A stretch of DNA of 64,000 bases. Source: Lentisphaerota bacterium. GTDB taxonomy: Bacteria; Verrucomicrobiota; Lentisphaeria; Victivallales; Victivallaceae. Under the pieces are notes generated by a model. That model made no database searches. It was not told where the DNA came from and worked only from the letters and a program-made list of their open reading frames with translations. Position numbers and translations under genes: made by a program. The stretch covers positions 1-64,000 of the forward strand of contig SUWL01000002.1 of the NCBI GenBank assembly GCA_015061495.1, written 5' to 3'. This document shows positions 1-64,000 of this stretch, piece after piece (positions within the stretch are counted from its first letter, which is position 1; the number at the start of each line of letters is the position of its first letter).

Positions 1-1373
1 TCGGTATCCCCGCCGGAAAAAGCCACACGATTGTACGTTTGGTGCATGTGATGGCTTCTCCGGATGAGTTCGTCTATCTGAATCTGCTCCGCAGAGAGCT
101 GAACCGCAACAATGTCACCATTCCCGGCCCGTTCAAATTCGGACACCGGGCGTGGAAAGAGTGGCCCAAAACCATGCGTAATTCGATCGTCAACGGTGTG
201 CCGTGGATCGAATATATGAATGGTTCCGGCAAATCCCGCGAAGAGATCAAAAAGATGGCGAAAGAGGAACTTGCCGCGATCGCTGCCAAAGATCCGGGCA
301 TGAAACTGCTGGCGACTCTGGAGCACAACCTTTTTGCGGTGGATATCACCAAGATCCCCGGCGGAGAGATCCTGCCCGGCAAACCCGGCGACTCCCGGCA
401 TTACGGTATCAAACTCAATGCCGCACAATCCAAACTTCTGGAATCCAATCCCAATGCTGATTCCATGATCCGGGACAAACACGGCCGCATCGTGGTGGAA
501 AACTTCTTTTCCAAACCGCCCTATATCGACCTTTTCGTCTATGCTGAAGTCGGCAATTACCGTTATAAACACCTGCTTTCCCTGATCGATTATCTGATGG
601 ATGAGTGCGGTTATCAGGGTATTTACATCGACCAGTTTGCTGCCGGTGCGGCGGCATGGAACCGGGTCGACCGGGCAAGATTTGACAAATGGGACGGATT
701 TTCCGTGAATATGAGTGCGGACGGCAAAATCAAAGAAAAACTTTATGATTACACCGTCACGGCATCTTCAGCGCGGGTGAATATCACCCGTCATGTGCTG
801 GATAAAGGCGGGATTTTCATCGCCAATACCCAACCGTGTACCGAGGAAGAAACTTTGGTTCCAGGTGTGCGTTTCACGGAAATGGAGAATAACAACGTTA
901 CCGATACTCTGCTGGGCAAAGATGAACCTTCTGACTTCCTCTATCAGGCGATGGGGCAGTTGAGTTCGACTCCGTCCACGCTGGGAATCCGTCCGCAGCG
1001 ACATGTTGCCGACCGCAAACAGTGGGGAAAGATCCTCAACCGTTCCATCATCATTGCTCTGCGGCACGGACTGGTCTACTACAATTACCATGTCGGAGTC
1101 GATGAACGTTACGGCGGGTACGGTATTCTGGATAAAATGTTCCCCATCACCCCGGTGGAACTTGGTAAAGGCTTCATCATCGGCAAAGAGCGTATTCTGA
1201 CCGCTGTTTCCCGGCAGTTTGTTCTGGATAACGCTCCGCAGGAAGTCTATCAGTATGACTCCAACGGCATGCCCAAAGAGGCCAATTACTCCATTGCTCC
1301 GGACGGTAAAGGCAAATTCATCCTCAATATCAAACTTGAGGACTGGAATGAAACTTGCGCCATAATTCTCTGA
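1..1373 (+). CDS. Uncharacterised glycosidase-like protein (TIM-barrel type), 5' end truncated by the window edge
   Basis: Frame is open from base 3 (GIPAGKSHTIVRLVHVMASPDEF...), so the listed ATG at 39 is probably internal. 'YQGIYIDQFAAGAAAWN' resembles a barrel strand motif. Hairpin terminator follows. Confidence 0.6.
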   Translation, partial: GIPAGKSHTIVRLVHVMASPDEFVYLNLLRRELNRNNVTIPGPFKFGHRAWKEWPKTMRNSIVNGVPWIEYMNGSGKSREEIKKMAKEELAAIAAKDPGMKLLATLEHNLFAVDITKIPGGEILPGKPGDSRHYGIKLNAAQSKLLESNPNADSMIRDKHGRIVVENFFSKPPYIDLFVYAEVGNYRYKHLLSLIDYLMDECGYQGIYIDQFAAGAAAWNRVDRARFDKWDGFSVNMSADGKIKEKLYDYTVTASSARVNITRHVLDKGGIFIANTQPCTEEETLVPGVRFTEMENNNVTDTLLGKDEPSDFLYQAMGQLSSTPSTLGIRPQRHVADRKQWGKILNRSIIIALRHGLVYYNYHVGVDERYGGYGILDKMFPITPVELGKGFIIGKERILTAVSRQFVLDNAPQEVYQYDSNGMPKEANYSIAPDGKGKFILNIKLEDWNETCAIIL

Positions 1374-1384
1374 AAACTCTTTTT

Positions 1385-1418
1385 CCCCGCCGCAAGTGAC
1401 CGTGCGGCGGGGATTTTT
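1385..1418 (+). terminator. Intrinsic terminator
   Basis: CCCCGCCGCA-AGTGACCG-TGCGGCGGGG-ATTTTT just after the stop at 1373. Confidence 0.8.
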
Positions 1419-1429
1419 ATTGCGGTCAA

Positions 1430-4400
1430 ATGGAGAAAGTGATCATGAATAACAGCAATATCAATAATATTTACCGGGAACATATCCGGCTTTTTCTGGA
1501 ACGCAGACAGGCGGATATTTACGGAGAATCACTTCCGTTGAAAGCCGAATTTGCCCATTCGGTCAAGCCGGTGAAATTTTCCGGTATCGGTCAATTGACT
1601 TTTCAACCAGTTTCCGAAGGGATGCGTTGGGGTGAAAAGTGGGAAAGTGCCTGGTTTCATCTGCAAGGTACGGTTCCGGAACACTGGCGGGGAAAAACTG
1701 CCGCACTGCGGTTGAATCTCAGCGGAGAGATATTGCTGTCGGATGCTGCCGGAGTGCCGCTGTGCGGTTTGACTTCCGGTTCGGTGCATGATCCGGCATT
1801 TGTCAAAGAACGCTGGGTGATCGGCACGGTTTCCGGCGGGGAGAATATCGAATTTTACGCTGAAGCCGCCGCCAACCATCTTTTCGGAGTGGATCTGCCC
1901 TATGAAGTTGCCCTTGATACACTGCATCCGGAAGGCTCCTTTGAGGCAATCGCTCATATTATGCGTCTGGTTGAATTCCGGACGGATGTCTGGCAATTAC
2001 TGCTGGATATCCGCACTCTTTTTGATGCGATGGAATCCATGCCGGAAAATGATTACCGGGCCAATATCATTTTGCGTACTTTGCATCAGGCGGTCTGTAT
2101 CTATCAGGATGATCCGGAAAAAGCTGTTCCGGCAAGAGATGTTTTGCAGAAACTGCTCAAACTGCCGGCAGCAGCTTCGGCATTGACGGTTTATGCTGTC
2201 GGCCACGCCCATCTGGATGTCGGCTGGCTCTGGCCGGTACGGGAAAGCATCCGCAAAGCGGCACGCACTTTTTCCAGCCAGCTGCGGATGTTGGAAAAGT
2301 ATCCGGAATATATTTTCGGAGCCTCCCAACCGCAATTATATATGTTTGTCAAAGAAAACTATCCGGAACTTTACCGGCAGATCAAAGAGCGGGTCAAAGA
2401 GGGACGCTGGGAACTTCAGGGCGGGATGTGGGTGGAAGCCGACTGCAATCTTATTTCCGGTGAATCGATGATCCGCCAGTTTATTCACGGCAAGAATTTC
2501 TTTATGGATGAATTCGGTATTGAGGTAAAAAATCTCTGGCTGCCGGATGTTTTCGGTTATTCCGCCGCCATGCCGCAGATCATCCGCAAATCCGGATGTG
2601 ATTTTTTCCTGACCCAGAAACTCTCCTGGAGTACGATCAATACTTTTCCGCATGAGACCTTTATCTGGCAGGGGATCGACGGCAGTCAGGTGCTGTCGCA
2701 CTTCCCGCCGGAAAAGAGCTACAACTCCCAACTGCTGCCGGGGAAATTGAGCAAAGCGCAGAACGGATTTAAGGAAAACGGTTTTCTGGATAAATTTGTT
2801 TCGCTTTTCGGCATCGGTGACGGCGGCGGCGGCCCTAAAGAGGAGTATATGGAAAATTTCCGGCGGGTGCAGAATTGGGAATTTACTCCCCGTGTCCGCT
2901 GCAGCCGGGCGGAGGATTTCTTCCGGGAATTGGCAAAAGATCAGGATAAACTGGATAAATTCACCGGAGAATTGTATCTTGAATTTCACCGGGGTACATT
3001 CACTTCGCAATCCCGGGTGAAACGGGCCAACCGCAAGAATGAACAATTGTTAAGTGCTGTGGAATTTATGATGGCCCAGCTTCCGCCGGAATATTACCCG
3101 GCGGAAAAACTGGACAAATTCTGGAAAACCCTGCTGTGCAATCAATTCCACGATATTATCCCCGGTTCGTCGATCGGCATGGTTTATCAGGATGCCGCCG
3201 CCGATCACGCAATGATCGCTGACGGCTGCCGCCAAATACTGGCAGAGGCGGCAGAAAAACTTTTCATCCGGGATGAAAATTGTGTGACGCTGGTCAATAC
3301 CCTGTCGGAAAAATACTGCAATCTTATCTCCCTGCCGGAAACGTGGCAGAATTGCGAAGTGAAAACGGCCGATGGCACCACTTTGCCGGTTCAGGATGAA
3401 GCCGATGGCAAAGTGACTGTTGCTCTGCCGCTTGACGGAGGTACTTTTACCACTTTATTCCGGGGTGGGGAAAGAAAACCGTCCAGCCCCCGCCGTGTCA
3501 CTCCGCTGGTTCTGGAAAATGAACTTATCCGGTATGAATTTGAATCATCCGGCAGGCTGCTCCGGGCATTTGACCGTGAAACCGCTCTGGAAATGCTTTC
3601 TGCCCCCGGTAACGTATTGACGTTGTACCACGATCAACCCAATATTTATGAAGCGTGGGATGTGGAAATTTTTTACCCCGATGAGGTCAATTGCGTGCTG
3701 AATGCCGATCATTGTGCCGCTTACAAAGGCGAAGTCTGTGATTTTCTGGAATTCACTTATCACTTCGGCAAATCGGTGCTGCATCAGAAAGTCAAGTTGT
3801 CTTCCGGCAGTAAACTCCTGGAGTTTGAAAACACTGTCCAATGGCACGAAACCAGAAGAATGCTGCGTACTGCATTCCCGACCACTGTTGAAGCGCCGGA
3901 TGCGCTTTTTGACATCCAGTACGGCAACATCCGGCGCGCCACTCACAACAACAGCAGTTGGGAAACGGCGCAGTTTGAGGTTTGCGCCCACCGTTATGCG
4001 GATATTTCCGACAGCCGCTGCGGAGCGGCATTGCTCAATGACTGCAAATACGGTTACAAGGTAAAGGGAAATACGCTGGATCTGGCGTTGCTGCGTTCTC
4101 CGAAATATCCGGATTTTTCGGCCGACACCGGAGAACACCGTTTTACTTATGCGTTTTATCCGCACAAGGGAAATGCGCTGGATTCCGGATTGCTGGGTGA
4201 AGCAGCTTCACTTAACCGGGAAGTACTGGTATTTGACCGGTTCCGCAGTGCAAGTGCCGGATCATTCTGCCGGGTAAATGGTGACGGTCTGACCCTCGGA
4301 GCGTTGAAAAAAGCAGAAAAATCCGCTTGCCGGATCATCCGTATTGTGGAAACCAAGGGGAAATATTCTTCTGGTTCACTGGAATTTGCCATGCCGGTAA

Positions 4401-4516
4401 AAGTTTGTCCGACCGACTTGATCGAATGGCGCGACGGAGATATCACCGCTCTGCCGGACGGCAGACTGGAACTGGAGTTGTCTCCGTTTGAAATTCGCAC
4501 TTACAAAGTCTTCTGA
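1430..4516 (+). CDS. Alpha-mannosidase, GH38 family
   Basis: 1028 aa with GH38 motifs 'GHAHLDVGWLWPVRE', 'GGMWVEADCNLISGES', 'LWLPDVFGYSAAMPQI'. Start could be 1430 or 1445. Confidence 0.92.
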   Translation: MEKVIMNNSNINNIYREHIRLFLERRQADIYGESLPLKAEFAHSVKPVKFSGIGQLTFQPVSEGMRWGEKWESAWFHLQGTVPEHWRGKTAALRLNLSGEILLSDAAGVPLCGLTSGSVHDPAFVKERWVIGTVSGGENIEFYAEAAANHLFGVDLPYEVALDTLHPEGSFEAIAHIMRLVEFRTDVWQLLLDIRTLFDAMESMPENDYRANIILRTLHQAVCIYQDDPEKAVPARDVLQKLLKLPAAASALTVYAVGHAHLDVGWLWPVRESIRKAARTFSSQLRMLEKYPEYIFGASQPQLYMFVKENYPELYRQIKERVKEGRWELQGGMWVEADCNLISGESMIRQFIHGKNFFMDEFGIEVKNLWLPDVFGYSAAMPQIIRKSGCDFFLTQKLSWSTINTFPHETFIWQGIDGSQVLSHFPPEKSYNSQLLPGKLSKAQNGFKENGFLDKFVSLFGIGDGGGGPKEEYMENFRRVQNWEFTPRVRCSRAEDFFRELAKDQDKLDKFTGELYLEFHRGTFTSQSRVKRANRKNEQLLSAVEFMMAQLPPEYYPAEKLDKFWKTLLCNQFHDIIPGSSIGMVYQDAAADHAMIADGCRQILAEAAEKLFIRDENCVTLVNTLSEKYCNLISLPETWQNCEVKTADGTTLPVQDEADGKVTVALPLDGGTFTTLFRGGERKPSSPRRVTPLVLENELIRYEFESSGRLLRAFDRETALEMLSAPGNVLTLYHDQPNIYEAWDVEIFYPDEVNCVLNADHCAAYKGEVCDFLEFTYHFGKSVLHQKVKLSSGSKLLEFENTVQWHETRRMLRTAFPTTVEAPDALFDIQYGNIRRATHNNSSWETAQFEVCAHRYADISDSRCGAALLNDCKYGYKVKGNTLDLALLRSPKYPDFSADTGEHRFTYAFYPHKGNALDSGLLGEAASLNREVLVFDRFRSASAGSFCRVNGDGLTLGALKKAEKSACRIIRIVETKGKYSSGSLEFAMPVKVCPTDLIEWRDGDITALPDGRLELELSPFEIRTYKVF

Positions 4517-4542
4517 TTTCCGGAGATCACCGTAAAGCGGAT

Positions 4543-4571
4543 TTGACAAAACGCCTTTTGACGTGTATAAT
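4543..4571 (+). promoter_or_regulatory. Consensus sigma70-type promoter
   Basis: TTGACA - 17 nt - TATAAT; the -10 ends 8 nt before ATG 4580. Confidence 0.75.
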
Positions 4572-4579
4572 AATCCATT

Positions 4580-4885
4580 ATGGTTACTCTGAAAAAAGAT
4601 ATTATCCACGTTTATGACCGCTTTGAGCAGGAGACCGAGGAGAGGATTCTCAACGGTTCGCTCAAGGCGGGCGATTGCATTATTTCCGGAAATGATGCCG
4701 CAGCGTACTACAAGATCAGCCGCCGTTCTGCGCGTACTGCCACACACACCGCAGTCTGCGGATGTTCGGATGTTTTGCGGCAGGTTCAGGTATGCAGACT
4801 GCAACCCTCCATTCCGGATGGAATGATTGTGAATCCGACTTTTCCGTCTTCCTCAAGCCAAAATGCGGTTATGTCATTGAATTGA
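4580..4885 (+). pseudogene. Degraded or truncated GntR-type HTH regulator
   Basis: N-terminus 'RFEQETEERILNGSLKAGDCIISGNDAAAYYKISRRSARTA' resembles a GntR wHTH; the rest (HTAVCGCSDVLRQVQVC...) loses family character. Confidence 0.5.
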
Positions 4886-4952
4886 TGCGTTGCTAAAATA
4901 TTGAATTTTGCAGTTATTTGCATTGAGACCCTATGCAGTTTATAATCTTCTT

Positions 4953-5717
4953 TTAACGGCATTCTTTGATGAAGTTCCGGAATCCAGATGCCATAGCACC
5001 CCAGTCACTGGTTCCGGCGAACCAATTTACCCCCCGTTCTTTCCAACGTGGAAATCCTCCAGCCGCTGTACCGAGTATTTTGCCGGCAGCTTTCGTCTTG
5101 GCACAGATTTCATCCAGCACTTTATTCAGTTCTGGATCATCCATGCGATTGAGTATTCCCATGCTGCCGGAGAGATCACAGGGACCGATACAGATACTGC
5201 CGATACCGGGAACTTTCAAAATTTCATCAAGATTTTTTACGGCATCGATATGTTCGATTTGAACAATGACCCAAGGATTGTTTTCCGAATCTTTAAGATA
5301 CTCAAAAAAGTCGCATTCTCCATATCGAACCGCACGGCGTACTCCGCATCCGCGTCGTCCACGCAATGGATAGCGGCAGGCTTCCACTGCTGCTGCAGCT
5401 TCTTCCGCACTGTTGACCATCGGCACAATAATTGCCGCAGGTGCAAGGTCAAGATAAGGCTTGATCAGCATAGGATCATTGGCACGCACCCGGACAAAAG
5501 GTGCGCAACCGGTACCACGAGTGGCAATAATATGTTTCATCACGCCATCAATCGTATGCGGAGCATGCTCCGCATCGATCCAGATAAAGTCAAGTCCGAC
5601 ATCTCCTGCTAACTCACTGACTGTCAGATCACTTAAAGTCACCACACCGCCAAGACAGATTTTACCATCAGAAACTTTTTTCAGGAATCCATTCAATCCA
5701 TTATCAACCATTTTCAT
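4953..5717 (-). CDS. HpcH/HpaI aldolase/citrate lyase family protein
   Basis: 254 aa: 'FIWIDAEHAPHTID', 'VIVQIEHIDAVKNLDEIL.VPGIGSICIGPCDLSGSMG'. Confidence 0.9.
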   Translation of the reverse strand: MKMVDNGLNGFLKKVSDGKICLGGVVTLSDLTVSELAGDVGLDFIWIDAEHAPHTIDGVMKHIIATRGTGCAPFVRVRANDPMLIKPYLDLAPAAIIVPMVNSAEEAAAAVEACRYPLRGRRGCGVRRAVRYGECDFFEYLKDSENNPWVIVQIEHIDAVKNLDEILKVPGIGSICIGPCDLSGSMGILNRMDDPELNKVLDEICAKTKAAGKILGTAAGGFPRWKERGVNWFAGTSDWGAMASGFRNFIKECR

Positions 5718-5737
5718 CTTCCTCTCATAAAGTGATG

Positions 5738-6085
5738 TGACCCCAAAAATTTGGACGGGTTAAACTACATGGAATGGGTTCGGTATTGTACCGGGCTCAT
5801 TCCTTTTAATTTTAAAGATACTCTCTCGTTGTTAAAATAGCAAATGTATTCTTCAAGTTTCTGCTGAAAATCTTCAACAGAACAGAAAGTTTCACCGATA
5901 AACATTTCTGTTTTCAGTCTACCGAAAAACTTTTCCATAACGCTGTTATCCAAACAATTTCCTTTTCTGGACATACTTTGAGTGACATTATGCTCTTTCA
6001 GCATAGACTGATATTCCCGCATTTGGTACTGCCATTCCTTGATCAGAATGCATTATTGGCGTTGCATCTTTCGGCAACTCAAAGG
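5738..6085 (-). mobile_element. IS3-family insertion sequence remnant (3' part of OrfB transposase plus terminal end)
   Basis: ORF 5765..6022 'SMSRKGNCLDNSVMEKFFGRLKTEMF...YICYFNNERVSLKLKGMSPVQYR' is an IS3 integrase core C-terminus. TGACCCCAAAAATTTGGACGGG terminus at 5738. Upstream frame reads 'LPKDATPIMHSDQG' before a frameshift. Confidence 0.88.
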
Positions 6086-6138
6086 GGGGCAGCACGGGCA
6101 AATTTTGTAATCTGCTGCCCTGTACCGGTCACAAATAC

Positions 6139-7320
6139 TTATTTCAACAGCTTGGTACAAAATTCTTTCAGCATGGCAGAAGCATTGCACAAAGTCTCTT
6201 CTGAACAGGCGTAAGAGAAACGGACAAAATTGTCAGCCCCGAATCCGCATCCGGGAGCTGCTGCGATGAATGCCTCATCCATCATCCGATCACAGAAATC
6301 CGTACTGGACAATCCATAGGCAGAAATGTCGCAGAAAACGTAAAATGCCCCTGACGGACGGATAAACTTCAGTCCGGGGATCTGGTTAAGCAGTCCGCAA
6401 AAAAGTTCACGTCTTTGAGCAAATGCCAATCTCATTTTTTCGCAATCAGCAGAACATTCTTTGAGGGCTTTTAATGCTCCATATTGAGCAAAAGTGGTAA
6501 CATTCGCAACAAAATGGGTCTGCAAGGCATCGATCTTTTTTGTCAGCCACAACGGGGCAGTGAGGAAACCTACACGCCATCCGGTCATAGCATAACTTTT
6601 ACTGAAAGAATCGATCGTGATCGTATGTTCTGCAATTTCCGGAGCAAGCGAAGCAACACTGATGTGAGGCTGATCCTCGTCATAAGTAAGTTTTTCGTAA
6701 ACTTCATCGGAAAGGATCATGAAATTCTTTTCAACGGCCCAGCGGCCAAGGGTCTCCAGTGCGGCTTTCCGGTAAACAGCTCCGGTAGGATTGGATGGAG
6801 AACAGAGAATTACCAGACGGGTTTTTTCGGTAACATAGCGGGCAAGATCCTCCTCTGTCAATTCAAAATTATTTTCCGGATATGTTTGAACAAACACCGG
6901 ACGTGCACCGGAAGCAGCAACCATGTGCAAATGGCTGACCCAGTACGGAACAGGAATGATGACCTCATCTCCAGGACCGCAAAGAGCTGTGATTGCAGCT
7001 GCACAGGCAAATTTGCCGCCGGGGGTCACCACAACCTGTGCAGGAGAAGAAATAATGCCGTCAGCATTGAATTTTTCGGCACACGCTTCACGCAATTCGG
7101 AGATCCCGGCGGGGATAGTATATTTCGTCATTCCGGCTTTCATTGCTTCAAAGCATGCCGTTTTGATCGGATCAGGTGTATCGAAATCAGGTTCGCCGAC
7201 TGAAAGCATATGAACTTGAATACCTTTTTTGGCAAGTTCGATCCCTTTGATCAGGGAACCAAGTGTTTCAGACGGGGGGAGAGCCCCCAAAAGGCCAGTA
7301 GTTTTTTCCAGATTTTTCAT
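6139..7320 (-). CDS. PLP-dependent aminotransferase, class I/II (aspartate aminotransferase-like)
   Basis: 393 aa: 'SVGEPDFDTPDPIKTA', 'SPSNPTGAVYRK', 'SFSKSYAMTGWRVG'. Confidence 0.93.
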   Translation of the reverse strand: MKNLEKTTGLLGALPPSETLGSLIKGIELAKKGIQVHMLSVGEPDFDTPDPIKTACFEAMKAGMTKYTIPAGISELREACAEKFNADGIISSPAQVVVTPGGKFACAAAITALCGPGDEVIIPVPYWVSHLHMVAASGARPVFVQTYPENNFELTEEDLARYVTEKTRLVILCSPSNPTGAVYRKAALETLGRWAVEKNFMILSDEVYEKLTYDEDQPHISVASLAPEIAEHTITIDSFSKSYAMTGWRVGFLTAPLWLTKKIDALQTHFVANVTTFAQYGALKALKECSADCEKMRLAFAQRRELFCGLLNQIPGLKFIRPSGAFYVFCDISAYGLSSTDFCDRMMDEAFIAAAPGCGFGADNFVRFSYACSEETLCNASAMLKEFCTKLLK

Positions 7321-7364
7321 AATGTATTTCCTTTATTTTACAGTTTTAATGTTTATCATGTTTA

Positions 7365-10172
7365 TCAATCATCGATCGGACGGCCGCCGGCATCGATCTT
7401 CTTGCCGAGAGTTTTGGCTTCGCCATTAGCTTGATCAATTCTTTGCAGCAGTTTTTCTTCATCCCATTCCGGAGCATCAATATAATTTTTCCCGTTCAAA
7501 TATTGCAAAATCGCTCCTCTCAAATACTCTGAAGCCGGATTGTTTTTATCAAAGTTGAAGCCGGCAATAATCAATCTTCCTTTGCCGATTTTGTATTCCG
7601 ACAGCAGTGATTTGTGTTTGATCAGCTTGAATGACGGAATCAATTCAAATAAGGGCTTGAATTCCGGCATGTCATTATCCTTGACCAATGATTTGGAATT
7701 GGTCATCAATCCATAAAACTGCCAATCTGCAAAATTATCATGCGGGAATTTTTCCCAAATCGGGTGAATATTCACCAAAGCCCCGGAGTGTCCCAAACAT
7801 CTGCCCGAAGTGTGCGGTCTGAATGTTTCCACCAAGGTTTCCCCGGGAAAATTATTGCATAACATGACCCCGCCGCCATTTTTGATGAATCCGATATCTT
7901 CAACGGTCAGCTTGTCAACAATTTTTGCGTTTTCGCAAGCAGTTTCAATTTCAGGGAATATCCAGATATTCCACTGATTTTTTATTTCTGAATTTTTACT
8001 GCTTACGACAGCAGATATAATTGCCTTTTTACCTTCTTTCAAAGCGGGCAAATCAAATTCGATTTGCGTTAATTCAGTGATTTTACCATTGACGATCTTT
8101 GCAATATTCAACTGTTTTTCTGCGATAATTTCATTATCAATCACAACACTCCACTTGACCTGACAATCTTTTAAGATTTCCTTGCCATAGTGTGAAATTT
8201 GAAGCGTTTCCGAATAGATTTCCCCGGCACGGTAATTGCGATATTTTCCCATACCGCACAGCAGAACTGAACTGTTGTTGTAACGAAGTATATCAGCTGT
8301 TGTTTCCCCATATTTTTCTTCATAAAATTCGTTGAATAGTCCGCAAGGATAACCGATCGTATGCCAGTGGGTATCAATGCCGCCCAGGTAATCATAACCC
8401 GTAATACTTGGACAACTGCGGAGATTCTCGATCAGCTGCTTTCTTATTGATGACATGAAAAGGGTGTTATATTGGTAATATTTCCGCCAATTTTGATAAA
8501 CACCGTGTTTCTGCATATTTTTTCTTGCGGCGACGAAAAGATCTGTCCCGATGTAAGTATCTTCATAACGCTGCTCCAAATCAAAATCCAAATATCCGCC
8601 CAAAATTCCGATCTCATGGCTCAAACACGGTTTGCCTTTGTAGGCACTCAAAAGCTCTTCCATTTTTTCGGTTCCGGGGAAATCATCATGCTCATAGCTG
8701 AAATATGAACAGCACAGACCTCCATAAACATCGGAAAATTCCGATACTTTCGCCAATTTTTCCGCATCATGCGGATAAGGATACATCTCAATATTTGCTC
8801 CATCCTGCAAGCAATATTCGATACCTCTGATTGCTTCTTGCGGATTAAAAAGCATACCGGGAGCAAGTTTTTTTAACATGGCAGCAACTTTTTTGAGCCG
8901 GATTATTGCCTCATCACTGATGATTTTTTCGTTGCCCTCGCAGAGAATGACTGCACAACTGTGACGACGGATCATTCGGATAATTGCTTCTGCTTCTGCA
9001 AAAGAATAAACCGCCGGGAATTCAGTCTGCACCAAAATCCCCAATTCATCACAAGCCTCATAAAACGGTTCCGGAGGACACCAGGTATGACAGCGGATAA
9101 AGTTGAATCCCGCCTTTTTCAAAACTCCCAGATCACGGATGTATTTTGCCTTGTCAAAATGTGGATTTGTCGTTTCCGGGAAGTAACAATGTTCGGTAAC
9201 TCCGCTTAAAAAGGTCGGTATCCCATTAAGCAGTAATTGAGTTCCGTGTGCTTTAAAAGTTCTGGCACCGTACTTCAGTGATACGCGGTCAAGTTCTGTA
9301 TCATTATCATACAAAACCGCTTCAAAAGTATAAAGTTCTGGCTTGTCATCACTCCAGTGTTTTTGAACAATGGTATCTGTTTCAAAGTCAAAATCGTCTT
9401 CTTTCACTTCAAAAATGCCGTTATCGACAGTGTTTGCTCCGTCTTTGATGAACCATTCAACTTTGGTTTTATCGCCGTTTTCAAGCTCAAAATGCCAATG
9501 AAGTTTTTCATTTTCATAAGAAATGAACCAATCTCGGATGGCTGATTTTCCGGTGATATGCAGTTTTACTCCGCCGCCGATCCCGCCACGCTCGGATTGA
9601 TAGCCCTGTGCCGCCAACCCTCTATGCTGTCCCGGACGGCAGCCAGTCGGTATCCCGGCATGGGTTTTATCCCGGCGGTGATATGCTCCGCCGTCATCAT
9701 GGAAGTTGCAAACAATTATAATTAATTCATTTAAACCTTTTTTTACAAAATTTGTCAATTCATAAACCGAAGGTACTGAATATCCCGTGGTTTTACCGGC
9801 ATAATTTCCATTGCAATAGACAAAGCATCCCCACATCGCAGGACCGATATTCATGAAAACGCGTTCGTTTTCATCCAAATCAAGTTCGATTTCTTTGCGA
9901 TAATATCCGCTGCCGACCAAAAAAGAACTTGCCGCATGCGGAGTCAAAGATTTACCCATCGGGAAATGTACCTTGCGGTAGTCAGGATTGAATCTGGCGG
10001 CAAGCCCGAAAAAGTCCTCTTCGTCAAAAAGTTCATAATGGTCATCCCAATATCCGGGTATTACCATTTTTCCTGAATAATCTTTAATTCTTGGCAACGC
10101 AGTTTTTTCTGCTTCAAACTCTTGCGGATTATAGAAAAAATCCCAAATCCCATTAAGTGTAATTTCACGCAT
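7365..10172 (-). CDS. Glycoside hydrolase family 2-like protein (beta-galactosidase/beta-mannosidase type)
   Basis: 935 aa; N-terminal jelly roll 'LNGIWDFFYNP', central 'LLLNGIPTFLSGVTEHCYFPETT...AGFNFIRCHTWCPPEPFYEACDELGILVQTEFP'. Confidence 0.85.
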   Translation of the reverse strand: MREITLNGIWDFFYNPQEFEAEKTALPRIKDYSGKMVIPGYWDDHYELFDEEDFFGLAARFNPDYRKVHFPMGKSLTPHAASSFLVGSGYYRKEIELDLDENERVFMNIGPAMWGCFVYCNGNYAGKTTGYSVPSVYELTNFVKKGLNELIIIVCNFHDDGGAYHRRDKTHAGIPTGCRPGQHRGLAAQGYQSERGGIGGGVKLHITGKSAIRDWFISYENEKLHWHFELENGDKTKVEWFIKDGANTVDNGIFEVKEDDFDFETDTIVQKHWSDDKPELYTFEAVLYDNDTELDRVSLKYGARTFKAHGTQLLLNGIPTFLSGVTEHCYFPETTNPHFDKAKYIRDLGVLKKAGFNFIRCHTWCPPEPFYEACDELGILVQTEFPAVYSFAEAEAIIRMIRRHSCAVILCEGNEKIISDEAIIRLKKVAAMLKKLAPGMLFNPQEAIRGIEYCLQDGANIEMYPYPHDAEKLAKVSEFSDVYGGLCCSYFSYEHDDFPGTEKMEELLSAYKGKPCLSHEIGILGGYLDFDLEQRYEDTYIGTDLFVAARKNMQKHGVYQNWRKYYQYNTLFMSSIRKQLIENLRSCPSITGYDYLGGIDTHWHTIGYPCGLFNEFYEEKYGETTADILRYNNSSVLLCGMGKYRNYRAGEIYSETLQISHYGKEILKDCQVKWSVVIDNEIIAEKQLNIAKIVNGKITELTQIEFDLPALKEGKKAIISAVVSSKNSEIKNQWNIWIFPEIETACENAKIVDKLTVEDIGFIKNGGGVMLCNNFPGETLVETFRPHTSGRCLGHSGALVNIHPIWEKFPHDNFADWQFYGLMTNSKSLVKDNDMPEFKPLFELIPSFKLIKHKSLLSEYKIGKGRLIIAGFNFDKNNPASEYLRGAILQYLNGKNYIDAPEWDEEKLLQRIDQANGEAKTLGKKIDAGGRPIDD

Positions 10173-10244
10173 TTTGTTCTCCTGAAAATATTATTCAAAT
10201 AAATACCGGCAAATTATCCGATTCACACTTTTCATTTTGACTGG

Positions 10245-10574
10245 TCAGAATATCATTACAGTCAACAAAGCCAAAACCGGGGCAGAAAAAATCAAGTAAG
10301 GCATTCTGCGCCCGATCCGGGTGCGTGTCTTATCACTTATGGTGCTTATCAAAGGACAAAGAACAAACGAGATCGCATTGGGCAATGTTGCCAATATCAA
10401 TGAAATCTGCTTCGCATCCGCTCCTGCATTATCCAATAAGATCGGCTTTACATTCGGCAGCAAATTATAACATACCAATCCCAGGGTTTGAGTTGCAAGC
10501 AGCATCATAAACCCCACCAACAGCAATTGGTAAATATTATATTTCAAGTTTCTGATTGAATAAATTTTATCCAT
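10245..10574 (-). pseudogene. N-terminal fragment of a GPH/MFS sugar:cation symporter
   Basis: 109 aa ending at '...GRRMPYLIFSAPVLALLTVMIF*'; 'TRTRIGRRMPY' is a GPH/MFS loop motif. Stop after about two TM segments and next gene starts 73 nt downstream, so most of the protein is missing. Confidence 0.75.
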
Positions 10575-10580
10575 GATTTT

Positions 10581-12875
10581 TCACTCTTTGACTAATTCAG
10601 CACATAGATTTTTATCCATTGTCAAAACACAAATACGATCGGCAAAGGACTCTTTTATGCCGTTGGAGTAATTGATATGACACCTTACGGGGAACCAGGG
10701 ATTTTCAATTTTTATCATGCCGCCGACTTCTGCAAAAACAGAAACAGCTTTGACCTCATCACAGTCTTTTTCCGCACTGATCAGGAAAGCACCCTCCGCT
10801 CTCAAGTTTTTAAATGAAGCTCTCTGCTTTTCCGGAATTCCTTTGAAAAGTTTTACTGTCCCTTTACTGCTTATCATCAACATATCAGTCAAAGCTCCGA
10901 CAATTCCCAGCGATTCGGTATGACCTCCGTGAAAATAGTGTGTGGCTGCAGAATATGCCCTTAATAAACAATTCGGCAGTTCCCAGCGTTTCAAAAAGAC
11001 CAGCAATTCATTGTACCATTCTTCTTTTTTCCACAGATCATTGCGCAAATAGATTGAAAACTTGTATGGCATCTGTCCGAAATTCCAATCATGGTACCGG
11101 TTTCCGACTGTCAGAAAATCAGGTCTTTCACCCTTTTGCGGAACTTCGCCGTCAAAAGCAGTAAATTCCGGATCGTTTCCTGCTTTGAACATAAATTCAA
11201 CCTGCGGAATTTTTTGGCTTATCTCACGCCACTTTTGTGCCGATTCCGCATCAACGCCGATAATTTCAGCCGCATCTGCCGCAGCATAAAGGGCAAAGGC
11301 TCCGTGCGTAAGCACTTGCATTTGATCAGTTGCCCCGCTTCTGCTGAACTCCTTTTCGCCGGAATTTGACGGATAGGCATGATAAAAACCGTCTTCGCCT
11401 TTGACAAAAAAGTTTTCATAAAAAATTGCAACTTTTTTCAGAAATGGATACCCGATGCGGGTCAAAAATTCCTTATCTCCGCTGAATTGATAACGTCGGT
11501 AGAAATATGCCGCAAGCCATCCCGTCATATATGCCATCCGCCCCAGGGGCAGGTATCCGAAATAATCATCTTCTGCTTCAAGCGGATATCCAGCCAACTG
11601 AATAAAACAGCCGCCATCAATATTGTAATAATCGCGGGAAATTTTTTCGCCGAGTTTTATTATGCTTTTTACGCCCTCGAAATAGGCATCACCCGTTTCA
11701 AAATGGTTGGTTTCGTAATCTCCCAGAAAAATGGACTGGTAATTGTAATTAAAGTGATAATCCCCTTTCCACTGGGAGTAATATTGCAGAGTTGAAGGCA
11801 TAAAAAGTCCTGGCGGGAGCTTGCCTTTTTTTAAGACACACCGCTTTGCATGCAACGCCGAATAAAAACAATCATTCAAAAGTTTTTCACCGAAATCGAC
11901 CTCTGATTTGCTCCAGAATTCTGCTGCTGATTTTGCGGCACATTCTGCAATATCCGCATAAGAAACCTTTTCGGTATCAATCATGGCATCTTCTTTTGAT
12001 TCCGTGGAAATTCCGACATAAAATTCCCCCGAACGGGCTTCAAACGGTGGTAATTGCCGTAAAAATTCATCTGTGGACCTGTCAGAAGTATTTTCATCAC
12101 CCGCCAAGGTGATAAAAAGTTTGCCGCCGTCCGGATTAATTTGGGTCAATACACCATTTTTAACTTTTGCTGCCGGCAGAGTGGAAAATGGATTGGCATA
12201 GCAGAAATAAGTATTGCCATGCTCTAACATCTCGCTGGCGGCAAAGTCTTGGGATGAAATTTCGGTTTTGCGGAAGCAAGTAGCATAAACCGGAGGGACA
12301 TCCGGTAAACCGTGAAAAGAGCCGCCATAGAGATTATCTTTATTGTAATTTTCCAATTGCCATGTCACAGCCAGTTGATTTTTGTCAGGATGAATAACCG
12401 CTTTGAGGATCAATTTCGCCCCGTCGTAGTGACAGCATTCAATAATCAATTCGCCTTTTTCCAAAACGACTTGCTGTTTCCAGGTGCAATCATTCCAATC
12501 CCCTGGCACATGAATATACAATTCACCTGCCATTTTAGGCATCGGCGCACTGCGTTTAGCTGATGGAGCGACCTGCAGGACTTCCAGATCACGGGGGGAA
12601 AGATTTTTGCCCTTGGCTTCAAAAGTTACTCCGTCGACCTCCACGCCTCTATCAATCAGGGACTTTAATTCCTCGATATTGGCAGGTTTGGGATTTTGCG
12701 ATAAATCAAGGCGGCGATCCCAAAAATCATTTTTACCGAGTTGGAAAACGATTTTGCCCGGTTTCTGATAACAACTTACCGAAAAATCTCCATTGCCGAG
12801 GTATAACCCCTCCTCGGCAATGTAAACCGGCTTATTTATGACTGTTGAATATGGTTTGCTCATGATAAATTTCAA
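10581..12875 (-). CDS. GH95-like alpha/alpha6-barrel glycosidase
   Basis: 764 aa; 'WKGDYHFNYNYQSIFLGDYETNHFETGDAYFEGV' is typical of GH95/GH65-like barrels. Confidence 0.6.
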   Translation of the reverse strand: MKFIMSKPYSTVINKPVYIAEEGLYLGNGDFSVSCYQKPGKIVFQLGKNDFWDRRLDLSQNPKPANIEELKSLIDRGVEVDGVTFEAKGKNLSPRDLEVLQVAPSAKRSAPMPKMAGELYIHVPGDWNDCTWKQQVVLEKGELIIECCHYDGAKLILKAVIHPDKNQLAVTWQLENYNKDNLYGGSFHGLPDVPPVYATCFRKTEISSQDFAASEMLEHGNTYFCYANPFSTLPAAKVKNGVLTQINPDGGKLFITLAGDENTSDRSTDEFLRQLPPFEARSGEFYVGISTESKEDAMIDTEKVSYADIAECAAKSAAEFWSKSEVDFGEKLLNDCFYSALHAKRCVLKKGKLPPGLFMPSTLQYYSQWKGDYHFNYNYQSIFLGDYETNHFETGDAYFEGVKSIIKLGEKISRDYYNIDGGCFIQLAGYPLEAEDDYFGYLPLGRMAYMTGWLAAYFYRRYQFSGDKEFLTRIGYPFLKKVAIFYENFFVKGEDGFYHAYPSNSGEKEFSRSGATDQMQVLTHGAFALYAAADAAEIIGVDAESAQKWREISQKIPQVEFMFKAGNDPEFTAFDGEVPQKGERPDFLTVGNRYHDWNFGQMPYKFSIYLRNDLWKKEEWYNELLVFLKRWELPNCLLRAYSAATHYFHGGHTESLGIVGALTDMLMISSKGTVKLFKGIPEKQRASFKNLRAEGAFLISAEKDCDEVKAVSVFAEVGGMIKIENPWFPVRCHINYSNGIKESFADRICVLTMDKNLCAELVKE

Positions 12876-15800
12876 CGCGTAAAAATGATTTCATCTTTCA
12901 AGTATTTGCCGCTGTACAGCTTGACAATAACTTTACCGGCTGTGTCTTTTAATTGAACTTTCAATTCGCCATTGTTGAATTCAAAATTTTTGGGCGGATT
13001 TCTGAAAGTATCGGCACCGTAAATAACCTGACAAGTCATGTTCGGGGAATCACATTTGACAACTAACTCGTTGCCACTGATCTCTGCGGTCATGAGCTTT
13101 TTGAATCTGGTGATCACTGCCACACTTTTATCGGCAACATCACCTTTGATAACGAGCCTGCCACCGCGTGCTTCACAGGTAAATTCATTGTCTTTGTAAA
13201 CTTCCACATAGCGGTAAGCATCAGAAGCTTCCCCGTCGATCGCAAGAAGTTCATTCTGCGTCTTTCCGGAACGGTTGAGCAGTGTCCAGACTTTCTTGCC
13301 GTCATCAGCTGTTGAAAAGCTGTTGGCGAAAGTACCCTCATTCAAGGTTGGAACAAGAGGCAGTCTTTCGGCTCCTTCAGCTTCAGTGCAGTCGCTGTTC
13401 TCCTCCAGTGTCCGGAATGACTGGATACCCAATGCGGATGTGCAGGCAAAACCGCAGCAGTTGAATAAACTCATCTGGATCGCTTCTTTTATGTCTGACG
13501 GTCCGTGTATCCAGGTCTTGATCTCCGGAAAGTAAAAGTGAGTGAATACTGTCATATACGCATTCAGACTGCGGAAATGCCGCCACTGCGGGGATTCAGA
13601 AATCCAGCAGACATTTTCGGAAAAAAATCCATCATGGTACTGGGCAAGGAAGTCACTTCCGGAATGTTCAACCGTGACGATCGTTTCAGGAGAAACATCA
13701 TACATCGCCTTGCGGAACGTCTTGACTGATTCAGCAGACATTGCCGGATTGACGGTGCTGCGTAAAGTACCATCGTAGTGAGCGTGATTGTGATTGTAGC
13801 ACGGTTCAGCGCGGGTCTGCACATCCATGCGGATGCCGTCACAGCCAGTTTCTTTAACGATCTTTGCCCAGACTTTGCTGAAGTGCTCCGCCCAGCCCTT
13901 TTCCATATCGCAGTAGAACCACCCCATATCATCGCTGGTATAACTCGTTTTGTAATATCCGGGAGCACTCATCATCGCCCACTGTTTGGATTTACCATAC
14001 ATTTCAGTATCTCTGGCACACGCCTGCAAAAAGGTGTACCAGATAATCCTGCCGCCTTTGGAATGAATAAGATTCACCTCGTTCTGCAAAGCCGGCAGAC
14101 CACCGCGTTTTTCATTGTACTTGTAGTCTCCGAAGTGATGCGAATTGATCGGCGGGACACGGAGTTTATCAAGTTCAAGCGTCGGGATATCATACTTGTC
14201 CGGGATCTCCCAGATCCAGGCGAATTCCTGCATGGTATTGCGTTCCAAGTGGGTCATGGATTTGCCGTAGCTGTACTCGTTGGCTTTCTTATTGAAGTAC
14301 CCCTGCGACGGTGAACGGCTGTACATCCACAAACCGCTGTGCGGATGGGAGGAAAGCGCCGAAAAAAGTTCTTTGTACCATTGCGGTACTTTGACAGGCT
14401 TGTCAAACCATGTATGCACAAAATCGGCATAACTTTTCAGTCCCGGCTGCCAGATACCAGCGTTTACGCCGATGGTTGCATCTGGAGGAGAAAATTTCTC
14501 TCCGGATTTCATCACCTTGTCCAGATGCCGCCAGCCGAGTGAAGTACCTTTGGCATTCTGATTGAATAATGCTCCGCTGCACTCGATCCATGAGATGATA
14601 TTGTAGCTGTAAAGTTCAGCATCATCACTTGAACGGTGCGTGAGTTGCAGAATCTGCGGGTAGCCGTCTTCGGCACGGGTGTAAGCGTAAACACCGCCTC
14701 CGACGATTGGACTCCACACGCTCATAAGCTGCATGAAGCAGGTTTTGCCGTAGATCTGACGCAATTCACAGTCAAGTCTTCCGGCAAGACCGGATGACAT
14801 GGGGTAGAAAAATTCGTCGTCGGTGATTTTTTCACCGACCTGTATCTTATCCAGCACCGGCACGCAGAAGCTGATCGTCTGACTATTTTTTGCCCTGTTG
14901 ACAAATTGCGATCTGACCTTGATCTCCGGAGAACCGCTTTGGGCATAAACCACCAGAGTACCATCGATATTTCTGCGGCGGTCTTTCAGTTTAATGATCA
15001 GCCGGTCATCTTTTGCTGTAAATGAAGTCACCTTGAATGCATCATTTTTCAGCAGAATGCCGTCTGCAAATGCTCCCACAAAGCGGCTGGGTTCACGCAG
15101 GAGGTTTTTATTGAGAAATTTGCTGTAAAGCTCTTTGAGCTTCAAACCGCCGTCGCTGACGAATGTATAACGGTAGAAGCCATTTTCTATGACCGCAGAA
15201 TTTTCAGATGCTACGATTTTCACCGCCCAAGAAGCATCGACTGCCGCACTTTTCTGCGGAGCTTTGGGGACGGGGATCTCCCATTTTGCAAGAGGAACAG
15301 TTTTTGTTCCAGGCGTTGCATCGCTGCTTTCACCTGAAATACGCACGGAATCAAGCGAAAAAGATGCTTCGGTCTTTGAGGTATTCAACGCACAGAAAAA
15401 GGTCATATTTTTATCTGGATTAGACCGGCTGTCGGTCAATCTGCCGCGGGAAAGACCATTGATGAAGAGTTCAACACCGGTAATATCCCAGACGATTTTG
15501 ATATCGTACCATTTGCCATTCTGCAATCCGCCAGTGCGTATGCGCATAAAATCACTTTTCTGAATACCTCTGCCATTTTTTTTCATGTACAAATGCCCGT
15601 TACCGGAACCATTGAACATTACCCATGCAGAACTGTTGTTCCACGGCTGCATTTCCACAAATCCGAGATAAACATTGACCCCTGAAGCCATGTTGTTGAG
15701 GCGTATTCTGGCAGTAAAACTCCCCTTTTTGAATTTTTCCTTGCTGTACATCCGAACTTCCGAAGCCCCCGGTCGTGAACCGAGAGTCAAAATACCGTCG

Positions 15801-15997
15801 GTACATTTTATATACTTTTTAGGACCGCCGAAATTCCATGGATTGAGTTCCGGGTGATCTTCGATCGCCACATCCGAGCGTTCAAGCTGAACTGAATTGA
15901 ACTCATCCCGGATTTCGATATTACTTGCCGACAGCCTTACAATTGTTGACATCATCAGCCAAAAGGTACAAAATACCTTAAACATACTATTTTTCAT
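12872..15997 (-). CDS. Secreted multidomain glycosidase-like protein (N-terminal LamG/concanavalin-like plus DUF6259-like barrel)
   Basis: 1041 aa, signal peptide, 'FKKGSFTARIRLNNMASGVNVYLGF' jelly roll, 'CDGIRMDVQTRAEPCYNHNHAHYDG' barrel region. Confidence 0.6.
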   Translation of the reverse strand: MKNSMFKVFCTFWLMMSTIVRLSASNIEIRDEFNSVQLERSDVAIEDHPELNPWNFGGPKKYIKCTDGILTLGSRPGASEVRMYSKEKFKKGSFTARIRLNNMASGVNVYLGFVEMQPWNNSSAWVMFNGSGNGHLYMKKNGRGIQKSDFMRIRTGGLQNGKWYDIKIVWDITGVELFINGLSRGRLTDSRSNPDKNMTFFCALNTSKTEASFSLDSVRISGESSDATPGTKTVPLAKWEIPVPKAPQKSAAVDASWAVKIVASENSAVIENGFYRYTFVSDGGLKLKELYSKFLNKNLLREPSRFVGAFADGILLKNDAFKVTSFTAKDDRLIIKLKDRRRNIDGTLVVYAQSGSPEIKVRSQFVNRAKNSQTISFCVPVLDKIQVGEKITDDEFFYPMSSGLAGRLDCELRQIYGKTCFMQLMSVWSPIVGGGVYAYTRAEDGYPQILQLTHRSSDDAELYSYNIISWIECSGALFNQNAKGTSLGWRHLDKVMKSGEKFSPPDATIGVNAGIWQPGLKSYADFVHTWFDKPVKVPQWYKELFSALSSHPHSGLWMYSRSPSQGYFNKKANEYSYGKSMTHLERNTMQEFAWIWEIPDKYDIPTLELDKLRVPPINSHHFGDYKYNEKRGGLPALQNEVNLIHSKGGRIIWYTFLQACARDTEMYGKSKQWAMMSAPGYYKTSYTSDDMGWFYCDMEKGWAEHFSKVWAKIVKETGCDGIRMDVQTRAEPCYNHNHAHYDGTLRSTVNPAMSAESVKTFRKAMYDVSPETIVTVEHSGSDFLAQYHDGFFSENVCWISESPQWRHFRSLNAYMTVFTHFYFPEIKTWIHGPSDIKEAIQMSLFNCCGFACTSALGIQSFRTLEENSDCTEAEGAERLPLVPTLNEGTFANSFSTADDGKKVWTLLNRSGKTQNELLAIDGEASDAYRYVEVYKDNEFTCEARGGRLVIKGDVADKSVAVITRFKKLMTAEISGNELVVKCDSPNMTCQVIYGADTFRNPPKNFEFNNGELKVQLKDTAGKVIVKLYSGKYLKDEIIFTR

Positions 15998-16047
15998 AAT
16001 ATATCCCGTCTGTATATGTTATTTGATTTTTGAACAAGGAGAGATTT

Positions 16048-16854
16048 TTAGAATGTTCCCGCAATACCGTTAATGTAGATATTGTTTCTTTTGGCACTGA
16101 CATAGTACGGGAACATGGATGCCAGATCTCCGGGCGACAATGAAGCTGCATGACCATCAACAAAACTCATATTGACCCGCCCCGCATGACCGCAATTGAT
16201 TCTGCTGTTGTCTGCTGAAACATTATATGTGTTCCAGTTGCAATTGTCAGTTGAAGCACGATATGCTTCAGTAGCGACGAGAGCATTTGAAGACTTTTTT
16301 AAAGCTTTGGTATTCAATTTCCAACCTTGATTGCTTCCGAATTTGACAATTGCACCAGTTTCTTTCCCATCATTATCATAAAAGGAAAAATGCACGCTCG
16401 GGGCACAGGGAATGGCATAAACTCTGTTAGCTTCATTCTGATTGGTTCCGCTGGGACAGGTAACTGCAGTATCTGGCATATACTTCTGGTTTTCCCGCCA
16501 ACTTGTCTGCCCATGAGTATCATGAGAAACAATGATCCAGAAGTTGTCATAACCGCCTCCGTTTTTTGCCTGCATGAGCACTTCGCCGTCATGGGCATCC
16601 GCATACTGAGTAAAAGTAAGAGCACACTGTTTGAGATTGTTGATGCAACTGGCGGAACGGCCGCGTTCACGAGCGGAATTCAGAGCGGGAAGCAGAATCG
16701 CTGCCAATATTGCTATGATCGCAATTACAACGAGAAGCTCAATAAGGGTAAAGCACGCTTTACCCTGCCCATGGGCAGGCTTTTCACGATCACAGCAGAG
16801 ATGTGATCCTTTAACCAGCAGCTCGATCAAAGTAAAACATAACGATTTTTTCAT
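16048..16854 (-). CDS. Pseudopilin with prepilin-type leader and H-X9-DG motif; carries an in-frame insertion between two FTLIELLV copies
   Basis: [71 protein letters not shown]-terminal '[12 protein letters not shown]'. Confidence 0.92.
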
Positions 16855-17156
16855 TTTTTCTCTCCTTTTTTTGGGGTACTCTTGTAAGATGTTTAATTTT
16901 CACTAAAACTATTTATACTACCGCTGTTGACGGCAGTATAGCTTGTCTGATTCATTTTGTTTTGCCTGTGTTCCTCCCTTGGTTATACACAAGTTCTTTG
17001 GGACATTTATTTTCACTTGGGTAAAAAATACACTCTGATTCTGGAAAAGTCAAACATAAAAATAAAAAAAATATTAAATTTTCCATAATCCAGCAGTTCC
17101 TGTCACTGCTGGCCTGGTAAAAAATTCAGCATGTTGAGTCTTTGAATTTAACAACT

Positions 17157-17434
17157 TGGTATTGTCCTAATTCTTGTGAAGAATATTTACCGGCGGTGGT
17201 GCATTGCGGCCAATCTCGGGCCTTGCTCCTGCGTCGGAGGGGTCGAGTAAACAAGTACACTCCCCCTCCTTCCTCGTCGCAAAACCCGACCTTGACTCAC
17301 ACTGCATCCACCGGTTGCAAACCACCCCGGTCAGCCCGGTTGGCAAATCACTGCCAGTGCGGTATATTCAATATGTGACAATGACGGTGAAGTTATACAG
17401 CTTGACATATCAATTTCACAACATTTAGGACATT
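17157..17434. mobile_element. Putative MITE-like element: inverted termini around a GC-rich structured core
   Basis: Left end TGTCCTAATTCTTGTGAA and reverse-complemented right end TGTCCTAAATGTTGTGAA; core is markedly GC-rich compared with AT-rich flanks and has no plausible gene. Confidence 0.45.
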
Positions 17435-17720
17435 AATAACAACTTAACTCATAGCATCAGCCAATAAAGGATCGGGGTGATGCTATATTGCAATTTTTTT
17501 ACACCTGTAATTTCTGCTGTTGCATATTCACCGTTTTTTATACTTTTTTCAGAGAGATATTTGGAGAGCAAGTTGAAAAGTTGAGAATAGATGCTATTTT
17601 AATACATCGTTCGGAACTTTCGTGCTAAATTTTAAGGCTCTGGTCATTTTTAATGCATAATAAGTTCCTGTAATTTTAATCAAGTCCGGAATTTCCGCCG
17701 GACTGTAGTGTGCCGCTGTT

Positions 17721-18893
17721 ATGAAAGAAAAAATCTTAAAACTTAACGATATAAAAAACACAAACCTGCAGACAGTTCTGGAAATACTGCTGCATTCGGA
17801 TGGTCTATCGCGTACTGAAATCTCCAGAAAAACTGGTTGTGGCAATACAACTGTCACACGTGCGGTGAAGGAATTGCTCAAACGCGGGATATTGATTCCA
17901 GGTGAAAAAATCGTGCAACAGCACGGCCGTCCGCAACAGACTTTGAAATTTAATCCGGCAGGTCCTTCGCTGATCGGGATTTCTCTGGAAGCCGAACGGA
18001 TCAACGGCGTAGTGACGGATCTGCGTGGGGAGGTTCGCGAACGTAAGGAGGTGATTTTCCGCCAGAGTCCGAGCCGCAAAGAGTTCCTCGCAGCCGTTTC
18101 GCTGGTGATTCGGGCTTTGAAAGAGAAGACAAAAGGGCGCTTTGTGGGAATCGGAGCTGCCGCTTACGGCAGTTACAGCGGACCGAAATTCAAACTGGAA
18201 AATGCGGCCGCCCTGCCGGTGCTCAATGGGTTTGAGCTCAAACCTTTTCTGGATTGTGAAGCGGAATGCGAAGTTACTATTTGCGGTCATATGGCAGCAA
18301 AAATGGCTTTTTTGACACGGATGTTTCCTCAATTCAATACAGGGGCGGTCATGCTGATTTCATCTGGCAGCGGCATCGGTTCCCTGATTTCCGAGCAAGG
18401 ACGTTTTCTCTTTGTCCGGAACAATCAAAGCGGCGAATTCGGTCATACGATCAGTGTCCCTGACGGCATTCCGTGCGGTTGCGGACGGTGCGGTTGTCTG
18501 GAAACAGTGGCATCAATTCGGTCTTTGCTGCAAAACTGCCGAACGAGTCTTGGTAAACCCGATTTAAGTTTTGAAAATTTGTGTTGTCTTTTTCAAAGCG
18601 GCGATTCACGGACAGTCCGCGAAGTCAAAGTGGCGGCGTCCTTTTTAGGTATGGCAATTGCCAATCAGCTTAATAGTTATCCGATGGATCAACTGATCAT
18701 CACCGGACGGATGCTTGAACTGGGAAATGATTTTCAGTCCATGCTGGAGGAGAAGATCAATTACATGGTATTCCCTGCTGTGAAATCCGGCTTGTCTATG
18801 CATTTTATTCGATCAGATTATGACAATTCCCTGGCCAGAGGAGCTGCGATTTTTGCTGAACGTACCGCCGATGTGCTTTGTTCTGTTGATTGA
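17721..18893 (+). CDS. ROK family transcriptional regulator/sugar kinase
   Basis: 390 aa: wHTH 'LSRTEISRKTGCGNTTVTRAVKELLKRGIL' and ROK 'GEFGHTISVPDGIPCGCGRCGCLETVAS'. Confidence 0.93.
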   Translation: MKEKILKLNDIKNTNLQTVLEILLHSDGLSRTEISRKTGCGNTTVTRAVKELLKRGILIPGEKIVQQHGRPQQTLKFNPAGPSLIGISLEAERINGVVTDLRGEVRERKEVIFRQSPSRKEFLAAVSLVIRALKEKTKGRFVGIGAAAYGSYSGPKFKLENAAALPVLNGFELKPFLDCEAECEVTICGHMAAKMAFLTRMFPQFNTGAVMLISSGSGIGSLISEQGRFLFVRNNQSGEFGHTISVPDGIPCGCGRCGCLETVASIRSLLQNCRTSLGKPDLSFENLCCLFQSGDSRTVREVKVAASFLGMAIANQLNSYPMDQLIITGRMLELGNDFQSMLEEKINYMVFPAVKSGLSMHFIRSDYDNSLARGAAIFAERTADVLCSVD

Positions 18894-19294
18894 CTTTTTT
18901 TGGGAAGTTAAAGACTGATGATTGACAGCATACGGTGAATGAAAGCTCAAAACAAATTAAATACAAGAATACCGTCTGTTTCAAAAGGGAAATAAATAAT
19001 TCCGCATAAATTCTGAAATCAAAAAAATTGAGTTGCATATCTCTATGGTTGGATAAGTTTACGATCAAGTATGAGCCCTGCCGATTCTATGTAAATGGCT
19101 AAAAAAATCAAAAATTTTTTATTCATTAAACATCAAGTATTTACACCTGAAAAACAGCTCAAAAACAGCTTAAAACGACAAGATTCTATCCCAAAATCAC
19201 AAAAAATACTGCTTATGCAGGCAGACAATGGAGTTTTTCCGGAGCAGCGGCTCCCCTTGCATTGTCACCAAACAACAGCAAAAAGGTATAGAAT

Positions 19295-20050
19295 ATGCTG
19301 GAAGAAAAAAACATTTTTGTCGGCGGTGTGGAATACACTGCGGATCGTAAAACCCTGATCCATTTCCCGGAAGATCTGGAAATTCAGGACTACACAGTTC
19401 CGGAAGGCACGGAAGAAATCGGGATCACGGCCTTTTTCAACTGTCAACAGCTTCACTCGGTAACTTTGCCGCAAAGTTTGCTTGAAATCAACAGCAATGC
19501 ATTTCAACAGTGCTGTAATCTGCAAGCACTGACGATTCCGGCAAATGTCAAAACGATTGCCCCTAACGCATTTCTGGATTGTCCGGCAAAACTTGTTTCA
19601 GAGAGTCCGGATTTTACCATTGACCGTTTTGGAGCGGTGGTGTGGAAAGACAAAACTTTGCTTTGCATTCCAACGGAACTTGAATATTATGAAGTCCCGG
19701 AAAATGTCATTTTCATCGGCAGCGATGTGTGTATGTTTGGCAAGTTGAGAAAAATCGTTTTGCCGGAAACCTTGCTTTCTATCGGCGACAATGCCTTTAT
19801 CGGATGTGAAAATTTGCAGTATGTTGATTTGCCGCCGACATTGCTTGAAGTCGGAAGCAACGCATTTTATATGACTGCATGCGAAGAGGAGATGCAAGCG
19901 AAATATCCATCTTTTTTCAACTCCGATCCGGTGAAGGAATATATCGCCCGAAGTATCCGCCAAGTCCGCGAAAATGGCGGCAGTTTCAAAAAAATCAATG
20001 CCGATACAGCAGAAAACGCCGACTGGCTGCGGCAGCATAGAAAAAAATGA
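19295..20050 (+). CDS. BspA-type leucine-rich repeat (LRR_5) protein
   Basis: 251 aa with repeats 'GITAFFNCQQLHSVTLPQSLLEINSNAFQQCCNLQALTIPANVKTIAPNAF', 'IGDNAFIGCENLQYVDLPPTLLEVGSNAF'. Confidence 0.9.
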   Translation: MLEEKNIFVGGVEYTADRKTLIHFPEDLEIQDYTVPEGTEEIGITAFFNCQQLHSVTLPQSLLEINSNAFQQCCNLQALTIPANVKTIAPNAFLDCPAKLVSESPDFTIDRFGAVVWKDKTLLCIPTELEYYEVPENVIFIGSDVCMFGKLRKIVLPETLLSIGDNAFIGCENLQYVDLPPTLLEVGSNAFYMTACEEEMQAKYPSFFNSDPVKEYIARSIRQVRENGGSFKKINADTAENADWLRQHRKK

Positions 20051-20066
20051 AAAAGAGGAAAATCAA

Positions 20067-21173
20067 ATGAATAAAAATCACTGTGCCGATTGCGGCGATG
20101 AAAATGCCGACATCAAATTCAAAGATAAATTTTACTGCAAATGCTGTGCAAACTTCCTGGTGGCAAAACTGAAACGGCAATATTATGCCGGGATGAAAAA
20201 ACTCGGTTGGGAAATTCAGGATCTCTGGGAGCAGCTCCGTGATCCGGCTGATTTATGGACCGGTGATGCAGAATCTTTCCTTGAAGCAGATGAGATAAAG
20301 CATTATCAGCACGAGGATATGGCACTTTATTACCGTTCCCCTGATGCCCAAACTATGCTGCGGGCGTTTGTCAGAAAAAAACTTGACGGCGACATCCGGA
20401 ACTTTAAGGAATTTGACTTTGAAACTCTGAAATATGATGAACTTTTCGGCTGTATCAATCCGCAGAAATTTGACTGTGATAATACCTATATCATCCGGGC
20501 GGTTTATGTTCTGCTTTGGAGCAAAGTTTTTCCGGATATGACCGACTGGCGGGAAATCGGTACCGGCAAATGTTACCGGGGGGACACCATCCACACATTT
20601 CACACCATTTTCGGCAGACCAAATCCGGAAAAACCGGGGCATTTTTACGGAATCGACCAATTTTCACCGGACAATGCACTCTACGACCGGATCAGAAGTT
20701 TCCATAAAAAAATCTGTACACTGGGCAATTTTGTGGTTCTGCCCAATTTTACGGTCAAAAGCGGGAAAAGTTTTGCAACACTCAACACCTATCGGGGAAC
20801 AAATCATTGGCGTGATTACTTTGACCAGTTTCTGCTGGCGTTAGAACCGTGTCTGGTCAACGGCTGCAATGCGGATGAAACACTTTATAAACTCGTCCAC
20901 GAGCGTAACGGATACGCTTTTGAAAATTACAAAAGTCAGGCTGGTTTCACCCGTATGATAAAATCGTTACTGCTGGATAATTACCTTGATGCAGATGGTC
21001 ACGCAAAAAATCTTTTTGCCGATGCCAACGGCAAAGTCCGTTTCCATTGGGAAAAACCGCAGCCAAGTCGTGAACTCTATCTGCAAGGCGTAACCAATTA
21101 CCTTGACCACGCCGAAAAGATCATCTCCGACCGTTCTGACCGCATGATCGAAATGCTCAAAGAATTTTGCTGA
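20067..21173 (+). CDS. Conserved hypothetical protein with N-terminal zinc ribbon-like CxxC pair
   Basis: Start MNKNHCADCGDENADIKFKDKFYCKCCANF preceded by AAAAGAGGA; upstream extension to 19974 overlaps the LRR gene. Confidence 0.75.
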   Translation: MNKNHCADCGDENADIKFKDKFYCKCCANFLVAKLKRQYYAGMKKLGWEIQDLWEQLRDPADLWTGDAESFLEADEIKHYQHEDMALYYRSPDAQTMLRAFVRKKLDGDIRNFKEFDFETLKYDELFGCINPQKFDCDNTYIIRAVYVLLWSKVFPDMTDWREIGTGKCYRGDTIHTFHTIFGRPNPEKPGHFYGIDQFSPDNALYDRIRSFHKKICTLGNFVVLPNFTVKSGKSFATLNTYRGTNHWRDYFDQFLLALEPCLVNGCNADETLYKLVHERNGYAFENYKSQAGFTRMIKSLLLDNYLDADGHAKNLFADANGKVRFHWEKPQPSRELYLQGVTNYLDHAEKIISDRSDRMIEMLKEFC

Positions 21174-21188
21174 AAAAGGAGAAGGAAT

Positions 21189-21260
21189 GCGAGGGGAGAA
21201 AACCTTTTGTGAACAAAAGTTTCTTCTCCCCTCGCGCTCCCCTCTTTACAAAAAACTTTA
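21189..21260. repeat. Dispersed palindromic repeat (intergenic copy)
   Basis: GCGAGGGGAGAA...TTCTCCCCTCGC arms (21189-21200/21224-21235), followed by GCTCCCCTCTTTACAAAAAACTTTAAGC, similar to the units inside the pilin gene at about 54.13-54.38 kb. Confidence 0.65.
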
Positions 21261-21264
21261 AGCA

Positions 21265-21301
21265 GCAAATATGTTTTTCAAAAATTGAAAAACATATTTG
21301 C
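21265..21301. terminator. 17-bp perfect inverted repeat between convergent genes, possible bidirectional terminator
   Basis: GCAAATATGTTTTTCAA-AAA-TTGAAAAACATATTTGC between genes ending at 21173 (+) and 21311 (-). Confidence 0.65.
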
Positions 21302-21310
21302 AAGAGGTTA

Positions 21311-23401
21311 TCAACTTTTATTATCGCAAACTATTTCCTGCCATTTGAAAATTTCTTTTTTCAACCATTTCCAAACAGCAGAATCGAGATTTTTGATTTC
21401 GTCATCCAAAGTTTTTTTATCTGAAATTCTGATTTTTTCAGAAAGTGATTTGCGAAATAATTTATGTTTTATTTTTTTCGTATTTTTTTTGTCATAAATA
21501 CAAAAATCCTCATAATCATTTTCAGAAAATTGTTTGATTGTTATTAAATCTTCCTTGCGAATATTGTGGTTTTCGACTTGATAATAGCATTTTATAACAA
21601 TATCAAAAAATGGATAGGCTTTGCTCTTTAATTGTTTGGGTAAATCGGCATCGACATCTTCGTATTTATCAGTGATCAAATATCCGTCAAGCCATATATT
21701 TAATGCCAACAGACCGCCATACCAATTTTTCTCCCCATATCGGGAAGTTAATAAAGTGATACATCGTTTTTTGAAACTGCCATGTTCATGATAAACGATT
21801 TTATTATCTGTATTATCGCAAATTTCCTTTATTTTGTCGATAAAAAATTCTCTTTCAAACTTTTCACCAACTTGCGAGACACCTTTTTCCTGAAAAAGGA
21901 AATACTCGGATGTAAATAATTCAAATGCTTGCCAGGCAAGATCATATTTATCGCAGTAACATTTTATTAATTCCACAATTTCATACCAAAAAACATTGGC
22001 AAAAATCACCTTGTTCCGGGAGGTCGGTTCAAAAATATCTGTGACTTCTTTATAAGAATTCATATTGTATTTGGTCAGCAGAACCAATGCTTTGCCGTTA
22101 TCGCAATTTTCCAAAATCTCCAGATAGTTTTTCAGTTGATTATTTTGGAAATTTGCATCGATTTTCACTTCCACAATACAGATAAGTTTTTCTTCTTCAT
22201 CCTTGAGCCAAAAGGAAATATCATATTTGTATTCGAGCTTTTTTCTTCCGTTTTCCAGTTTGTAAACTGGATGTTCGGCTTTTACCAGATATGGCTTGAA
22301 TTTTTTCCGATTCTCTTCGTGAATAACGCCAATTTTCTTCAAAAATTCAAATTGAAAGTCCTCGATCTGGTTCAACAATCCGCATAAAATTTGAGTACAA
22401 TACTCTTCCGGTTTACTTATGTGTTCTATAATGTCCAAACATTCAGCAAGCCGGTTGTTCGGACGAATTACATCGTTCATTATGCTGCCGGGAATATCGC
22501 CGTTTTTTTCTTGCTCAGCTGAACAAATATTGCACCAATGCTTCCACAAATCCAGCAAAGTATTTATTTTCATCGCATCCTCTATAAACTGATTGATAAA
22601 ATTGTCCACCCATTGATGATCTTTGACGTTGCAGATCCATTCTTGAGGGATGGCTTCATAACCGTAATACGCTCCGGCGATTTGTCCGTAAACGGCGGCG
22701 ATGGAGTCGGAATCACCGCCCAAGTTTACTGCCGCCAACATTCCGTCTTTGAAATTATCGGTATTGCAGAACGCCCAGAACGCCGCATCGACAGTATCTT
22801 TTGCCCAGCCGGAATTGGGTACATCGGCACGGTCAGTATATGAAGTACTTATCCTGCTTTTTTCTCCGGATAAAGCCGCTTCAAGGGCATCGTGCAAACG
22901 CTTCATCTGCTCGCGGACAAAATTTGAATTGTGAGTCAAATCATTGATTTTGCGGCAGATATTTTCACCTTTGCCCTCTCTTTCCAGAATAAACGCCGGA
23001 GCGTAACGCATCAATGAACCGTTGCCCTGACCATCTTCGTCACCGTTGACCAGAGAACCGTTTCGGATATTTGCTATGGCATCATCGGTTGCGCCGCCGA
23101 CATCAAATGCCCAACCCTGAACGCTGGAAAGAAACCCCTCCTCGTACCAGCGGACAAAATTATTGGCAATATCGTTCAAATCAAAGTGCTTTTGCCGGAT
23201 GAAACTCTCCATAATACCAAATGCCATTGAGGAATCATCCGTCCAATAACCTTTGGGCAGATCCCGACCGTAAATGCCGACAGCCGGTTCCATTTGGTTT
23301 ATATACGGGTGGTCATCTTTTTCGCTAAACTGGATCGGGGAGCCGAGACAATCACCGGCGACCAGCCCCCAGAGCATACCTTTATACTTATTCTTTATCA
23401 A
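21311..23401 (-). CDS. ADP-ribosylglycohydrolase domain fused to a PD-(D/E)XK nuclease-like region
   Basis: 696 aa. N-term: 'GMLWGLVAGDCLGSPIQF', 'GYWTDDSSMAFGIMESF', 'NLGGDSDSIAAVYGQIAGAYYG'. C-term: 'KYDISFWLKDEEEKLICIVEVKIDANFQNNQLKNYLEIL' (D...EVK...Q). Confidence 0.85.
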   Translation of the reverse strand: MIKNKYKGMLWGLVAGDCLGSPIQFSEKDDHPYINQMEPAVGIYGRDLPKGYWTDDSSMAFGIMESFIRQKHFDLNDIANNFVRWYEEGFLSSVQGWAFDVGGATDDAIANIRNGSLVNGDEDGQGNGSLMRYAPAFILEREGKGENICRKINDLTHNSNFVREQMKRLHDALEAALSGEKSRISTSYTDRADVPNSGWAKDTVDAAFWAFCNTDNFKDGMLAAVNLGGDSDSIAAVYGQIAGAYYGYEAIPQEWICNVKDHQWVDNFINQFIEDAMKINTLLDLWKHWCNICSAEQEKNGDIPGSIMNDVIRPNNRLAECLDIIEHISKPEEYCTQILCGLLNQIEDFQFEFLKKIGVIHEENRKKFKPYLVKAEHPVYKLENGRKKLEYKYDISFWLKDEEEKLICIVEVKIDANFQNNQLKNYLEILENCDNGKALVLLTKYNMNSYKEVTDIFEPTSRNKVIFANVFWYEIVELIKCYCDKYDLAWQAFELFTSEYFLFQEKGVSQVGEKFEREFFIDKIKEICDNTDNKIVYHEHGSFKKRCITLLTSRYGEKNWYGGLLALNIWLDGYLITDKYEDVDADLPKQLKSKAYPFFDIVIKCYYQVENHNIRKEDLITIKQFSENDYEDFCIYDKKNTKKIKHKLFRKSLSEKIRISDKKTLDDEIKNLDSAVWKWLKKEIFKWQEIVCDNKS

Positions 23402-23635
23402 AATTCAACTCCGAATCAGAATTTCACAACATCCATTTCCCATTATGCTTATTGAGAATATTTGTACGGTAAAAATGCCCATTCATAATAATATCCCCAT
23501 TGTCAGGCAATTGTAATTTCTGTCTTATTTTTGCGATAGCTTCGTTCAATATTTTCCCTGCAACTTTAGCAAAAACTCCATTCGGATAATCATCATCACC
23601 GGTACAATCATCTTTTATGATCTCAAACAATTCAG

Positions 23636-23660
23636 GCGGCAGGATAACTCCTGCCGCCCA
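23636..23660. terminator. Hairpin downstream of the rhodanese gene
   Basis: GGCGGCAGGA-TAAC-TCCTGCCGCC, perfect 10-bp stem; weak U-tract. Confidence 0.45.
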
Positions 23661-23672
23661 TCTTGTATGCCT

Positions 23673-24032
23673 TCACTTGCTTATCGGAATATTGAGCTTT
23701 TCCCGGGCATCTTTCATTGCCCCCAGATTATGAACATTGGTATACCCCTGCTTCAACAGCTTTTCCGTTGCCATTGCTGCTTCCCGACCGCCCCGGCAAT
23801 AAACATAAACCGGAGTATCTCTGGAGGGGACAACTGTTGCAGCTTTGGTATCCACATCCGCCTGCGGCAGATTGATCGCTCCCTGCAGATATCCTTTCTG
23901 ATACTCTGTCGGAGTACGGACATCAAGCAGAACAGCATCTTTTTTCATCGTGATTTTGCACTGCCCCGGAGAACAGCATCCACTGACGGCGAGCATCATA
24001 ACGCCGCACAGCATAACGGGAAGTTTTTTCAT
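23673..24032 (-). CDS. Rhodanese-like domain lipoprotein
   Basis: 119 aa; lipobox 'LAVSGCC', 'LLDVRTPTEYQKGYLQGAINLP', active-site loop 'VYCRGGREAAMA'. Confidence 0.92.
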   Translation of the reverse strand: MKKLPVMLCGVMMLAVSGCCSPGQCKITMKKDAVLLDVRTPTEYQKGYLQGAINLPQADVDTKAATVVPSRDTPVYVYCRGGREAAMATEKLLKQGYTNVHNLGAMKDAREKLNIPISK

Positions 24033-24259
24033 AATTCACCTCTATTTGGATCGATTTTTTGCTTCAATTAACTCATTAAGCGGGAAAAACACCTATTCTG
24101 CCCGTAATATAACACAGAATGTGAAATTTGTCAAATCCCAGTAATCCATGGAATATTTACTGAAGATAAGTCCCTGTCTTCTCCGCTGCTTGTTTTTCAG
24201 ATTCTTCCTGCTGTATTTGAGCAGCTTACAGCGTCGTGCAATCCGGCAGGATCAAACCG

Positions 24260-24372
24260 TTATTGCATGGTTGACAAATCATAATGTCTGTGATGTATTC
24301 TTACTGTTTGCGATTATCGCAAGCAACGGATCTAAAATGCAAGTCTCACAAAATTTGGGACATCGCCAAATA
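24260..24372 (-). repeat. Dispersed repeat copy with conserved TTGCGAT-N-ATCGCAA palindrome
   Basis: Reverse complement GATGTCCCAAATTTTGTGAGACTTGCATTTTAG...TTGCGATAATCGCAA...ATTATGATTTGTCAACCATGCAATAACGG matches 60966-61068. Confidence 0.7.
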
Positions 24373-24611
24373 AAAAGTCAAAATTTAATTTAAAACAAAA
24401 ATATTTCAAATATCTCCTTGCATTTTGATATTTGAAGTGATACATTAACTTTGTTCGGGGTTAAGAGGTTCCAAAGAGCCGGTCAGGAAGAGTTTGAGTA
24501 AATCTGCGGCGGCATAATTCAGTTCAGCTCTTTGCAATTGTTGAACAAATGTCAGCCGGAAATATGCGCCTTGCTGCTCCTGACCGGGTTACCGGAGATG
24601 TGAGGGAAATT

Positions 24612-25244
24612 ATGGCTATCAATTTAAAAAAGGGTCAGGCTATCAATCTTGAAAAAGATCAATTCGATCTTTCCAATGTTACGATCGGTCTGGGATGGGA
24701 TGTCGCAGAAAAAAAGGGTGGTTTTCTGTCCGGTCTGTTCTCCAAAAAACAGGCGGATTACGATTTGGACGCAATCGCTTTTATGCTGGACGAGAATGAC
24801 AAAGTCGCCAATGTCGGCAATCCGAAACTGGAAGGCGGAGATATTATATTTTTCAATAACCTGCGCCACTTCTCCGGTAACGTTTACCACACCGGGGACA
24901 ACCGCACCGGAGACGGCGATGGCGATGATGAACAGCTGGTCGTCAAATTGAACAATATGGGCAGCGAATATTCAAAAATCGTCTTCGTGGTTTCCATCTA
25001 TCAGGGCATCCAAAATCAACAGAATTTCGGTCAGGTCGAGAATGCTTTTATCCGGGCGGTCGATGCCCGCGGTCAGGAAATGTTCCGTTACGACCTCTCA
25101 CGCGATGCAGAATTCAACGGCAAATGTTCCATGATATTCGGAGAGCTTTACCGCCACAACGGTAATTGGAAATTCCGGGCGATCGGAACTCCTTATGCCA
25201 CCGACAACTTCGTGGATATTTTAAGAGAGAAATATCTTTGGTAA
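24612..25244 (+). CDS. TerD family protein
   Basis: MAINLKKGQAINLEKDQ...VTIGLGWDV...DYDLDAIAFMLDE...GDNRTGDGDGDDEQLVVKL. Probable start 24612 rather than 24549. Confidence 0.92.
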   Translation: MAINLKKGQAINLEKDQFDLSNVTIGLGWDVAEKKGGFLSGLFSKKQADYDLDAIAFMLDENDKVANVGNPKLEGGDIIFFNNLRHFSGNVYHTGDNRTGDGDGDDEQLVVKLNNMGSEYSKIVFVVSIYQGIQNQQNFGQVENAFIRAVDARGQEMFRYDLSRDAEFNGKCSMIFGELYRHNGNWKFRAIGTPYATDNFVDILREKYLW

Positions 25245-25297
25245 ACAGGATGATTTCAGAACTGTTCAAACAATAATATCAATTCAGGAGAAAAGAC

Positions 25298-25852
25298 ATG
25301 GCTATCAATCTGCAAAAAGGACAACGGGTCGCTATCGGACTGCAGCACATCACCGTCGGCTTGGGTTGGGATCCCGCCGAAAGCGGAACTGATTTCGACC
25401 TGGATGCCACCGCATGTATGCTCGGAGAAGACAAAAAGATTCCGGCTGAAAACTTTTTCGTCTATTACAACAACCCCAAATCTGCTGACGGGGCATGCGA
25501 GTCTACCGGCGATGACCGTACCGGCGGCAACAGCGAATTCGGTGATGATGAGCAGATCATCGTCGATTTGACCAAAGTTTCTCCCAAGATCAAGTCGATC
25601 GTATTCGCCGCTTCCATCTACGATGCCGATGCACGCCGCCAGAATTTCGGACAGGTACAAAATTCATACATCCGCATCTGCGATTCCGATTCCGGTGAAG
25701 AGCTCTGCAAATACGAACTTTGCGAAGACTTTTCCATCGAAACTGCCATCGAATTCGGACGGCTCTATCTCCACAATGGCGAATGGAAATTTGAAGCCAC
25801 CGGAATCGGTCACAAAGGCGGTCTGCAGAGCATCGTTGACAAATATTGCTAA
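25298..25852 (+). CDS. terD: TerD family protein
   Basis: MAINLQKGQRVAIGLQHITVGLGWDPAESGTDFDLDATACMLGE...GDDRTGGNSEFGDDEQIIVDL. Confidence 0.93.
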   Translation: MAINLQKGQRVAIGLQHITVGLGWDPAESGTDFDLDATACMLGEDKKIPAENFFVYYNNPKSADGACESTGDDRTGGNSEFGDDEQIIVDLTKVSPKIKSIVFAASIYDADARRQNFGQVQNSYIRICDSDSGEELCKYELCEDFSIETAIEFGRLYLHNGEWKFEATGIGHKGGLQSIVDKYC

Positions 25853-26194
25853 TGATCACGGTGTTTTTGCGAACGGCTGTTTCGAGCTTTTGCCAAGCCG
25901 TTGCCATAAAGATGTAGTTGATTAAAGCAAGCAATCACATATAAAAAAGTGTTCACTACTGCACGGCAAACATATCCGGGCGGTAGTGATTTGGTTGTAA
26001 ATATTAACACGGGGCAATTGCAAACGTCATTCAAAAATAAATTGAAATTTCTGTGTCGGAGAGGTCAATACGGCAGTTTGGACATATCCTGTCAAAATAA
26101 ATAATCTCCGTCAAGCACCCTGCTTTAAGGTCGCAGCGATGAATTTCAAAATTTTTGAGGCGTTTGGAAATCACCTCATATTCAGGAGAAAAAA

Positions 26195-28792
26195 ATGACA
26201 CCTCGCGGATTAACGTCAAAGGAAGTTGACGAAAGTCGTCAGAAACATGGTGCAAATACTTTAACCCAAATCCCGCCGGATCCATTGTGGAAAAAGATCC
26301 TCGAGGGTTTTCAGGATCCGATGATCATGATCCTGCTGGTCGCACTGGTCGTCCAGGTGGTTTTGTTTTTCCTCAAACAGGCAGAGTGGTTCGAACCGGT
26401 CGGTATCCTGATCGCCATTCTGATCGCCAACGGGGTTGCTTCGATCAGCGAAAGCAGTCAGGAGAATAAAGCATCGGCGCTGAAAGCTGAAGAAGAAGCC
26501 AAAGAAATGGCAAAAGTCATCCGCGACGGCAAACTGGCAGAGATCCATGTCAGTGAAGTCGTGGTCGGAGATGTCGTCTTTTTGCAGGCTGGAGATAAAA
26601 TCCCCGCCGACGGTGAAATAGTTGACGGAGCAATAAAAGTCGATCAAGCCGCCCTGAATGGCGAAACTGAAGAAGCTGCCAAAATTCCGCAGACGGATAA
26701 AAGTGCCGGATACGATGTCAAAGATCTGTTGAATCAGCATTACGCTTACCGCGGGACCGTTGTTTGCGGCGGTGAAGCGTACATGGAAGTAAAAGTCGTC
26801 GGCGATAAGACTCTCTTTGGCGAACTTGCCCTCGAAGTCCAGGAAGATACCCGTGAAACTCCTCTGCAGGTCAAATTGAGCAAATTGGCAGGTCAAATTT
26901 CCATGTTCGGCTATATCGGTGCCATTGCCATCGTAGCGGGGATCCTGGCAAAAACCTTCCTGACCGGCGACCTTCCCGGAGATATCTACCAGTGGATCAG
27001 ACTGATCATGAATGCAATCACCGTTGCCGTTACGATCATCGTCTGTGCCGTTCCGGAAGGTCTGCCGATGCTGACCTCGATCCTGCTCTCTTTGCAGAGT
27101 TTGAAAATGGCAAAAGACAACGTGCTGGTCAGAAAAATCAACGGTCTGGAAACCGCCGGCAGTTTGAGTATTCTATTCAGCGATAAAACCGGTACTATTA
27201 CCGAAGGACGTCTTTCTGTCGTCGAATTGGTCACCGGCAATGTCCGTCCCTTTGAGGCACTGAATAAGATGCCTTCCGCGCTGGCACTGGATGTGATCAC
27301 CGGTATCGGCGTAAATAACAGCGCTGCCGTCAGCGACAATTCCATCATCGGCGGAAACAGTACCGACCGGGCTCTGATGGCATTTCTGGTGGATTCCGAA
27401 GCGGCGAAAACGATGAATAAAGAGGAAGTCAGAGCATTCAATGCCTTTGATTCCAATAAAAAGAGTTCCAGTGTCACGGTCTGCCGGAATGGTGAAGTCA
27501 TCACCTACATCAAGGGCGCACCGGAAAAAATCATCGACAACTGCACCAGATACATCGATGAAAACGGCGTGGAAAAGGAACTTGTGGAAAAGAACTTCCT
27601 GACCGCCTATCTCGATACCCAGGCCGGACGTTCAATGCGTTTGCTGGCAGTTGCCAAATCCAAAGGCGAAAAAGATGACTCCGACCTGACTCTGGTCTGC
27701 CTGATCAGCATCCGGGACAATGTCCGCAAAGAGGCTGTCGATGCGATCCATGAAGTTCAAAATGCCGGCATCCAGGTGGTCATGGTCACAGGTGACCGCA
27801 AAGAAACCGCCGTGGCTATCGCCAAAGAAGCCGGTTTGCTCGCCCGCCCGCAGGATATCGCCCTGACCTCGGCTGAAATGGCGGAAAAAAGTGATGATGA
27901 GTTGAAAAAACTTCTGCCGGATCTGCGGGTCGTCGCCCGCGCCCTGCCCACCGATAAAAGCCGCCTGGTGCGTATCGCCCAGGATCTCAATCTGGTCGTC
28001 GGCATGACCGGTGACGGGGTCAATGACTCACCTGCGCTGAAAAAAGCTGATGTCGGTTTTGCCATGGGCAGCGGTACTGAAGTTGCCAAAGAAGCCGGTG
28101 ACATTACGATCCTGGATGACAACTTCTCATCTATTGAAAAAGCGATCCTCTACGGCAGAACCATGTTCAAAAGCATCCGGAAATTCCTCATTTTCCAGTT
28201 GACCGTCAACGTTGCCGCCGTCCTCTCATGTTTCATCGGACCGATGTTCGGAGAAAATGTCGTTATGACCGTCATCCAGCTGCTGCTGATAAATCTCGCC
28301 ATGGATACTCTGGCGGCAATCGCCTTTGGCAGCGAACCGGCACTCAAGGAGTATATGAAAGACAAGCCGATCCCCCGCTCGGAAAGCATCGTCACCAAAG
28401 CCATGTTCACCGAGATCCTGATCAGTGCATTCTACATCACCTTTATCTGTCTGGCGATTCTCTTTGTAAAACCGGTTCAGCAGCTGTTCGGCGATGTGGA
28501 TCACACTTATTTGAAAACTGCGCTCTTTGCGACCTTTATGATGGCGATCACATTCAACGGTTTCAATGCCAGAACCAGCCACCTGAATCCTTTTGAAGGT
28601 TTGGGCCGCAACAAAAACTTCATCATCGTCATGTTGAGCATCATCGGTTTGCAGTACCTCTTTGTCACCTTTGGCGGCAAAGTGCTTGAAGTCGAACCGC
28701 TCACCTGGCGTTCATGGGGCATCTGCGCACTGCTGGCATTCCTCGTGATCCCGATCGACATGATCCGCAAAATGCTCATTGCCAAACGCTGA
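26195..28792 (+). CDS. Calcium-translocating P-type ATPase (P2-type)
   Basis: 865 aa: 'CAVPEGLPM', phosphorylation motif 'SDKTGTITEG', 'GMTGDGVNDSPALKKADVGFAMG'. Confidence 0.93.
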   Translation: MTPRGLTSKEVDESRQKHGANTLTQIPPDPLWKKILEGFQDPMIMILLVALVVQVVLFFLKQAEWFEPVGILIAILIANGVASISESSQENKASALKAEEEAKEMAKVIRDGKLAEIHVSEVVVGDVVFLQAGDKIPADGEIVDGAIKVDQAALNGETEEAAKIPQTDKSAGYDVKDLLNQHYAYRGTVVCGGEAYMEVKVVGDKTLFGELALEVQEDTRETPLQVKLSKLAGQISMFGYIGAIAIVAGILAKTFLTGDLPGDIYQWIRLIMNAITVAVTIIVCAVPEGLPMLTSILLSLQSLKMAKDNVLVRKINGLETAGSLSILFSDKTGTITEGRLSVVELVTGNVRPFEALNKMPSALALDVITGIGVNNSAAVSDNSIIGGNSTDRALMAFLVDSEAAKTMNKEEVRAFNAFDSNKKSSSVTVCRNGEVITYIKGAPEKIIDNCTRYIDENGVEKELVEKNFLTAYLDTQAGRSMRLLAVAKSKGEKDDSDLTLVCLISIRDNVRKEAVDAIHEVQNAGIQVVMVTGDRKETAVAIAKEAGLLARPQDIALTSAEMAEKSDDELKKLLPDLRVVARALPTDKSRLVRIAQDLNLVVGMTGDGVNDSPALKKADVGFAMGSGTEVAKEAGDITILDDNFSSIEKAILYGRTMFKSIRKFLIFQLTVNVAAVLSCFIGPMFGENVVMTVIQLLLINLAMDTLAAIAFGSEPALKEYMKDKPIPRSESIVTKAMFTEILISAFYITFICLAILFVKPVQQLFGDVDHTYLKTALFATFMMAITFNGFNARTSHLNPFEGLGRNKNFIIVMLSIIGLQYLFVTFGGKVLEVEPLTWRSWGICALLAFLVIPIDMIRKMLIAKR

Positions 28793-28821
28793 TATTCCGG
28801 AATATCACGATTATCATCTGC

Positions 28822-28856
28822 CGCAGTCCGGGAATTTTGACCGGACTGCGTTTTTT
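28822..28856 (+). terminator. Intrinsic terminator after the P-type ATPase
   Basis: CGCAGTCCGG-GAATTTTGA-CCGGACTGCG-TTTTTT. Confidence 0.9.
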
Positions 28857-28978
28857 ACGGATATTGCCAGGTGCCCGGAACAGAAAACGGCAAAAATCGC
28901 CAATGGGGGTCACGGCAGCTTGTTTTTTCCGGAAATCACGGATATATTAAACCGGTAAACATCGGGAATTGAATATTT

Positions 28979-29707
28979 ATGAAAAAAATCAACGTTACGA
29001 TCTGGAATGAGTTCCGCCACGAAAAAGAGAACCCTGCCGTCCGGGAGATCTATCCGGATGGCATTCACACCGCCTTGAAAAACGGTCTTGCCGCCGACGA
29101 TCTGGAAATCCGCTGTGCATGGCTGGATCAACCCGGCAACGGTCTGCCGCCGGAGATCCTTGAAAATACCGATGTCCTCATCTGGTGGGGACACCGGGCA
29201 CACCACGAAGTTGACGATGAAACGGTAAAAAATGTTCACGACCGGATCCTTGCCGGAATGGGATTGATCGTGCTTCATTCCGGACACTTTGCCAAAATAT
29301 TCCAACGCTGCACCGGCACTTCCTGCACGCTGAAATGGCGGGAAGCCGGAGAGAGAACGATCCTGTGGAATCTCGCGCCGGATCACCCGATCACCCGGGG
29401 GATCGGAGATTATTTTGAGTTGGCACATGAGGAGATGTACGGGGAAAAATTCGATATCCCGGAGGATGGCAAAGTCATCTTTGCGTCCTGGTTTGAGGGG
29501 GGGAATGTCTTTCGCAGCGGCGTGACCTTTGAACGCGGCAGGGGCAGGATCTTCTACTTCCAGCCCGGACATGAAACTTACCGCAATTACTATGACCGCA
29601 ACGTTCTGCTGGTCATCGGCAATGCGATCCGCTGGGCGGCTCCGGAACTTATTCAAGCACCGCAAGCCCCCGGATATCCGCCGTTGCATGAGATCAATCA
29701 ACTGTAA
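28979..29707 (+). CDS. ThuA-like domain protein
   Basis: 242 aa: 'DVLIWWGHRAHHEVDDETVKNVHDRILAGMGLIVLHSGHFAKIFQ', 'GRGRIFYFQPGHETYRNYYDRNVLLVIGNAIRWA'. Confidence 0.88.
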   Translation: MKKINVTIWNEFRHEKENPAVREIYPDGIHTALKNGLAADDLEIRCAWLDQPGNGLPPEILENTDVLIWWGHRAHHEVDDETVKNVHDRILAGMGLIVLHSGHFAKIFQRCTGTSCTLKWREAGERTILWNLAPDHPITRGIGDYFELAHEEMYGEKFDIPEDGKVIFASWFEGGNVFRSGVTFERGRGRIFYFQPGHETYRNYYDRNVLLVIGNAIRWAAPELIQAPQAPGYPPLHEINQL

Positions 29708-29793
29708 ACTCAAGGAGCAGCAGCATGCCGGTCAGGATCATCTTTCCCGTATCCAAAATCTTCACACTGAAGTAAGCGGTAAATCCGCCGGTA

Positions 29794-31245
29794 TCACTGG
29801 CTGATTCTGCCGGTAAAAGATCCCGGATCGCGGCGGCGGCATGGCATGTTGTTACCGTTAATTTTGCTGTAATAAACGCGTATTACCTTGTTAATATGCT
29901 TGTTGTTTTCTTTAGATGCCAAAAACTGCCGGAGATTCAAGTCGATAAAGCGTTCTTTGTATTTTTCTTCCTCGTACAATTTCAAAAACTCCTCATCGCT
30001 CAAATTTCCTGACAAAAGCAGTTTCCGCAATTTGAGAAACGAGTCCCCATCCCGGTAGAAGTCGCTGACATATTTTCTGAATGCCGGGTCAAGTTCTTCC
30101 GGAAACTCCCGGTTTACTGCCTCAAACATATCTCTGAAATCGCGGCGCACAGGCTGGAAATGTCCGGTGAATGTTTCGCTGTTTTTAACAGACAGTTTAG
30201 CCATAAACAATCTTATTTTATCATGTCGCTCCTGCGCGTGCTGTTCGGCGATACGCTGCTGTTCCTGCGCGTGCTGTTCCGCGATACGCTGCTGTTCCTG
30301 CGCGTACTGTTCCGCGATACGCTGCAGTTCCTGCGCGTGCTGTTCCTGTGCGATACGCTGTTGTTCCACTTGGGCTGATGCGACTTGCCTGCGGATCACA
30401 TAGAGTGCAGCTGCCAGCGATAACAGCAGCACTGCGGCAGCAGTCATATACCGCCACTTCCGGGAAACTGCCGGCGAGAGCAATTTTTTCTGTGCGGTCT
30501 GCAAAGCGGCGAGCAGAGCTTGGGAACCGGCAAATCTTTGGGATGCCACCGGAGAGCAGCCGGAAGTATATATTTTGCCGGCACATGTCAATTCGCGTGA
30601 ATTACAATTTTCCGGAGGGATGGGACAATCAGCAGCATCAAGTTTGCTCCATGCGCAGTAAAATGTTTTGCACAAGGCGTAACAATCCCGGTCAATTCCG
30701 GACTGCGGATTATCCGGGATGAATCCGGCAGTCCCGGCTGCCCCGGAACCGAGAGTGCCGAAATCGGCAAATTTAGGCATCCCGTTGACAAAGATGATAT
30801 TTTCCGGTTTGATATCACCGTGGTATATTCCCGAATCATGCAGATGCTGCATTCCTTGAGCAAGAGAGATGAATAATTGAAGTATTTCAGCAAGGGACAT
30901 TGACGAATCAGTAATTCTGGCGGCGAGAGTATCCGGACGGTATGAGGAATCATCGCCGGAAATATTATCCGCAAGTTCCATAGTGTAATAGAACTCTCCG
31001 GAACTTAACTTCCCGGTTTGATACACCTGCGCCAACGCCGGATGGGGTGACAGCTCCCGCAGGAGAGTGATGGCATTCAGCTCATTGGTCTGCCAATCGG
31101 GACGGATAATTTTCAGTGCAAGTTTTTTACCGGTGATGTCCTGAACCATATAGATGTTTCCGGCGCCGCCATGCCCGATAACCGCAAGCAAAGACAGATT
31201 CTCCGGCAATGCCGGTGGTACAGAGTTTTTAAGACAGGCGATCAT
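29794..31245 (-). CDS. Membrane Ser/Thr protein kinase with C-terminal coiled-coil tandem repeats
   Basis: 483 aa: 'GHGGAGNIYMVQDITGKKLALKII', 'YHGDIKPENIIFVNGMPKFADFGTLG', TM 'AAAVLLLSLAAALYVI', 11-aa repeats EQQRIAEQHAQ. Confidence 0.88.
   Translation of the reverse strand: MIACLKNSVPPALPENLSLLAVIGHGGAGNIYMVQDITGKKLALKIIRPDWQTNELNAITLLRELSPHPALAQVYQTGKLSSGEFYYTMELADNISGDDSSYRPDTLAARITDSSMSLAEILQLFISLAQGMQHLHDSGIYHGDIKPENIIFVNGMPKFADFGTLGSGAAGTAGFIPDNPQSGIDRDCYALCKTFYCAWSKLDAADCPIPPENCNSRELTCAGKIYTSGCSPVASQRFAGSQALLAALQTAQKKLLSPAVSRKWRYMTAAAVLLLSLAAALYVIRRQVASAQVEQQRIAQEQHAQELQRIAEQYAQEQQRIAEQHAQEQQRIAEQHAQERHDKIRLFMAKLSVKNSETFTGHFQPVRRDFRDMFEAVNREFPEELDPAFRKYVSDFYRDGDSFLKLRKLLLSGNLSDEEFLKLYEEEKYKERFIDLNLRQFLASKENNKHINKVIRVYYSKINGNNMPCRRRDPGSFTGRISQ
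30231..30365 (-). repeat. 33-bp tandem repeat within the kinase gene (three 33-bp units plus a 36-bp variant)
   Basis: Unit cctgcgcgtgctgttccgcgatacgctgctgtt; encodes EQQRIAEQHAQ. Confidence 0.9.
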
Positions 31246-31823
31246 AATAACGGGATATTCAATTCCGGATCGGAAAAGTTGAGTTCTTCAATGATATTTT
31301 TCATAATTTCCCGGCACCGTTTTTTTCTGGCGGTCACGGTATTGGGGAGGATTTGCTGAATTTCAGCGACTTCTTTATCCGGACGGTTCTGCATACAGCA
31401 GAGATAAAAAGTTTCAAAAATTTCCGGGCGGACATGGTGTTTCAATTCGCCGAGAGCTTCTTTGATGACGTAAGTGCGGTATTCGGCGAGAAAATTTTTT
31501 TCAAACGAATCGTCACATTCCTCATTGGCACCCGGTCCCGGTGTGGCGGGCTGTTTGCGGAAGTAATCACAGATTTTATGGCGGATGATGCCGCCGAGAT
31601 AACTGCGGAAAAGTCCATGCTTCTGCCGGGAATAAATAAATTTGCCATTGTTGAAAAGCGCGAGCATCACCTGCTGGATGATATCATCCACATCAGCGAC
31701 CGGCACTCCGCGTTTCATGGCGCAGGACAATATCAGCGGATGATAGATAACATAAAGGTCATTCCACGCGACCTCATTTCCGGCGGCGATATTTTTTAAT
31801 ACAGTTGTTCTGGTCGTGTACAT
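31242..31823 (-). CDS. ECF-like RNA polymerase sigma factor
   Basis: Probable start MYTTRTTVLKNIAAGNEVAWNDLYVIYHPLILSCAMKRG; 'DVDDIIQQVMLALFNN'; 'LPNTVTARKKRCREIM'. ATGA overlap with the kinase start. Confidence 0.82.
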   Translation of the reverse strand: MYTTRTTVLKNIAAGNEVAWNDLYVIYHPLILSCAMKRGVPVADVDDIIQQVMLALFNNGKFIYSRQKHGLFRSYLGGIIRHKICDYFRKQPATPGPGANEECDDSFEKNFLAEYRTYVIKEALGELKHHVRPEIFETFYLCCMQNRPDKEVAEIQQILPNTVTARKKRCREIMKNIIEELNFSDPELNIPLL

Positions 31824-31841
31824 ACATCCCTGTTGCTTTTT

Positions 31842-31870
31842 TGGTAATGTCCCGAATTTTGTGAAACTTA
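31842..31870 (+). repeat. Partial copy of the GGTAATGTCCCRAATTTTGTRAAAC terminal repeat
   Basis: GGTAATGTCCCGAATTTTGTGAAACTTACAT is near identical to the start of the 60.97 kb copy. Confidence 0.55.
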
Positions 31871-32084
31871 CATCACCACAAACAGGACAATGACGTTTTT
31901 TTAAGATACAGCGTTTTGCCGCTAAAAACAAGAAAAATTCAAAATTTATATAAAATTTTTCACTTCCGGTGTCATATTTTATCTGATACGACCGATTATA
32001 GAAGCAGATAAAACTGGGTTGATCGGGGGGAACGCAAATTCCGGAAGAAAACGACAGCAATATCAACGGCAGAATTTAAATAAC

Positions 32085-32113
32085 TTGACAAACTTCCCAA
32101 CAGGTTGTATATT
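32085..32113 (+). promoter_or_regulatory. Sigma70-type promoter
   Basis: TTGACA (32085-32090) - 17 nt - TATATT (32108-32113). Confidence 0.75.
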
Positions 32114-32119
32114 AAAGTC

Positions 32120-32360
32120 ATCAACAATCTCAAAGGAGGTGACATCAGGTAATAAAAATTTCTGAAATCAATTAAAAACTGAAGAAGTGCTGTTCTAATC
32201 GAAAAACTTGCAACCTTTTTTATTTGGAACTCCGGCACGCATTGAATCAGTGTATCCATACCCTTATAGTGGAAAAATTGGATGCACCGTTCTGCTGTTG
32301 TGGAGTTCCGGGTTTGCAAGTACCCTCGATTAACACAGCCAGTGCGGTGCATCTTTTTTT
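32120..32360 (+). ncRNA. Candidate structured leader/attenuator or independent small RNA
   Basis: Terminator GATGCACCG (32281-32289)/CGGTGCATC (32345-32353)+T7. Alternative long-range pairing of 32190-32235 with 32302-32341. Confidence 0.6.
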
Positions 32361-32414
32361 GTGTACTGCAAAGAGGTAAAACGGGATTTCCAAACTTAAA
32401 AAAGGAGAAAAATC

Positions 32415-32882
32415 ATGGAAAACTCAAACATCACAGTGAATGTCAACGAACAAAAGAAAAAATCAAATGCAGCATGGATTTGCGGATTGGTCGGTTTTAT
32501 CACCAGTTTGCCAAATACTTTGTGCGCATTGATTTGCGCCGGAGCTACCGCTGCAGTTGCCGAAGAAGCGGCGAAAATGGAAGCCGTTGAAAAAGGAGCA
32601 ACTGACCTTGAAGCCGTTAAAGCTGCGGAAGCTGCTGCTGCTGGCGGTGTTGCCGGATATTTCTGGTTTATTGTACTGGTAAGCATTCTTTGTTTTGCTC
32701 TTTCTTTTATGGGAAAAGGGAAACATTCTCTGATTACAGGTATTGTTGTGCTGCTTGGCGGTATTTTTATTTTGATCAACGGTTTTGTCGGTTTTGGCAG
32801 TATGTTGTGGGGAACTGCGACCGGAGGTCTCTATATCGCCAGCGGTATTGTTGCCATTTTGAATAAAAAACGTGACAAGTAA
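32415..32882 (+). CDS. Small membrane protein of unknown function
   Basis: 155 aa, several hydrophobic segments, RBS AAAAAAGGAG before ATG. Confidence 0.75.
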   Translation: MENSNITVNVNEQKKKSNAAWICGLVGFITSLPNTLCALICAGATAAVAEEAAKMEAVEKGATDLEAVKAAEAAAAGGVAGYFWFIVLVSILCFALSFMGKGKHSLITGIVVLLGGIFILINGFVGFGSMLWGTATGGLYIASGIVAILNKKRDK

Positions 32883-32906
32883 TCACCGGGAGCAGCGGCT
32901 GTATTC

Positions 32907-33674
32907 ATGTTTCGATATATTGAATTCTGCGGAGAGAAACTCGCGATGTTTTCATTTTTTACCGGGATGGGAATAGCCGCTGCTGCATTTTTGATTTTTT
33001 TTCAATTAAAGAGGATGCAGGTATCAGCTGAATTGGAAAATCAGGTGATGCCTGCAATTCCTCTGACTTTTTTGTTCGGAGTTATCGGCGGCGTTGTTGC
33101 CGACATTATATTGCGCGGCGGGATAAAAGCTCTGATAAATAATCCATTCGGATATGGTTTAACCTTTTATGGTTGGCTGATCGGTGGAATATTTTTTCTT
33201 TTTGGTTATTCCCGGATATGTGCTTTGAAATATGATCATCTGTTGAATCTGTTTTTGCCATCGTTTGCAATTGCCCAGGCATTGGGCAGGATCGGCTGTT
33301 TTTTAGGAGGCTGTTGTTATGGTGTCCCGGCAAAAATATTCGGAGTAAGTTATCCGGCAGGTTCCTTACCGTATATTCACCATGGTTCAACACCGCTGGT
33401 CCCGGTACAGCTTTATGAAAGTGCATATTTAGTTGTTATATTTATTATATTGTTTTATTTGATCCGTTTTAAATACCGGAGTGCGTGGTATTTGATTCTG
33501 GTTCCGACCGGCAGGTTTATTTTGGAATTTTTCCGGAATGACGATCGCGGATTGCTTGTCAGTAATATCCTCTCACCATCTCAAATCATAAGCATTATAT
33601 TGTTTGCCATTGGAACATTTTGGCTGATAAAAACAAAATTCAAGGAAAAAAATCATGTCAGATGCCGGCAATGA
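32907..33674 (+). CDS. lgt: Prolipoprotein diacylglyceryl transferase-like protein
   Basis: 255 aa polytopic: 'GYGLTFYGWLIGG', 'QALGRIGCFLGGCCYG', 'VPVQLYESAYLV', 'PTGRFILEFFRNDDRG'. Confidence 0.85.
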   Translation: MFRYIEFCGEKLAMFSFFTGMGIAAAAFLIFFQLKRMQVSAELENQVMPAIPLTFLFGVIGGVVADIILRGGIKALINNPFGYGLTFYGWLIGGIFFLFGYSRICALKYDHLLNLFLPSFAIAQALGRIGCFLGGCCYGVPAKIFGVSYPAGSLPYIHHGSTPLVPVQLYESAYLVVIFIILFYLIRFKYRSAWYLILVPTGRFILEFFRNDDRGLLVSNILSPSQIISIILFAIGTFWLIKTKFKEKNHVRCRQ

Positions 33675-33825
33675 AAATGTAAGTGAAATCAGCTGTCCCA
33701 TGGGTGCGGAAAAAATAAACGCTTCTGCCAGAAAGTTCCGTTATTGCGGGGAAATACTTGATCCGGCATTGCGCATGGTTATGGAGAATAAAAATTCCCG
33801 GATCGCGGCGGATTATTTTTTCTGA
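33655..33825 (+). CDS. Short zinc-ribbon-derived ORF (degenerate)
   Basis: MSDAGNENVSEISCPMGAEKINASARKFRYCGEILDPALRMV...: like CPxCGxE...FCRYCGE with Cys ligands missing; overlaps the lgt 3' end. Confidence 0.35.
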   Translation: MSDAGNENVSEISCPMGAEKINASARKFRYCGEILDPALRMVMENKNSRIAADYFF

Positions 33826-34994
33826 CCGTTTTCAAAGTAGCGTATCAACTCTTCCGGAAGCGGCGGAATATCCGCCGGGATATTGCCGTTGCGCATGGAA
33901 TAATGCCCCTGCACTCCGGCGGCGACCGCATTGCGTGCCGCTACCGGAGAAACTGACGGAACCACCCCCGAACGGACAAAATCCAGAAACGCGTCCACAA
34001 TCAGAGTATCTGCCCCGCCGTGGCCGCCCTCTTTGGCTTTCAGATGATAGACGATATCCGGCTCATTGCGGTATCCGCGCTGTGTCCAGACGTGGATACT
34101 GGTGTCTCCATGATAATCGCCGATGTTTTCCACCCGCCCTTTCGTACCGATAAAGGTGTAGTTACGTTCACTGTCCGGAGCGTACATACAGTGTTCATAG
34201 GATGCCTGAATACCGTTGTCCAGCTGCATGAGAAGCATGGAGTGATCTTCCACATCCATATTCGGATTCAAACCTTTGATTTCCAGCGGCGGCCAGCAAT
34301 CCTGCGAAAAAGATGCCAGACGGTCGGGCTTTTCTCCCGGTTTCAGCCGGTCGGCAGTGCGGTTGTAAACCGACAATCTGCCCATACCGACGACCCGTTT
34401 GGCATATCCGCCGGTAAGCCAGTGGATAATGTCGATATCATGCGCGCCTTTTTGCAGCAGCAAGCCGTTGCAGCTCTGCTGTTCAGCGCAATAATGGCGG
34501 AAATAGCAGCTGCCGTAGCTGACGAAGTGACGGCACCAGACACTTTGGATCTCTCCGATAATGCCGGAATCGATAACTTCTTTCATTTTCAGCACGAAAT
34601 CCATATAGCGCATATTATGCCCGATCATCAATTTTTTCCCGGTACGGTAAGCGGTTTCCAGAATCCGGTCGCACCCCTCGATGGTGATCGCCATGGGTTT
34701 TTCCAGAAAAACGTCCTTTCCAGCTTCTAAAGCGGCAACTGCCATCTCTTCATGCATCCCGTCGCGCACCATGATAAAAACAGCTTCAACTTCCGGATCG
34801 GCAAGCAGCTCCCGGTAGTCGGAATAAGTTCTGACATTTGCCATGTCCGGATAAGCCTGCCGGAATGCTGCCAATGAATCCGGATCGTTGTCACACAAGG
34901 CGGTCAATTCCCCCTTTTCGCGGTTGAAATTATAGAATACCAGATTGGCACGCAATTTGGGGTTGGCTCCGATAACTCCGAACTTGACTTTCAT
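33813..34994 (-). CDS. Gfo/Idh/MocA family oxidoreductase
   Basis: 393 aa: 'GVIGANPKLRANLVFYN', 'AALEAGKDVFLEKPMAITIEGCDRIL', 'KGAHDIDIIHWLTGG'. Confidence 0.93.
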   Translation of the reverse strand: MKVKFGVIGANPKLRANLVFYNFNREKGELTALCDNDPDSLAAFRQAYPDMANVRTYSDYRELLADPEVEAVFIMVRDGMHEEMAVAALEAGKDVFLEKPMAITIEGCDRILETAYRTGKKLMIGHNMRYMDFVLKMKEVIDSGIIGEIQSVWCRHFVSYGSCYFRHYCAEQQSCNGLLLQKGAHDIDIIHWLTGGYAKRVVGMGRLSVYNRTADRLKPGEKPDRLASFSQDCWPPLEIKGLNPNMDVEDHSMLLMQLDNGIQASYEHCMYAPDSERNYTFIGTKGRVENIGDYHGDTSIHVWTQRGYRNEPDIVYHLKAKEGGHGGADTLIVDAFLDFVRSGVVPSVSPVAARNAVAAGVQGHYSMRNGNIPADIPPLPEELIRYFENGQKK

Positions 34995-35395
34995 AGCTTA
35001 ACACCTTATGTTTGTTGAAAAGATATCTCCTGACGATATCTTAAAATAGCATCTCCCGGTTAAATATCAATGGTAATTTTGACGAATCAATGGCAAATTT
35101 GCAGTAATTTATGCCATTTTATCCGCAAAATCATCCGCATTCTCAAGGATACAGTGAATATTATCGGGGAAAATTGCCTCTTCGACAGTTTGTGACAAAA
35201 ATTTTTTCAAAAAAATGCAGATCGACAGACATAACCGTTTGAAAAAAAAAAAAACTTATGATATTTTATAATCAAATACAAAAAAAATGCAGCCGCCTCC
35301 GGGCATCCGTTTAATAATTTTCCGTGATGACTTGATGCGGTGGTTTTGCAGAACAGGTGATTAGTTTTACTTACAGAAAGACAAGGAGGTATCCA

Positions 35396-38350
35396 ATGCC
35401 AGTTCGACATCTGCAAACTTTTATATTTCATGCACTTATCCTATTGATTGCATGTATACCGGCAAAAATCTCCGCTGCTCCGGCAAAACTGGATTATACC
35501 CGGACGGTACAGGATATGAACTGGTCTTATCCACGCCCGGAGAAAACCTTGAAAAAAATCAAAATTTATGCCGAAAGACAACCGTATTATCCGGCACAAA
35601 ATCTGCAGAATCACTTTATCGACCGTCCGCTTTACAATGACTCTTCACTGCGAGAGGGCAACGGAGAGAAAAACGGCTTCCTCCGGGATGTGGAAGTCGC
35701 CAAACAATATGGCTTGGACGGCTTCGCTGCCATTTGCTACGAATCGACCCACCGCAATCACCTGAAATATCTGCAGCAGGAAAATATCAAAGATTACGAA
35801 CATGCGTTTGTCATCATCTCTTCGGAACTTTCCGGAAACTACTACCAGAGAATGCGCGATATGATGATCGAAGCGGGCAAATCTCCCCATACCGCCAGGA
35901 TCGACGGCAAAATCGTCTGTTGGAACTACGGCAGCAGCGCGCCGGTAAGTCAGGGTCATCTGCGCACATTTATCACCAAATTGCGCGCCGATCCGCAAGT
36001 CCCGCCGTTTATCATCGTCGCAGAACTGCCGTTTCTGGAACTTTACAATACCTTTAATGAAAAAAGCAGCCGGGGCTTGGAAGTTACCCGGGAAGATGTG
36101 GAAAATTTCCGCGCCAAAGTCCGGGAATCTTTATCCATCTACGATGGCTTGCAGCTGCGCTGTCACGAATTTTATGTTGACAATGCCGGAGAATACCCCT
36201 ATCATACTCTGCCGACCGCCCTCTGGAACAAATATATCATGCCGGTTCTCAAAGAGGAGATCGCCAAACCGGAACATAAAGGCAAATTGCTCGGTCTTTA
36301 TGCCAGACACGGATATATCAACTTCGGTTCGGCATCCACCAACGGACAATTCGGCACCGAAGCCATCCGCACTTATCTCGGTGAAGCTGCCAAAATCAAT
36401 CCCGACATGATCATGCTTTTTGAATGGAACGAAGCCTATGAAAATACCTCTTTTCAGCCGACCGTTTCCAGCGGGCGCACTCTGGAAAGGCTGATCGCCT
36501 ATGCCAGAAGCTGTTATGACGCAACTCCCCTAACTCCCCGTCCTGGAGATGATGCCACCATCCCCGATCTGATTTTGAGCATCCCCCAATGCATCCGTCT
36601 GGGCGAAGTACTCCATCTGGAACTGCTCAATATCCCCGACGGCACCTTTACCGGAGAAGTTCAGGCGGCATTGCGGCTGCTTGACGGACAGGGAAATACG
36701 CTGATCACCCTCCCCGCCGAAAAGATCGACCCGGCAAAATTGCGGGCGGTCACCTGGCGTTTCCCGGCGGAACAGTTTGCCAAAATCCAGGCGGTAAATT
36801 ATGAACTTGACATCGTACACAACGGCAAATCGACCACTTACAAAAACTTTGACTTCACCCGGATAACCCCCAGCACCAATATCCGCTATCTTTACAGCCG
36901 GATACCGCTGCGGGAAATATTCACCCCCTCAAAATGGTCATTCGATGCAGTCGAACAAAAAGACGGTTCGATCCGCGTAAAAGCAGCTTTGCAAGGCAAT
37001 GAAGAACTCGCTTCTCTGGAAATCATTGATAACCATCAGGAACTTTACGCACTTGACCGCAATCAGGAATTTGATCCCGGAGTGTATGCCGTATTTCAGG
37101 GACGCTATACCTGCAGTCATCAGGTCGGATTCCTGCGGGGTAAATTGTCCGTCCCGGAAACAACGAAATGGCAGCTGCGTTCCGCCCGGTCCGCATGGGA
37201 GTGCTTCAATGCCGGTTTGACGGTCAACAACCAGATGCGCGTGAATAACTATTTCAGCACCGGCAGAGGCAATTTCATTCTGAAACTCCCCCTGTCTGAA
37301 ATGCAGAAAAATCCTTCGTTCGTCATGGAATATCAGGGATTGCCTGCCATCTCTTTTGATCTCAATACTGTCATGAAAGAGGGACGTCAGGCAAAAATGC
37401 TTGGACAGCACATCTTTATGGAACTTCACCGGGCAGATGTCCTGGTGGATAATCCGCATCCGCTCAATGCCGCTGACGGTACCATCGACACCGTGATCCG
37501 CCCGCGCTCCAAATATCCGCAGCTGCAGTTGCGCGCCATCACCCGGAGCGGGAAAATTTTCCGTTCTCCGGCAATATCTCTGCGTCCGGCAAAAGGCACG
37601 TTGGAATCAATGACCATCTGGAGCGAAAGTACCAAAAAACCGGTAACCATTTCCCTGCCCGCCCAAAGAATACCGGATATCAAAACGGTATTTTCTCCGG
37701 CACAGGGCTTATTCGTGAACAACACCGAATCCCCGGAGTGGAAAATTTCTCTGGCAGGCAACTGGGACGACGCCTATTCAGTCGCCCGTTCCATCCGGGC
37801 AAAAGGTAACAAAATACTGCCAAAAGAGTTCGTCAGTTATGCCCCGGAGTGGGTCAACGAAAATGGTCAGTGGATGCTCAAATTTGACGGCAAAGGCAAC
37901 TATATGGTCCTGCCTCAAGAGATGATCCCCCGCGCCGCACCATTCACCCTTGAATTTGAAATCAAAAGAGCCTCTGCCAATAATGAAGTGCTGCTGCGCT
38001 GCGGAGATTACCGGGATTGCGGCTTGGAACTGATCATTGCCAACGGCATACTCAAAGGAGCATATTTCCACACTTTCCACGGATATATCAAGCAGTTTGA
38101 CACCGGATTGCCGGTCCCGGCGAATGTTTGGACAACGGTCAAAGTGATCAAAAGTGCCGACCGGATAACCTTTGCCGTTGACGGCAAAAGCAAAACGTTC
38201 GACTTCGCCGGACGGGGAAGTTACTTTTTCTGGTCGGCATTCGGCGGTCATGGCGGCAACAGCAGATGGATACCTGCCGGATATCAAAGTTTCAACGGGC
38301 TGCTCCGCAAACTGCAGGTCCGGCACAACGATTCAACGATCAAACGGTAA
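35396..38350 (+). CDS. Secreted GH99/GH71-like glycosidase with C-terminal LamG-like domain
   Basis: Start at 35396 after AAGGAGG; signal peptide; 'VEVAKQYGLDGFAAICYE', 'MLFEWNEAYENTSFQP'; C-term 'PFTLEFEIKRASANNEVLLRCGDYR'. Confidence 0.65.
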   Translation: MPVRHLQTFIFHALILLIACIPAKISAAPAKLDYTRTVQDMNWSYPRPEKTLKKIKIYAERQPYYPAQNLQNHFIDRPLYNDSSLREGNGEKNGFLRDVEVAKQYGLDGFAAICYESTHRNHLKYLQQENIKDYEHAFVIISSELSGNYYQRMRDMMIEAGKSPHTARIDGKIVCWNYGSSAPVSQGHLRTFITKLRADPQVPPFIIVAELPFLELYNTFNEKSSRGLEVTREDVENFRAKVRESLSIYDGLQLRCHEFYVDNAGEYPYHTLPTALWNKYIMPVLKEEIAKPEHKGKLLGLYARHGYINFGSASTNGQFGTEAIRTYLGEAAKINPDMIMLFEWNEAYENTSFQPTVSSGRTLERLIAYARSCYDATPLTPRPGDDATIPDLILSIPQCIRLGEVLHLELLNIPDGTFTGEVQAALRLLDGQGNTLITLPAEKIDPAKLRAVTWRFPAEQFAKIQAVNYELDIVHNGKSTTYKNFDFTRITPSTNIRYLYSRIPLREIFTPSKWSFDAVEQKDGSIRVKAALQGNEELASLEIIDNHQELYALDRNQEFDPGVYAVFQGRYTCSHQVGFLRGKLSVPETTKWQLRSARSAWECFNAGLTVNNQMRVNNYFSTGRGNFILKLPLSEMQKNPSFVMEYQGLPAISFDLNTVMKEGRQAKMLGQHIFMELHRADVLVDNPHPLNAADGTIDTVIRPRSKYPQLQLRAITRSGKIFRSPAISLRPAKGTLESMTIWSESTKKPVTISLPAQRIPDIKTVFSPAQGLFVNNTESPEWKISLAGNWDDAYSVARSIRAKGNKILPKEFVSYAPEWVNENGQWMLKFDGKGNYMVLPQEMIPRAAPFTLEFEIKRASANNEVLLRCGDYRDCGLELIIANGILKGAYFHTFHGYIKQFDTGLPVPANVWTTVKVIKSADRITFAVDGKSKTFDFAGRGSYFFWSAFGGHGGNSRWIPAGYQSFNGLLRKLQVRHNDSTIKR

Positions 38351-38400
38351 AACAGAGTTCCGAAATCCTTAACAACTAAAAAAAGAAAGGAAAACAAATC

Positions 38401-38919
38401 ATGAAAACTCTGCTTAAATCACTCTTTATGTCCGCGATCCTGACCACTGCACTGGCAGCGGCAGAATTTCCGGTCAACGGAACTTTTGAAAAAAATCAGA
38501 AAGGCGATCCGATCAATTGGCAGATCCGGAATATGCGTCCGACGGTCAATGTGGAAGTTCTGCCAGCTTCAGATCAGAAAGGCAACGCTCTGCTGATCGA
38601 AACCGACAAGTCCGTGCTGCCCGTTTCCTGCCAGATCATGCATCTGAAAAATTGTAAAAAAGTCAATGTTTCACTCCGCGCCAAAGGCAACGCCGGTTTT
38701 GCGGTACAGCTCAACGGATTCAACAAAAATTGCCGTTACGTCACTACCATCCTCGCTCTTGAAAGCCGGGTCAGCGGTGATGAATTCAAGGAATTCAAAG
38801 GCAGTGTACAGATCCCGGAAAATACCGGCGATAAAAAAATCGAATACTTCTCCATCAATCTGCTGGTCTTTTCCAGAAGTCAGATCGTATTTGAAAATGT
38901 CCAACTCTCCGGAGAATAA
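38401..38919 (+). CDS. Secreted carbohydrate-binding-module-like protein
   Basis: 172 aa, signal peptide, 'FPVNGTFEKNQKGDPINWQI' beta-sandwich pattern. Confidence 0.55.
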   Translation: MKTLLKSLFMSAILTTALAAAEFPVNGTFEKNQKGDPINWQIRNMRPTVNVEVLPASDQKGNALLIETDKSVLPVSCQIMHLKNCKKVNVSLRAKGNAGFAVQLNGFNKNCRYVTTILALESRVSGDEFKEFKGSVQIPENTGDKKIEYFSINLLVFSRSQIVFENVQLSGE

Positions 38920-38971
38920 TCCACCGGCATCACAAATGTAAACATTTCAATATCAGAAAGGTCGATGCATC

Positions 38972-39763
38972 ATGAAAAAATCCCGTTTCACCCTGATCGA
39001 ATTGCTGGTCGTCATTGCGATAATTGCCATTTTGGCAGCGATACTGCTGCCGGCACTCAATGCCGCCAGAGAAAGAGGACGCTCCGCCAGCTGTATATCC
39101 AATCTCAAACAGCTCGGTACGGCACACTCCATGTACCGGGACACCTTTGACGGTTATTTTGCTCCGGCACACGGAGGCATGGTCGAAGACAACAGCGATT
39201 CCGCCACTGTCGCCAAATACACCTGGGTTTCCCTGCTGTACTGGTGCGGATTTATGAATGTCCGGGAGGTCTTCTTCTGCCCGACCATGGTCAACCTGCC
39301 AATGGAGGCAGGCAATGCCGAAACTTACCGCGGCAGAAACTCATTCCAAATGCATCCCAGCCCGGGAGATTTTTTCCCGAATGGTCATTTCAGCGGATCG
39401 ACCGGTACCAACAATGTATCATACGGTTATAACGGCTGGTTTCTCGGCAGTTCATGGTATCCCAATGTGACCGGACGCCATGGCAAACCGCGCAAAGAGG
39501 GCAATATCAAACGCAATGTCATCATGTGTGCCGACAATGCAGTTTGCACTCCGAGCAGCGGACTTTATTCCATCCACAGCTTTGCCTTGTCCGCCTGGTC
39601 ACCGGCGGCGGATATCCACGGCGGCATCAATGCGGTATGGACGGACGGACACGCAACGTTTGAAGCAGGATACAATGTGAAACTTTCCGGAGATCCCAGC
39701 GGCAAAAGCAATCTCTGCCCCAATGACAATGCCAGACAGGATTACTGGAACCCGGTCAAATAA
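38972..39763 (+). CDS. Pseudopilin with canonical, uninterrupted prepilin leader
   Basis: [50 protein letters not shown]-terminal '[13 protein letters not shown]'. Confidence 0.95.
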
Positions 39764-39803
39764 CGGCAGGTAAACTGCCGGATATGAATGCCGGTTCATA
39801 CAG

Positions 39804-39840
39804 AAAACGGAGAACAGCCAATAGTCTGTTCTCCGTTTTT
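39804..39840. terminator. Intrinsic terminator (potentially bidirectional)
   Basis: AAAACGGAGAACAG-CCAATAGT-CTGTTCTCCGTTTTT. Confidence 0.88.
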
Positions 39841-39935
39841 GCACTTCTTGAGCCGCAGTTACGCTTGAAATAACCGGGTATCCATGCTATATTCTATAGA
39901 ACCGTAAACCAACCAGACTTTTGGGGAAATACAAA

Positions 39936-41252
39936 ATGAAAAGTTCATTTATTCCGAAGTTCCGGTGTACCGCTACCGGAGATGCCATGATCACCCGCCG
40001 TCTGCCCATCGAGGGAGAATATGCCGGATTCAGCGAAGTCCGGGACTTCATCATGCAGGGCGACTTCCGTTTCGGAAACCTCGAAACCACCGTTCACAAT
40101 TTTGAGTGCTACGGCGCAGCTCAAAGCGGCGGCAGCTGGCTCTGCGCTCCTCCGGGAGTTATTGACGATGTGCGCAAATTCGGGATGAATGTCGTCAGTA
40201 CCGCCAACAACCACGCGCTGGACTACGCTTACGGCGGTCTGGAACGCACCATCTACTATCTCAATCAGGCACAGATGCCCTTTTCCGGCACCGGTATGAA
40301 TCTCGCCGATGCTTCCCGTCCGGTCTATCTGGATACCGTCAGCGGCAGATACGCCCTGATCAGCTGCAGCATGAGTTTCAATCCGGAGTGTATGGCTGGA
40401 GAACAAACCGCTTCCCTCCCCGGCCGCCCCGGCCTCAACGGCATCCGGGTTTCCCGCAAATACCGGCTGCCCAAAGCGGAAATGGCAGATCTCAAACGCC
40501 TCGCCGATATGCTCAATATCAATATCCGTACCGAAATCATCCGCGCCGAAGGCTACCTGCCCCAGCTGAAACCCGGCGAACAGCCTTTCGGTCAGCTGAT
40601 GTTTGAAGAGGGCGACAAAGCTGAAACCGCCTACTTCATCAATCCGGATGATAAAAAACGGATCGCCGATGCCATCGCCGAAGCCCGCTTCATGGCGGAT
40701 TACGTGATCGTATCCATGCACAACCATGAACTTTACGGCAAAGACAAAGAGACCGTTGACCCGGTTTCCATTGAATTTACCCACCACTGTATCGATTCCG
40801 GAGCGGATGCCGTCATCGGCACCGGTCCCCACTTGCTCCGTCCGGTGGAAATTTACAAAGGCAAACCCGTTTTCTTCTGTCTGGGCGACTTCATCAACCA
40901 GCTGGAAACCATCTTCCGCGCGCCCGACGGCATGTTCGCCAAACAGAAACTCAACGGCAACGACCGGTTGGATGTGCTTTTCAACAACCGCTCCGACAAC
41001 GGCAAACGCGGCTTGTGCTACGATCCGATCATGTTCAAAGCAGTCATCCCCTACTGGGAAGTGGAAAACGGCGAATTGACCAAAATGGTCTTCATGCCCG
41101 TGGAAGAGATGTTCAATGAACCCCGTTCCCGCGGCGGTTTCCCCCGCAAAGAGACCGGCATGGGCATCATCGAACACTTTGCTGAAATGAGCAAACCTTA
41201 CGGCGTGGATATTTCCGTCGATACCAACGGATTCGGCGTGGTCAAACTTTAA
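39936..41252 (+). CDS. CapA family (PGA capsule biosynthesis-like) metallophosphoesterase
   Basis: 'CTATGDAMITRRLP', 'FGNLETTVHN', 'VVSTANNHALDYAYGGLERT', 'GADAVIGTGPHLLRPVEIYKGKPVFFCLGDF'. Confidence 0.9.
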   Translation: MKSSFIPKFRCTATGDAMITRRLPIEGEYAGFSEVRDFIMQGDFRFGNLETTVHNFECYGAAQSGGSWLCAPPGVIDDVRKFGMNVVSTANNHALDYAYGGLERTIYYLNQAQMPFSGTGMNLADASRPVYLDTVSGRYALISCSMSFNPECMAGEQTASLPGRPGLNGIRVSRKYRLPKAEMADLKRLADMLNINIRTEIIRAEGYLPQLKPGEQPFGQLMFEEGDKAETAYFINPDDKKRIADAIAEARFMADYVIVSMHNHELYGKDKETVDPVSIEFTHHCIDSGADAVIGTGPHLLRPVEIYKGKPVFFCLGDFINQLETIFRAPDGMFAKQKLNGNDRLDVLFNNRSDNGKRGLCYDPIMFKAVIPYWEVENGELTKMVFMPVEEMFNEPRSRGGFPRKETGMGIIEHFAEMSKPYGVDISVDTNGFGVVKL

Positions 41253-41264
41253 GGGGACTGAATA

Positions 41265-42398
41265 ATGGATATCAAAGAACTTTATACCGCTTATGCCGCA
41301 AATTCCCAGGAGGAGATCGCTCAATTGCTTCGGGATCTCTGCAAGATCCCCGCTCCGTCACACCATGAGGAAAAACGGGCGGAATTCTGCAAAAACTGGT
41401 TCATCGCCAACGGCTTTGAGAATGTTGAAATCGACGGAGCACTCAATGTCACAGCTCCGGTAAATGTCCGTCCCGGCGAACCGGTCACGGTGGTAATGGC
41501 GCACACCGACACCGTATTTCCCGACATGGAACCGATGCCTTTCCGGGAGGAAAACGGTTACATGTACTGCCCCGGTGTCAATGACGACACTGCCAATTTA
41601 GCCGTGCTGATGGTCGGCGCAAGATTTTTCAAGGATAACTTCCCGGCGGACAAAGGCGGTTATCTCTTTGTCGCCAACTCCTGCGAAGAGGGACTGGGCA
41701 ATCTCAAAGGCTGCCGCAAACTTATGGAAACTTACGGCAGCCGGGTCAAAGAATTGATCTCGCTGGATTCCACTTGCATGCACCGGGTCGTCACCCGGGC
41801 AGTCGGTTCCCACCGTTACAAAGTGGTGGTAAAAACCGAAGGCGGTCACTCATACGCCCACTTCGGCAACCGGAATGCCATCCATGTGCTGTCAAGCATG
41901 ATCAATATGCTTTATACGGTCAAAGTCCCCGTGGAAGGCGACAGCAAAACCACCTACAATGTCGGCGGCATTTCCGGCGGCACCTCGGTAAACACCATCG
42001 CCCAGAGTGCGGAAATGCTCTTTGAATACCGTTCCGACAACCGCAACTGTCTGGCAAAAATGGAAAAGATGTTCTTCAGCACCATCGAGGCTTTCCGCGC
42101 AACCGGTGTCGAAGTCGAAGTGGAAAAACTCGGTGACCGTCCCTGCGGAGCAGAAATCGATCCCGTCCGTTACAACGATCTGCTCAATCGCTACATCGAC
42201 ACCGTCCATGAAGTGCTGAATATGGAACACATGGAAGGTCCATCATCAACAGACTGCAATATCCCGCTGTCCATGGGGATCCCGGCGATCTGCTTTGGAG
42301 TGGTTCGCGGCGGCAAAGTCCACACCCGCGAAGAGTGGGTGGAGGTTGCCAGCTTGTCTGAAGGCTGCAAACTGCTGCTCAACTTCCTCTACCGTTGA
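41265..42398 (+). CDS. M20-type metallopeptidase (peptidase T-like)
   Basis: 377 aa: 'VVMAHTDTVFPDMEPMPF', 'CPGVNDDTANLAVLM', 'NSCEEGLGNLKG', 'EGGHSYAHFGNRNAI'. Confidence 0.9.
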   Translation: MDIKELYTAYAANSQEEIAQLLRDLCKIPAPSHHEEKRAEFCKNWFIANGFENVEIDGALNVTAPVNVRPGEPVTVVMAHTDTVFPDMEPMPFREENGYMYCPGVNDDTANLAVLMVGARFFKDNFPADKGGYLFVANSCEEGLGNLKGCRKLMETYGSRVKELISLDSTCMHRVVTRAVGSHRYKVVVKTEGGHSYAHFGNRNAIHVLSSMINMLYTVKVPVEGDSKTTYNVGGISGGTSVNTIAQSAEMLFEYRSDNRNCLAKMEKMFFSTIEAFRATGVEVEVEKLGDRPCGAEIDPVRYNDLLNRYIDTVHEVLNMEHMEGPSSTDCNIPLSMGIPAICFGVVRGGKVHTREEWVEVASLSEGCKLLLNFLYR

Positions 42399-44166
42399 GA
42401 TAAGAACAGCGTTATTTTTCCCGGCTTGCTGAACGTGATATTTTTCACCGTCAGCAAGCCGTTTTCATTGACAATACAGTCCGGCACTTCTGCGCCGTCG
42501 ATCCGGCATTGCAGATGCGTACCGGGGACGGGCTTGAAAAGTTTCCGCCGCCGGATGGTGACATCACAGGTTACCGGGAAATCCATTTCCGCATGACCGG
42601 CAGATAATTCCACCATCACCGTTTTGTCAGATTCCTCCACGGTTCCGACGGCAAGCCCCCGGTTGAGCCAACCGTAAAGATCTCCATCTGCCGGATCTCC
42701 GCTGCCGTAATCGCAATTATCGGAATTATTACTGAATGCGGCGAACGGCTTATCCAGACGGTATGAGAGCAACTCATCCGGAGTAACGACCTCCTCGACT
42801 TCTCCGGTCATTCCGTGACCGCCGTTGTTCCAAATCACCCGCAACGCCTGCTGTGCCTTTTCCGCCGCAGTGAAAAACGGCGGATTATTCACCCACGGGA
42901 TCGACATATCCCGTCTGCCGTTGGTGGCAAACAACGGCGGCATATCCACCGTGGGATCTGAAATAAAACGCACCGCATCCCCATATTTCCGCAGTTCTCT
43001 GCCGTCCGGGGAAATCACCGGATCATCCGGGGAAAACAATCCTACTGTACAGCGCATACGTTCAATGGAAGGAGCAAGTTGCGGAAATCCAGCCGTTTCA
43101 GCCCATGAATAACGGTAAACCGGAACCCACGCCAGAGCTGCGGCAAACCGGTTGGGGAAGTGCATGGATAAGTGAACCGCTCCAGTCCCCCCCATGGAAC
43201 CTCCGGCAAGATAGAGCCGGTTGGGATCGGTCGCAAATTTTTCCTGAACCAGATCAATGATATACATCACCAGCTTTTCAGTGTAATTGTCCCAAAAATA
43301 CGGGGCAAAACAGCCGCGGGCAATATCCGTATGATACCCCATCCAAAAGGTATTGACCGCCGGAACATGATCTCTGGGATCATTGGATTCCTTATCCGTC
43401 AGCGGCCGTCCGATCCAAATCCGGTCAAAAAGGGTGAGTTTGACAAACTTTTCCGAAGCTTTACGCCCGTCAAAAGTGTCGGTGACTTCAACGGCAAATT
43501 TTACCGGTATCCCCTCGCGCCACGCCAGAGAAGTATCGGTAAAAAGCAGATGCGTGCCGCACGGTTCACCATTTTTGTCTACGCCGATCCCCCCTCCCTG
43601 CCGTGCAGATAAACGATCATGGGCAATCCGGCAGTTCCACTGCGGCCGGTATTTCCGGCGATCCGGATTATTTCCGCTTTGCCGGGCGCGACTGTCACCG
43701 GCTCATCGGCAGTAAGCAGAAATTCCGCTTTTTCCGCTTCGCCGCTGTGCCATGAAACCGCATAGTAAAAAGTTCCGCCGCTTTCCGGAGTATGAACGTG
43801 CAGACCGCCAGCCGGAGAGATCGGCGGAGCATCATCTTTCAACACCCAGCCTTTTGCCAGCTGCGGGGAAGTACCGGTATCAGCCACATTTCCGGCAAAA
43901 ATTTCTTCGCTTTTCAGCGTTTCATCACGCGGGACTACAAATGAAGCCGGATCGCGCCACCAATCCCGGGCACTTCCGGGGTTGAGCATATCGGCCAGCA
44001 GTTCCGCTCCGGCAAGATTATCAACGGTGATTTTTTCCCGACTGCGCCAAACCCGCAAGCGGGCATTATCCGGCAAATCCGCCTCCTGCCAACGCATAAA
44101 AAGTTGACCGTTATGAAAATCTAAAGTCAATTCCGACAAATCCGGCACTTTTTTCATATCATTCAT
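42389..44166 (-). pseudogene. Alpha/beta-hydrolase esterase with N-terminal Fn3-like region, split by one frameshift at a C6 tract
   Basis: ORFs 43579..44166 (ends LPMIVYLHGREGGSA*) and 42389..43342 (LYLAGGSMGGTGAVHLSMHFPNRF). The gap reads IGVDKNGEPCGTHLLFTDTSLAWREGIPVKFAVEV...NTFWMGYHTD in the second frame; break at CCCCCC 43589-43594. Confidence 0.85.
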
Positions 44167-44172
44167 CTCTCA

Positions 44173-46305
44173 TCAGTAGGGCATCCGTGTCCGGACATTT
44201 TCCAATTTGGGTTCGATCAGAAATTCCGGATCATAGAAGCGGGAAACCGCTTCATCTGCCGGAACGTTTTTTTCCACCCGGATGCTTTTATACTCTCCGG
44301 GGAGAAGTTCCGTTTCCACGCCGTTGATCCGGAACTTCAGCGTATCTGCTCCAAAATTCTGTGCCGCGATATCCTGTCCGGCAAGCAAATATACAATAAA
44401 ATCGTTCCCGGAAGCGTTGATAATTTCACTCTCCGGAAGTTCCGGAAGCAAAGACAACTGCTCATTGAATAAATGCAGTGCGGCAAAACCGCATCCCGGC
44501 AGATAAAATTCCCTGCCCGCAACATTATTGACCAGCAGTTTCACCCCCTGCCCGCAATCAAATTCCGTATTGAGAATGTAATATATCCGGTGGGCTTTTT
44601 CTCCGTAAACAGCGTAGCGCACTCCGGAAGGAGCCAGCAGATCGGTAACGTCCCTTTCTCCTTTGACTGCACAGCGCATAATACAGCTGTAAAATTCCCG
44701 CATCCCCTCCGCTCCGGGCGGAGTAACTGAAGTAACGGTGATCACCCGCCCTCTGCCATTGGCATATTCGGTCAGAAGCGGCATACTTTCCAGTTTTTCC
44801 ATCGTATCATCGTAAGTTTCCGACAACCCGGCACAAATTTGCAATCCTGCCGCACGATCACCGATTTTTACCGTACTTTTACGCCCGATCCAGAATGGAT
44901 CAATGCCGATACTGCTGAATGGATATTCATATTCCGCAAAAGAGCTGTCCCGGCAGAATTTGCCGCCCATTACGTCTTCAGGCAGAATTTCTGAAACCGC
45001 AAATCCGCACAATTCCCGCAAATCTCCGTGATTGAAAAGCTCAATATTCCCATCCCGCCGATCAGTGATATTGCAATGAGCCAGAGAAAGCAGCAGATGA
45101 CCGCCGTTTTTCACATAACGGCAGAGTTTACCGTAAAGTTCATCATCCATCCGGTTCGGCCCCAACAGAATAATCGCAGAATAACGTTCCATGACTGCAA
45201 TATCCGCATCAGCAGAAATGATATCATAATTACCGCAGGGCGGATTGCCGCTCAAGGAAAACTCTCCGAGATCAGTACGGCAGAAGGGATCGGTGCGGCG
45301 GAAAAGTTCATCGGCAAGTTCCCATGAACGCTCCTCGCCGGAACTTTCCCAGCACCTGTCATACTGCCCCCAGGCATAGGGATTCCACAATCCCGGAGAA
45401 CCGTCATATCTGCCGTGAAGCAGTGCGATTTTTACTGCCGGTCCGCCAGCCGGACGGGTGTGGATCATGCTCATCCGGTAAAGTTGGCGCAATTCACCGC
45501 GCACCCGGAACATTTCCGGAGAATCAAACGCATACGGTTTCGCTCCGGGGAAAGCATAAATATAGTGACCGGTTTCCGGATAAAGATAATCCGTCCCCGC
45601 CATGTAAGCAGTATAAATGGCAAGTTTCCACCGTTTGAGCCACAACTCATCCAGACGCGCTCCGCCGTACCACCCCATTGCGATATGCACGCCCCACATC
45701 TTGTCAAATGCCCGTGCTGTACCGCGAACAGAAGCAAGCATCAGCATGGAATTTCCCGGCAGCATTTCCAGACACAAAGAGTCCACCCCGGCGGCAGCAT
45801 GGTAATCAAAAACCAGTGCGGAATCTCCGCCGATAAGTTCTCCACCGCCGATTTCATCACGTTCAAACTGCACATATTTTTTCAGATAATTCACAAAATG
45901 GTCATGCGCTTCGGAAATACTTTCCGTCACCGGCATCGCCGGAAACGGAGATTCCCCGCCGACCGTGTACCCCCGCGGCCAGTAAAGAATACCGCCGGAT
46001 TCACAAATCGTGTAACGCCCCAGAAACCACTTGCCGGCAAGAGCGATCGCCTCATCCAGCACTTCCCGGGATGGAGCATCCTCCCGACGACGCCAGCAAC
46101 CGCGGTCATTGACTTCACTCAAGGTGAAATAAATTCCGGCATCACAGCACATTTTTACAGTTTTCAGAGCCTCTTTGCGCTCTTTGGGCAGCTTCAAAAG
46201 TACAACATTGCCCAGTTTGAGTTTCAGAAAATCCGCCACCGCCTGCGAACCGCAGGGGATCGAGGCCCCGACCAGCGGAGATTGGAATTTTTTTTGCATA
46301 ATCAC
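44173..46305 (-). CDS. Beta-galactosidase-like/trimerisation-domain glycosidase of uncertain family
   Basis: 710 aa; 'YSAIILLGPNRMDDELYGKLCRYVKNGGHLLLSLAHCNI' resembles the GH42-like class I glutamine amidotransferase fold domain. Confidence 0.5.
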   Translation of the reverse strand: MIMQKKFQSPLVGASIPCGSQAVADFLKLKLGNVVLLKLPKERKEALKTVKMCCDAGIYFTLSEVNDRGCWRRREDAPSREVLDEAIALAGKWFLGRYTICESGGILYWPRGYTVGGESPFPAMPVTESISEAHDHFVNYLKKYVQFERDEIGGGELIGGDSALVFDYHAAAGVDSLCLEMLPGNSMLMLASVRGTARAFDKMWGVHIAMGWYGGARLDELWLKRWKLAIYTAYMAGTDYLYPETGHYIYAFPGAKPYAFDSPEMFRVRGELRQLYRMSMIHTRPAGGPAVKIALLHGRYDGSPGLWNPYAWGQYDRCWESSGEERSWELADELFRRTDPFCRTDLGEFSLSGNPPCGNYDIISADADIAVMERYSAIILLGPNRMDDELYGKLCRYVKNGGHLLLSLAHCNITDRRDGNIELFNHGDLRELCGFAVSEILPEDVMGGKFCRDSSFAEYEYPFSSIGIDPFWIGRKSTVKIGDRAAGLQICAGLSETYDDTMEKLESMPLLTEYANGRGRVITVTSVTPPGAEGMREFYSCIMRCAVKGERDVTDLLAPSGVRYAVYGEKAHRIYYILNTEFDCGQGVKLLVNNVAGREFYLPGCGFAALHLFNEQLSLLPELPESEIINASGNDFIVYLLAGQDIAAQNFGADTLKFRINGVETELLPGEYKSIRVEKNVPADEAVSRFYDPEFLIEPKLENVRTRMPY

Positions 46306-49022
46306 TCTTTTTCTATCAGGTAAGGACGGTTGTATTTTTTGTCAATAATGGTAAAACAGCCCGGCAGACTGACTACCGGAGAAGATGCCCGGATGTATTC
46401 GGCAGCATTGAAATTGCGGAGCTTTGCCGCCAGACGGATACCGTATTGCTCCGGAGAATCCACCGCCAGCAAAGTTCCGGCGGCGCGATTGAGAAAGGCT
46501 CTTTCACCGACCAGATATCTGCCAAGCCGGGGAGCAACCATCGCAGTACGGTATTCTCTGAATGCCTTGAGCAAAGCCGCATCGGAGAACTCTTCACACT
46601 CAATGACCGTCACTTCCTGATGGCTGAAACAGCCGGTGTGAGTGTCGGTGCCGCCGGTGACATTCATCCGGATATTCTGTTTCTGCCAGATATCAAACCG
46701 GGAAATATTACGCTCCACCGCGGCAATACGGCTGTCACTGATGTTTCCGTACCACAACTCCCGGAAAGCATTGGCAGTGGAAAAAGGATGATTCAACTGG
46801 ATCAATGCCCCCTGTACTTCAGCCTGACGGTAAATTTCCCAGTAATGACAGTTGAGATCGATATTCCGGCTCAACGGGAAAATATTCAGATGAAACAGAT
46901 TGTGGAATGTCGCCTCCAGACCGCTGCTGTAATCAAAGCCGCAGAAACTTTTTTTCGCGATCTCATCCATATAGTAACGCACATCCATGCGGTTGTGATC
47001 AGAGAACATCAGAAAATCCAATCCGGCGTAATGTGATTCAGCAAGCATTCCCGCCGGAGTTGCCGAACCGTCGGAATAGATGGTATGCGTGTGCATATCT
47101 CCGCTGCGCAGGGAAATTCCGGACTCTCCCTTGCCGTATTCAGTCAATTCCGCCACCCGCAGATCGCGAAATTCACGGGCGGTTCCGGCGGTCAACGGTC
47201 TTTTATCCAGCAGCAACTGCATAAAACGGCGGTCAAGTTCCGGATTGTTCCAGCTTGTTTCATAAACCATATTTCCCTGACGTGCCATCAGGAATCCGGT
47301 TTCCACGCCATAGGTGGATATATACGGCTTGCCGGAAGCATTTTCCGGAGTGTTGCCGCTGTAAGCGATCAGAGGTTCTTTGCGGGACGGATCAACGGCA
47401 AGCTCCAGAGTTTTCAATGGGGAATCACTGCCGAACACCACTTTGGAAGGTTTCAATTTTTGAGCTTCGGCAAATTCAAGATGCAGAAAATATTCCGGAT
47501 AACGCGGTGACTGCAGGGCCACTGTCCGTTTGAAGTCCCGATCCGGTTTGCGGCAGGAAAACCACAGGTGCCCCCGACCGGCAGCAAACTCATCAGCCCC
47601 GGTCAATGCAGGAGCTTGTTCCGGAACGGAAAATGCCATACGCCATTTAAGGTAATTTGAAGCGATTTCTTCATTGGGAAATTGCAGAACTTCCGCCTGA
47701 ACCAGCGGGATATTTCCCCACGGGATACTGACATAAGTCCGTTCCGCACCGAAAGGCCGTTCGCGATGATCAAATTCCACGGCAACTTGAGCGGCAAAAC
47801 CGGCGGTCAGATCCAGCAATTGATATTTGCCGGATGCCCCGGCAATTTCTTTACCGTCCAGCAAACCGATCCTCCATTGCAGTTCCCGGAGCAGTTCCCG
47901 GACATCACTGCGGTATCTGGCGGCGGAAAATTTGAAAAGCTCCACCGTGGAAACCACATTCAGCCATGCCGCCGCCCGCACCGGATCACGCTTTGCCAAT
48001 TCCTGCCAGTCGATCTTTGACAAACGTTCAAGAATACCTTTCAAATCATAATACGGCATGGCGATCATGCCGGTATTTTTGCCGTTCTGATACAATTCAA
48101 GAACCAGCGACAACTCGATATCACTGCCAGGATTGGTCAGAGAAAGAGTTTTTTCACCGGCGGCAACTCTTTTTTCGACAAGTATTTTGCCCCGATCGTT
48201 TTTCAATACCGCACGGATATGATCGTACTTCAAAGGACAATTCAGCGGCAGAGAAATTCTGCCGTCATAAGTGATCTGGTAATAATCCGGACTCCACCAG
48301 GCGTTGAGAGCATACGGCTTGGCGATCTCCTCTGCGGATGCCAGAAAGAATTCCGTAAAGTTCCCCTCGCGCAATTCGCCGACCGGAATCGCCAGCACCC
48401 GAGGCTGAAAGTTGATTTCCGGATCTCCATCCGACGGATCCCAGTCGTCGGCAAAGACTTTTACCAACAGTTTTTTCTCCTGAAGCACGTCATAAGGAAC
48501 AAGCATACTGAAAGGAACCCGCAAATTTATTTCATAACCTCCGTCAAGACTTCTTCCGGAATATTCCGGATGCTTTTTCAATGGAGCACTGCTTAAAATA
48601 TTGCATTTGACCTGATCGTTTTTATCCGGACAACTGATCATAAAGTGAATACGCTTACCGCAGCTGAAGTTTCTGCCGTCGGGAGCTTCCAGAAAAATCT
48701 CCACCCCGTCCTGCATCCAGAGATCACTCAAGGAACGGGTATTTTCCGGATGATCATCATTGACATAGATCCGGAATATCAATCCCTGCCGGTCATAACC
48801 CATATTGATCCCGGCATAGTAATCTTTGGTGGTTTTACGCTGATATTTACCCCCACCGGAAATCAGATGGCTCTTATCCAGCAGGATCTGCGGAGTATTG
48901 AAAAATATTTTTCCGTTTTTCACACTGACCGGAGCAATCGGAGAAACATCTGCTGCAAACAGTTGAAAAGCAGAAAAAATTCCGCAAATCAACAAAAATA
49001 CCCGTACAAACTTCATCATCAC
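46302..49022 (-). CDS. Secreted PHP-domain (CehA/McbA-like) metallohydrolase with N-terminal CBM9-like domain
   Basis: 906 aa; 'GDMHTHTIYSDGSATPAGMLAESHYAGLDFLMFSDHN' and 'QLNHPF'; N-term 'SDLWMQDGVEIFLEAPDGRN'. Confidence 0.85.
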   Translation of the reverse strand: MMMKFVRVFLLICGIFSAFQLFAADVSPIAPVSVKNGKIFFNTPQILLDKSHLISGGGKYQRKTTKDYYAGINMGYDRQGLIFRIYVNDDHPENTRSLSDLWMQDGVEIFLEAPDGRNFSCGKRIHFMISCPDKNDQVKCNILSSAPLKKHPEYSGRSLDGGYEINLRVPFSMLVPYDVLQEKKLLVKVFADDWDPSDGDPEINFQPRVLAIPVGELREGNFTEFFLASAEEIAKPYALNAWWSPDYYQITYDGRISLPLNCPLKYDHIRAVLKNDRGKILVEKRVAAGEKTLSLTNPGSDIELSLVLELYQNGKNTGMIAMPYYDLKGILERLSKIDWQELAKRDPVRAAAWLNVVSTVELFKFSAARYRSDVRELLRELQWRIGLLDGKEIAGASGKYQLLDLTAGFAAQVAVEFDHRERPFGAERTYVSIPWGNIPLVQAEVLQFPNEEIASNYLKWRMAFSVPEQAPALTGADEFAAGRGHLWFSCRKPDRDFKRTVALQSPRYPEYFLHLEFAEAQKLKPSKVVFGSDSPLKTLELAVDPSRKEPLIAYSGNTPENASGKPYISTYGVETGFLMARQGNMVYETSWNNPELDRRFMQLLLDKRPLTAGTAREFRDLRVAELTEYGKGESGISLRSGDMHTHTIYSDGSATPAGMLAESHYAGLDFLMFSDHNRMDVRYYMDEIAKKSFCGFDYSSGLEATFHNLFHLNIFPLSRNIDLNCHYWEIYRQAEVQGALIQLNHPFSTANAFRELWYGNISDSRIAAVERNISRFDIWQKQNIRMNVTGGTDTHTGCFSHQEVTVIECEEFSDAALLKAFREYRTAMVAPRLGRYLVGERAFLNRAAGTLLAVDSPEQYGIRLAAKLRNFNAAEYIRASSPVVSLPGCFTIIDKKYNRPYLIEKE

Positions 49023-49915
49023 TCTCCGTCAATCGACTCAATGGAACACTCAAGATCCAGAGTACCGATTTTTTCTTTGGAAGCGGCATCGGCAAAAATC
49101 AGCATCAATCCGGCTTCGCCCTCTTCCAGATCTTTCCCGAAATCCCCCCGGAAAACATTGTCCAGATCCGGACGGACGATCACCGAACGAAGAATCTTTT
49201 TATCCCGGTGCAGAATCGCCAGCAGCAAAGGATCGGAAACTCTTGCTGTCGTGACCGATACTTCAAATTTGCCGTTGTCGGTACGGAACATCTGCAAAGC
49301 CGGGGCGGTAAGGGTCAAAGTTGACGGAAGCCCCTTTTTATAAATTTTCAGATCATCAAAGCAGAGCGTTCCCTCAAAACCGCCGGGTAAAGTGAGCAGA
49401 ATAAAAGGCTGCAGTCCCTTTTTGCCCTTGAAATTCAATTCGACCTTGCGGAATTCCGAACCGGGAAGTTCCCCGTAGATCCGGGTGGTTCCATCCCGCC
49501 AGTTTGCCATTTTTCCGGTAGCGACCACCCGGCTCTCTGCGGCAAGGCAGTAAAAGGGCCGTTTGGAAGAGGCATTTTTCAGATTTTCGCCCCGAACCAT
49601 CACTTCCGCAACATAATCCGTTCCGGCAGTTATCTTCGGCAGAGTGATGGTGGCATACAACTCGACCTTTTTACCTGCCTGCCGGGTGAATACCAGGGCA
49701 TTGGAACCGTCAATTCCGGCTTTGTCTGCGCTAACTCCGTTATATGCCCGGTACAATTTCTTATCCGCCGCTTCAAACTTCACCTCTTTGATCAACGTGT
49801 TTTCAATGCGCGGAGCATAATTGCGGATCTCAAAAGCGGATGGTTCAGCGGCAAATACCGAAGTCGCCGCGGCAATTCCGGAAACCAGACAGATCAATTT
49901 CGGGTTGTAAATCAT
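49019..49915 (-). CDS. Secreted beta-sandwich/CBM-like hypothetical protein
   Basis: 298 aa, signal peptide; 'GSNALVFTRQAGKKVELYATITLPKITAGTDYVAEVMVRGEN'; ATGA-type overlap with next gene. Confidence 0.6.
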   Translation of the reverse strand: MIYNPKLICLVSGIAAATSVFAAEPSAFEIRNYAPRIENTLIKEVKFEAADKKLYRAYNGVSADKAGIDGSNALVFTRQAGKKVELYATITLPKITAGTDYVAEVMVRGENLKNASSKRPFYCLAAESRVVATGKMANWRDGTTRIYGELPGSEFRKVELNFKGKKGLQPFILLTLPGGFEGTLCFDDLKIYKKGLPSTLTLTAPALQMFRTDNGKFEVSVTTARVSDPLLLAILHRDKKILRSVIVRPDLDNVFRGDFGKDLEEGEAGLMLIFADAASKEKIGTLDLECSIESIDGE

Positions 49916-49939
49916 AAATTCGGACTCCTTTTTTTCAAA

Positions 49940-52459
49940 TTATCGGTTGATTTTTACTGCAGATGACGCAGAGATCCTGCCGGGAAGCGTTTCTACTGCA
50001 AAAGTAAGCGCTTCTCCGGGCAGATTCAGCGGCAACATGAATTTACCTTTGTAAATGCCGTCAGCAGCTGTGACCTGATATTGCGGCAAATCAGCGATCC
50101 GGCCGTCAGCATAGGTTATCTGCATACGCAACGGGATCATGGCGGGAAGCACCTTGCCGGAAGATCCGTAAATTTTCACTTCAAAATCCAGCATACTGCC
50201 GACTTTCACCCCGGCGGGAACCGTGATGACTGCTTTTTCCAACTCCTCATCGAGCAGCAGAAAAACTCTGCCGTCGTTAGTGGAAAACTCCACCGGAACG
50301 ACCGTTTTGCCCGATTCGATACGGAAGTTGACCTTTTCTCCGCTCAAGACATTGTAAACCACTTGCGCGGAACGGTCAAGCCGGACTTTTCCGGAATTGG
50401 GCATACCCTTTTCCATGACTCTGCCGTAAATGCCCAGATAATCACCGAAAGTTCTCCGGTCATTGACCGCAAAAAGGTAATCCGCTTTGCCGCCTTTACG
50501 GTAACTGGTGATGATATCCGCATTATCCGATGACGCATAAGGAACGACATATTTATTCAGGATCCCGGCAAGTATCCTTCCGGCACGCTGAAGATTCAAT
50601 TTCCGGGAGTTTTCTCTGGAAACCTTGCCGGCAGACAGGGTCTTTTCCGCAGCAACCAATGCGGCATCATTGATCCCGCCGGTCAGTTCCCGGCAGGAAA
50701 GCCGCCAATCCGGCATCAACGCCGGAACAAGGAACTCATCACCGATAATGATCCCTCCCTGTTTCTGGAACTCCTTGAGTTTTTTCAACGCCGAAGCGGT
50801 CAAAACATCGCAGTGCGGCAGCACAATGATCTTCAATTCTCCGAATCCGTCCCGCAACAGCTGTTCTTCAAAAAGCATTTCCGGATCATAGCCGCCGTAT
50901 TGCAGCATCCGGTAAACGACGTAGGGCCAACTTTCATTGCCCTGACTGCCGCGACCGGCGAAAATCGAGGCGGCGATCCCCTGAAATACTGCGATCTGCG
51001 CCGGACGATCCGGCAAAGAGGAAACCAGCGGAGATAACGGCTTGACGGTATTGAGCAGAATTTCACCGAGTTTTTCATCCGTCCCGGAAAGAGAATTGGC
51101 ATATTTGCCTTTTTGATTCAACGGGAAATAAGCGTTGCAGCCGTGGAACATCATACCGCGGATCTTCCGGAACATCATTGCCCAGATCATCTCCTGAAGC
51201 ATATCCGGTGGAGTGGTGATGTAACGTTCATTTTTGATGGCGGCAAATCTTTCCGCCGGATACTCCTTTTCAGCAGCGGCAGGAGCGACATTTTCCCGGT
51301 AGACAAACAATTGTCCCATACCGTAAATCTGCTTGCCGTTTTCCGCCGCCATGGAACGCATTTCATCAATTGTGGAAAGCACCCGCACCGGGTCGGGATC
51401 GACATAAGTCCAATGGTTGAGTACATCCACACTGCCGCCGTTGCCCCAGACGGGAGGACACCTCACCGCCGGATCAAACATGGTGATAAAAGGATGTTTC
51501 GCCCGTTTGTGATAAATGCGGGAAATGATACTGTTCATCCGGTTCCAGCCGTCACCCTCTTTCCAAAACCACACATAATACTTCAAAAGCGGGTGATCAT
51601 CCGGCACGATCCGGCTGACCGGAAATCCGGGGATCTCCGTGTAATAAGGAGCATATTTGTTGTTGACCAGTTCCGGGATCTCTCCGCCGGAATATTTGCG
51701 GTAAGCCTCTTTGTCGTATTTGGAAAAAGAGGGCATGGTGCTGTCGCGCACCTCGGAATTGATATTGATCATACCGTACGCCGGGTGAGAAGCCAGCTTG
51801 CGGGCAAGATAGATAGCGGCATTTTCCATAGCGTTCCGGGCTTCCGGATGCTGAATGTTGATATTACCGGTCAGAAAACTGCCGTAACGGGAGATCCGGG
51901 GATATTTCTGTTTCAATTCCGCCGCATATCCCCAGCGGGCGCACCCGATATCAAAGGTATCACCGTGAATAAATCCGTCGGCGAGACTCTCATCGAGTTC
52001 ACGGGAATCCATTTCGTAAAATTTCTTTTCCGTCCGGAGCAGATAACGGGTACTGCGGTAGCGCAGAGCGTGGGTAAAGCCCCGTTGCTGATAAATTTTG
52101 TGCGAAACAAAACCGTCCCCCCAGATACCGATGGGAAAACCGGTGAAGTATTGCGGCCCCACGGTGAAGTCGATACTGCCGGAATCTTTTCCCAACTGCC
52201 AGAAGAGTTGATATTTACCGGGAATGAGCATGGTATTTACCGGAATTTTCACTTTTACGGAAGATACGGGGATCTTTTTCTCCGCACATCCAGGCTGTCT
52301 GACCAGCAGTTTGCCGGAATCGTTTCCGGAAATTTTCACCGTGATAAACGCATTTGCTTCACCCCGGTAAAATACCCGCCTGCCCTGCGCTTCGATCTCC
52401 GCGCCGCCAAGCAGCATGGTTCCGGCAAAGAGAGTTGAAAACAGTAATTTTTTTATCAT
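49940..52459 (-). CDS. Secreted GH42/beta-galactosidase-like protein
   Basis: Probable start [21 protein letters not shown] at 52459; 'LREIIVLPHCDVLTASALKKLKEFQKQGGIIIGDEF'-like trimerisation region. Confidence 0.6.
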   Translation of the reverse strand: MIKKLLFSTLFAGTMLLGGAEIEAQGRRVFYRGEANAFITVKISGNDSGKLLVRQPGCAEKKIPVSSVKVKIPVNTMLIPGKYQLFWQLGKDSGSIDFTVGPQYFTGFPIGIWGDGFVSHKIYQQRGFTHALRYRSTRYLLRTEKKFYEMDSRELDESLADGFIHGDTFDIGCARWGYAAELKQKYPRISRYGSFLTGNINIQHPEARNAMENAAIYLARKLASHPAYGMININSEVRDSTMPSFSKYDKEAYRKYSGGEIPELVNNKYAPYYTEIPGFPVSRIVPDDHPLLKYYVWFWKEGDGWNRMNSIISRIYHKRAKHPFITMFDPAVRCPPVWGNGGSVDVLNHWTYVDPDPVRVLSTIDEMRSMAAENGKQIYGMGQLFVYRENVAPAAAEKEYPAERFAAIKNERYITTPPDMLQEMIWAMMFRKIRGMMFHGCNAYFPLNQKGKYANSLSGTDEKLGEILLNTVKPLSPLVSSLPDRPAQIAVFQGIAASIFAGRGSQGNESWPYVVYRMLQYGGYDPEMLFEEQLLRDGFGELKIIVLPHCDVLTASALKKLKEFQKQGGIIIGDEFLVPALMPDWRLSCRELTGGINDAALVAAEKTLSAGKVSRENSRKLNLQRAGRILAGILNKYVVPYASSDNADIITSYRKGGKADYLFAVNDRRTFGDYLGIYGRVMEKGMPNSGKVRLDRSAQVVYNVLSGEKVNFRIESGKTVVPVEFSTNDGRVFLLLDEELEKAVITVPAGVKVGSMLDFEVKIYGSSGKVLPAMIPLRMQITYADGRIADLPQYQVTAADGIYKGKFMLPLNLPGEALTFAVETLPGRISASSAVKINR

Positions 52460-53361
52460 TTCAGCACCTCGATAAATACCGGTTTCCAAATGCCTCCGGC
52501 CTGTGCGGAATCTTTGACCCGCACTACTAAAATATTTTCCCCGCCCCAGTTGAGTTCAGAAGCGATATTGAGAAAAAACGGGGTGTTCCATCCGGCGGCA
52601 CCGACATCATGCTGACCGATAAATTTGCCATTGAGCCACACCCAGGAACTCTCATCGACCGCCTCAAACGCTATATCCGCACTGTTGCAATCCATCTTGC
52701 CGGACATGGTGAATTTCAAACGGTACCAGGCGATACCGTCGTAACCGGCGAAGCCCTGTTCTTCCCAGGTTTTGCCGATGGCAAGCGTTTTCCAATCGGA
52801 ATCATTGAAATTTGCCGTCCAGAATTTACGGTCAAATCCCTCATCCGCCGGATCGGTCATAAATTTCCAGTTATTCAGCGGCAGCGGAATCTTTTTGATC
52901 ACGGTGACCGCATGATCGTAAGACGGATCATTGCGTAAACTGAAGTTCATCCGGTAAGGCAGTTTGCTCTTGCCGAATGCCTGCAGACGCGGATCATCAC
53001 AGGAGACGAGAAAGCGTTTCTGCAATGCTCCGCTCTTTTCCGCCGGATAAGAAGCAAGTGCAGTCAACAGTGCTTCGGCAATCAGCGGGTCAAGTCTGCC
53101 ATTGAAACTCTCAAATGCTTTCAACGCCGCTTCCGGATGTTTTTCAGCAATCAGCATTATGGTATACCGGGAAATTTCCACATCCGGATCATGAAGTCTG
53201 CCGATCAGAAATTCCGCCTGATATCCGCATTTTTCCGCTTCACTGCGGAATGCCCGGCGGGCAGAGATCACCTCGCCGCGGCAAAGGATAACTCCGGTAA
53301 AAAAGATCCCGGCAAATAATAATATTTTGTTCAACATCACTGCTCTGCTCCGGAAAATCAT
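52456..53361 (-). CDS. Secreted protein with GH2-type sugar-binding jelly roll
   Basis: 301 aa: '[35 protein letters not shown]', '[47 protein letters not shown]'. Confidence 0.85.
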
Positions 53362-54509
53362 TTATGTTGGGGATAGTTGTAACCGTTGAAAAGCACTTTG
53401 CGGTTGGCAGTAATGCTGCTTTCTGAAAATCCGGTACGGATAACCGCACTGACAATTTTCACGTCCCACAATTCACCGACCGTTTTGGCTTCAACGTGAC
53501 CGTCACAGTAAAGCACATTGGTTCTTCCCTGTTGGGCAAGAGTAAGTTCATCGGTATGCATATCCGTGGTGTAACGATTATCTCTGCCGCCGTGACGGAA
53601 CGCCATCACGCTGACCGTATCGACCTGATAATCATTGTATTCGATATTTTCCCCGGCAAAAATCGCCACCGACGGTCCGATCAGGCTGCTGGTTTTGCGG
53701 ATGATATAATCTTTATGGGATCCGGCGGCATAACCGTGACAGAGAATTTTATTCTGACCGTAATACCATTTGATATCTTCACGGTTTTCCGAGGGACAGT
53801 AAAACGTTCCTTCGCGTTTACGGCTGTAATTATTGTAGTAAACCGTGCCGTATCCGCCATTGGCTCCGGAATTGCCGCTGTCATCGGTTCCGGAAAGTAC
53901 ACTGCACCACCATTCGGAAGCATTGGAAGTATACGCTCCGCGCAAAATATAACTGTCCATGGCATCACTGTACTGAGCATGTGCCAGACCGATCTGTTTA
54001 AAGTTGTTGACACAAGTACTGCTCTTGGCGGTTTCTCTGGCACGGTTGAGTGCTGGCAGCAGGATCGACGCCAGAATGGCGATTATCGCGATCACCACCA
54101 GCAATTCTATTAAAGTGAAATGGGAGTGTGCGGGGGACAAGGAAAACTTTTTTTCACGAGAAAAAAAGTTTTCCCTTTCCCCCGCGCCCCCTTTCTCTTT
54201 CAAAAAAAGCGGTACTCTTTGGGATATATCATTGTCCGAGCCCCAGCGAAGCGACTCGTCACGGCGTAGTGAAACGAAGACGGAAGGGCGAGTTTTTCCG
54301 CAACCCGCCGAGCGGGCGGGAAAAGAGGTTTTTCCCCTCTCCCCAAACCCCACTGCCTTTTTCAAGAAAAGCGGAATTCTTTGTTGAGTTGCAACCGCAC
54401 TTTTTTGTGCAAAAAAATGCCATGATGAGATAGCACTGCTTACCAGAAGTTCAATCAAAGTAAAACGCAAATGTCTGACTGGGGAACCGGATTCAAAACT
54501 CTTTTCCAT
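53358..54509 (-). CDS. Pseudopilin with a 115-codon in-frame insertion between two FTLIELLV copies
   Basis: [23 protein letters not shown]-[107 aa][44 protein letters not shown]. Confidence 0.92.
54128..54390. repeat. Two direct copies of the palindromic repeat inside the pilin insertion
   Basis: Copy 1 has a perfect stem GGAAAACTTTTTTTC-ACGA-GAAAAAAAGTTTTCC (54141-54174). Both copies encode QR(I/V)PLFLK..xGxGER. Confidence 0.75.
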
Positions 54510-54549
54510 TTTTCTTTTTCCTTATTATTTGATATTTTGGAAACGCCTA

Positions 54550-56457
54550 TTAAAAAAACATCGTAAATAACTCCGTATCTGTGGAATCGATATTTCCGGC
54601 AGAAGCGTAATCGCACACTTTTTCCACCCGTACCGAACCATCCGGAGCAGTAAATTCCGCGGTGAATTGCGCCAAAGTATCCGGATCATCGCTCTTTTTC
54701 AGAGAACAGCTGAATTTTCCGTTTGCCATCGAGGGCGAATGGAACATATTTTCCGCACTGTCTCCGATCAATTTGCTTCTTGCCATCAGCAATGCTCCCG
54801 CATGGAGCAACGCTTTCGGAGAATCGTGCAGCGGCAGACCTTCACTGTTTGTCCCTTCCATATAACGGCGCAAATGCCATTGAGGCAATCCGGCAACTTC
54901 ACCGTCAGCCGGGAAAGTTTCCAGATAAACCGCCAATTTGAATTCCACTTCGATCCGGCTGTTTCCCGCCGGCAGAACCACGGTTGCATATTCTGAATCA
55001 GCGGTAATATCTTTGCCATTCACGGTAAACCGATTTTCAGTACTCCACTGCGGCACCCGCAGTTTCAAGGTCAATTCCCGGGAAGCGGATACGGAAATCA
55101 CCGCCTTATCCCCCGTAAGAACATCTCCCGAAAGAGTCAGCTGCACCTGATTACCGTCCGGCAGAACTCCATCGGCGGAAAAGGGAATATACATATTTAC
55201 CGCCGCACAATTTTCCCCGGTCATAAAACAACTTTCCGCAGCGTTGAATAATCCGCGCGGCAGATTGTTTACACAACAGTGATTATAGTTCATTTTAGCC
55301 TGTTCCGGAGCAGTCATGTGGTGTCCGGAACTGCGTACCGCCCGCATCCCCCACTTACCGTCCCGAGTGATGCCTGCCAGAAACGCATTGAGGAACGTGT
55401 GTTCAAAAGTTTCCATATACCGGACTTTGCCGGTCAGTTTGAATAATTCAAAACACATCCGCATCCAATGGATGGCATCACACGGTTCGGAAATACTGTC
55501 CAGATAGAGTGCCGAGTGCTGGAATTGGTCGTTGAATCCGACGTTGCCGCACCGGTTATACTCATATTTCAAAATCAATTCATAAAGATTTTCGGCAGCA
55601 TCGACCACGCTTTGGTCATCAAAAAGCGTACTGTAAAGCAAAATACCATCCACACAGGACATCATTTCGTACGCTTTGGTCCAGAAACCGCATTCCGGAT
55701 GCCACAAATGCAAGGGTTTCCCGCTGAAAGCGTTGCTGATCAATCCCGGGGCAATACCATCATCATTGCGCCAGGAATCGACGATGTCCCGGGCGAAATT
55801 TCCGAATCGCTCATCCCCGGAATACCGATACAGTTGAAGCATGGGTTTGAGAATGGAACAGCTTGCCAATCCGCAGAAAGTACCGGTTTTGCGTAAATCG
55901 GTATTTTTCTTTTCCAGAGTATCGATCAAATTTGCCGCCAGATCCGAAGCGGCATCAAGGATCGGCTTTTCACCGAGCAGACGGTAGGCTTCAAGCAATC
56001 CCCAGAGGGTGTACTTGCGGCACCAGATGTTCCAGTTCCAGTCGGAAACCACTCCCAGAACTTTTTTCACCTCCTCCGGAGCGGCGGCATTGAACCAATC
56101 CGGATTTCTGTAGGTGGAAATACAACCGTTTTCATCGCGCAGAGAGATCAATTCATAAGCGGCACTGCGGAGAAAACTTTTCAATTCCGCATCTCCTGTA
56201 TATTCTGCAGCCCGGACGGCACTGATCATCCACTTGCCCCAGTATTCCCCCTGCCAGATACCGGTCACGCCGTTGGCATCATCGATCTTGTTGCGGAAAG
56301 CATCAATAGTTTCGCGGTAAACGACATTTCTTGCTTCCGGCGAATTGATCCGGTGAAAGATCATATTACCGGTCAATCTGCCGATTTTGCCATCCAACTT
56401 CACCACCCCGATTGGCAGAGGTTGGAAATAAAATCTTTTTTTTGTATTTTTTTGCAT
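54550..56457 (-). CDS. GH127-like beta-L-arabinofuranosidase (six-hairpin glycosidase)
   Basis: 635 aa: 'GYWGKWMISAVRAAEYTGD'-type region, 'DWNWNIWCRKYTLWGLLEAYRLLGE', 'NHCCVNNLPRGLFNAAE'. Confidence 0.8.
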   Translation of the reverse strand: MQKNTKKRFYFQPLPIGVVKLDGKIGRLTGNMIFHRINSPEARNVVYRETIDAFRNKIDDANGVTGIWQGEYWGKWMISAVRAAEYTGDAELKSFLRSAAYELISLRDENGCISTYRNPDWFNAAAPEEVKKVLGVVSDWNWNIWCRKYTLWGLLEAYRLLGEKPILDAASDLAANLIDTLEKKNTDLRKTGTFCGLASCSILKPMLQLYRYSGDERFGNFARDIVDSWRNDDGIAPGLISNAFSGKPLHLWHPECGFWTKAYEMMSCVDGILLYSTLFDDQSVVDAAENLYELILKYEYNRCGNVGFNDQFQHSALYLDSISEPCDAIHWMRMCFELFKLTGKVRYMETFEHTFLNAFLAGITRDGKWGMRAVRSSGHHMTAPEQAKMNYNHCCVNNLPRGLFNAAESCFMTGENCAAVNMYIPFSADGVLPDGNQVQLTLSGDVLTGDKAVISVSASRELTLKLRVPQWSTENRFTVNGKDITADSEYATVVLPAGNSRIEVEFKLAVYLETFPADGEVAGLPQWHLRRYMEGTNSEGLPLHDSPKALLHAGALLMARSKLIGDSAENMFHSPSMANGKFSCSLKKSDDPDTLAQFTAEFTAPDGSVRVEKVCDYASAGNIDSTDTELFTMFF

Positions 56458-56564
56458 CTTTTTTCACCTCCGGGATTGTCTTTTTTGTGGGTTTATGTAT
56501 ATTATACAGCATGATATAACTTTTCACAATGGCAGAAACCATAAAAAAAATGTGAGATCCTATA

Positions 56565-57350
56565 ATGAGCAATGATGAATTCACCGGATTGATCACCGGC
56601 AGTAAATCCCGGCGTCCCGGCGGCACCTCCTGGTTCCGCCGTCTGCGCAAGCCGTGGGGCTTGCTCTTTTCACTGAACGATGCCGGGAGCATCGGCAATC
56701 TGCAGGAGAATTTCGACATTCCCGCCGGGACTTTGCTCGTTTACAAGCCGGATTATCTTTATGAATTCACCGCCCGGGAGGATTGGGATTATATCTGGTT
56801 CCACTTCCCCCTGCGAAGTCACATGGTCGGACAACTGGATTATGATGAAATCATGCCCGGTCTGGGAGCAATGACCTTTACCGGAGAAAATCTTGAAAAA
56901 GTCACTTCCGCCCTCGAAGAAATCGACCAGTTGGAACATATCCGCCGTCCCGGCTGGGAGGCTCTCGCCCTGCTTTTGGTAGAAAGTGTCCTTCAGCGTT
57001 TTTCGTATTTGCAGAAATATCCGAACCGTCTGCAGCATAAACGCATCGAAAAAGCCGTAGCGATGCTCACCTCTGAAAAATGCGGTAAAATCAGTTCCGT
57101 TGCCGCCGCGTGCGGGATCAGCGAACCGATGCTCTACGCGCTTTTCCGACAGGAAATGGGTTGTTCTCCACGGGAATACCGCGAACAGTTTCTGCTGCGT
57201 AAAAGCAAAACTCTGCTGCTCAACAGTACCATGGGAATAGATGAGATCGCAGAAGCCTGCGGGATGTGTGACCGCTACTACTTTTCCAACCGCTTCAAAA
57301 AACTTTTCGGCATCTCCCCGGCGGCTTTCCGCAAAAGTGCGGACTCCTGA
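56565..57350 (+). CDS. AraC family transcriptional regulator
   Basis: 261 aa; C-terminal HTH 'KISSVAAACGISEPMLYALFRQEMGCSPREYREQFLLRKSKTLLLNSTMGIDEIAEACGMCDRYYFSNRFKKLFGISPAAFR'. Confidence 0.95.
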   Translation: MSNDEFTGLITGSKSRRPGGTSWFRRLRKPWGLLFSLNDAGSIGNLQENFDIPAGTLLVYKPDYLYEFTAREDWDYIWFHFPLRSHMVGQLDYDEIMPGLGAMTFTGENLEKVTSALEEIDQLEHIRRPGWEALALLLVESVLQRFSYLQKYPNRLQHKRIEKAVAMLTSEKCGKISSVAAACGISEPMLYALFRQEMGCSPREYREQFLLRKSKTLLLNSTMGIDEIAEACGMCDRYYFSNRFKKLFGISPAAFRKSADS

Positions 57351-57426
57351 TCCGGACAACTTGCATTATGCCGGAAAAGGTGGTATATTTACTCAAAACG
57401 GAATTTGTGTGATAATATCAGTAAAT

Positions 57427-58740
57427 ATGGAGAAATCTCTTATGCAGGCTTCAGCGGCAATACTTCGGGAACATGTGGATTTCCTGTGCGGCAATATCGG
57501 TGTCCGGCTGGCAGGATCCGCCGCCGAATATCAGGCGGCGGAATACACCGCCGAAACCGCAAAAAAATATTCATCCGACGTAATCATCGAAAGATTCCCG
57601 GTCATGGAGCGTGCCATCACCTCGGAAGTTCTGGAAGTTGAGATCAATGGCAAATGGCAGCGCTTCCCGGCTTCCCTCTTCGGCAATGCGGTATCCACCG
57701 GCGGCAAAACTCTGGAAGCCGAACTCGTCTGGTTCGATTCCCGTGGCGGTTACCGGAGAAAGGATCTCTCATTTCTCCGGGACAAAGCCGTTGTGCATCT
57801 GGGCTGCCACATCCTCAATCCGGCGCATTATCAGGCGTTGATGGATGCCCGACCGGCATTTTTGCTCTTTGTCGATACCCGTTTCCCGGCACAAGAACCA
57901 CGGGCAGACGGACTTTTCCCCGCTTATGTAAAATCCTCCGGCGCGCTGCCGACTATGAATGTCGCCTTTGAAAATGCCCGTTTATGGCGCAATTCCCATG
58001 CGTCCAAAGCCCGGCTCACGGTCTGCGGCGAGAGCCGTCCTGCCCAATCGGTCAATGTTATCATCACCCTGCCCGGCAGTGATCCGGAAGCCGGAACGGT
58101 CTATGCCGCCGGACATCTTGACACACAAGCCGATTCCGTCGGAGCCGATGACAATGCAATCGGTGTGGCGGCAGTATTGGAACTTGCCCGGATATTGAGC
58201 CGGACTCCCCATCGCCGCACGATCAAACTCTGTGCATTCGGAGCTGAAGAACAGCTCTCCGTCGGCAGTGCCGCTTACGTCAGACGTCACCGGCAGGAAA
58301 TCGAAAAGTCAGGAGTATTCATGTGCAATTTCGACAGTTTCGCTACTGCCATGGGCTGGACGGAATTATTCATCACCGGCAGTGACGACACGATAAACAC
58401 CGTTGATTCGATATTTCAGCAGGAAGATATTTATGCGGTCATCCGTCGGGATATCTCTCCTTTTGTGGACAACTTCTCATTCAGTGCCGCCAAAGTTCCC
58501 GGCATGTGGGTCAACCGGAAAGATTGTGATGCCGGCAACTTTTACCACCACACCGCCCAAAATACTCCGGATAAACTGGATTTTGAACTGGCGGCAAAAC
58601 ATGTGACCGCCGGAGCGAAAACAGTCGCCCATTACGCTGATACAGATACCAGTATTTCCGGCTTGCAGATACTGACGTCTGCTCAACAACAGGAAATTGC
58701 CGATTTGTGGCAAGCAGTCTACAACGGCTGGGAGGGATGA
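57427..58740 (+). CDS. M28 family metallopeptidase
   Basis: 'VYAAGHLDTQADSVGADDNAIGVAAVLELARIL', 'CAFGAEEQLSVGSAAYVRRH'. Probable start 57427. Confidence 0.9.
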   Translation: MEKSLMQASAAILREHVDFLCGNIGVRLAGSAAEYQAAEYTAETAKKYSSDVIIERFPVMERAITSEVLEVEINGKWQRFPASLFGNAVSTGGKTLEAELVWFDSRGGYRRKDLSFLRDKAVVHLGCHILNPAHYQALMDARPAFLLFVDTRFPAQEPRADGLFPAYVKSSGALPTMNVAFENARLWRNSHASKARLTVCGESRPAQSVNVIITLPGSDPEAGTVYAAGHLDTQADSVGADDNAIGVAAVLELARILSRTPHRRTIKLCAFGAEEQLSVGSAAYVRRHRQEIEKSGVFMCNFDSFATAMGWTELFITGSDDTINTVDSIFQQEDIYAVIRRDISPFVDNFSFSAAKVPGMWVNRKDCDAGNFYHHTAQNTPDKLDFELAAKHVTAGAKTVAHYADTDTSISGLQILTSAQQQEIADLWQAVYNGWEG

Positions 58741-58741
58741 C

Positions 58742-59395
58742 ATGAAGTTTTTCACATTTTGTCTTGCACTTACCGCATTGTTTCTGTTCTGCGGCTGTCT
58801 GGGACCGGTACTGGTGGTCGGGGAATTTTGTCCGATGCGCCTGGATGAAAAGGGAATTCCCTATGTCTACGCATCGTCCCGGCATTACAATGAGATCCGC
58901 TATAAAGGCTTTTCCTTTGACTGGAAAGATACGGAAAAATTCCGAATTTATCCGCATAACAACAACCCTTTTGAGGCAAATTGGAGTTCGGAATTGGCAG
59001 ATGCTTCAAAAATGCACACTATCTTTGGCATGGTTGAGCGGCAGCCGCACTATCTGACCAGAACCGATCAGGAGGCATTGAGGCAATATGCGGAACGTTG
59101 TTATACTCCGGTGCCCTTTTCCAAATTGAAAATCCTGAAACGGCAGATCACCACTTGCACATTCAAAGATCAGCCCGCAGTCAAAGTCTATTATGAAAAT
59201 TACGAGGCCCAGCGTGATCTTTACACCCACAATACCATTTATATGTTCCCCTGCCCGATCTCTCCGAAAACCCATATCTACTTTGTGTCATGGAGCGAAC
59301 GGAGCAAAAAGGAGGATTTCAAAAAGTCGGAGGTCATCCGGCAGGGTGAAGCGTTTTTCAAAAACTTCCGGCTGCACCCGGCAGAAAAAGATTGA
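58742..59395 (+). CDS. Hypothetical lipoprotein
   Basis: MKFFTFCLALTALFLFCGCLGP lipobox-like signal; start 58742. Confidence 0.7.
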   Translation: MKFFTFCLALTALFLFCGCLGPVLVVGEFCPMRLDEKGIPYVYASSRHYNEIRYKGFSFDWKDTEKFRIYPHNNNPFEANWSSELADASKMHTIFGMVERQPHYLTRTDQEALRQYAERCYTPVPFSKLKILKRQITTCTFKDQPAVKVYYENYEAQRDLYTHNTIYMFPCPISPKTHIYFVSWSERSKKEDFKKSEVIRQGEAFFKNFRLHPAEKD

Positions 59396-59438
59396 ATGAA
59401 GGCATAACCACCGCAAATTATGATTGGAGAAATTGCAA

Positions 59439-60488
59439 ATGAGCATAGTTACGATTATCGGTTCCGGGATGATGGGATCGGCACTGGCATTTCCGGCACG
59501 GGAAAACGGACACACCGTCCGGCTGGTCGGCACTCCGCTTGACCGGGATATCATTGACACCTGCATAAAAACCGGTCAACACCCCAAATTTGACCGTCCG
59601 TTTCCGGCGGGAGTGGAATATTTCCAGTTTGAAAATGCCGCTGCGGCAATCGAAAACTGTGATCTCATCATTTGCGGAGTAAGTTCTTTCGGCGTGGATT
59701 GGTTCGCTGAAAATGTCCTGCCCATCCTGCCGGAAAAAACTCCGCTGCTCTCTGTAACCAAAGGGTTGATCTGCGAAACAGACGGCACTCTTATCTGTTA
59801 TCCGCAATATTGGCAGCGCAAACTCGATGAACTTGGCAAAGATAATGAATTGTGCGCCATCGGCGGACCGTGCACCAGTTATGAATTGGTCGCTCACGAT
59901 CAGACTCTGGTCGCTTTTTGCGGCAAAAATCCTGCCACGCTCTCCCGGTTGCAGGATATTATGGAAACCTCTTACTATCATGTGACAGCCTCCACCGATG
60001 TCATGGGCATCGAATCTGCAGTCGCGCTGAAAAACGGCTATGCTCTGGGGATAGCTCTGACCATCGGCGAGAACTTCAAACGGTGCGGCAAAGAGGAACT
60101 GCACTTCAACTCCCAGGCGGCAGTGTTTCTGCAGGCTTCCAGAGAAATGGATTCTCTCATTGCCCATCTGGGCGGCGGCAAAGAGAGTTTCTTTGTCGGT
60201 ATCGGCGATCTTTATGTCACCGTTTACGGCGGGCGCACCCGCAAGGTCGGCATTTTGCTGGGTGAAGGATTCACCATTGATGAAAGTCTGGAAAAACTCC
60301 AGGGCGTGACCCTCGAATCTCTGGTCGTCGCCGCCAGAGTGGCAAAAGCCTTGAAAATCCAGGCGCAGCAGGGCAGAATCGACCTTGCCGATTACCCGCT
60401 GCTGCTCCATGTCGATGAGATCATATCCGAACGCAAAGCGGTCAACATCCCGTGGCAGAAATTTGCCCGGTACAACTGTAAAAGGTAA
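59439..60488 (+). CDS. gpsA: NAD(P)-dependent glycerol-3-phosphate dehydrogenase-like protein
   Basis: 'IIGSGMMGSALAFPARENGHTVRLVGTPLD', 'LLSVTKGLICE', 'AVALKNGYALGIALTIGEN', 'GIGDLYVTVYGGRTRKVG'. Confidence 0.82.
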   Translation: MSIVTIIGSGMMGSALAFPARENGHTVRLVGTPLDRDIIDTCIKTGQHPKFDRPFPAGVEYFQFENAAAAIENCDLIICGVSSFGVDWFAENVLPILPEKTPLLSVTKGLICETDGTLICYPQYWQRKLDELGKDNELCAIGGPCTSYELVAHDQTLVAFCGKNPATLSRLQDIMETSYYHVTASTDVMGIESAVALKNGYALGIALTIGENFKRCGKEELHFNSQAAVFLQASREMDSLIAHLGGGKESFFVGIGDLYVTVYGGRTRKVGILLGEGFTIDESLEKLQGVTLESLVVAARVAKALKIQAQQGRIDLADYPLLLHVDEIISERKAVNIPWQKFARYNCKR

Positions 60489-60493
60489 ACACC

Positions 60494-60958
60494 ATGATTT
60501 ATGACACCATCGAAAATCTGAAAAAATACCGCAATCTTGCTCCTCTGGCATGGGATCAGGTATGCCGGCATCTGCCGGATTTCTCAACTTCATCCCCATC
60601 CGGTAAAACTGTTCTGATCGAGAATAAACTGTTTATTATCATCCAGCGTTACAACACTCACGCCTTGACAGGAAGCAATTTTGAAATCCACCGTGAATTT
60701 GCCGATATACAACTGCTTCTGGATGGTAAAGAAACGGTTGCTTATACCGATATCCGACCGCTGCAATGTGTTTCCCCGTACCATGCCGACAGTGACTTTG
60801 CGCTTTATGCCGCCGCTCCGGAGATCCCCGACCGCTGTACGCTTATCCCGGGAAACTTCGTCATCTTTTTTCCGGGCGAAGGACACATGCCGAGCTGCGG
60901 TGACGGTGATCCCGTAACCAAAGCTGTCATAAAGATCCACAAATCATTGCTTGATTAA
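60494..60958 (+). CDS. YhcH/YjgK/YiaL family protein
   Basis: 154 aa: 'FEIHREFADIQLLLDGKETVAYTDI', 'FVIFFPGEGHMPSC', 'VTKAVIKIHKSLLD'. Confidence 0.92.
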   Translation: MIYDTIENLKKYRNLAPLAWDQVCRHLPDFSTSSPSGKTVLIENKLFIIIQRYNTHALTGSNFEIHREFADIQLLLDGKETVAYTDIRPLQCVSPYHADSDFALYAAAPEIPDRCTLIPGNFVIFFPGEGHMPSCGDGDPVTKAVIKIHKSLLD

Positions 60959-60965
60959 AAAAAAA

Positions 60966-61068
60966 TGGTAATGTCCCAAATTTTGTAAAACCTGCATTTC
61001 AGTGTCGCTGATTGCGATGATCGCAAACATGATGATTTGTCAACCGCGCAATACCGGTCAGATCATGC
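60966..61068 (+). repeat. Dispersed repeat copy with conserved TTGCGAT-N-ATCGCAA palindrome
   Basis: GGTAATGTCCCAAATTTTGTAAAACCTGCATTTCAG...TTGCGATGATCGCAA...GATTTGTCAACCGCGCAATACCGG; inverted copy at 24260-24372. Confidence 0.7.
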
Positions 61069-61111
61069 CGGTGGCATCACAACAAATGAGACAATAATAA
61101 AAAACCGCAAA

Positions 61112-62167
61112 TTATTCCGGGTCGATCAACCGGCGGTCAACTGCGACCGCCATTTGTTTCTGATTGAGAACCACCGAGAAATCTTCCGGAGGCAATCCGG
61201 CGGCGGCGAGCCGCTGCATGATATATCCGCTTCGGGCATTACCGGCATAACCGTATCCGGCTTCACCCTCAAGTACACCGCCACCCGGCATCCGGGTCAA
61301 ATGCAGATGCGGAATGCCGAAAAAACGGCAAAGCAGCATATTGTGCCATACCTTATCTGCTGCGGCTTCCGGCAGATACCACTGCTGTGATTGGGCAAAT
61401 TTCCACTTTTTACCATCCGGACGGTCAAGTTGTGTCGCTCCGGCGGCATATTTCAAACGGCGCGGCAGAAATTCTCTGACCGCTTGAACTGAATATTCCA
61501 GAAACGCCTCCATATCCATGACACCGGACTCCCGTAAAACCACGGCAAGTTCTTCATCAGCCAGAAACGGCATCGCATCTTTGAGCTGACGGAAAATCAT
61601 CCGTTTTTGCCGTCTTTTCCGGTCAAAAAACACTTTTCGCACCCCATAAAGATCGACCAGCGCAAATTTTTGCGTTTCGGCATTGTACAGCAAATTTCCG
61701 CAATGGAAGTCCGGGAAGTAAAAGCCGGTTGCCAGAAATTTTTTTATAAATCTGCCCCACATCTGCAGAAATTCCGGAGCAATGTTTTCCCCTTTTTCAT
61801 AAATCCCGCACAAAAACCCCAGCACCGACTGATATCCGGTCAATTCTCCGGTCACCAGTACCGACTGACAGCCGCACTCGCCATATCCCAGCGGTACCGT
61901 TGCCGCCACATCCTGCCGGATGACGGCAGACAGGGTGTCATACTCCCGTTTGCTCCGGGAGACCAAACGATAGCGCAACCGTTTCAGCCAACCGGATTCA
62001 TCCGGGATCTCCCACTTGAAAAATTTCCCGTCCCGCCGGAATACTTTTACCGATGCGACATCTTTTATTACCTCGGCATTCCGCATCAACTCTTCCGGAG
62101 TTCCGGGAGCTTCTCCCGGAGGAGCTGCGAAGTACCACGTCCACTTGTCTGCATGAAATTTATACAT
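61112..62167 (-). CDS. Lipopolysaccharide (Kdo/WaaP-like) kinase family protein
   Basis: 351 aa: 'FYFPDFHCGNLLYNAETQKFALVDLYGVRKVFFDRKRRQKRM'. Confidence 0.8.
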   Translation of the reverse strand: MYKFHADKWTWYFAAPPGEAPGTPEELMRNAEVIKDVASVKVFRRDGKFFKWEIPDESGWLKRLRYRLVSRSKREYDTLSAVIRQDVAATVPLGYGECGCQSVLVTGELTGYQSVLGFLCGIYEKGENIAPEFLQMWGRFIKKFLATGFYFPDFHCGNLLYNAETQKFALVDLYGVRKVFFDRKRRQKRMIFRQLKDAMPFLADEELAVVLRESGVMDMEAFLEYSVQAVREFLPRRLKYAAGATQLDRPDGKKWKFAQSQQWYLPEAAADKVWHNMLLCRFFGIPHLHLTRMPGGGVLEGEAGYGYAGNARSGYIMQRLAAAGLPPEDFSVVLNQKQMAVAVDRRLIDPE

Positions 62168-62170
62168 GAT

Positions 62171-64000
62171 TCACCGCTTCATAAGTTCTGATTGTTCCTG
62201 CAAACGGCGGGAAAGATTGGAAAATCTCGGTCGGCACCGGGTATTCTTTACGGCGATCTCCACCGCTTTTTGCGAACCGATCAGGATCAGCAATTTTTTC
62301 GCCCGGGTCATGCCGGTGTAGATCAAATTGCGCTGCAGCATCACAAAGTGCTGGGTCAATACCGGAATAATCACCACCGGAAATTCACTGCCCTGGGACT
62401 TGTGGATGGTGATCGCGTATGCCAGAGTAAGCTGATTGGCTTCGTCAAAGTTGTATTCCACCAGCCGGTCATCTTCAAAACAGACATAAAATTTTTTGCC
62501 GTCATCCTCAAGTTTGAATATCCGCCCCATATCGCCGTTATACACATTTTTATCATAATTATTGGCGGTCTGCATCACCCGGTCACCCAGTTTGAATACC
62601 GTACTGCCGAATTGAAATGAGGGCACATTCCCTCCCCGCAGCAGAGCCGACAACCGCTCATTGAGCGCCGATGTACCGCACTCTCCCCGGTTCATGGGGC
62701 TCAATATCTGAATATCTTCCATAGGGTCAAACTTGAAACGTTTAGGGATGCGTTCTTTGACCAGAGTTTCGATCATGCCGGCGACCTTTTCCGGGTCATC
62801 CTGCGAAATCCAGTAAAAATCAGCCAGTTCACCATCCGGCACTTGCGCGGGCAGCGGATAACGCCCCCCGTTGACCCGGTGAGCATTGGTGATGATCATA
62901 CTGCCGGAACTCTGCCGGAAAATCCTGGTCAATCTGGTAACTCCGAAAAATCCGCTGTTGATCAAATCCGCCAGCACATTCCCCGGCCCGACTGAAGGCA
63001 GCTGATCGGCATCCCCGACCAGCACTACCGAACACCCCGCCGGGATCGCGGAAAACAGTGCCGTTGCCAGAATTATATCCAACATGGACACCTCATCGAC
63101 GATCAGGATATCGCAATCCAGCGGATTGCCGCCGTGGTGGGAAAATTTGCCGCTTGCCGGATCGAACATCAGCATCCGGTGGATCGTTTTTGCTCCGGAA
63201 TTGCAGCTTTCGCTCAATCTTTTGGCGGCACGTCCGGTGGGTGCGGCAAGCATGATTTTCAACTTTGCCGCCTTGCCCCGGCGTACGATTTCGCCGACGA
63301 CGGTGGTCTTACCGACCCCCGGACCGCCGGTAATGATATTCAGCGGGCGCTCAAAAAGCGATTCCACGGCCTGTTTCTGCAATTCATCAAGTTCCAGATC
63401 ACTGCGTTTGGGAACTTTACGCAATTTGCCGCCGGGGAAATCTTTACTGCATGCCAATTTGGCGACCAGTTTCGGCAAAATCAATTCCGCTCTCGCCGTT
63501 GACGGCGTGTAAATGCAGTTGTCCATCTCATAAAGCAATTTGCGGTCAAGCGCAGCGGTAATGCCGTTATTAACGGAGGATTCATTCTGCCCGGTCATTT
63601 CCGCAACCGCCCGGGCAAGTTCCGGCACCGGCGCGCAAACGTGACCGTCACCGATCATCTCATTAAGTGCAAAGACCGCCGCCGCCTGCATCCGGTAAGT
63701 GGAATCTTCGGCGAAACCCAACTCTCTGGCGATCGCATCGGCTTTCAGAAAACCGATACCGTCAACATCTTCAGCCAGACGATAGGGATTTTTGCGAACC
63801 GTTTCCACAGTTTCGCTGCCATACTGCTTAAAGAGCCGCGCACAATATGCCGGAGTGATCCCCAGCCCCTGCAGATAGATCATATCATCGCGTTTTTCTT
63901 TGGATTTTTTCCATTCGGCAATGATTTTTTCGGCTTTGCTTTTACCGATTTTTTTGATTTCCAGCAGTCTGCCGGGATAGAGGTCGAGGACAGAGACAGT
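62171..64000 (-). CDS. recD2: RecD2-type ATP-dependent DNA helicase, N-terminus beyond the window edge
   Basis: 'TGGPGVGKTTVVGEIV', 'LAAPTGRAAKRLSE', 'ILIVDEVSMLD', 'LTLAYAITIHKSQGSEFPVVIIP'; frame open upstream of Met 63883 to base 64000. Confidence 0.92.
   Translation of the reverse strand, partial: TVSVLDLYPGRLLEIKKIGKSKAEKIIAEWKKSKEKRDDMIYLQGLGITPAYCARLFKQYGSETVETVRKNPYRLAEDVDGIGFLKADAIARELGFAEDSTYRMQAAAVFALNEMIGDGHVCAPVPELARAVAEMTGQNESSVNNGITAALDRKLLYEMDNCIYTPSTARAELILPKLVAKLACSKDFPGGKLRKVPKRSDLELDELQKQAVESLFERPLNIITGGPGVGKTTVVGEIVRRGKAAKLKIMLAAPTGRAAKRLSESCNSGAKTIHRMLMFDPASGKFSHHGGNPLDCDILIVDEVSMLDIILATALFSAIPAGCSVVLVGDADQLPSVGPGNVLADLINSGFFGVTRLTRIFRQSSGSMIITNAHRVNGGRYPLPAQVPDGELADFYWISQDDPEKVAGMIETLVKERIPKRFKFDPMEDIQILSPMNRGECGTSALNERLSALLRGGNVPSFQFGSTVFKLGDRVMQTANNYDKNVYNGDMGRIFKLEDDGKKFYVCFEDDRLVEYNFDEANQLTLAYAITIHKSQGSEFPVVIIPVLTQHFVMLQRNLIYTGMTRAKKLLILIGSQKAVEIAVKNTRCRPRFSNLSRRLQEQSELMKR

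Follow-up and report, generated by a model that had tools for sequence, protein, structure and literature searches.

A candidate fusion of a DraG/ARH-type ADP-ribosyl hydrolase with a PDDEXK_4 endonuclease-like module in a Lentisphaerota genome

The window analysed here, 64,000 nucleotides of contig SUWL01000002.1 from a Lentisphaerota bacterium, carries a minus-strand gene that joins an ADP-ribosyl hydrolase (ARH) module to a predicted nuclease and lies convergent to a zinc-ribbon protein gene. The features of the locus are as follows.

19295–20050, plus strand: LRR_5 (BspA-type) protein (PF13306, 5.5e-30)
20067–21173, plus strand: zinc-ribbon protein with a DUF6994-like body, the convergent neighbour, whose homologues adjoin ARH genes elsewhere
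21177–21301, no strand: pair of strong hairpins separating the convergent genes (-60.1 kcal/mol; z of -8.6 relative to shuffled sequence)
21311–23401, minus strand: fused gene in a single open frame that starts at TTG and encodes 696 aa, stop codon included in the coordinates
21314–21964, minus strand: C-terminal region past the nuclease core, residues 480–696, no Pfam match
21965–22411, minus strand: predicted PDDEXK_4 core, approximately residues 331–479 (PF14281, invariant residues, low-confidence model)
22565–23401, minus strand: ARH/DraG ADP-ribosyl hydrolase module, approximately residues 1–279 (PF03747, conserved residues, model)
22571–22583, minus strand: internal AGAGG-5nt-ATG at codon 277, the joint, compared below with an ATGA stop/start overlap in genome G026

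The frame at 21311–23401 runs through 696 codons with zero internal stops, and a GGAG Shine-Dalgarno-like motif stands 7 nt ahead of its TTG. An earlier note made from the sequence alone had proposed a one-gene fusion here, without giving the strand, and this is borne out, as is its placement of an LRR protein and a zinc-ribbon protein, both of which lie upstream. The hairpins form a probable bidirectional terminator. The nearest regulator to the fused gene is a ROK protein (17721–18893), and the adjacent rhodanese (23676–24032) looks like an exported lipoprotein. Two adjacent TerD-domain genes (24549–25852) lie beside the latter, before a P-type ATPase; a Ter-system reading of this pair was dropped, as only TerD genes were found nearby.

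The N-terminal ~280 aa had been read as an ADP-ribosylhydrolase, which our searches uphold. The Pfam family ADP_ribosyl_GH (PF03747, curated cut-off 26.2 bits) matches the fused protein from residue 8 to ~270 with 178.4 bits (E 3.3e-52), and the motifs GYWTDDS and GGDSDS fall at residues 51–57 and 228–233. Residues D17, T54-D55-D56, N127, T156-H157, D230, and D232 are invariant across 34 aligned ARHs, so that the dinuclear metal-site aspartates (D55, D56, D230, D232) and the TH motif (T156, H157) are all present in the window ARH. This half is modelled by AlphaFold with a pLDDT of ~97, its top fold matches are ARH/DraG/Tri1 structures, and the best hits of a PDB sequence search were the Listeria immunity protein Lmo0067 and a Thermus ARH. 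Judged by the NCBIfam equivalogs, the protein stays below the cut-offs of both Tri1 (NF041672, 168 vs 490 bits) and DraG (TIGR02662, 99 vs 337 bits). The window ARH is a predicted hydrolase that would act on ADP-ribosyl adducts.

The PD-(D/E)XK core which the earlier note saw in the C-terminal half stands as far as family and motifs are concerned. PDDEXK_4 (PF14281, gathering cut-off 22.3 bits) matches residues 365–479 with 30.5 bits (E 4.4e-7), covering profile positions 58–160 of 183, and the KYDISFW...VEVK core occupies residues 392–413. E332, D394, E411-x-K413, and Q422 are invariant in the window and two family relatives (from G001, 418 aa, and G037, 338 aa), so all residues of the D...E-x-K active site are present. 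The fold is unconfirmed. AlphaFold confidence is low in the core (pLDDT ~45–60, or ~40–60 when a poor single-sequence model of this half is included), with a helix-strand-strand-strand-helix-strand order that agrees with PD-(D/E)XK; a comparison with PDB folds gave zero matches at E <= 0.001, EcoT38I coming second at 0.016, and PDB sequence searches that used the nuclease half, or a profile built from it, returned nothing useful. The low pLDDT and the lack of a significant fold match mean that the assignment rests on sequence only, and residues ~331–480 are best described as a predicted PD-(D/E)XK nuclease domain. A Pfam scan found no family in residues 480–696, which are in part common to the 418-aa homologue of G001. 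PDDEXK_4 relatives match the PADLOC candidate PDC-S26, with values up to 5e-9. The fused protein carries both domain assignments, with intact catalytic residues, in one open frame.

The two parts of the gene differ in composition, with a GC content of 48% (GC3 52%) in the ARH part vs 33% (GC3 34%) in the nuclease part. The drop sets in at about codon 270 but is gradual, and a single GC3 breakpoint fits best at codon 465, so that composition favours separate origins of the halves without marking the joint. More can be learned from G026, a member of the Lentisphaeria from another genus, in which an ARH ~87–88% identical to that of the window (87% in DNA) is encoded by a free 290-codon gene and where similarity to the window stops at the ARH end. 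The G026 gene finishes as GAGGTGTTATGA, where an ATGA holds both its stop and the start of the following gene, whereas the window joint, GAGGATGCGATGA, is one base longer and retains the SD-like AGAGG and the ATG. A start at codon 277 could give a separate 420-aa nuclease, and since the nuclease retains its own SD and ATG, a free form may be made alongside the fusion. The P-type ATPase had no full match in the six genomes compared and was therefore unusable as a divergence baseline.

The main doubt about this gene is whether the fusion is functional; it could instead have come into frame by accident, with the nuclease starting on its own, or reflect an error in the sequence. The joint would fit two independent accessory genes, formerly overlapping by ATGA, that were brought in frame by a one-base change, either natural or a sequencing or assembly error, the nuclease acting alone and without joint function. 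The retained start signals at the longer joint speak for such an origin, and so does the usual form of the relatives, which is free for both ARHs (280–290 aa) and PDDEXK_4 proteins (338–418 aa). However, the 420 codons past the joint are open, with no stop, and the changed site is no homopolymer, which makes a sequencing indel less likely. We regard this explanation as unlikely, while giving it real weight.

The adjacent genes bear on the same question. The LRR/zinc-ribbon block (19101–21277) recurs in G037 at 88% identity, and there a different PDDEXK_4 gene is found at the same end of the block and in the same orientation. In that genome LRR and zinc-ribbon form one 625-aa frame (L099, 5116–6993), which in the window is split by a seventh A in a run (7-A vs 6-A in G037), a possible case of slippage, phase variation, or sequencing error; this similar one-base difference is a further point in favour of two genes accidentally joined. 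In G060 (L038/L097) the LRR start is joined straight to the ARH start and only ~30 ARH codons are left, an apparent deletion scar with ~4 kb lost. Each half of the fusion thus has a link to the LRR/zinc-ribbon block in another genome, and this counts against a random join in assembly. An assembly chimera was considered and found less likely, given the in-frame join at the ARH end, the G037 PDDEXK_4 gene in the same place, and the G060 ARH remnant.

The fusion is known from one assembled genome. The 139 relative loci that were fetched contain 130 ARH reading frames, and no second ARH-PDDEXK case was among them; none of the phage and plasmid records covers 80% of the fused protein, and neither the full protein nor the nuclease half used as query had relatives in the scanned genome or viral contigs. 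Only one of ~33 other PDDEXK_4 loci in the phylum lies near an ARH. The survey of homologue neighbourhoods that had been suggested as a check revealed ARHs recombining with many partners, and no further fusion of this kind. A housekeeping or metabolic ADP-ribose hydrolase lying beside an unrelated, decaying or selfish nuclease, without any conflict role, would be compatible with the varied ARH neighbourhoods, which have no fixed partner, and with a nuclease half that is AT-rich and sporadic (of 388 genomes from the phylum, 5 have its subfamily, the window genome included). Yet the intact active-site residues and open frame give no visible decay, and a sporadic, mobile distribution equally fits defence genes, so we consider this improbable.

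The ARH subfamily of the window is found with PARG, SseB, and vWA partners in gut Lentisphaeria, Kiritimatiellae, and Thermoguttaceae. PARG_cat_microb is fused to ARH at two loci (L144 and L155) and adjacent to it at three (L139, L142, and L157). The fused genes (L144, 4270–6600; L155, 1675–3489) combine this macro-fold domain with ARH, i.e., two ADP-ribose erasers per chain, and at L144 a DUF1810 stands in front of the fusion. SseB is fused to ARH at L152 (156–1490) and directly ahead of it at L154 (5306–6828), in keeping with the prediction that SseB acts as a chaperone, and vWA genes lie near ARH at L140 and L149. Among more distant ARHs, partners include a DSP-phosphatase (L190 and L191) and, in other homologues, HD domains. 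That relatives' ARHs are so often fused to other modules speaks against two unrelated genes joined by accident. A separate PDDEXK_4 gene lies ~1 kb downstream of the PARG-ARH gene at L155 (an alignment of this nuclease with that of the window was discarded as misaligned), and PDDEXK_4, WYL, and ARH genes occur within ~5 kb at L276 (G206).

The zinc-ribbon neighbour appears to be DUF6994-like through its family, in which four of eight members match DUF6994 (best 7.3e-7), the window copy itself giving no match. For DUF6994 an HNH-like fold has been predicted by the Pfam authors (PMC11701544). Leaving the window out, relatives of this protein adjoin ARH genes at four of the seven loci with enough flank (L119, from the same genome as the window, L120, L121, and L125), far beyond chance if, as a rough assumption, any one locus has an ARH within 5 kb with a probability of ~0.4%. 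With the window counted in, the figure is five of eight, the set for which a binomial was computed. The DUF6994-like gene is divergent from the ARH at all four, and the ARH is fused to HD at L119, L120, and L125; an HD at L122 was left out of this count because no ARH follows it. WYL and ankyrin genes are also present at L120, and vWA and RtcB at L125. These ARHs are only 27–29% identical to that of the window, so the link is to the ARH family and not to one subfamily. Many DUF6994-like genes are located at contig ends (L123, L124, and L126–L129), which suggests repeats nearby and limits the linkage count. A profile search of viral contigs with this family gave no matches. The linkage to ARH provides genomic context for DUF6994.

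The explanation that we tentatively prefer, holding it as a whole with something less than even confidence, is that 21311–23401 encodes a real, lineage-specific chimera of a mobile DraG/ARH-type ADP-ribosyl hydrolase and a PDDEXK_4 endonuclease-like module, which would act like the ARG-centric host systems predicted against viral ADP-ribosylation (PMC9503650, section 3.8). The trigger would be a phage or toxin ADP-ribosyltransferase modifying host molecules; the ARH half would remove the adducts so formed, in which ADP-ribose is probably attached to arginine or to the phosphate ends of RNA, and the nuclease half would serve as a tethered second-line effector cutting invading or host nucleic acid. 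Plausible substrates exist, since human ARH1 strips the ADP-ribosylation and RNAylation made by T4 ModB (PMC10468400) and a bacterial ARH works on ADP-ribosylated RNA phosphate ends (PMC11833690). The fused protein would then probably represent, in a rare form contained in a single protein, a predicted bacterial defence against ADP-ribosylating viruses or toxins. As to the conflict or defence function proposed in the earlier note, its modules, motifs, and fusion hold at the sequence level, and the conflict role is supported only indirectly, by the modular ARH kin, PDC-S26, and the published systems (PMC9503650).

The same substrates open another possibility, namely that the ARH would serve chiefly to recognise nucleic acid carrying ADP-ribose, or RNAylated protein, and to bring the nuclease to it, in a type IV restriction-like manner. 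The single polypeptide with both predicted active sites intact would suit such guidance, as would the reported ARH activities on nucleic-acid ADP-ribose and RNAylated protein, but the PARG and SseB fusions of the same ARH subfamily fit simple co-processing equally well, and we judge it quite improbable. The specific version in which the ARH licenses or aims the fused nuclease as a type IV-like restriction enzyme directed at ADP-ribose marks, beside the DUF6994-like protein, seems very improbable. The chimera of eraser and second-line effector that we prefer matters because the ways in which hosts counter viral ADP-ribosylation have until now mostly been predicted, and an eraser with a predicted nuclease in one protein offers a compact test of whether such restriction endonucleases (REases) act with ARH. 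The ARH links to DUF6994-like proteins, PARG, and SseB also widen the predicted ARG-centric system.

Compared with known systems, the window ARH has the fold and metal-site residues of the DraG, Tri1, and Lmo0067 hydrolases (2woc, 6dre, and 8za7). Those enzymes work with a cognate ADP-ribosyltransferase (DraT, Tre1, or a Listeria toxin), whereas no ADP-ribosyltransferase or sirtuin is found among the scanned neighbouring genes of the window. The nuclease half has the motif layout of PF14281/PDC-S26 proteins (E, D, E-x-K, Q) and their length of ~400 aa as a partner; these are free-standing, unlike the fused window protein, and the nearest relative found is ~28–35% identical. ARG-centric systems comprise WYL/Nudix regulators (a WYL/Nudix transcription factor in >42% of them), phosphatases (in ~55%), REase effectors, and chaperones, SseB and vWA among them (PMC9503650). 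The PARG, SseB, vWA, and DSP-phosphatase partners of the ARH relatives are of a similar kind to those on this list. They have in common with the window an ARH (ARG) without a coupled ART, an effector with a (here predicted) restriction-endonuclease fold, and quickly changing partners. The window differs in that it has no adjacent WYL/Nudix regulator, phosphatase (only the rhodanese), or listed chaperone, and in having a DUF6994-like neighbour, which is unnamed in the text of PMC9503650; with regulator and phosphatase absent, we do not file the protein as a standard member. REase effectors are already listed for ARG-centric systems, and what is new here is the prediction of eraser and REase-type effector in the same polypeptide, by which the window protein resembles an ARG-centric system compressed into one chain.

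Follow-up and report, generated by a model that had tools for sequence, protein, structure and literature searches.

The window analysed here is a stretch of 64,000 nucleotides from a Lentisphaerota bacterium of the Victivallaceae (GCA_015061495.1, contig SUWL01000002.1, positions 1-64,000 of the forward strand). Near the middle of the window, two genes lie on the minus strand and overlap by 4 nt. These code for a Ser/Thr protein kinase (29794-31245; Pkinase, E = 2e-17) and an ECF-type sigma factor (31242-32066; Sigma70_r2, E = 9e-8). The linker of the kinase (30160-30403) carries a low-complexity EQQRIAEQHAQ repeat. Divergent from the sigma factor gene, on the plus strand, a candidate controlled gene (32415-32882) codes for a membrane-like protein of 155 amino acids, preceded by a Shine-Dalgarno sequence. 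This protein has a weak match to DUF4064, below the Pfam cut-off.

Between the divergent genes, positions 32185-32363 of the plus strand are one copy of a structured RNA family, ending 51 nt before the candidate gene. The RNA at 32120-32365 (246 nt) has a folding energy of -72.8 kcal/mol, against -53.3 for shuffled sequences (z = -4.07), and its minimum-energy fold is rod-like. A predicted sigma-70 promoter lies upstream on the same strand (32085-32113), with TTGACA at 32085-32090, a spacer of 17 nt and TATATT at 32108-32113, and scores 11 of 12 matches in a consensus scan. Promoter-like sites in the whole region are no commoner than in shuffled sequence (2 found, 2.8 expected). The arrangement CTTGACA-17-TATATT is retained in the closest homologues. 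Recognisable promoters occur in only part of the copies.

A preliminary description of this site had reported the promoter, a terminator and a long competing pairing, and we found all three in place. The terminator is formed by GATGCACCG (32281-32289) and CGGTGCATC (32345-32353), followed by seven T, and the long pairing joins 32190-32233 with 32302-32339. The inner part of this pairing covaries across the family; its outermost part, GCTGT with ACAGC, is not conserved family-wide. Three elements were absent from that description, namely a hairpin termed P4, which occupies the 5' strand of the terminator, an early 5' hairpin termed P-alpha, and a GGGU/ACCC stem termed Px.

Homologues were collected in several ways. 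A BLAST search against 100 relatives gave copies at 73-86% identity and, in more distant genomes, two short blocks of near-identical sequence. An exact scan for the two-block pattern, which covers one sub-type of the motif only and is the sole source for occurrence beyond the phylum, was run over one genome per GTDB species (85,462 species). All eight hits fell within Lentisphaerae/Lentisphaeria, with Victivallis vadensis DSM 14823 among the genomes. A covariance model (R1), built on ten sequences from the BLAST and pattern searches, matched 23 of the 78 genomes of the family-level taxon. A second model (R2) had matches in 90 of 198 Lentisphaeria genomes, with up to 13 copies per genome, and, searched over the phylum at E up to 1e-4, in 117 of 388 sampled genomes. 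The RNA occurs at hundreds of sites across Lentisphaeria and related bacteria. Six of these are in V. vadensis, where two form a tandem pair, and the genome of the window holds a second copy on the minus strand (G000:C65:10231-10385). The motif patterns gave no match in phage and plasmid records, and none in viral contigs except one single-strand chance match.

The first of the two folds consists of helices P1b, P2, P3 and P4, and was counted on an alignment of 88 copies (A5). All 35 modelled pairs have two-sided changes, and the covariation score is 0.857, compared to 0.216 after shuffling and at most 0.136 for slid structures. Since A5 was fitted to the model and these counts lean on it, we put the weight on the ten sequences found without the model and on further tests. 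In those ten, 12 of the 35 pairs show two-sided changes against 5.3 after shuffling, and none of 500 shuffles reaches 12.

P1b pairs AUCGA (32198-32202) with UCGAU (32326-32330); 99.5% of cells are paired, all 5 pairs have two-sided changes, and a partner-swap test, described below, gives z = -23.0. Next comes a junction strand (32203-32225), composed of AAA, the 5' strand of P2 (ACUUGCAA, 32206-32213) and CCUUUUUUAUUU. P2 is 96.6% paired (z = -14.7). P3 joins GGAACUCC (32226-32233) to GGAGUUCC (32302-32309), with 97.3% of cells paired, two-sided changes in 8 of 8 pairs and z = -29.7. P4, the putative antiterminator, pairs 32250-32258 with the strand that starts at 32279 (95.3% paired, 9 of 9 pairs two-sided, z = -17.5). 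The stem of Px (GGGU/ACCC, 32310-32325) closes a loop that is itself the 3' strand of P2 (UUGCAAGU, 32314-32321). As the strands of Px are nearly invariant, partner swaps are uninformative for it and pair counts were used: as GGGY/RCCU, it is 95.1% paired over 61 sequences, with a U-A to C-G exchange in 25 of the 61. In the A5 consensus, the most conserved letters of the core are the A-rich start of the junction strand and the ends of P2. Also among the most conserved are AAAAC before P2, AA/UU at the end of P2, and the GG and CC of Px. Of the unpaired letters, few are strictly conserved, and P2 tolerates much sequence change. An outer helix (P1, GCTGT/ACAGC) was also considered and dropped, being only 62% paired and failing the partner-swap test.

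The second fold consists of the terminator stem, P5, and of P-alpha, both of which, like Px, are outside the covariance model. For P5, pairs were counted after aligning the 3' halves with MAFFT, an alignment fitted to no structure. Its nine core pairs are 83.6% paired there, and all nine have two-sided changes. The 3' arm of the terminator (32331-32360) includes the stem strand 32345-32353 and the U-run (32354-32360), and a U-run ends 88 of 88 copies. In P-alpha, the 5' end of the motif (32185-32197) pairs with 32227-32240, that is, with sequence overlapping and 3' of the 5' strand of P3.

When the two halves were aligned separately with MAFFT, RNAalifold gave no structure; indels probably put the arms out of register, and we used direct pair counts and partner swaps instead. 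In the latter test, each strand is paired with the matching strand of other copies, which avoids alignment effects. Own partners beat 5000 of 5000 permutations for P5 (z = -22.7), P4 (-17.5) and P-alpha (-14.1), and likewise for P1b, P2 and P3. Three control pairings had no signal (z = +1.1, +0.3 and -1.6), and the control pairing of the P4 5' strand with the terminator 3' strand does not exceed partner swaps.

The two folds are mutually exclusive, because P4 and P5 need one and the same strand, and P-alpha and P3 need another. The first of these, which we call the switch strand (32279-32301), pairs either with the 5' strand of P4, in what would be the antitermination state, or with 32331-32353, in the predicted termination state. 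The 5' strand of P3 is shared with P-alpha in the same manner. Two self-consistent states follow in our model: P-alpha together with P5, predicted to terminate, or P1b-P2-P3 with P4, predicted to allow read-through. Judged from the sequences, both folds are under selection. Covariation among homologues was a check that the preliminary description had set for its two competing folds, and the proposal survives it: terminator and competing pairing covary in dozens of homologues, and compete for the same strand by way of P4.

In terms of energy, the copy in the window is nearly balanced, with -61.3 kcal/mol for the long pairing with P4 and -60.1 for the 5' hairpin with the terminator, in a calculation that confines pairing to one state at a time and ignores pseudoknots and co-transcriptional folding. 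Averaged over the copies, nearest-neighbour energies, which leave out pseudoknots and kinetics, favour the first fold by about 11 kcal/mol, so termination might be rare unless this fold is blocked. At paired positions, G-U combinations outnumber A-C by 162 to 25 in the first fold and by 104 to 27 in P5. This excess of wobbles over mismatches indicates that selection acts on the plus strand, as RNA.

The position of the RNA relative to genes is strongly biased. In 78 of 87 copies, the RNA and the next gene beyond the U-run share a strand (p about 7e-15), while the strand of the upstream gene is close to random (52 versus 34). Genes in these counts come from a simple rule for open reading frames, not from a gene finder. 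In other classes of the phylum, too, most copies precede a same-strand gene. The distance from U-run to gene is mostly 20-240 nt, typically some tens of nt, and a Shine-Dalgarno sequence is usually present. The 72 downstream proteins fall into 50 Pfam families, of which the majority have one member only. Zinc ribbons are the commonest, then Sel1, TM2 and OB-fold-like proteins; SPFH, ankyrin, Vsr, DNA methylase and GTPase are single cases, and many proteins have no match at all. No common pathway was found among the downstream genes.

Relatives of the sigma factor/kinase pair of the window (29794-32066, minus strand) recur beside the RNA in both orientations. About 25 of the 88 copies have a kinase of the same family nearby, and about 20 an ECF sigma factor. 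By our own arithmetic on seven genomes that carry only 7-21 kinases each, about 13 of 25 copies have a kinase within 5 kb, against about 1 expected by chance.

Near the predicted 5' end, the leader has a Shine-Dalgarno-like (SD-like) element (AAAGGAGGTGA, 32132-32142) with no start codon after it, for which the evidence is moderate. An SD-like match of at least 5 nt, located 15-105 nt upstream of the motif, is present in 43 of 67 copies, against 34% expected, and a start codon follows in only 8 of the 43, with no ORF shared among them. This element could be a stand-by site for the ribosome or a site that protects the RNA. Similar purine runs (AAAGGAGG, AAAGGA) are seen near the predicted 5' end of many leaders, and in a few copies GGAGAAA appears to occupy the loop of a small hairpin.

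Comparison with known RNAs gave no assignment. Within Rfam 15, riboswitch classes included, nothing matched the window at gathering score; with E relaxed to 10, the motif region had chance-level hits only, and 20 loci with copies had no match over the motif at E up to 0.5. Acido-Lenti-1 RNA (RF01687) is a structured RNA reported in Lentisphaerae (Weinberg 2010, PMC2864571). Its model has 46 positions, is listed as not cis-regulatory, and matched none of the copies tested; it also gave no match in the genome of the window, nor in the control genomes. No description of the present family turned up in the literature searched.

Leader attenuators are a known kind of device. Terminator/antiterminator attenuators and riboswitch expression platforms likewise have one strand with either an upstream or a downstream partner, and a U-run, before a gene. 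In contrast to these, the present RNA has no recognised aptamer, a second, coupled exchange (P-alpha versus P3) and unusually mixed targets. Antisense-RNA attenuators control plasmid replication leaders, where the leader folds as terminator or antiterminator and a loop pairs with a strand. Here the loop instead pairs inside the same RNA, and plasmid and phage records gave no match. What appears to be new is this family, with its coupled double strand exchange and its breadth.

Taken from the sequences, this RNA is probably a 5' leader that controls the downstream gene through conditional transcription termination (probability about 0.8). A G+C-rich hairpin and U-run before the gene, a conserved pairing that excludes the hairpin, and a leader position on the same strand were all found, and of the cis-acting leaders a transcription attenuator would be the most likely kind. 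We infer that the nascent RNA would fold P-alpha first and P4 second. The outcome would then be decided by whether the 3' half can capture the 5' half ahead of P5 formation. If the 3' half, through P3, Px/P2 and P1b, pairs with the 5' half, P-alpha would be stripped and P4 kept; the 5' strand of the terminator would stay hidden and the polymerase would read into the gene. If there is no such capture, the strand would leave P4, join the 3' arm as P5, and transcription would stop at the U-run. The core would be the junction strand (AAAAC-P2-AAUUU) together with the Px hairpin, whose loop forms P2, and its formation is probably the regulated step. A signal would act at the P1b/P3/Px junction, site of the most conserved letters.

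What the attenuator would respond to can be read in two ways. One tentative possibility is a ligand riboswitch, in which a small molecule or ion would switch the gene on by stabilising the P1b/P3/Px junction. The letters of the core that may be conserved beyond the needs of the helices (AAAAC, GG...CC), the pseudoknot-like P2/Px and the two exclusive states are in line with this. The variable sequence of P2 and the scarcity of strictly conserved unpaired letters are not. Nor are the targets linked to one ligand: they vary extremely, with zinc-ribbon, repeat and membrane proteins of unknown role in the majority, which argues against a classical metabolite riboswitch.

A second possibility, held just as tentatively, is an attenuator whose effector is a protein or another RNA in place of a metabolite, for example a factor linked to the ECF sigma factor and kinase, or the 30S subunit on the SD-like element. 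The kinases near the RNA and an SD-like 5' element without ORF speak for it. Against it, most copies have no kinase pair within the stretch examined, the enrichment of SD-like elements is modest, and there is no known binding partner.

The preliminary description had left the choice between a riboswitch or attenuator and an sRNA. Covariation, strand competition and gene position uphold the former; the orientation of the genes weighs against the latter. It is unlikely that the site codes for an independent RNA of about 240 nt, made from its own promoter to its own terminator, whether 6S-like or otherwise trans-acting. Promoter and terminator do bracket the structure, and like 6S RNA (RF00013) it measures about 180-240 nt and is rod-like when drawn nested. 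Unlike 6S RNA, it precedes same-strand genes and its own terminator competes with the rod. The suggested link to 6S found no support: RF00013 had no match in the window or in its genome, while the control matched in 5 of 14 genomes, and no other Rfam family matched. An sRNA would have a same-strand gene after about half of the copies, and the count of 78 in 87, mostly with a ribosome-binding site, together with a U-run in every copy, makes an independent sRNA unlikely. Moreover, the P4/P5 and P-alpha/P3 exchanges would be purposeless in a plain sRNA. Once terminated, a leader could nevertheless go on to act as an sRNA.

Attenuation coupled to translation of a leader peptide, as in trp, would agree with the SD-like sequence that many leaders carry at their 5' end, but is largely refuted by the rarity of start codons and the lack of a shared ORF, and is highly improbable. 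A DNA element, such as a recombination site or an inverted repeat at the borders of gene cassettes, would suit the many copies per genome, mixed neighbours and patchy distribution, but the strand-specific U-run, the gene orientation and the plus-strand excess of G-U over A-C make it almost certainly wrong.

Returning to the attenuator, the copies may, plausibly though short of an even chance, form a phylum-wide and undescribed class of signal-sensing RNA switch. Through its two coupled exchanges it would gate diverse accessory cassettes, often beside a module of ECF sigma factor and Ser/Thr kinase, and the cue would be a single, common cellular signal (a ligand, a protein or the state of the ribosome) rather than a classical metabolite of the controlled pathway. 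The family covers gut and environmental bacteria with few described regulatory RNAs, including the cultured V. vadensis, and both folds leave separable covariation, which makes the mechanism directly testable. The signal, once found, would show a switch for many uncharacterised accessory genes and a reason for the ties to sigma factors and kinases.

Lastly, some copies are in tandem, 0.7-1.1 kb apart and each with its own gene after it. These were seen in V. vadensis (L061), at two loci of another genome (L064 and L036, G042) and at a further locus (L125, G008), where the two copies are nearly identical. In several MAG loci (e.g. L083, L104 and L113) many copies are near contig ends, which suggests a repeated sequence nearby.
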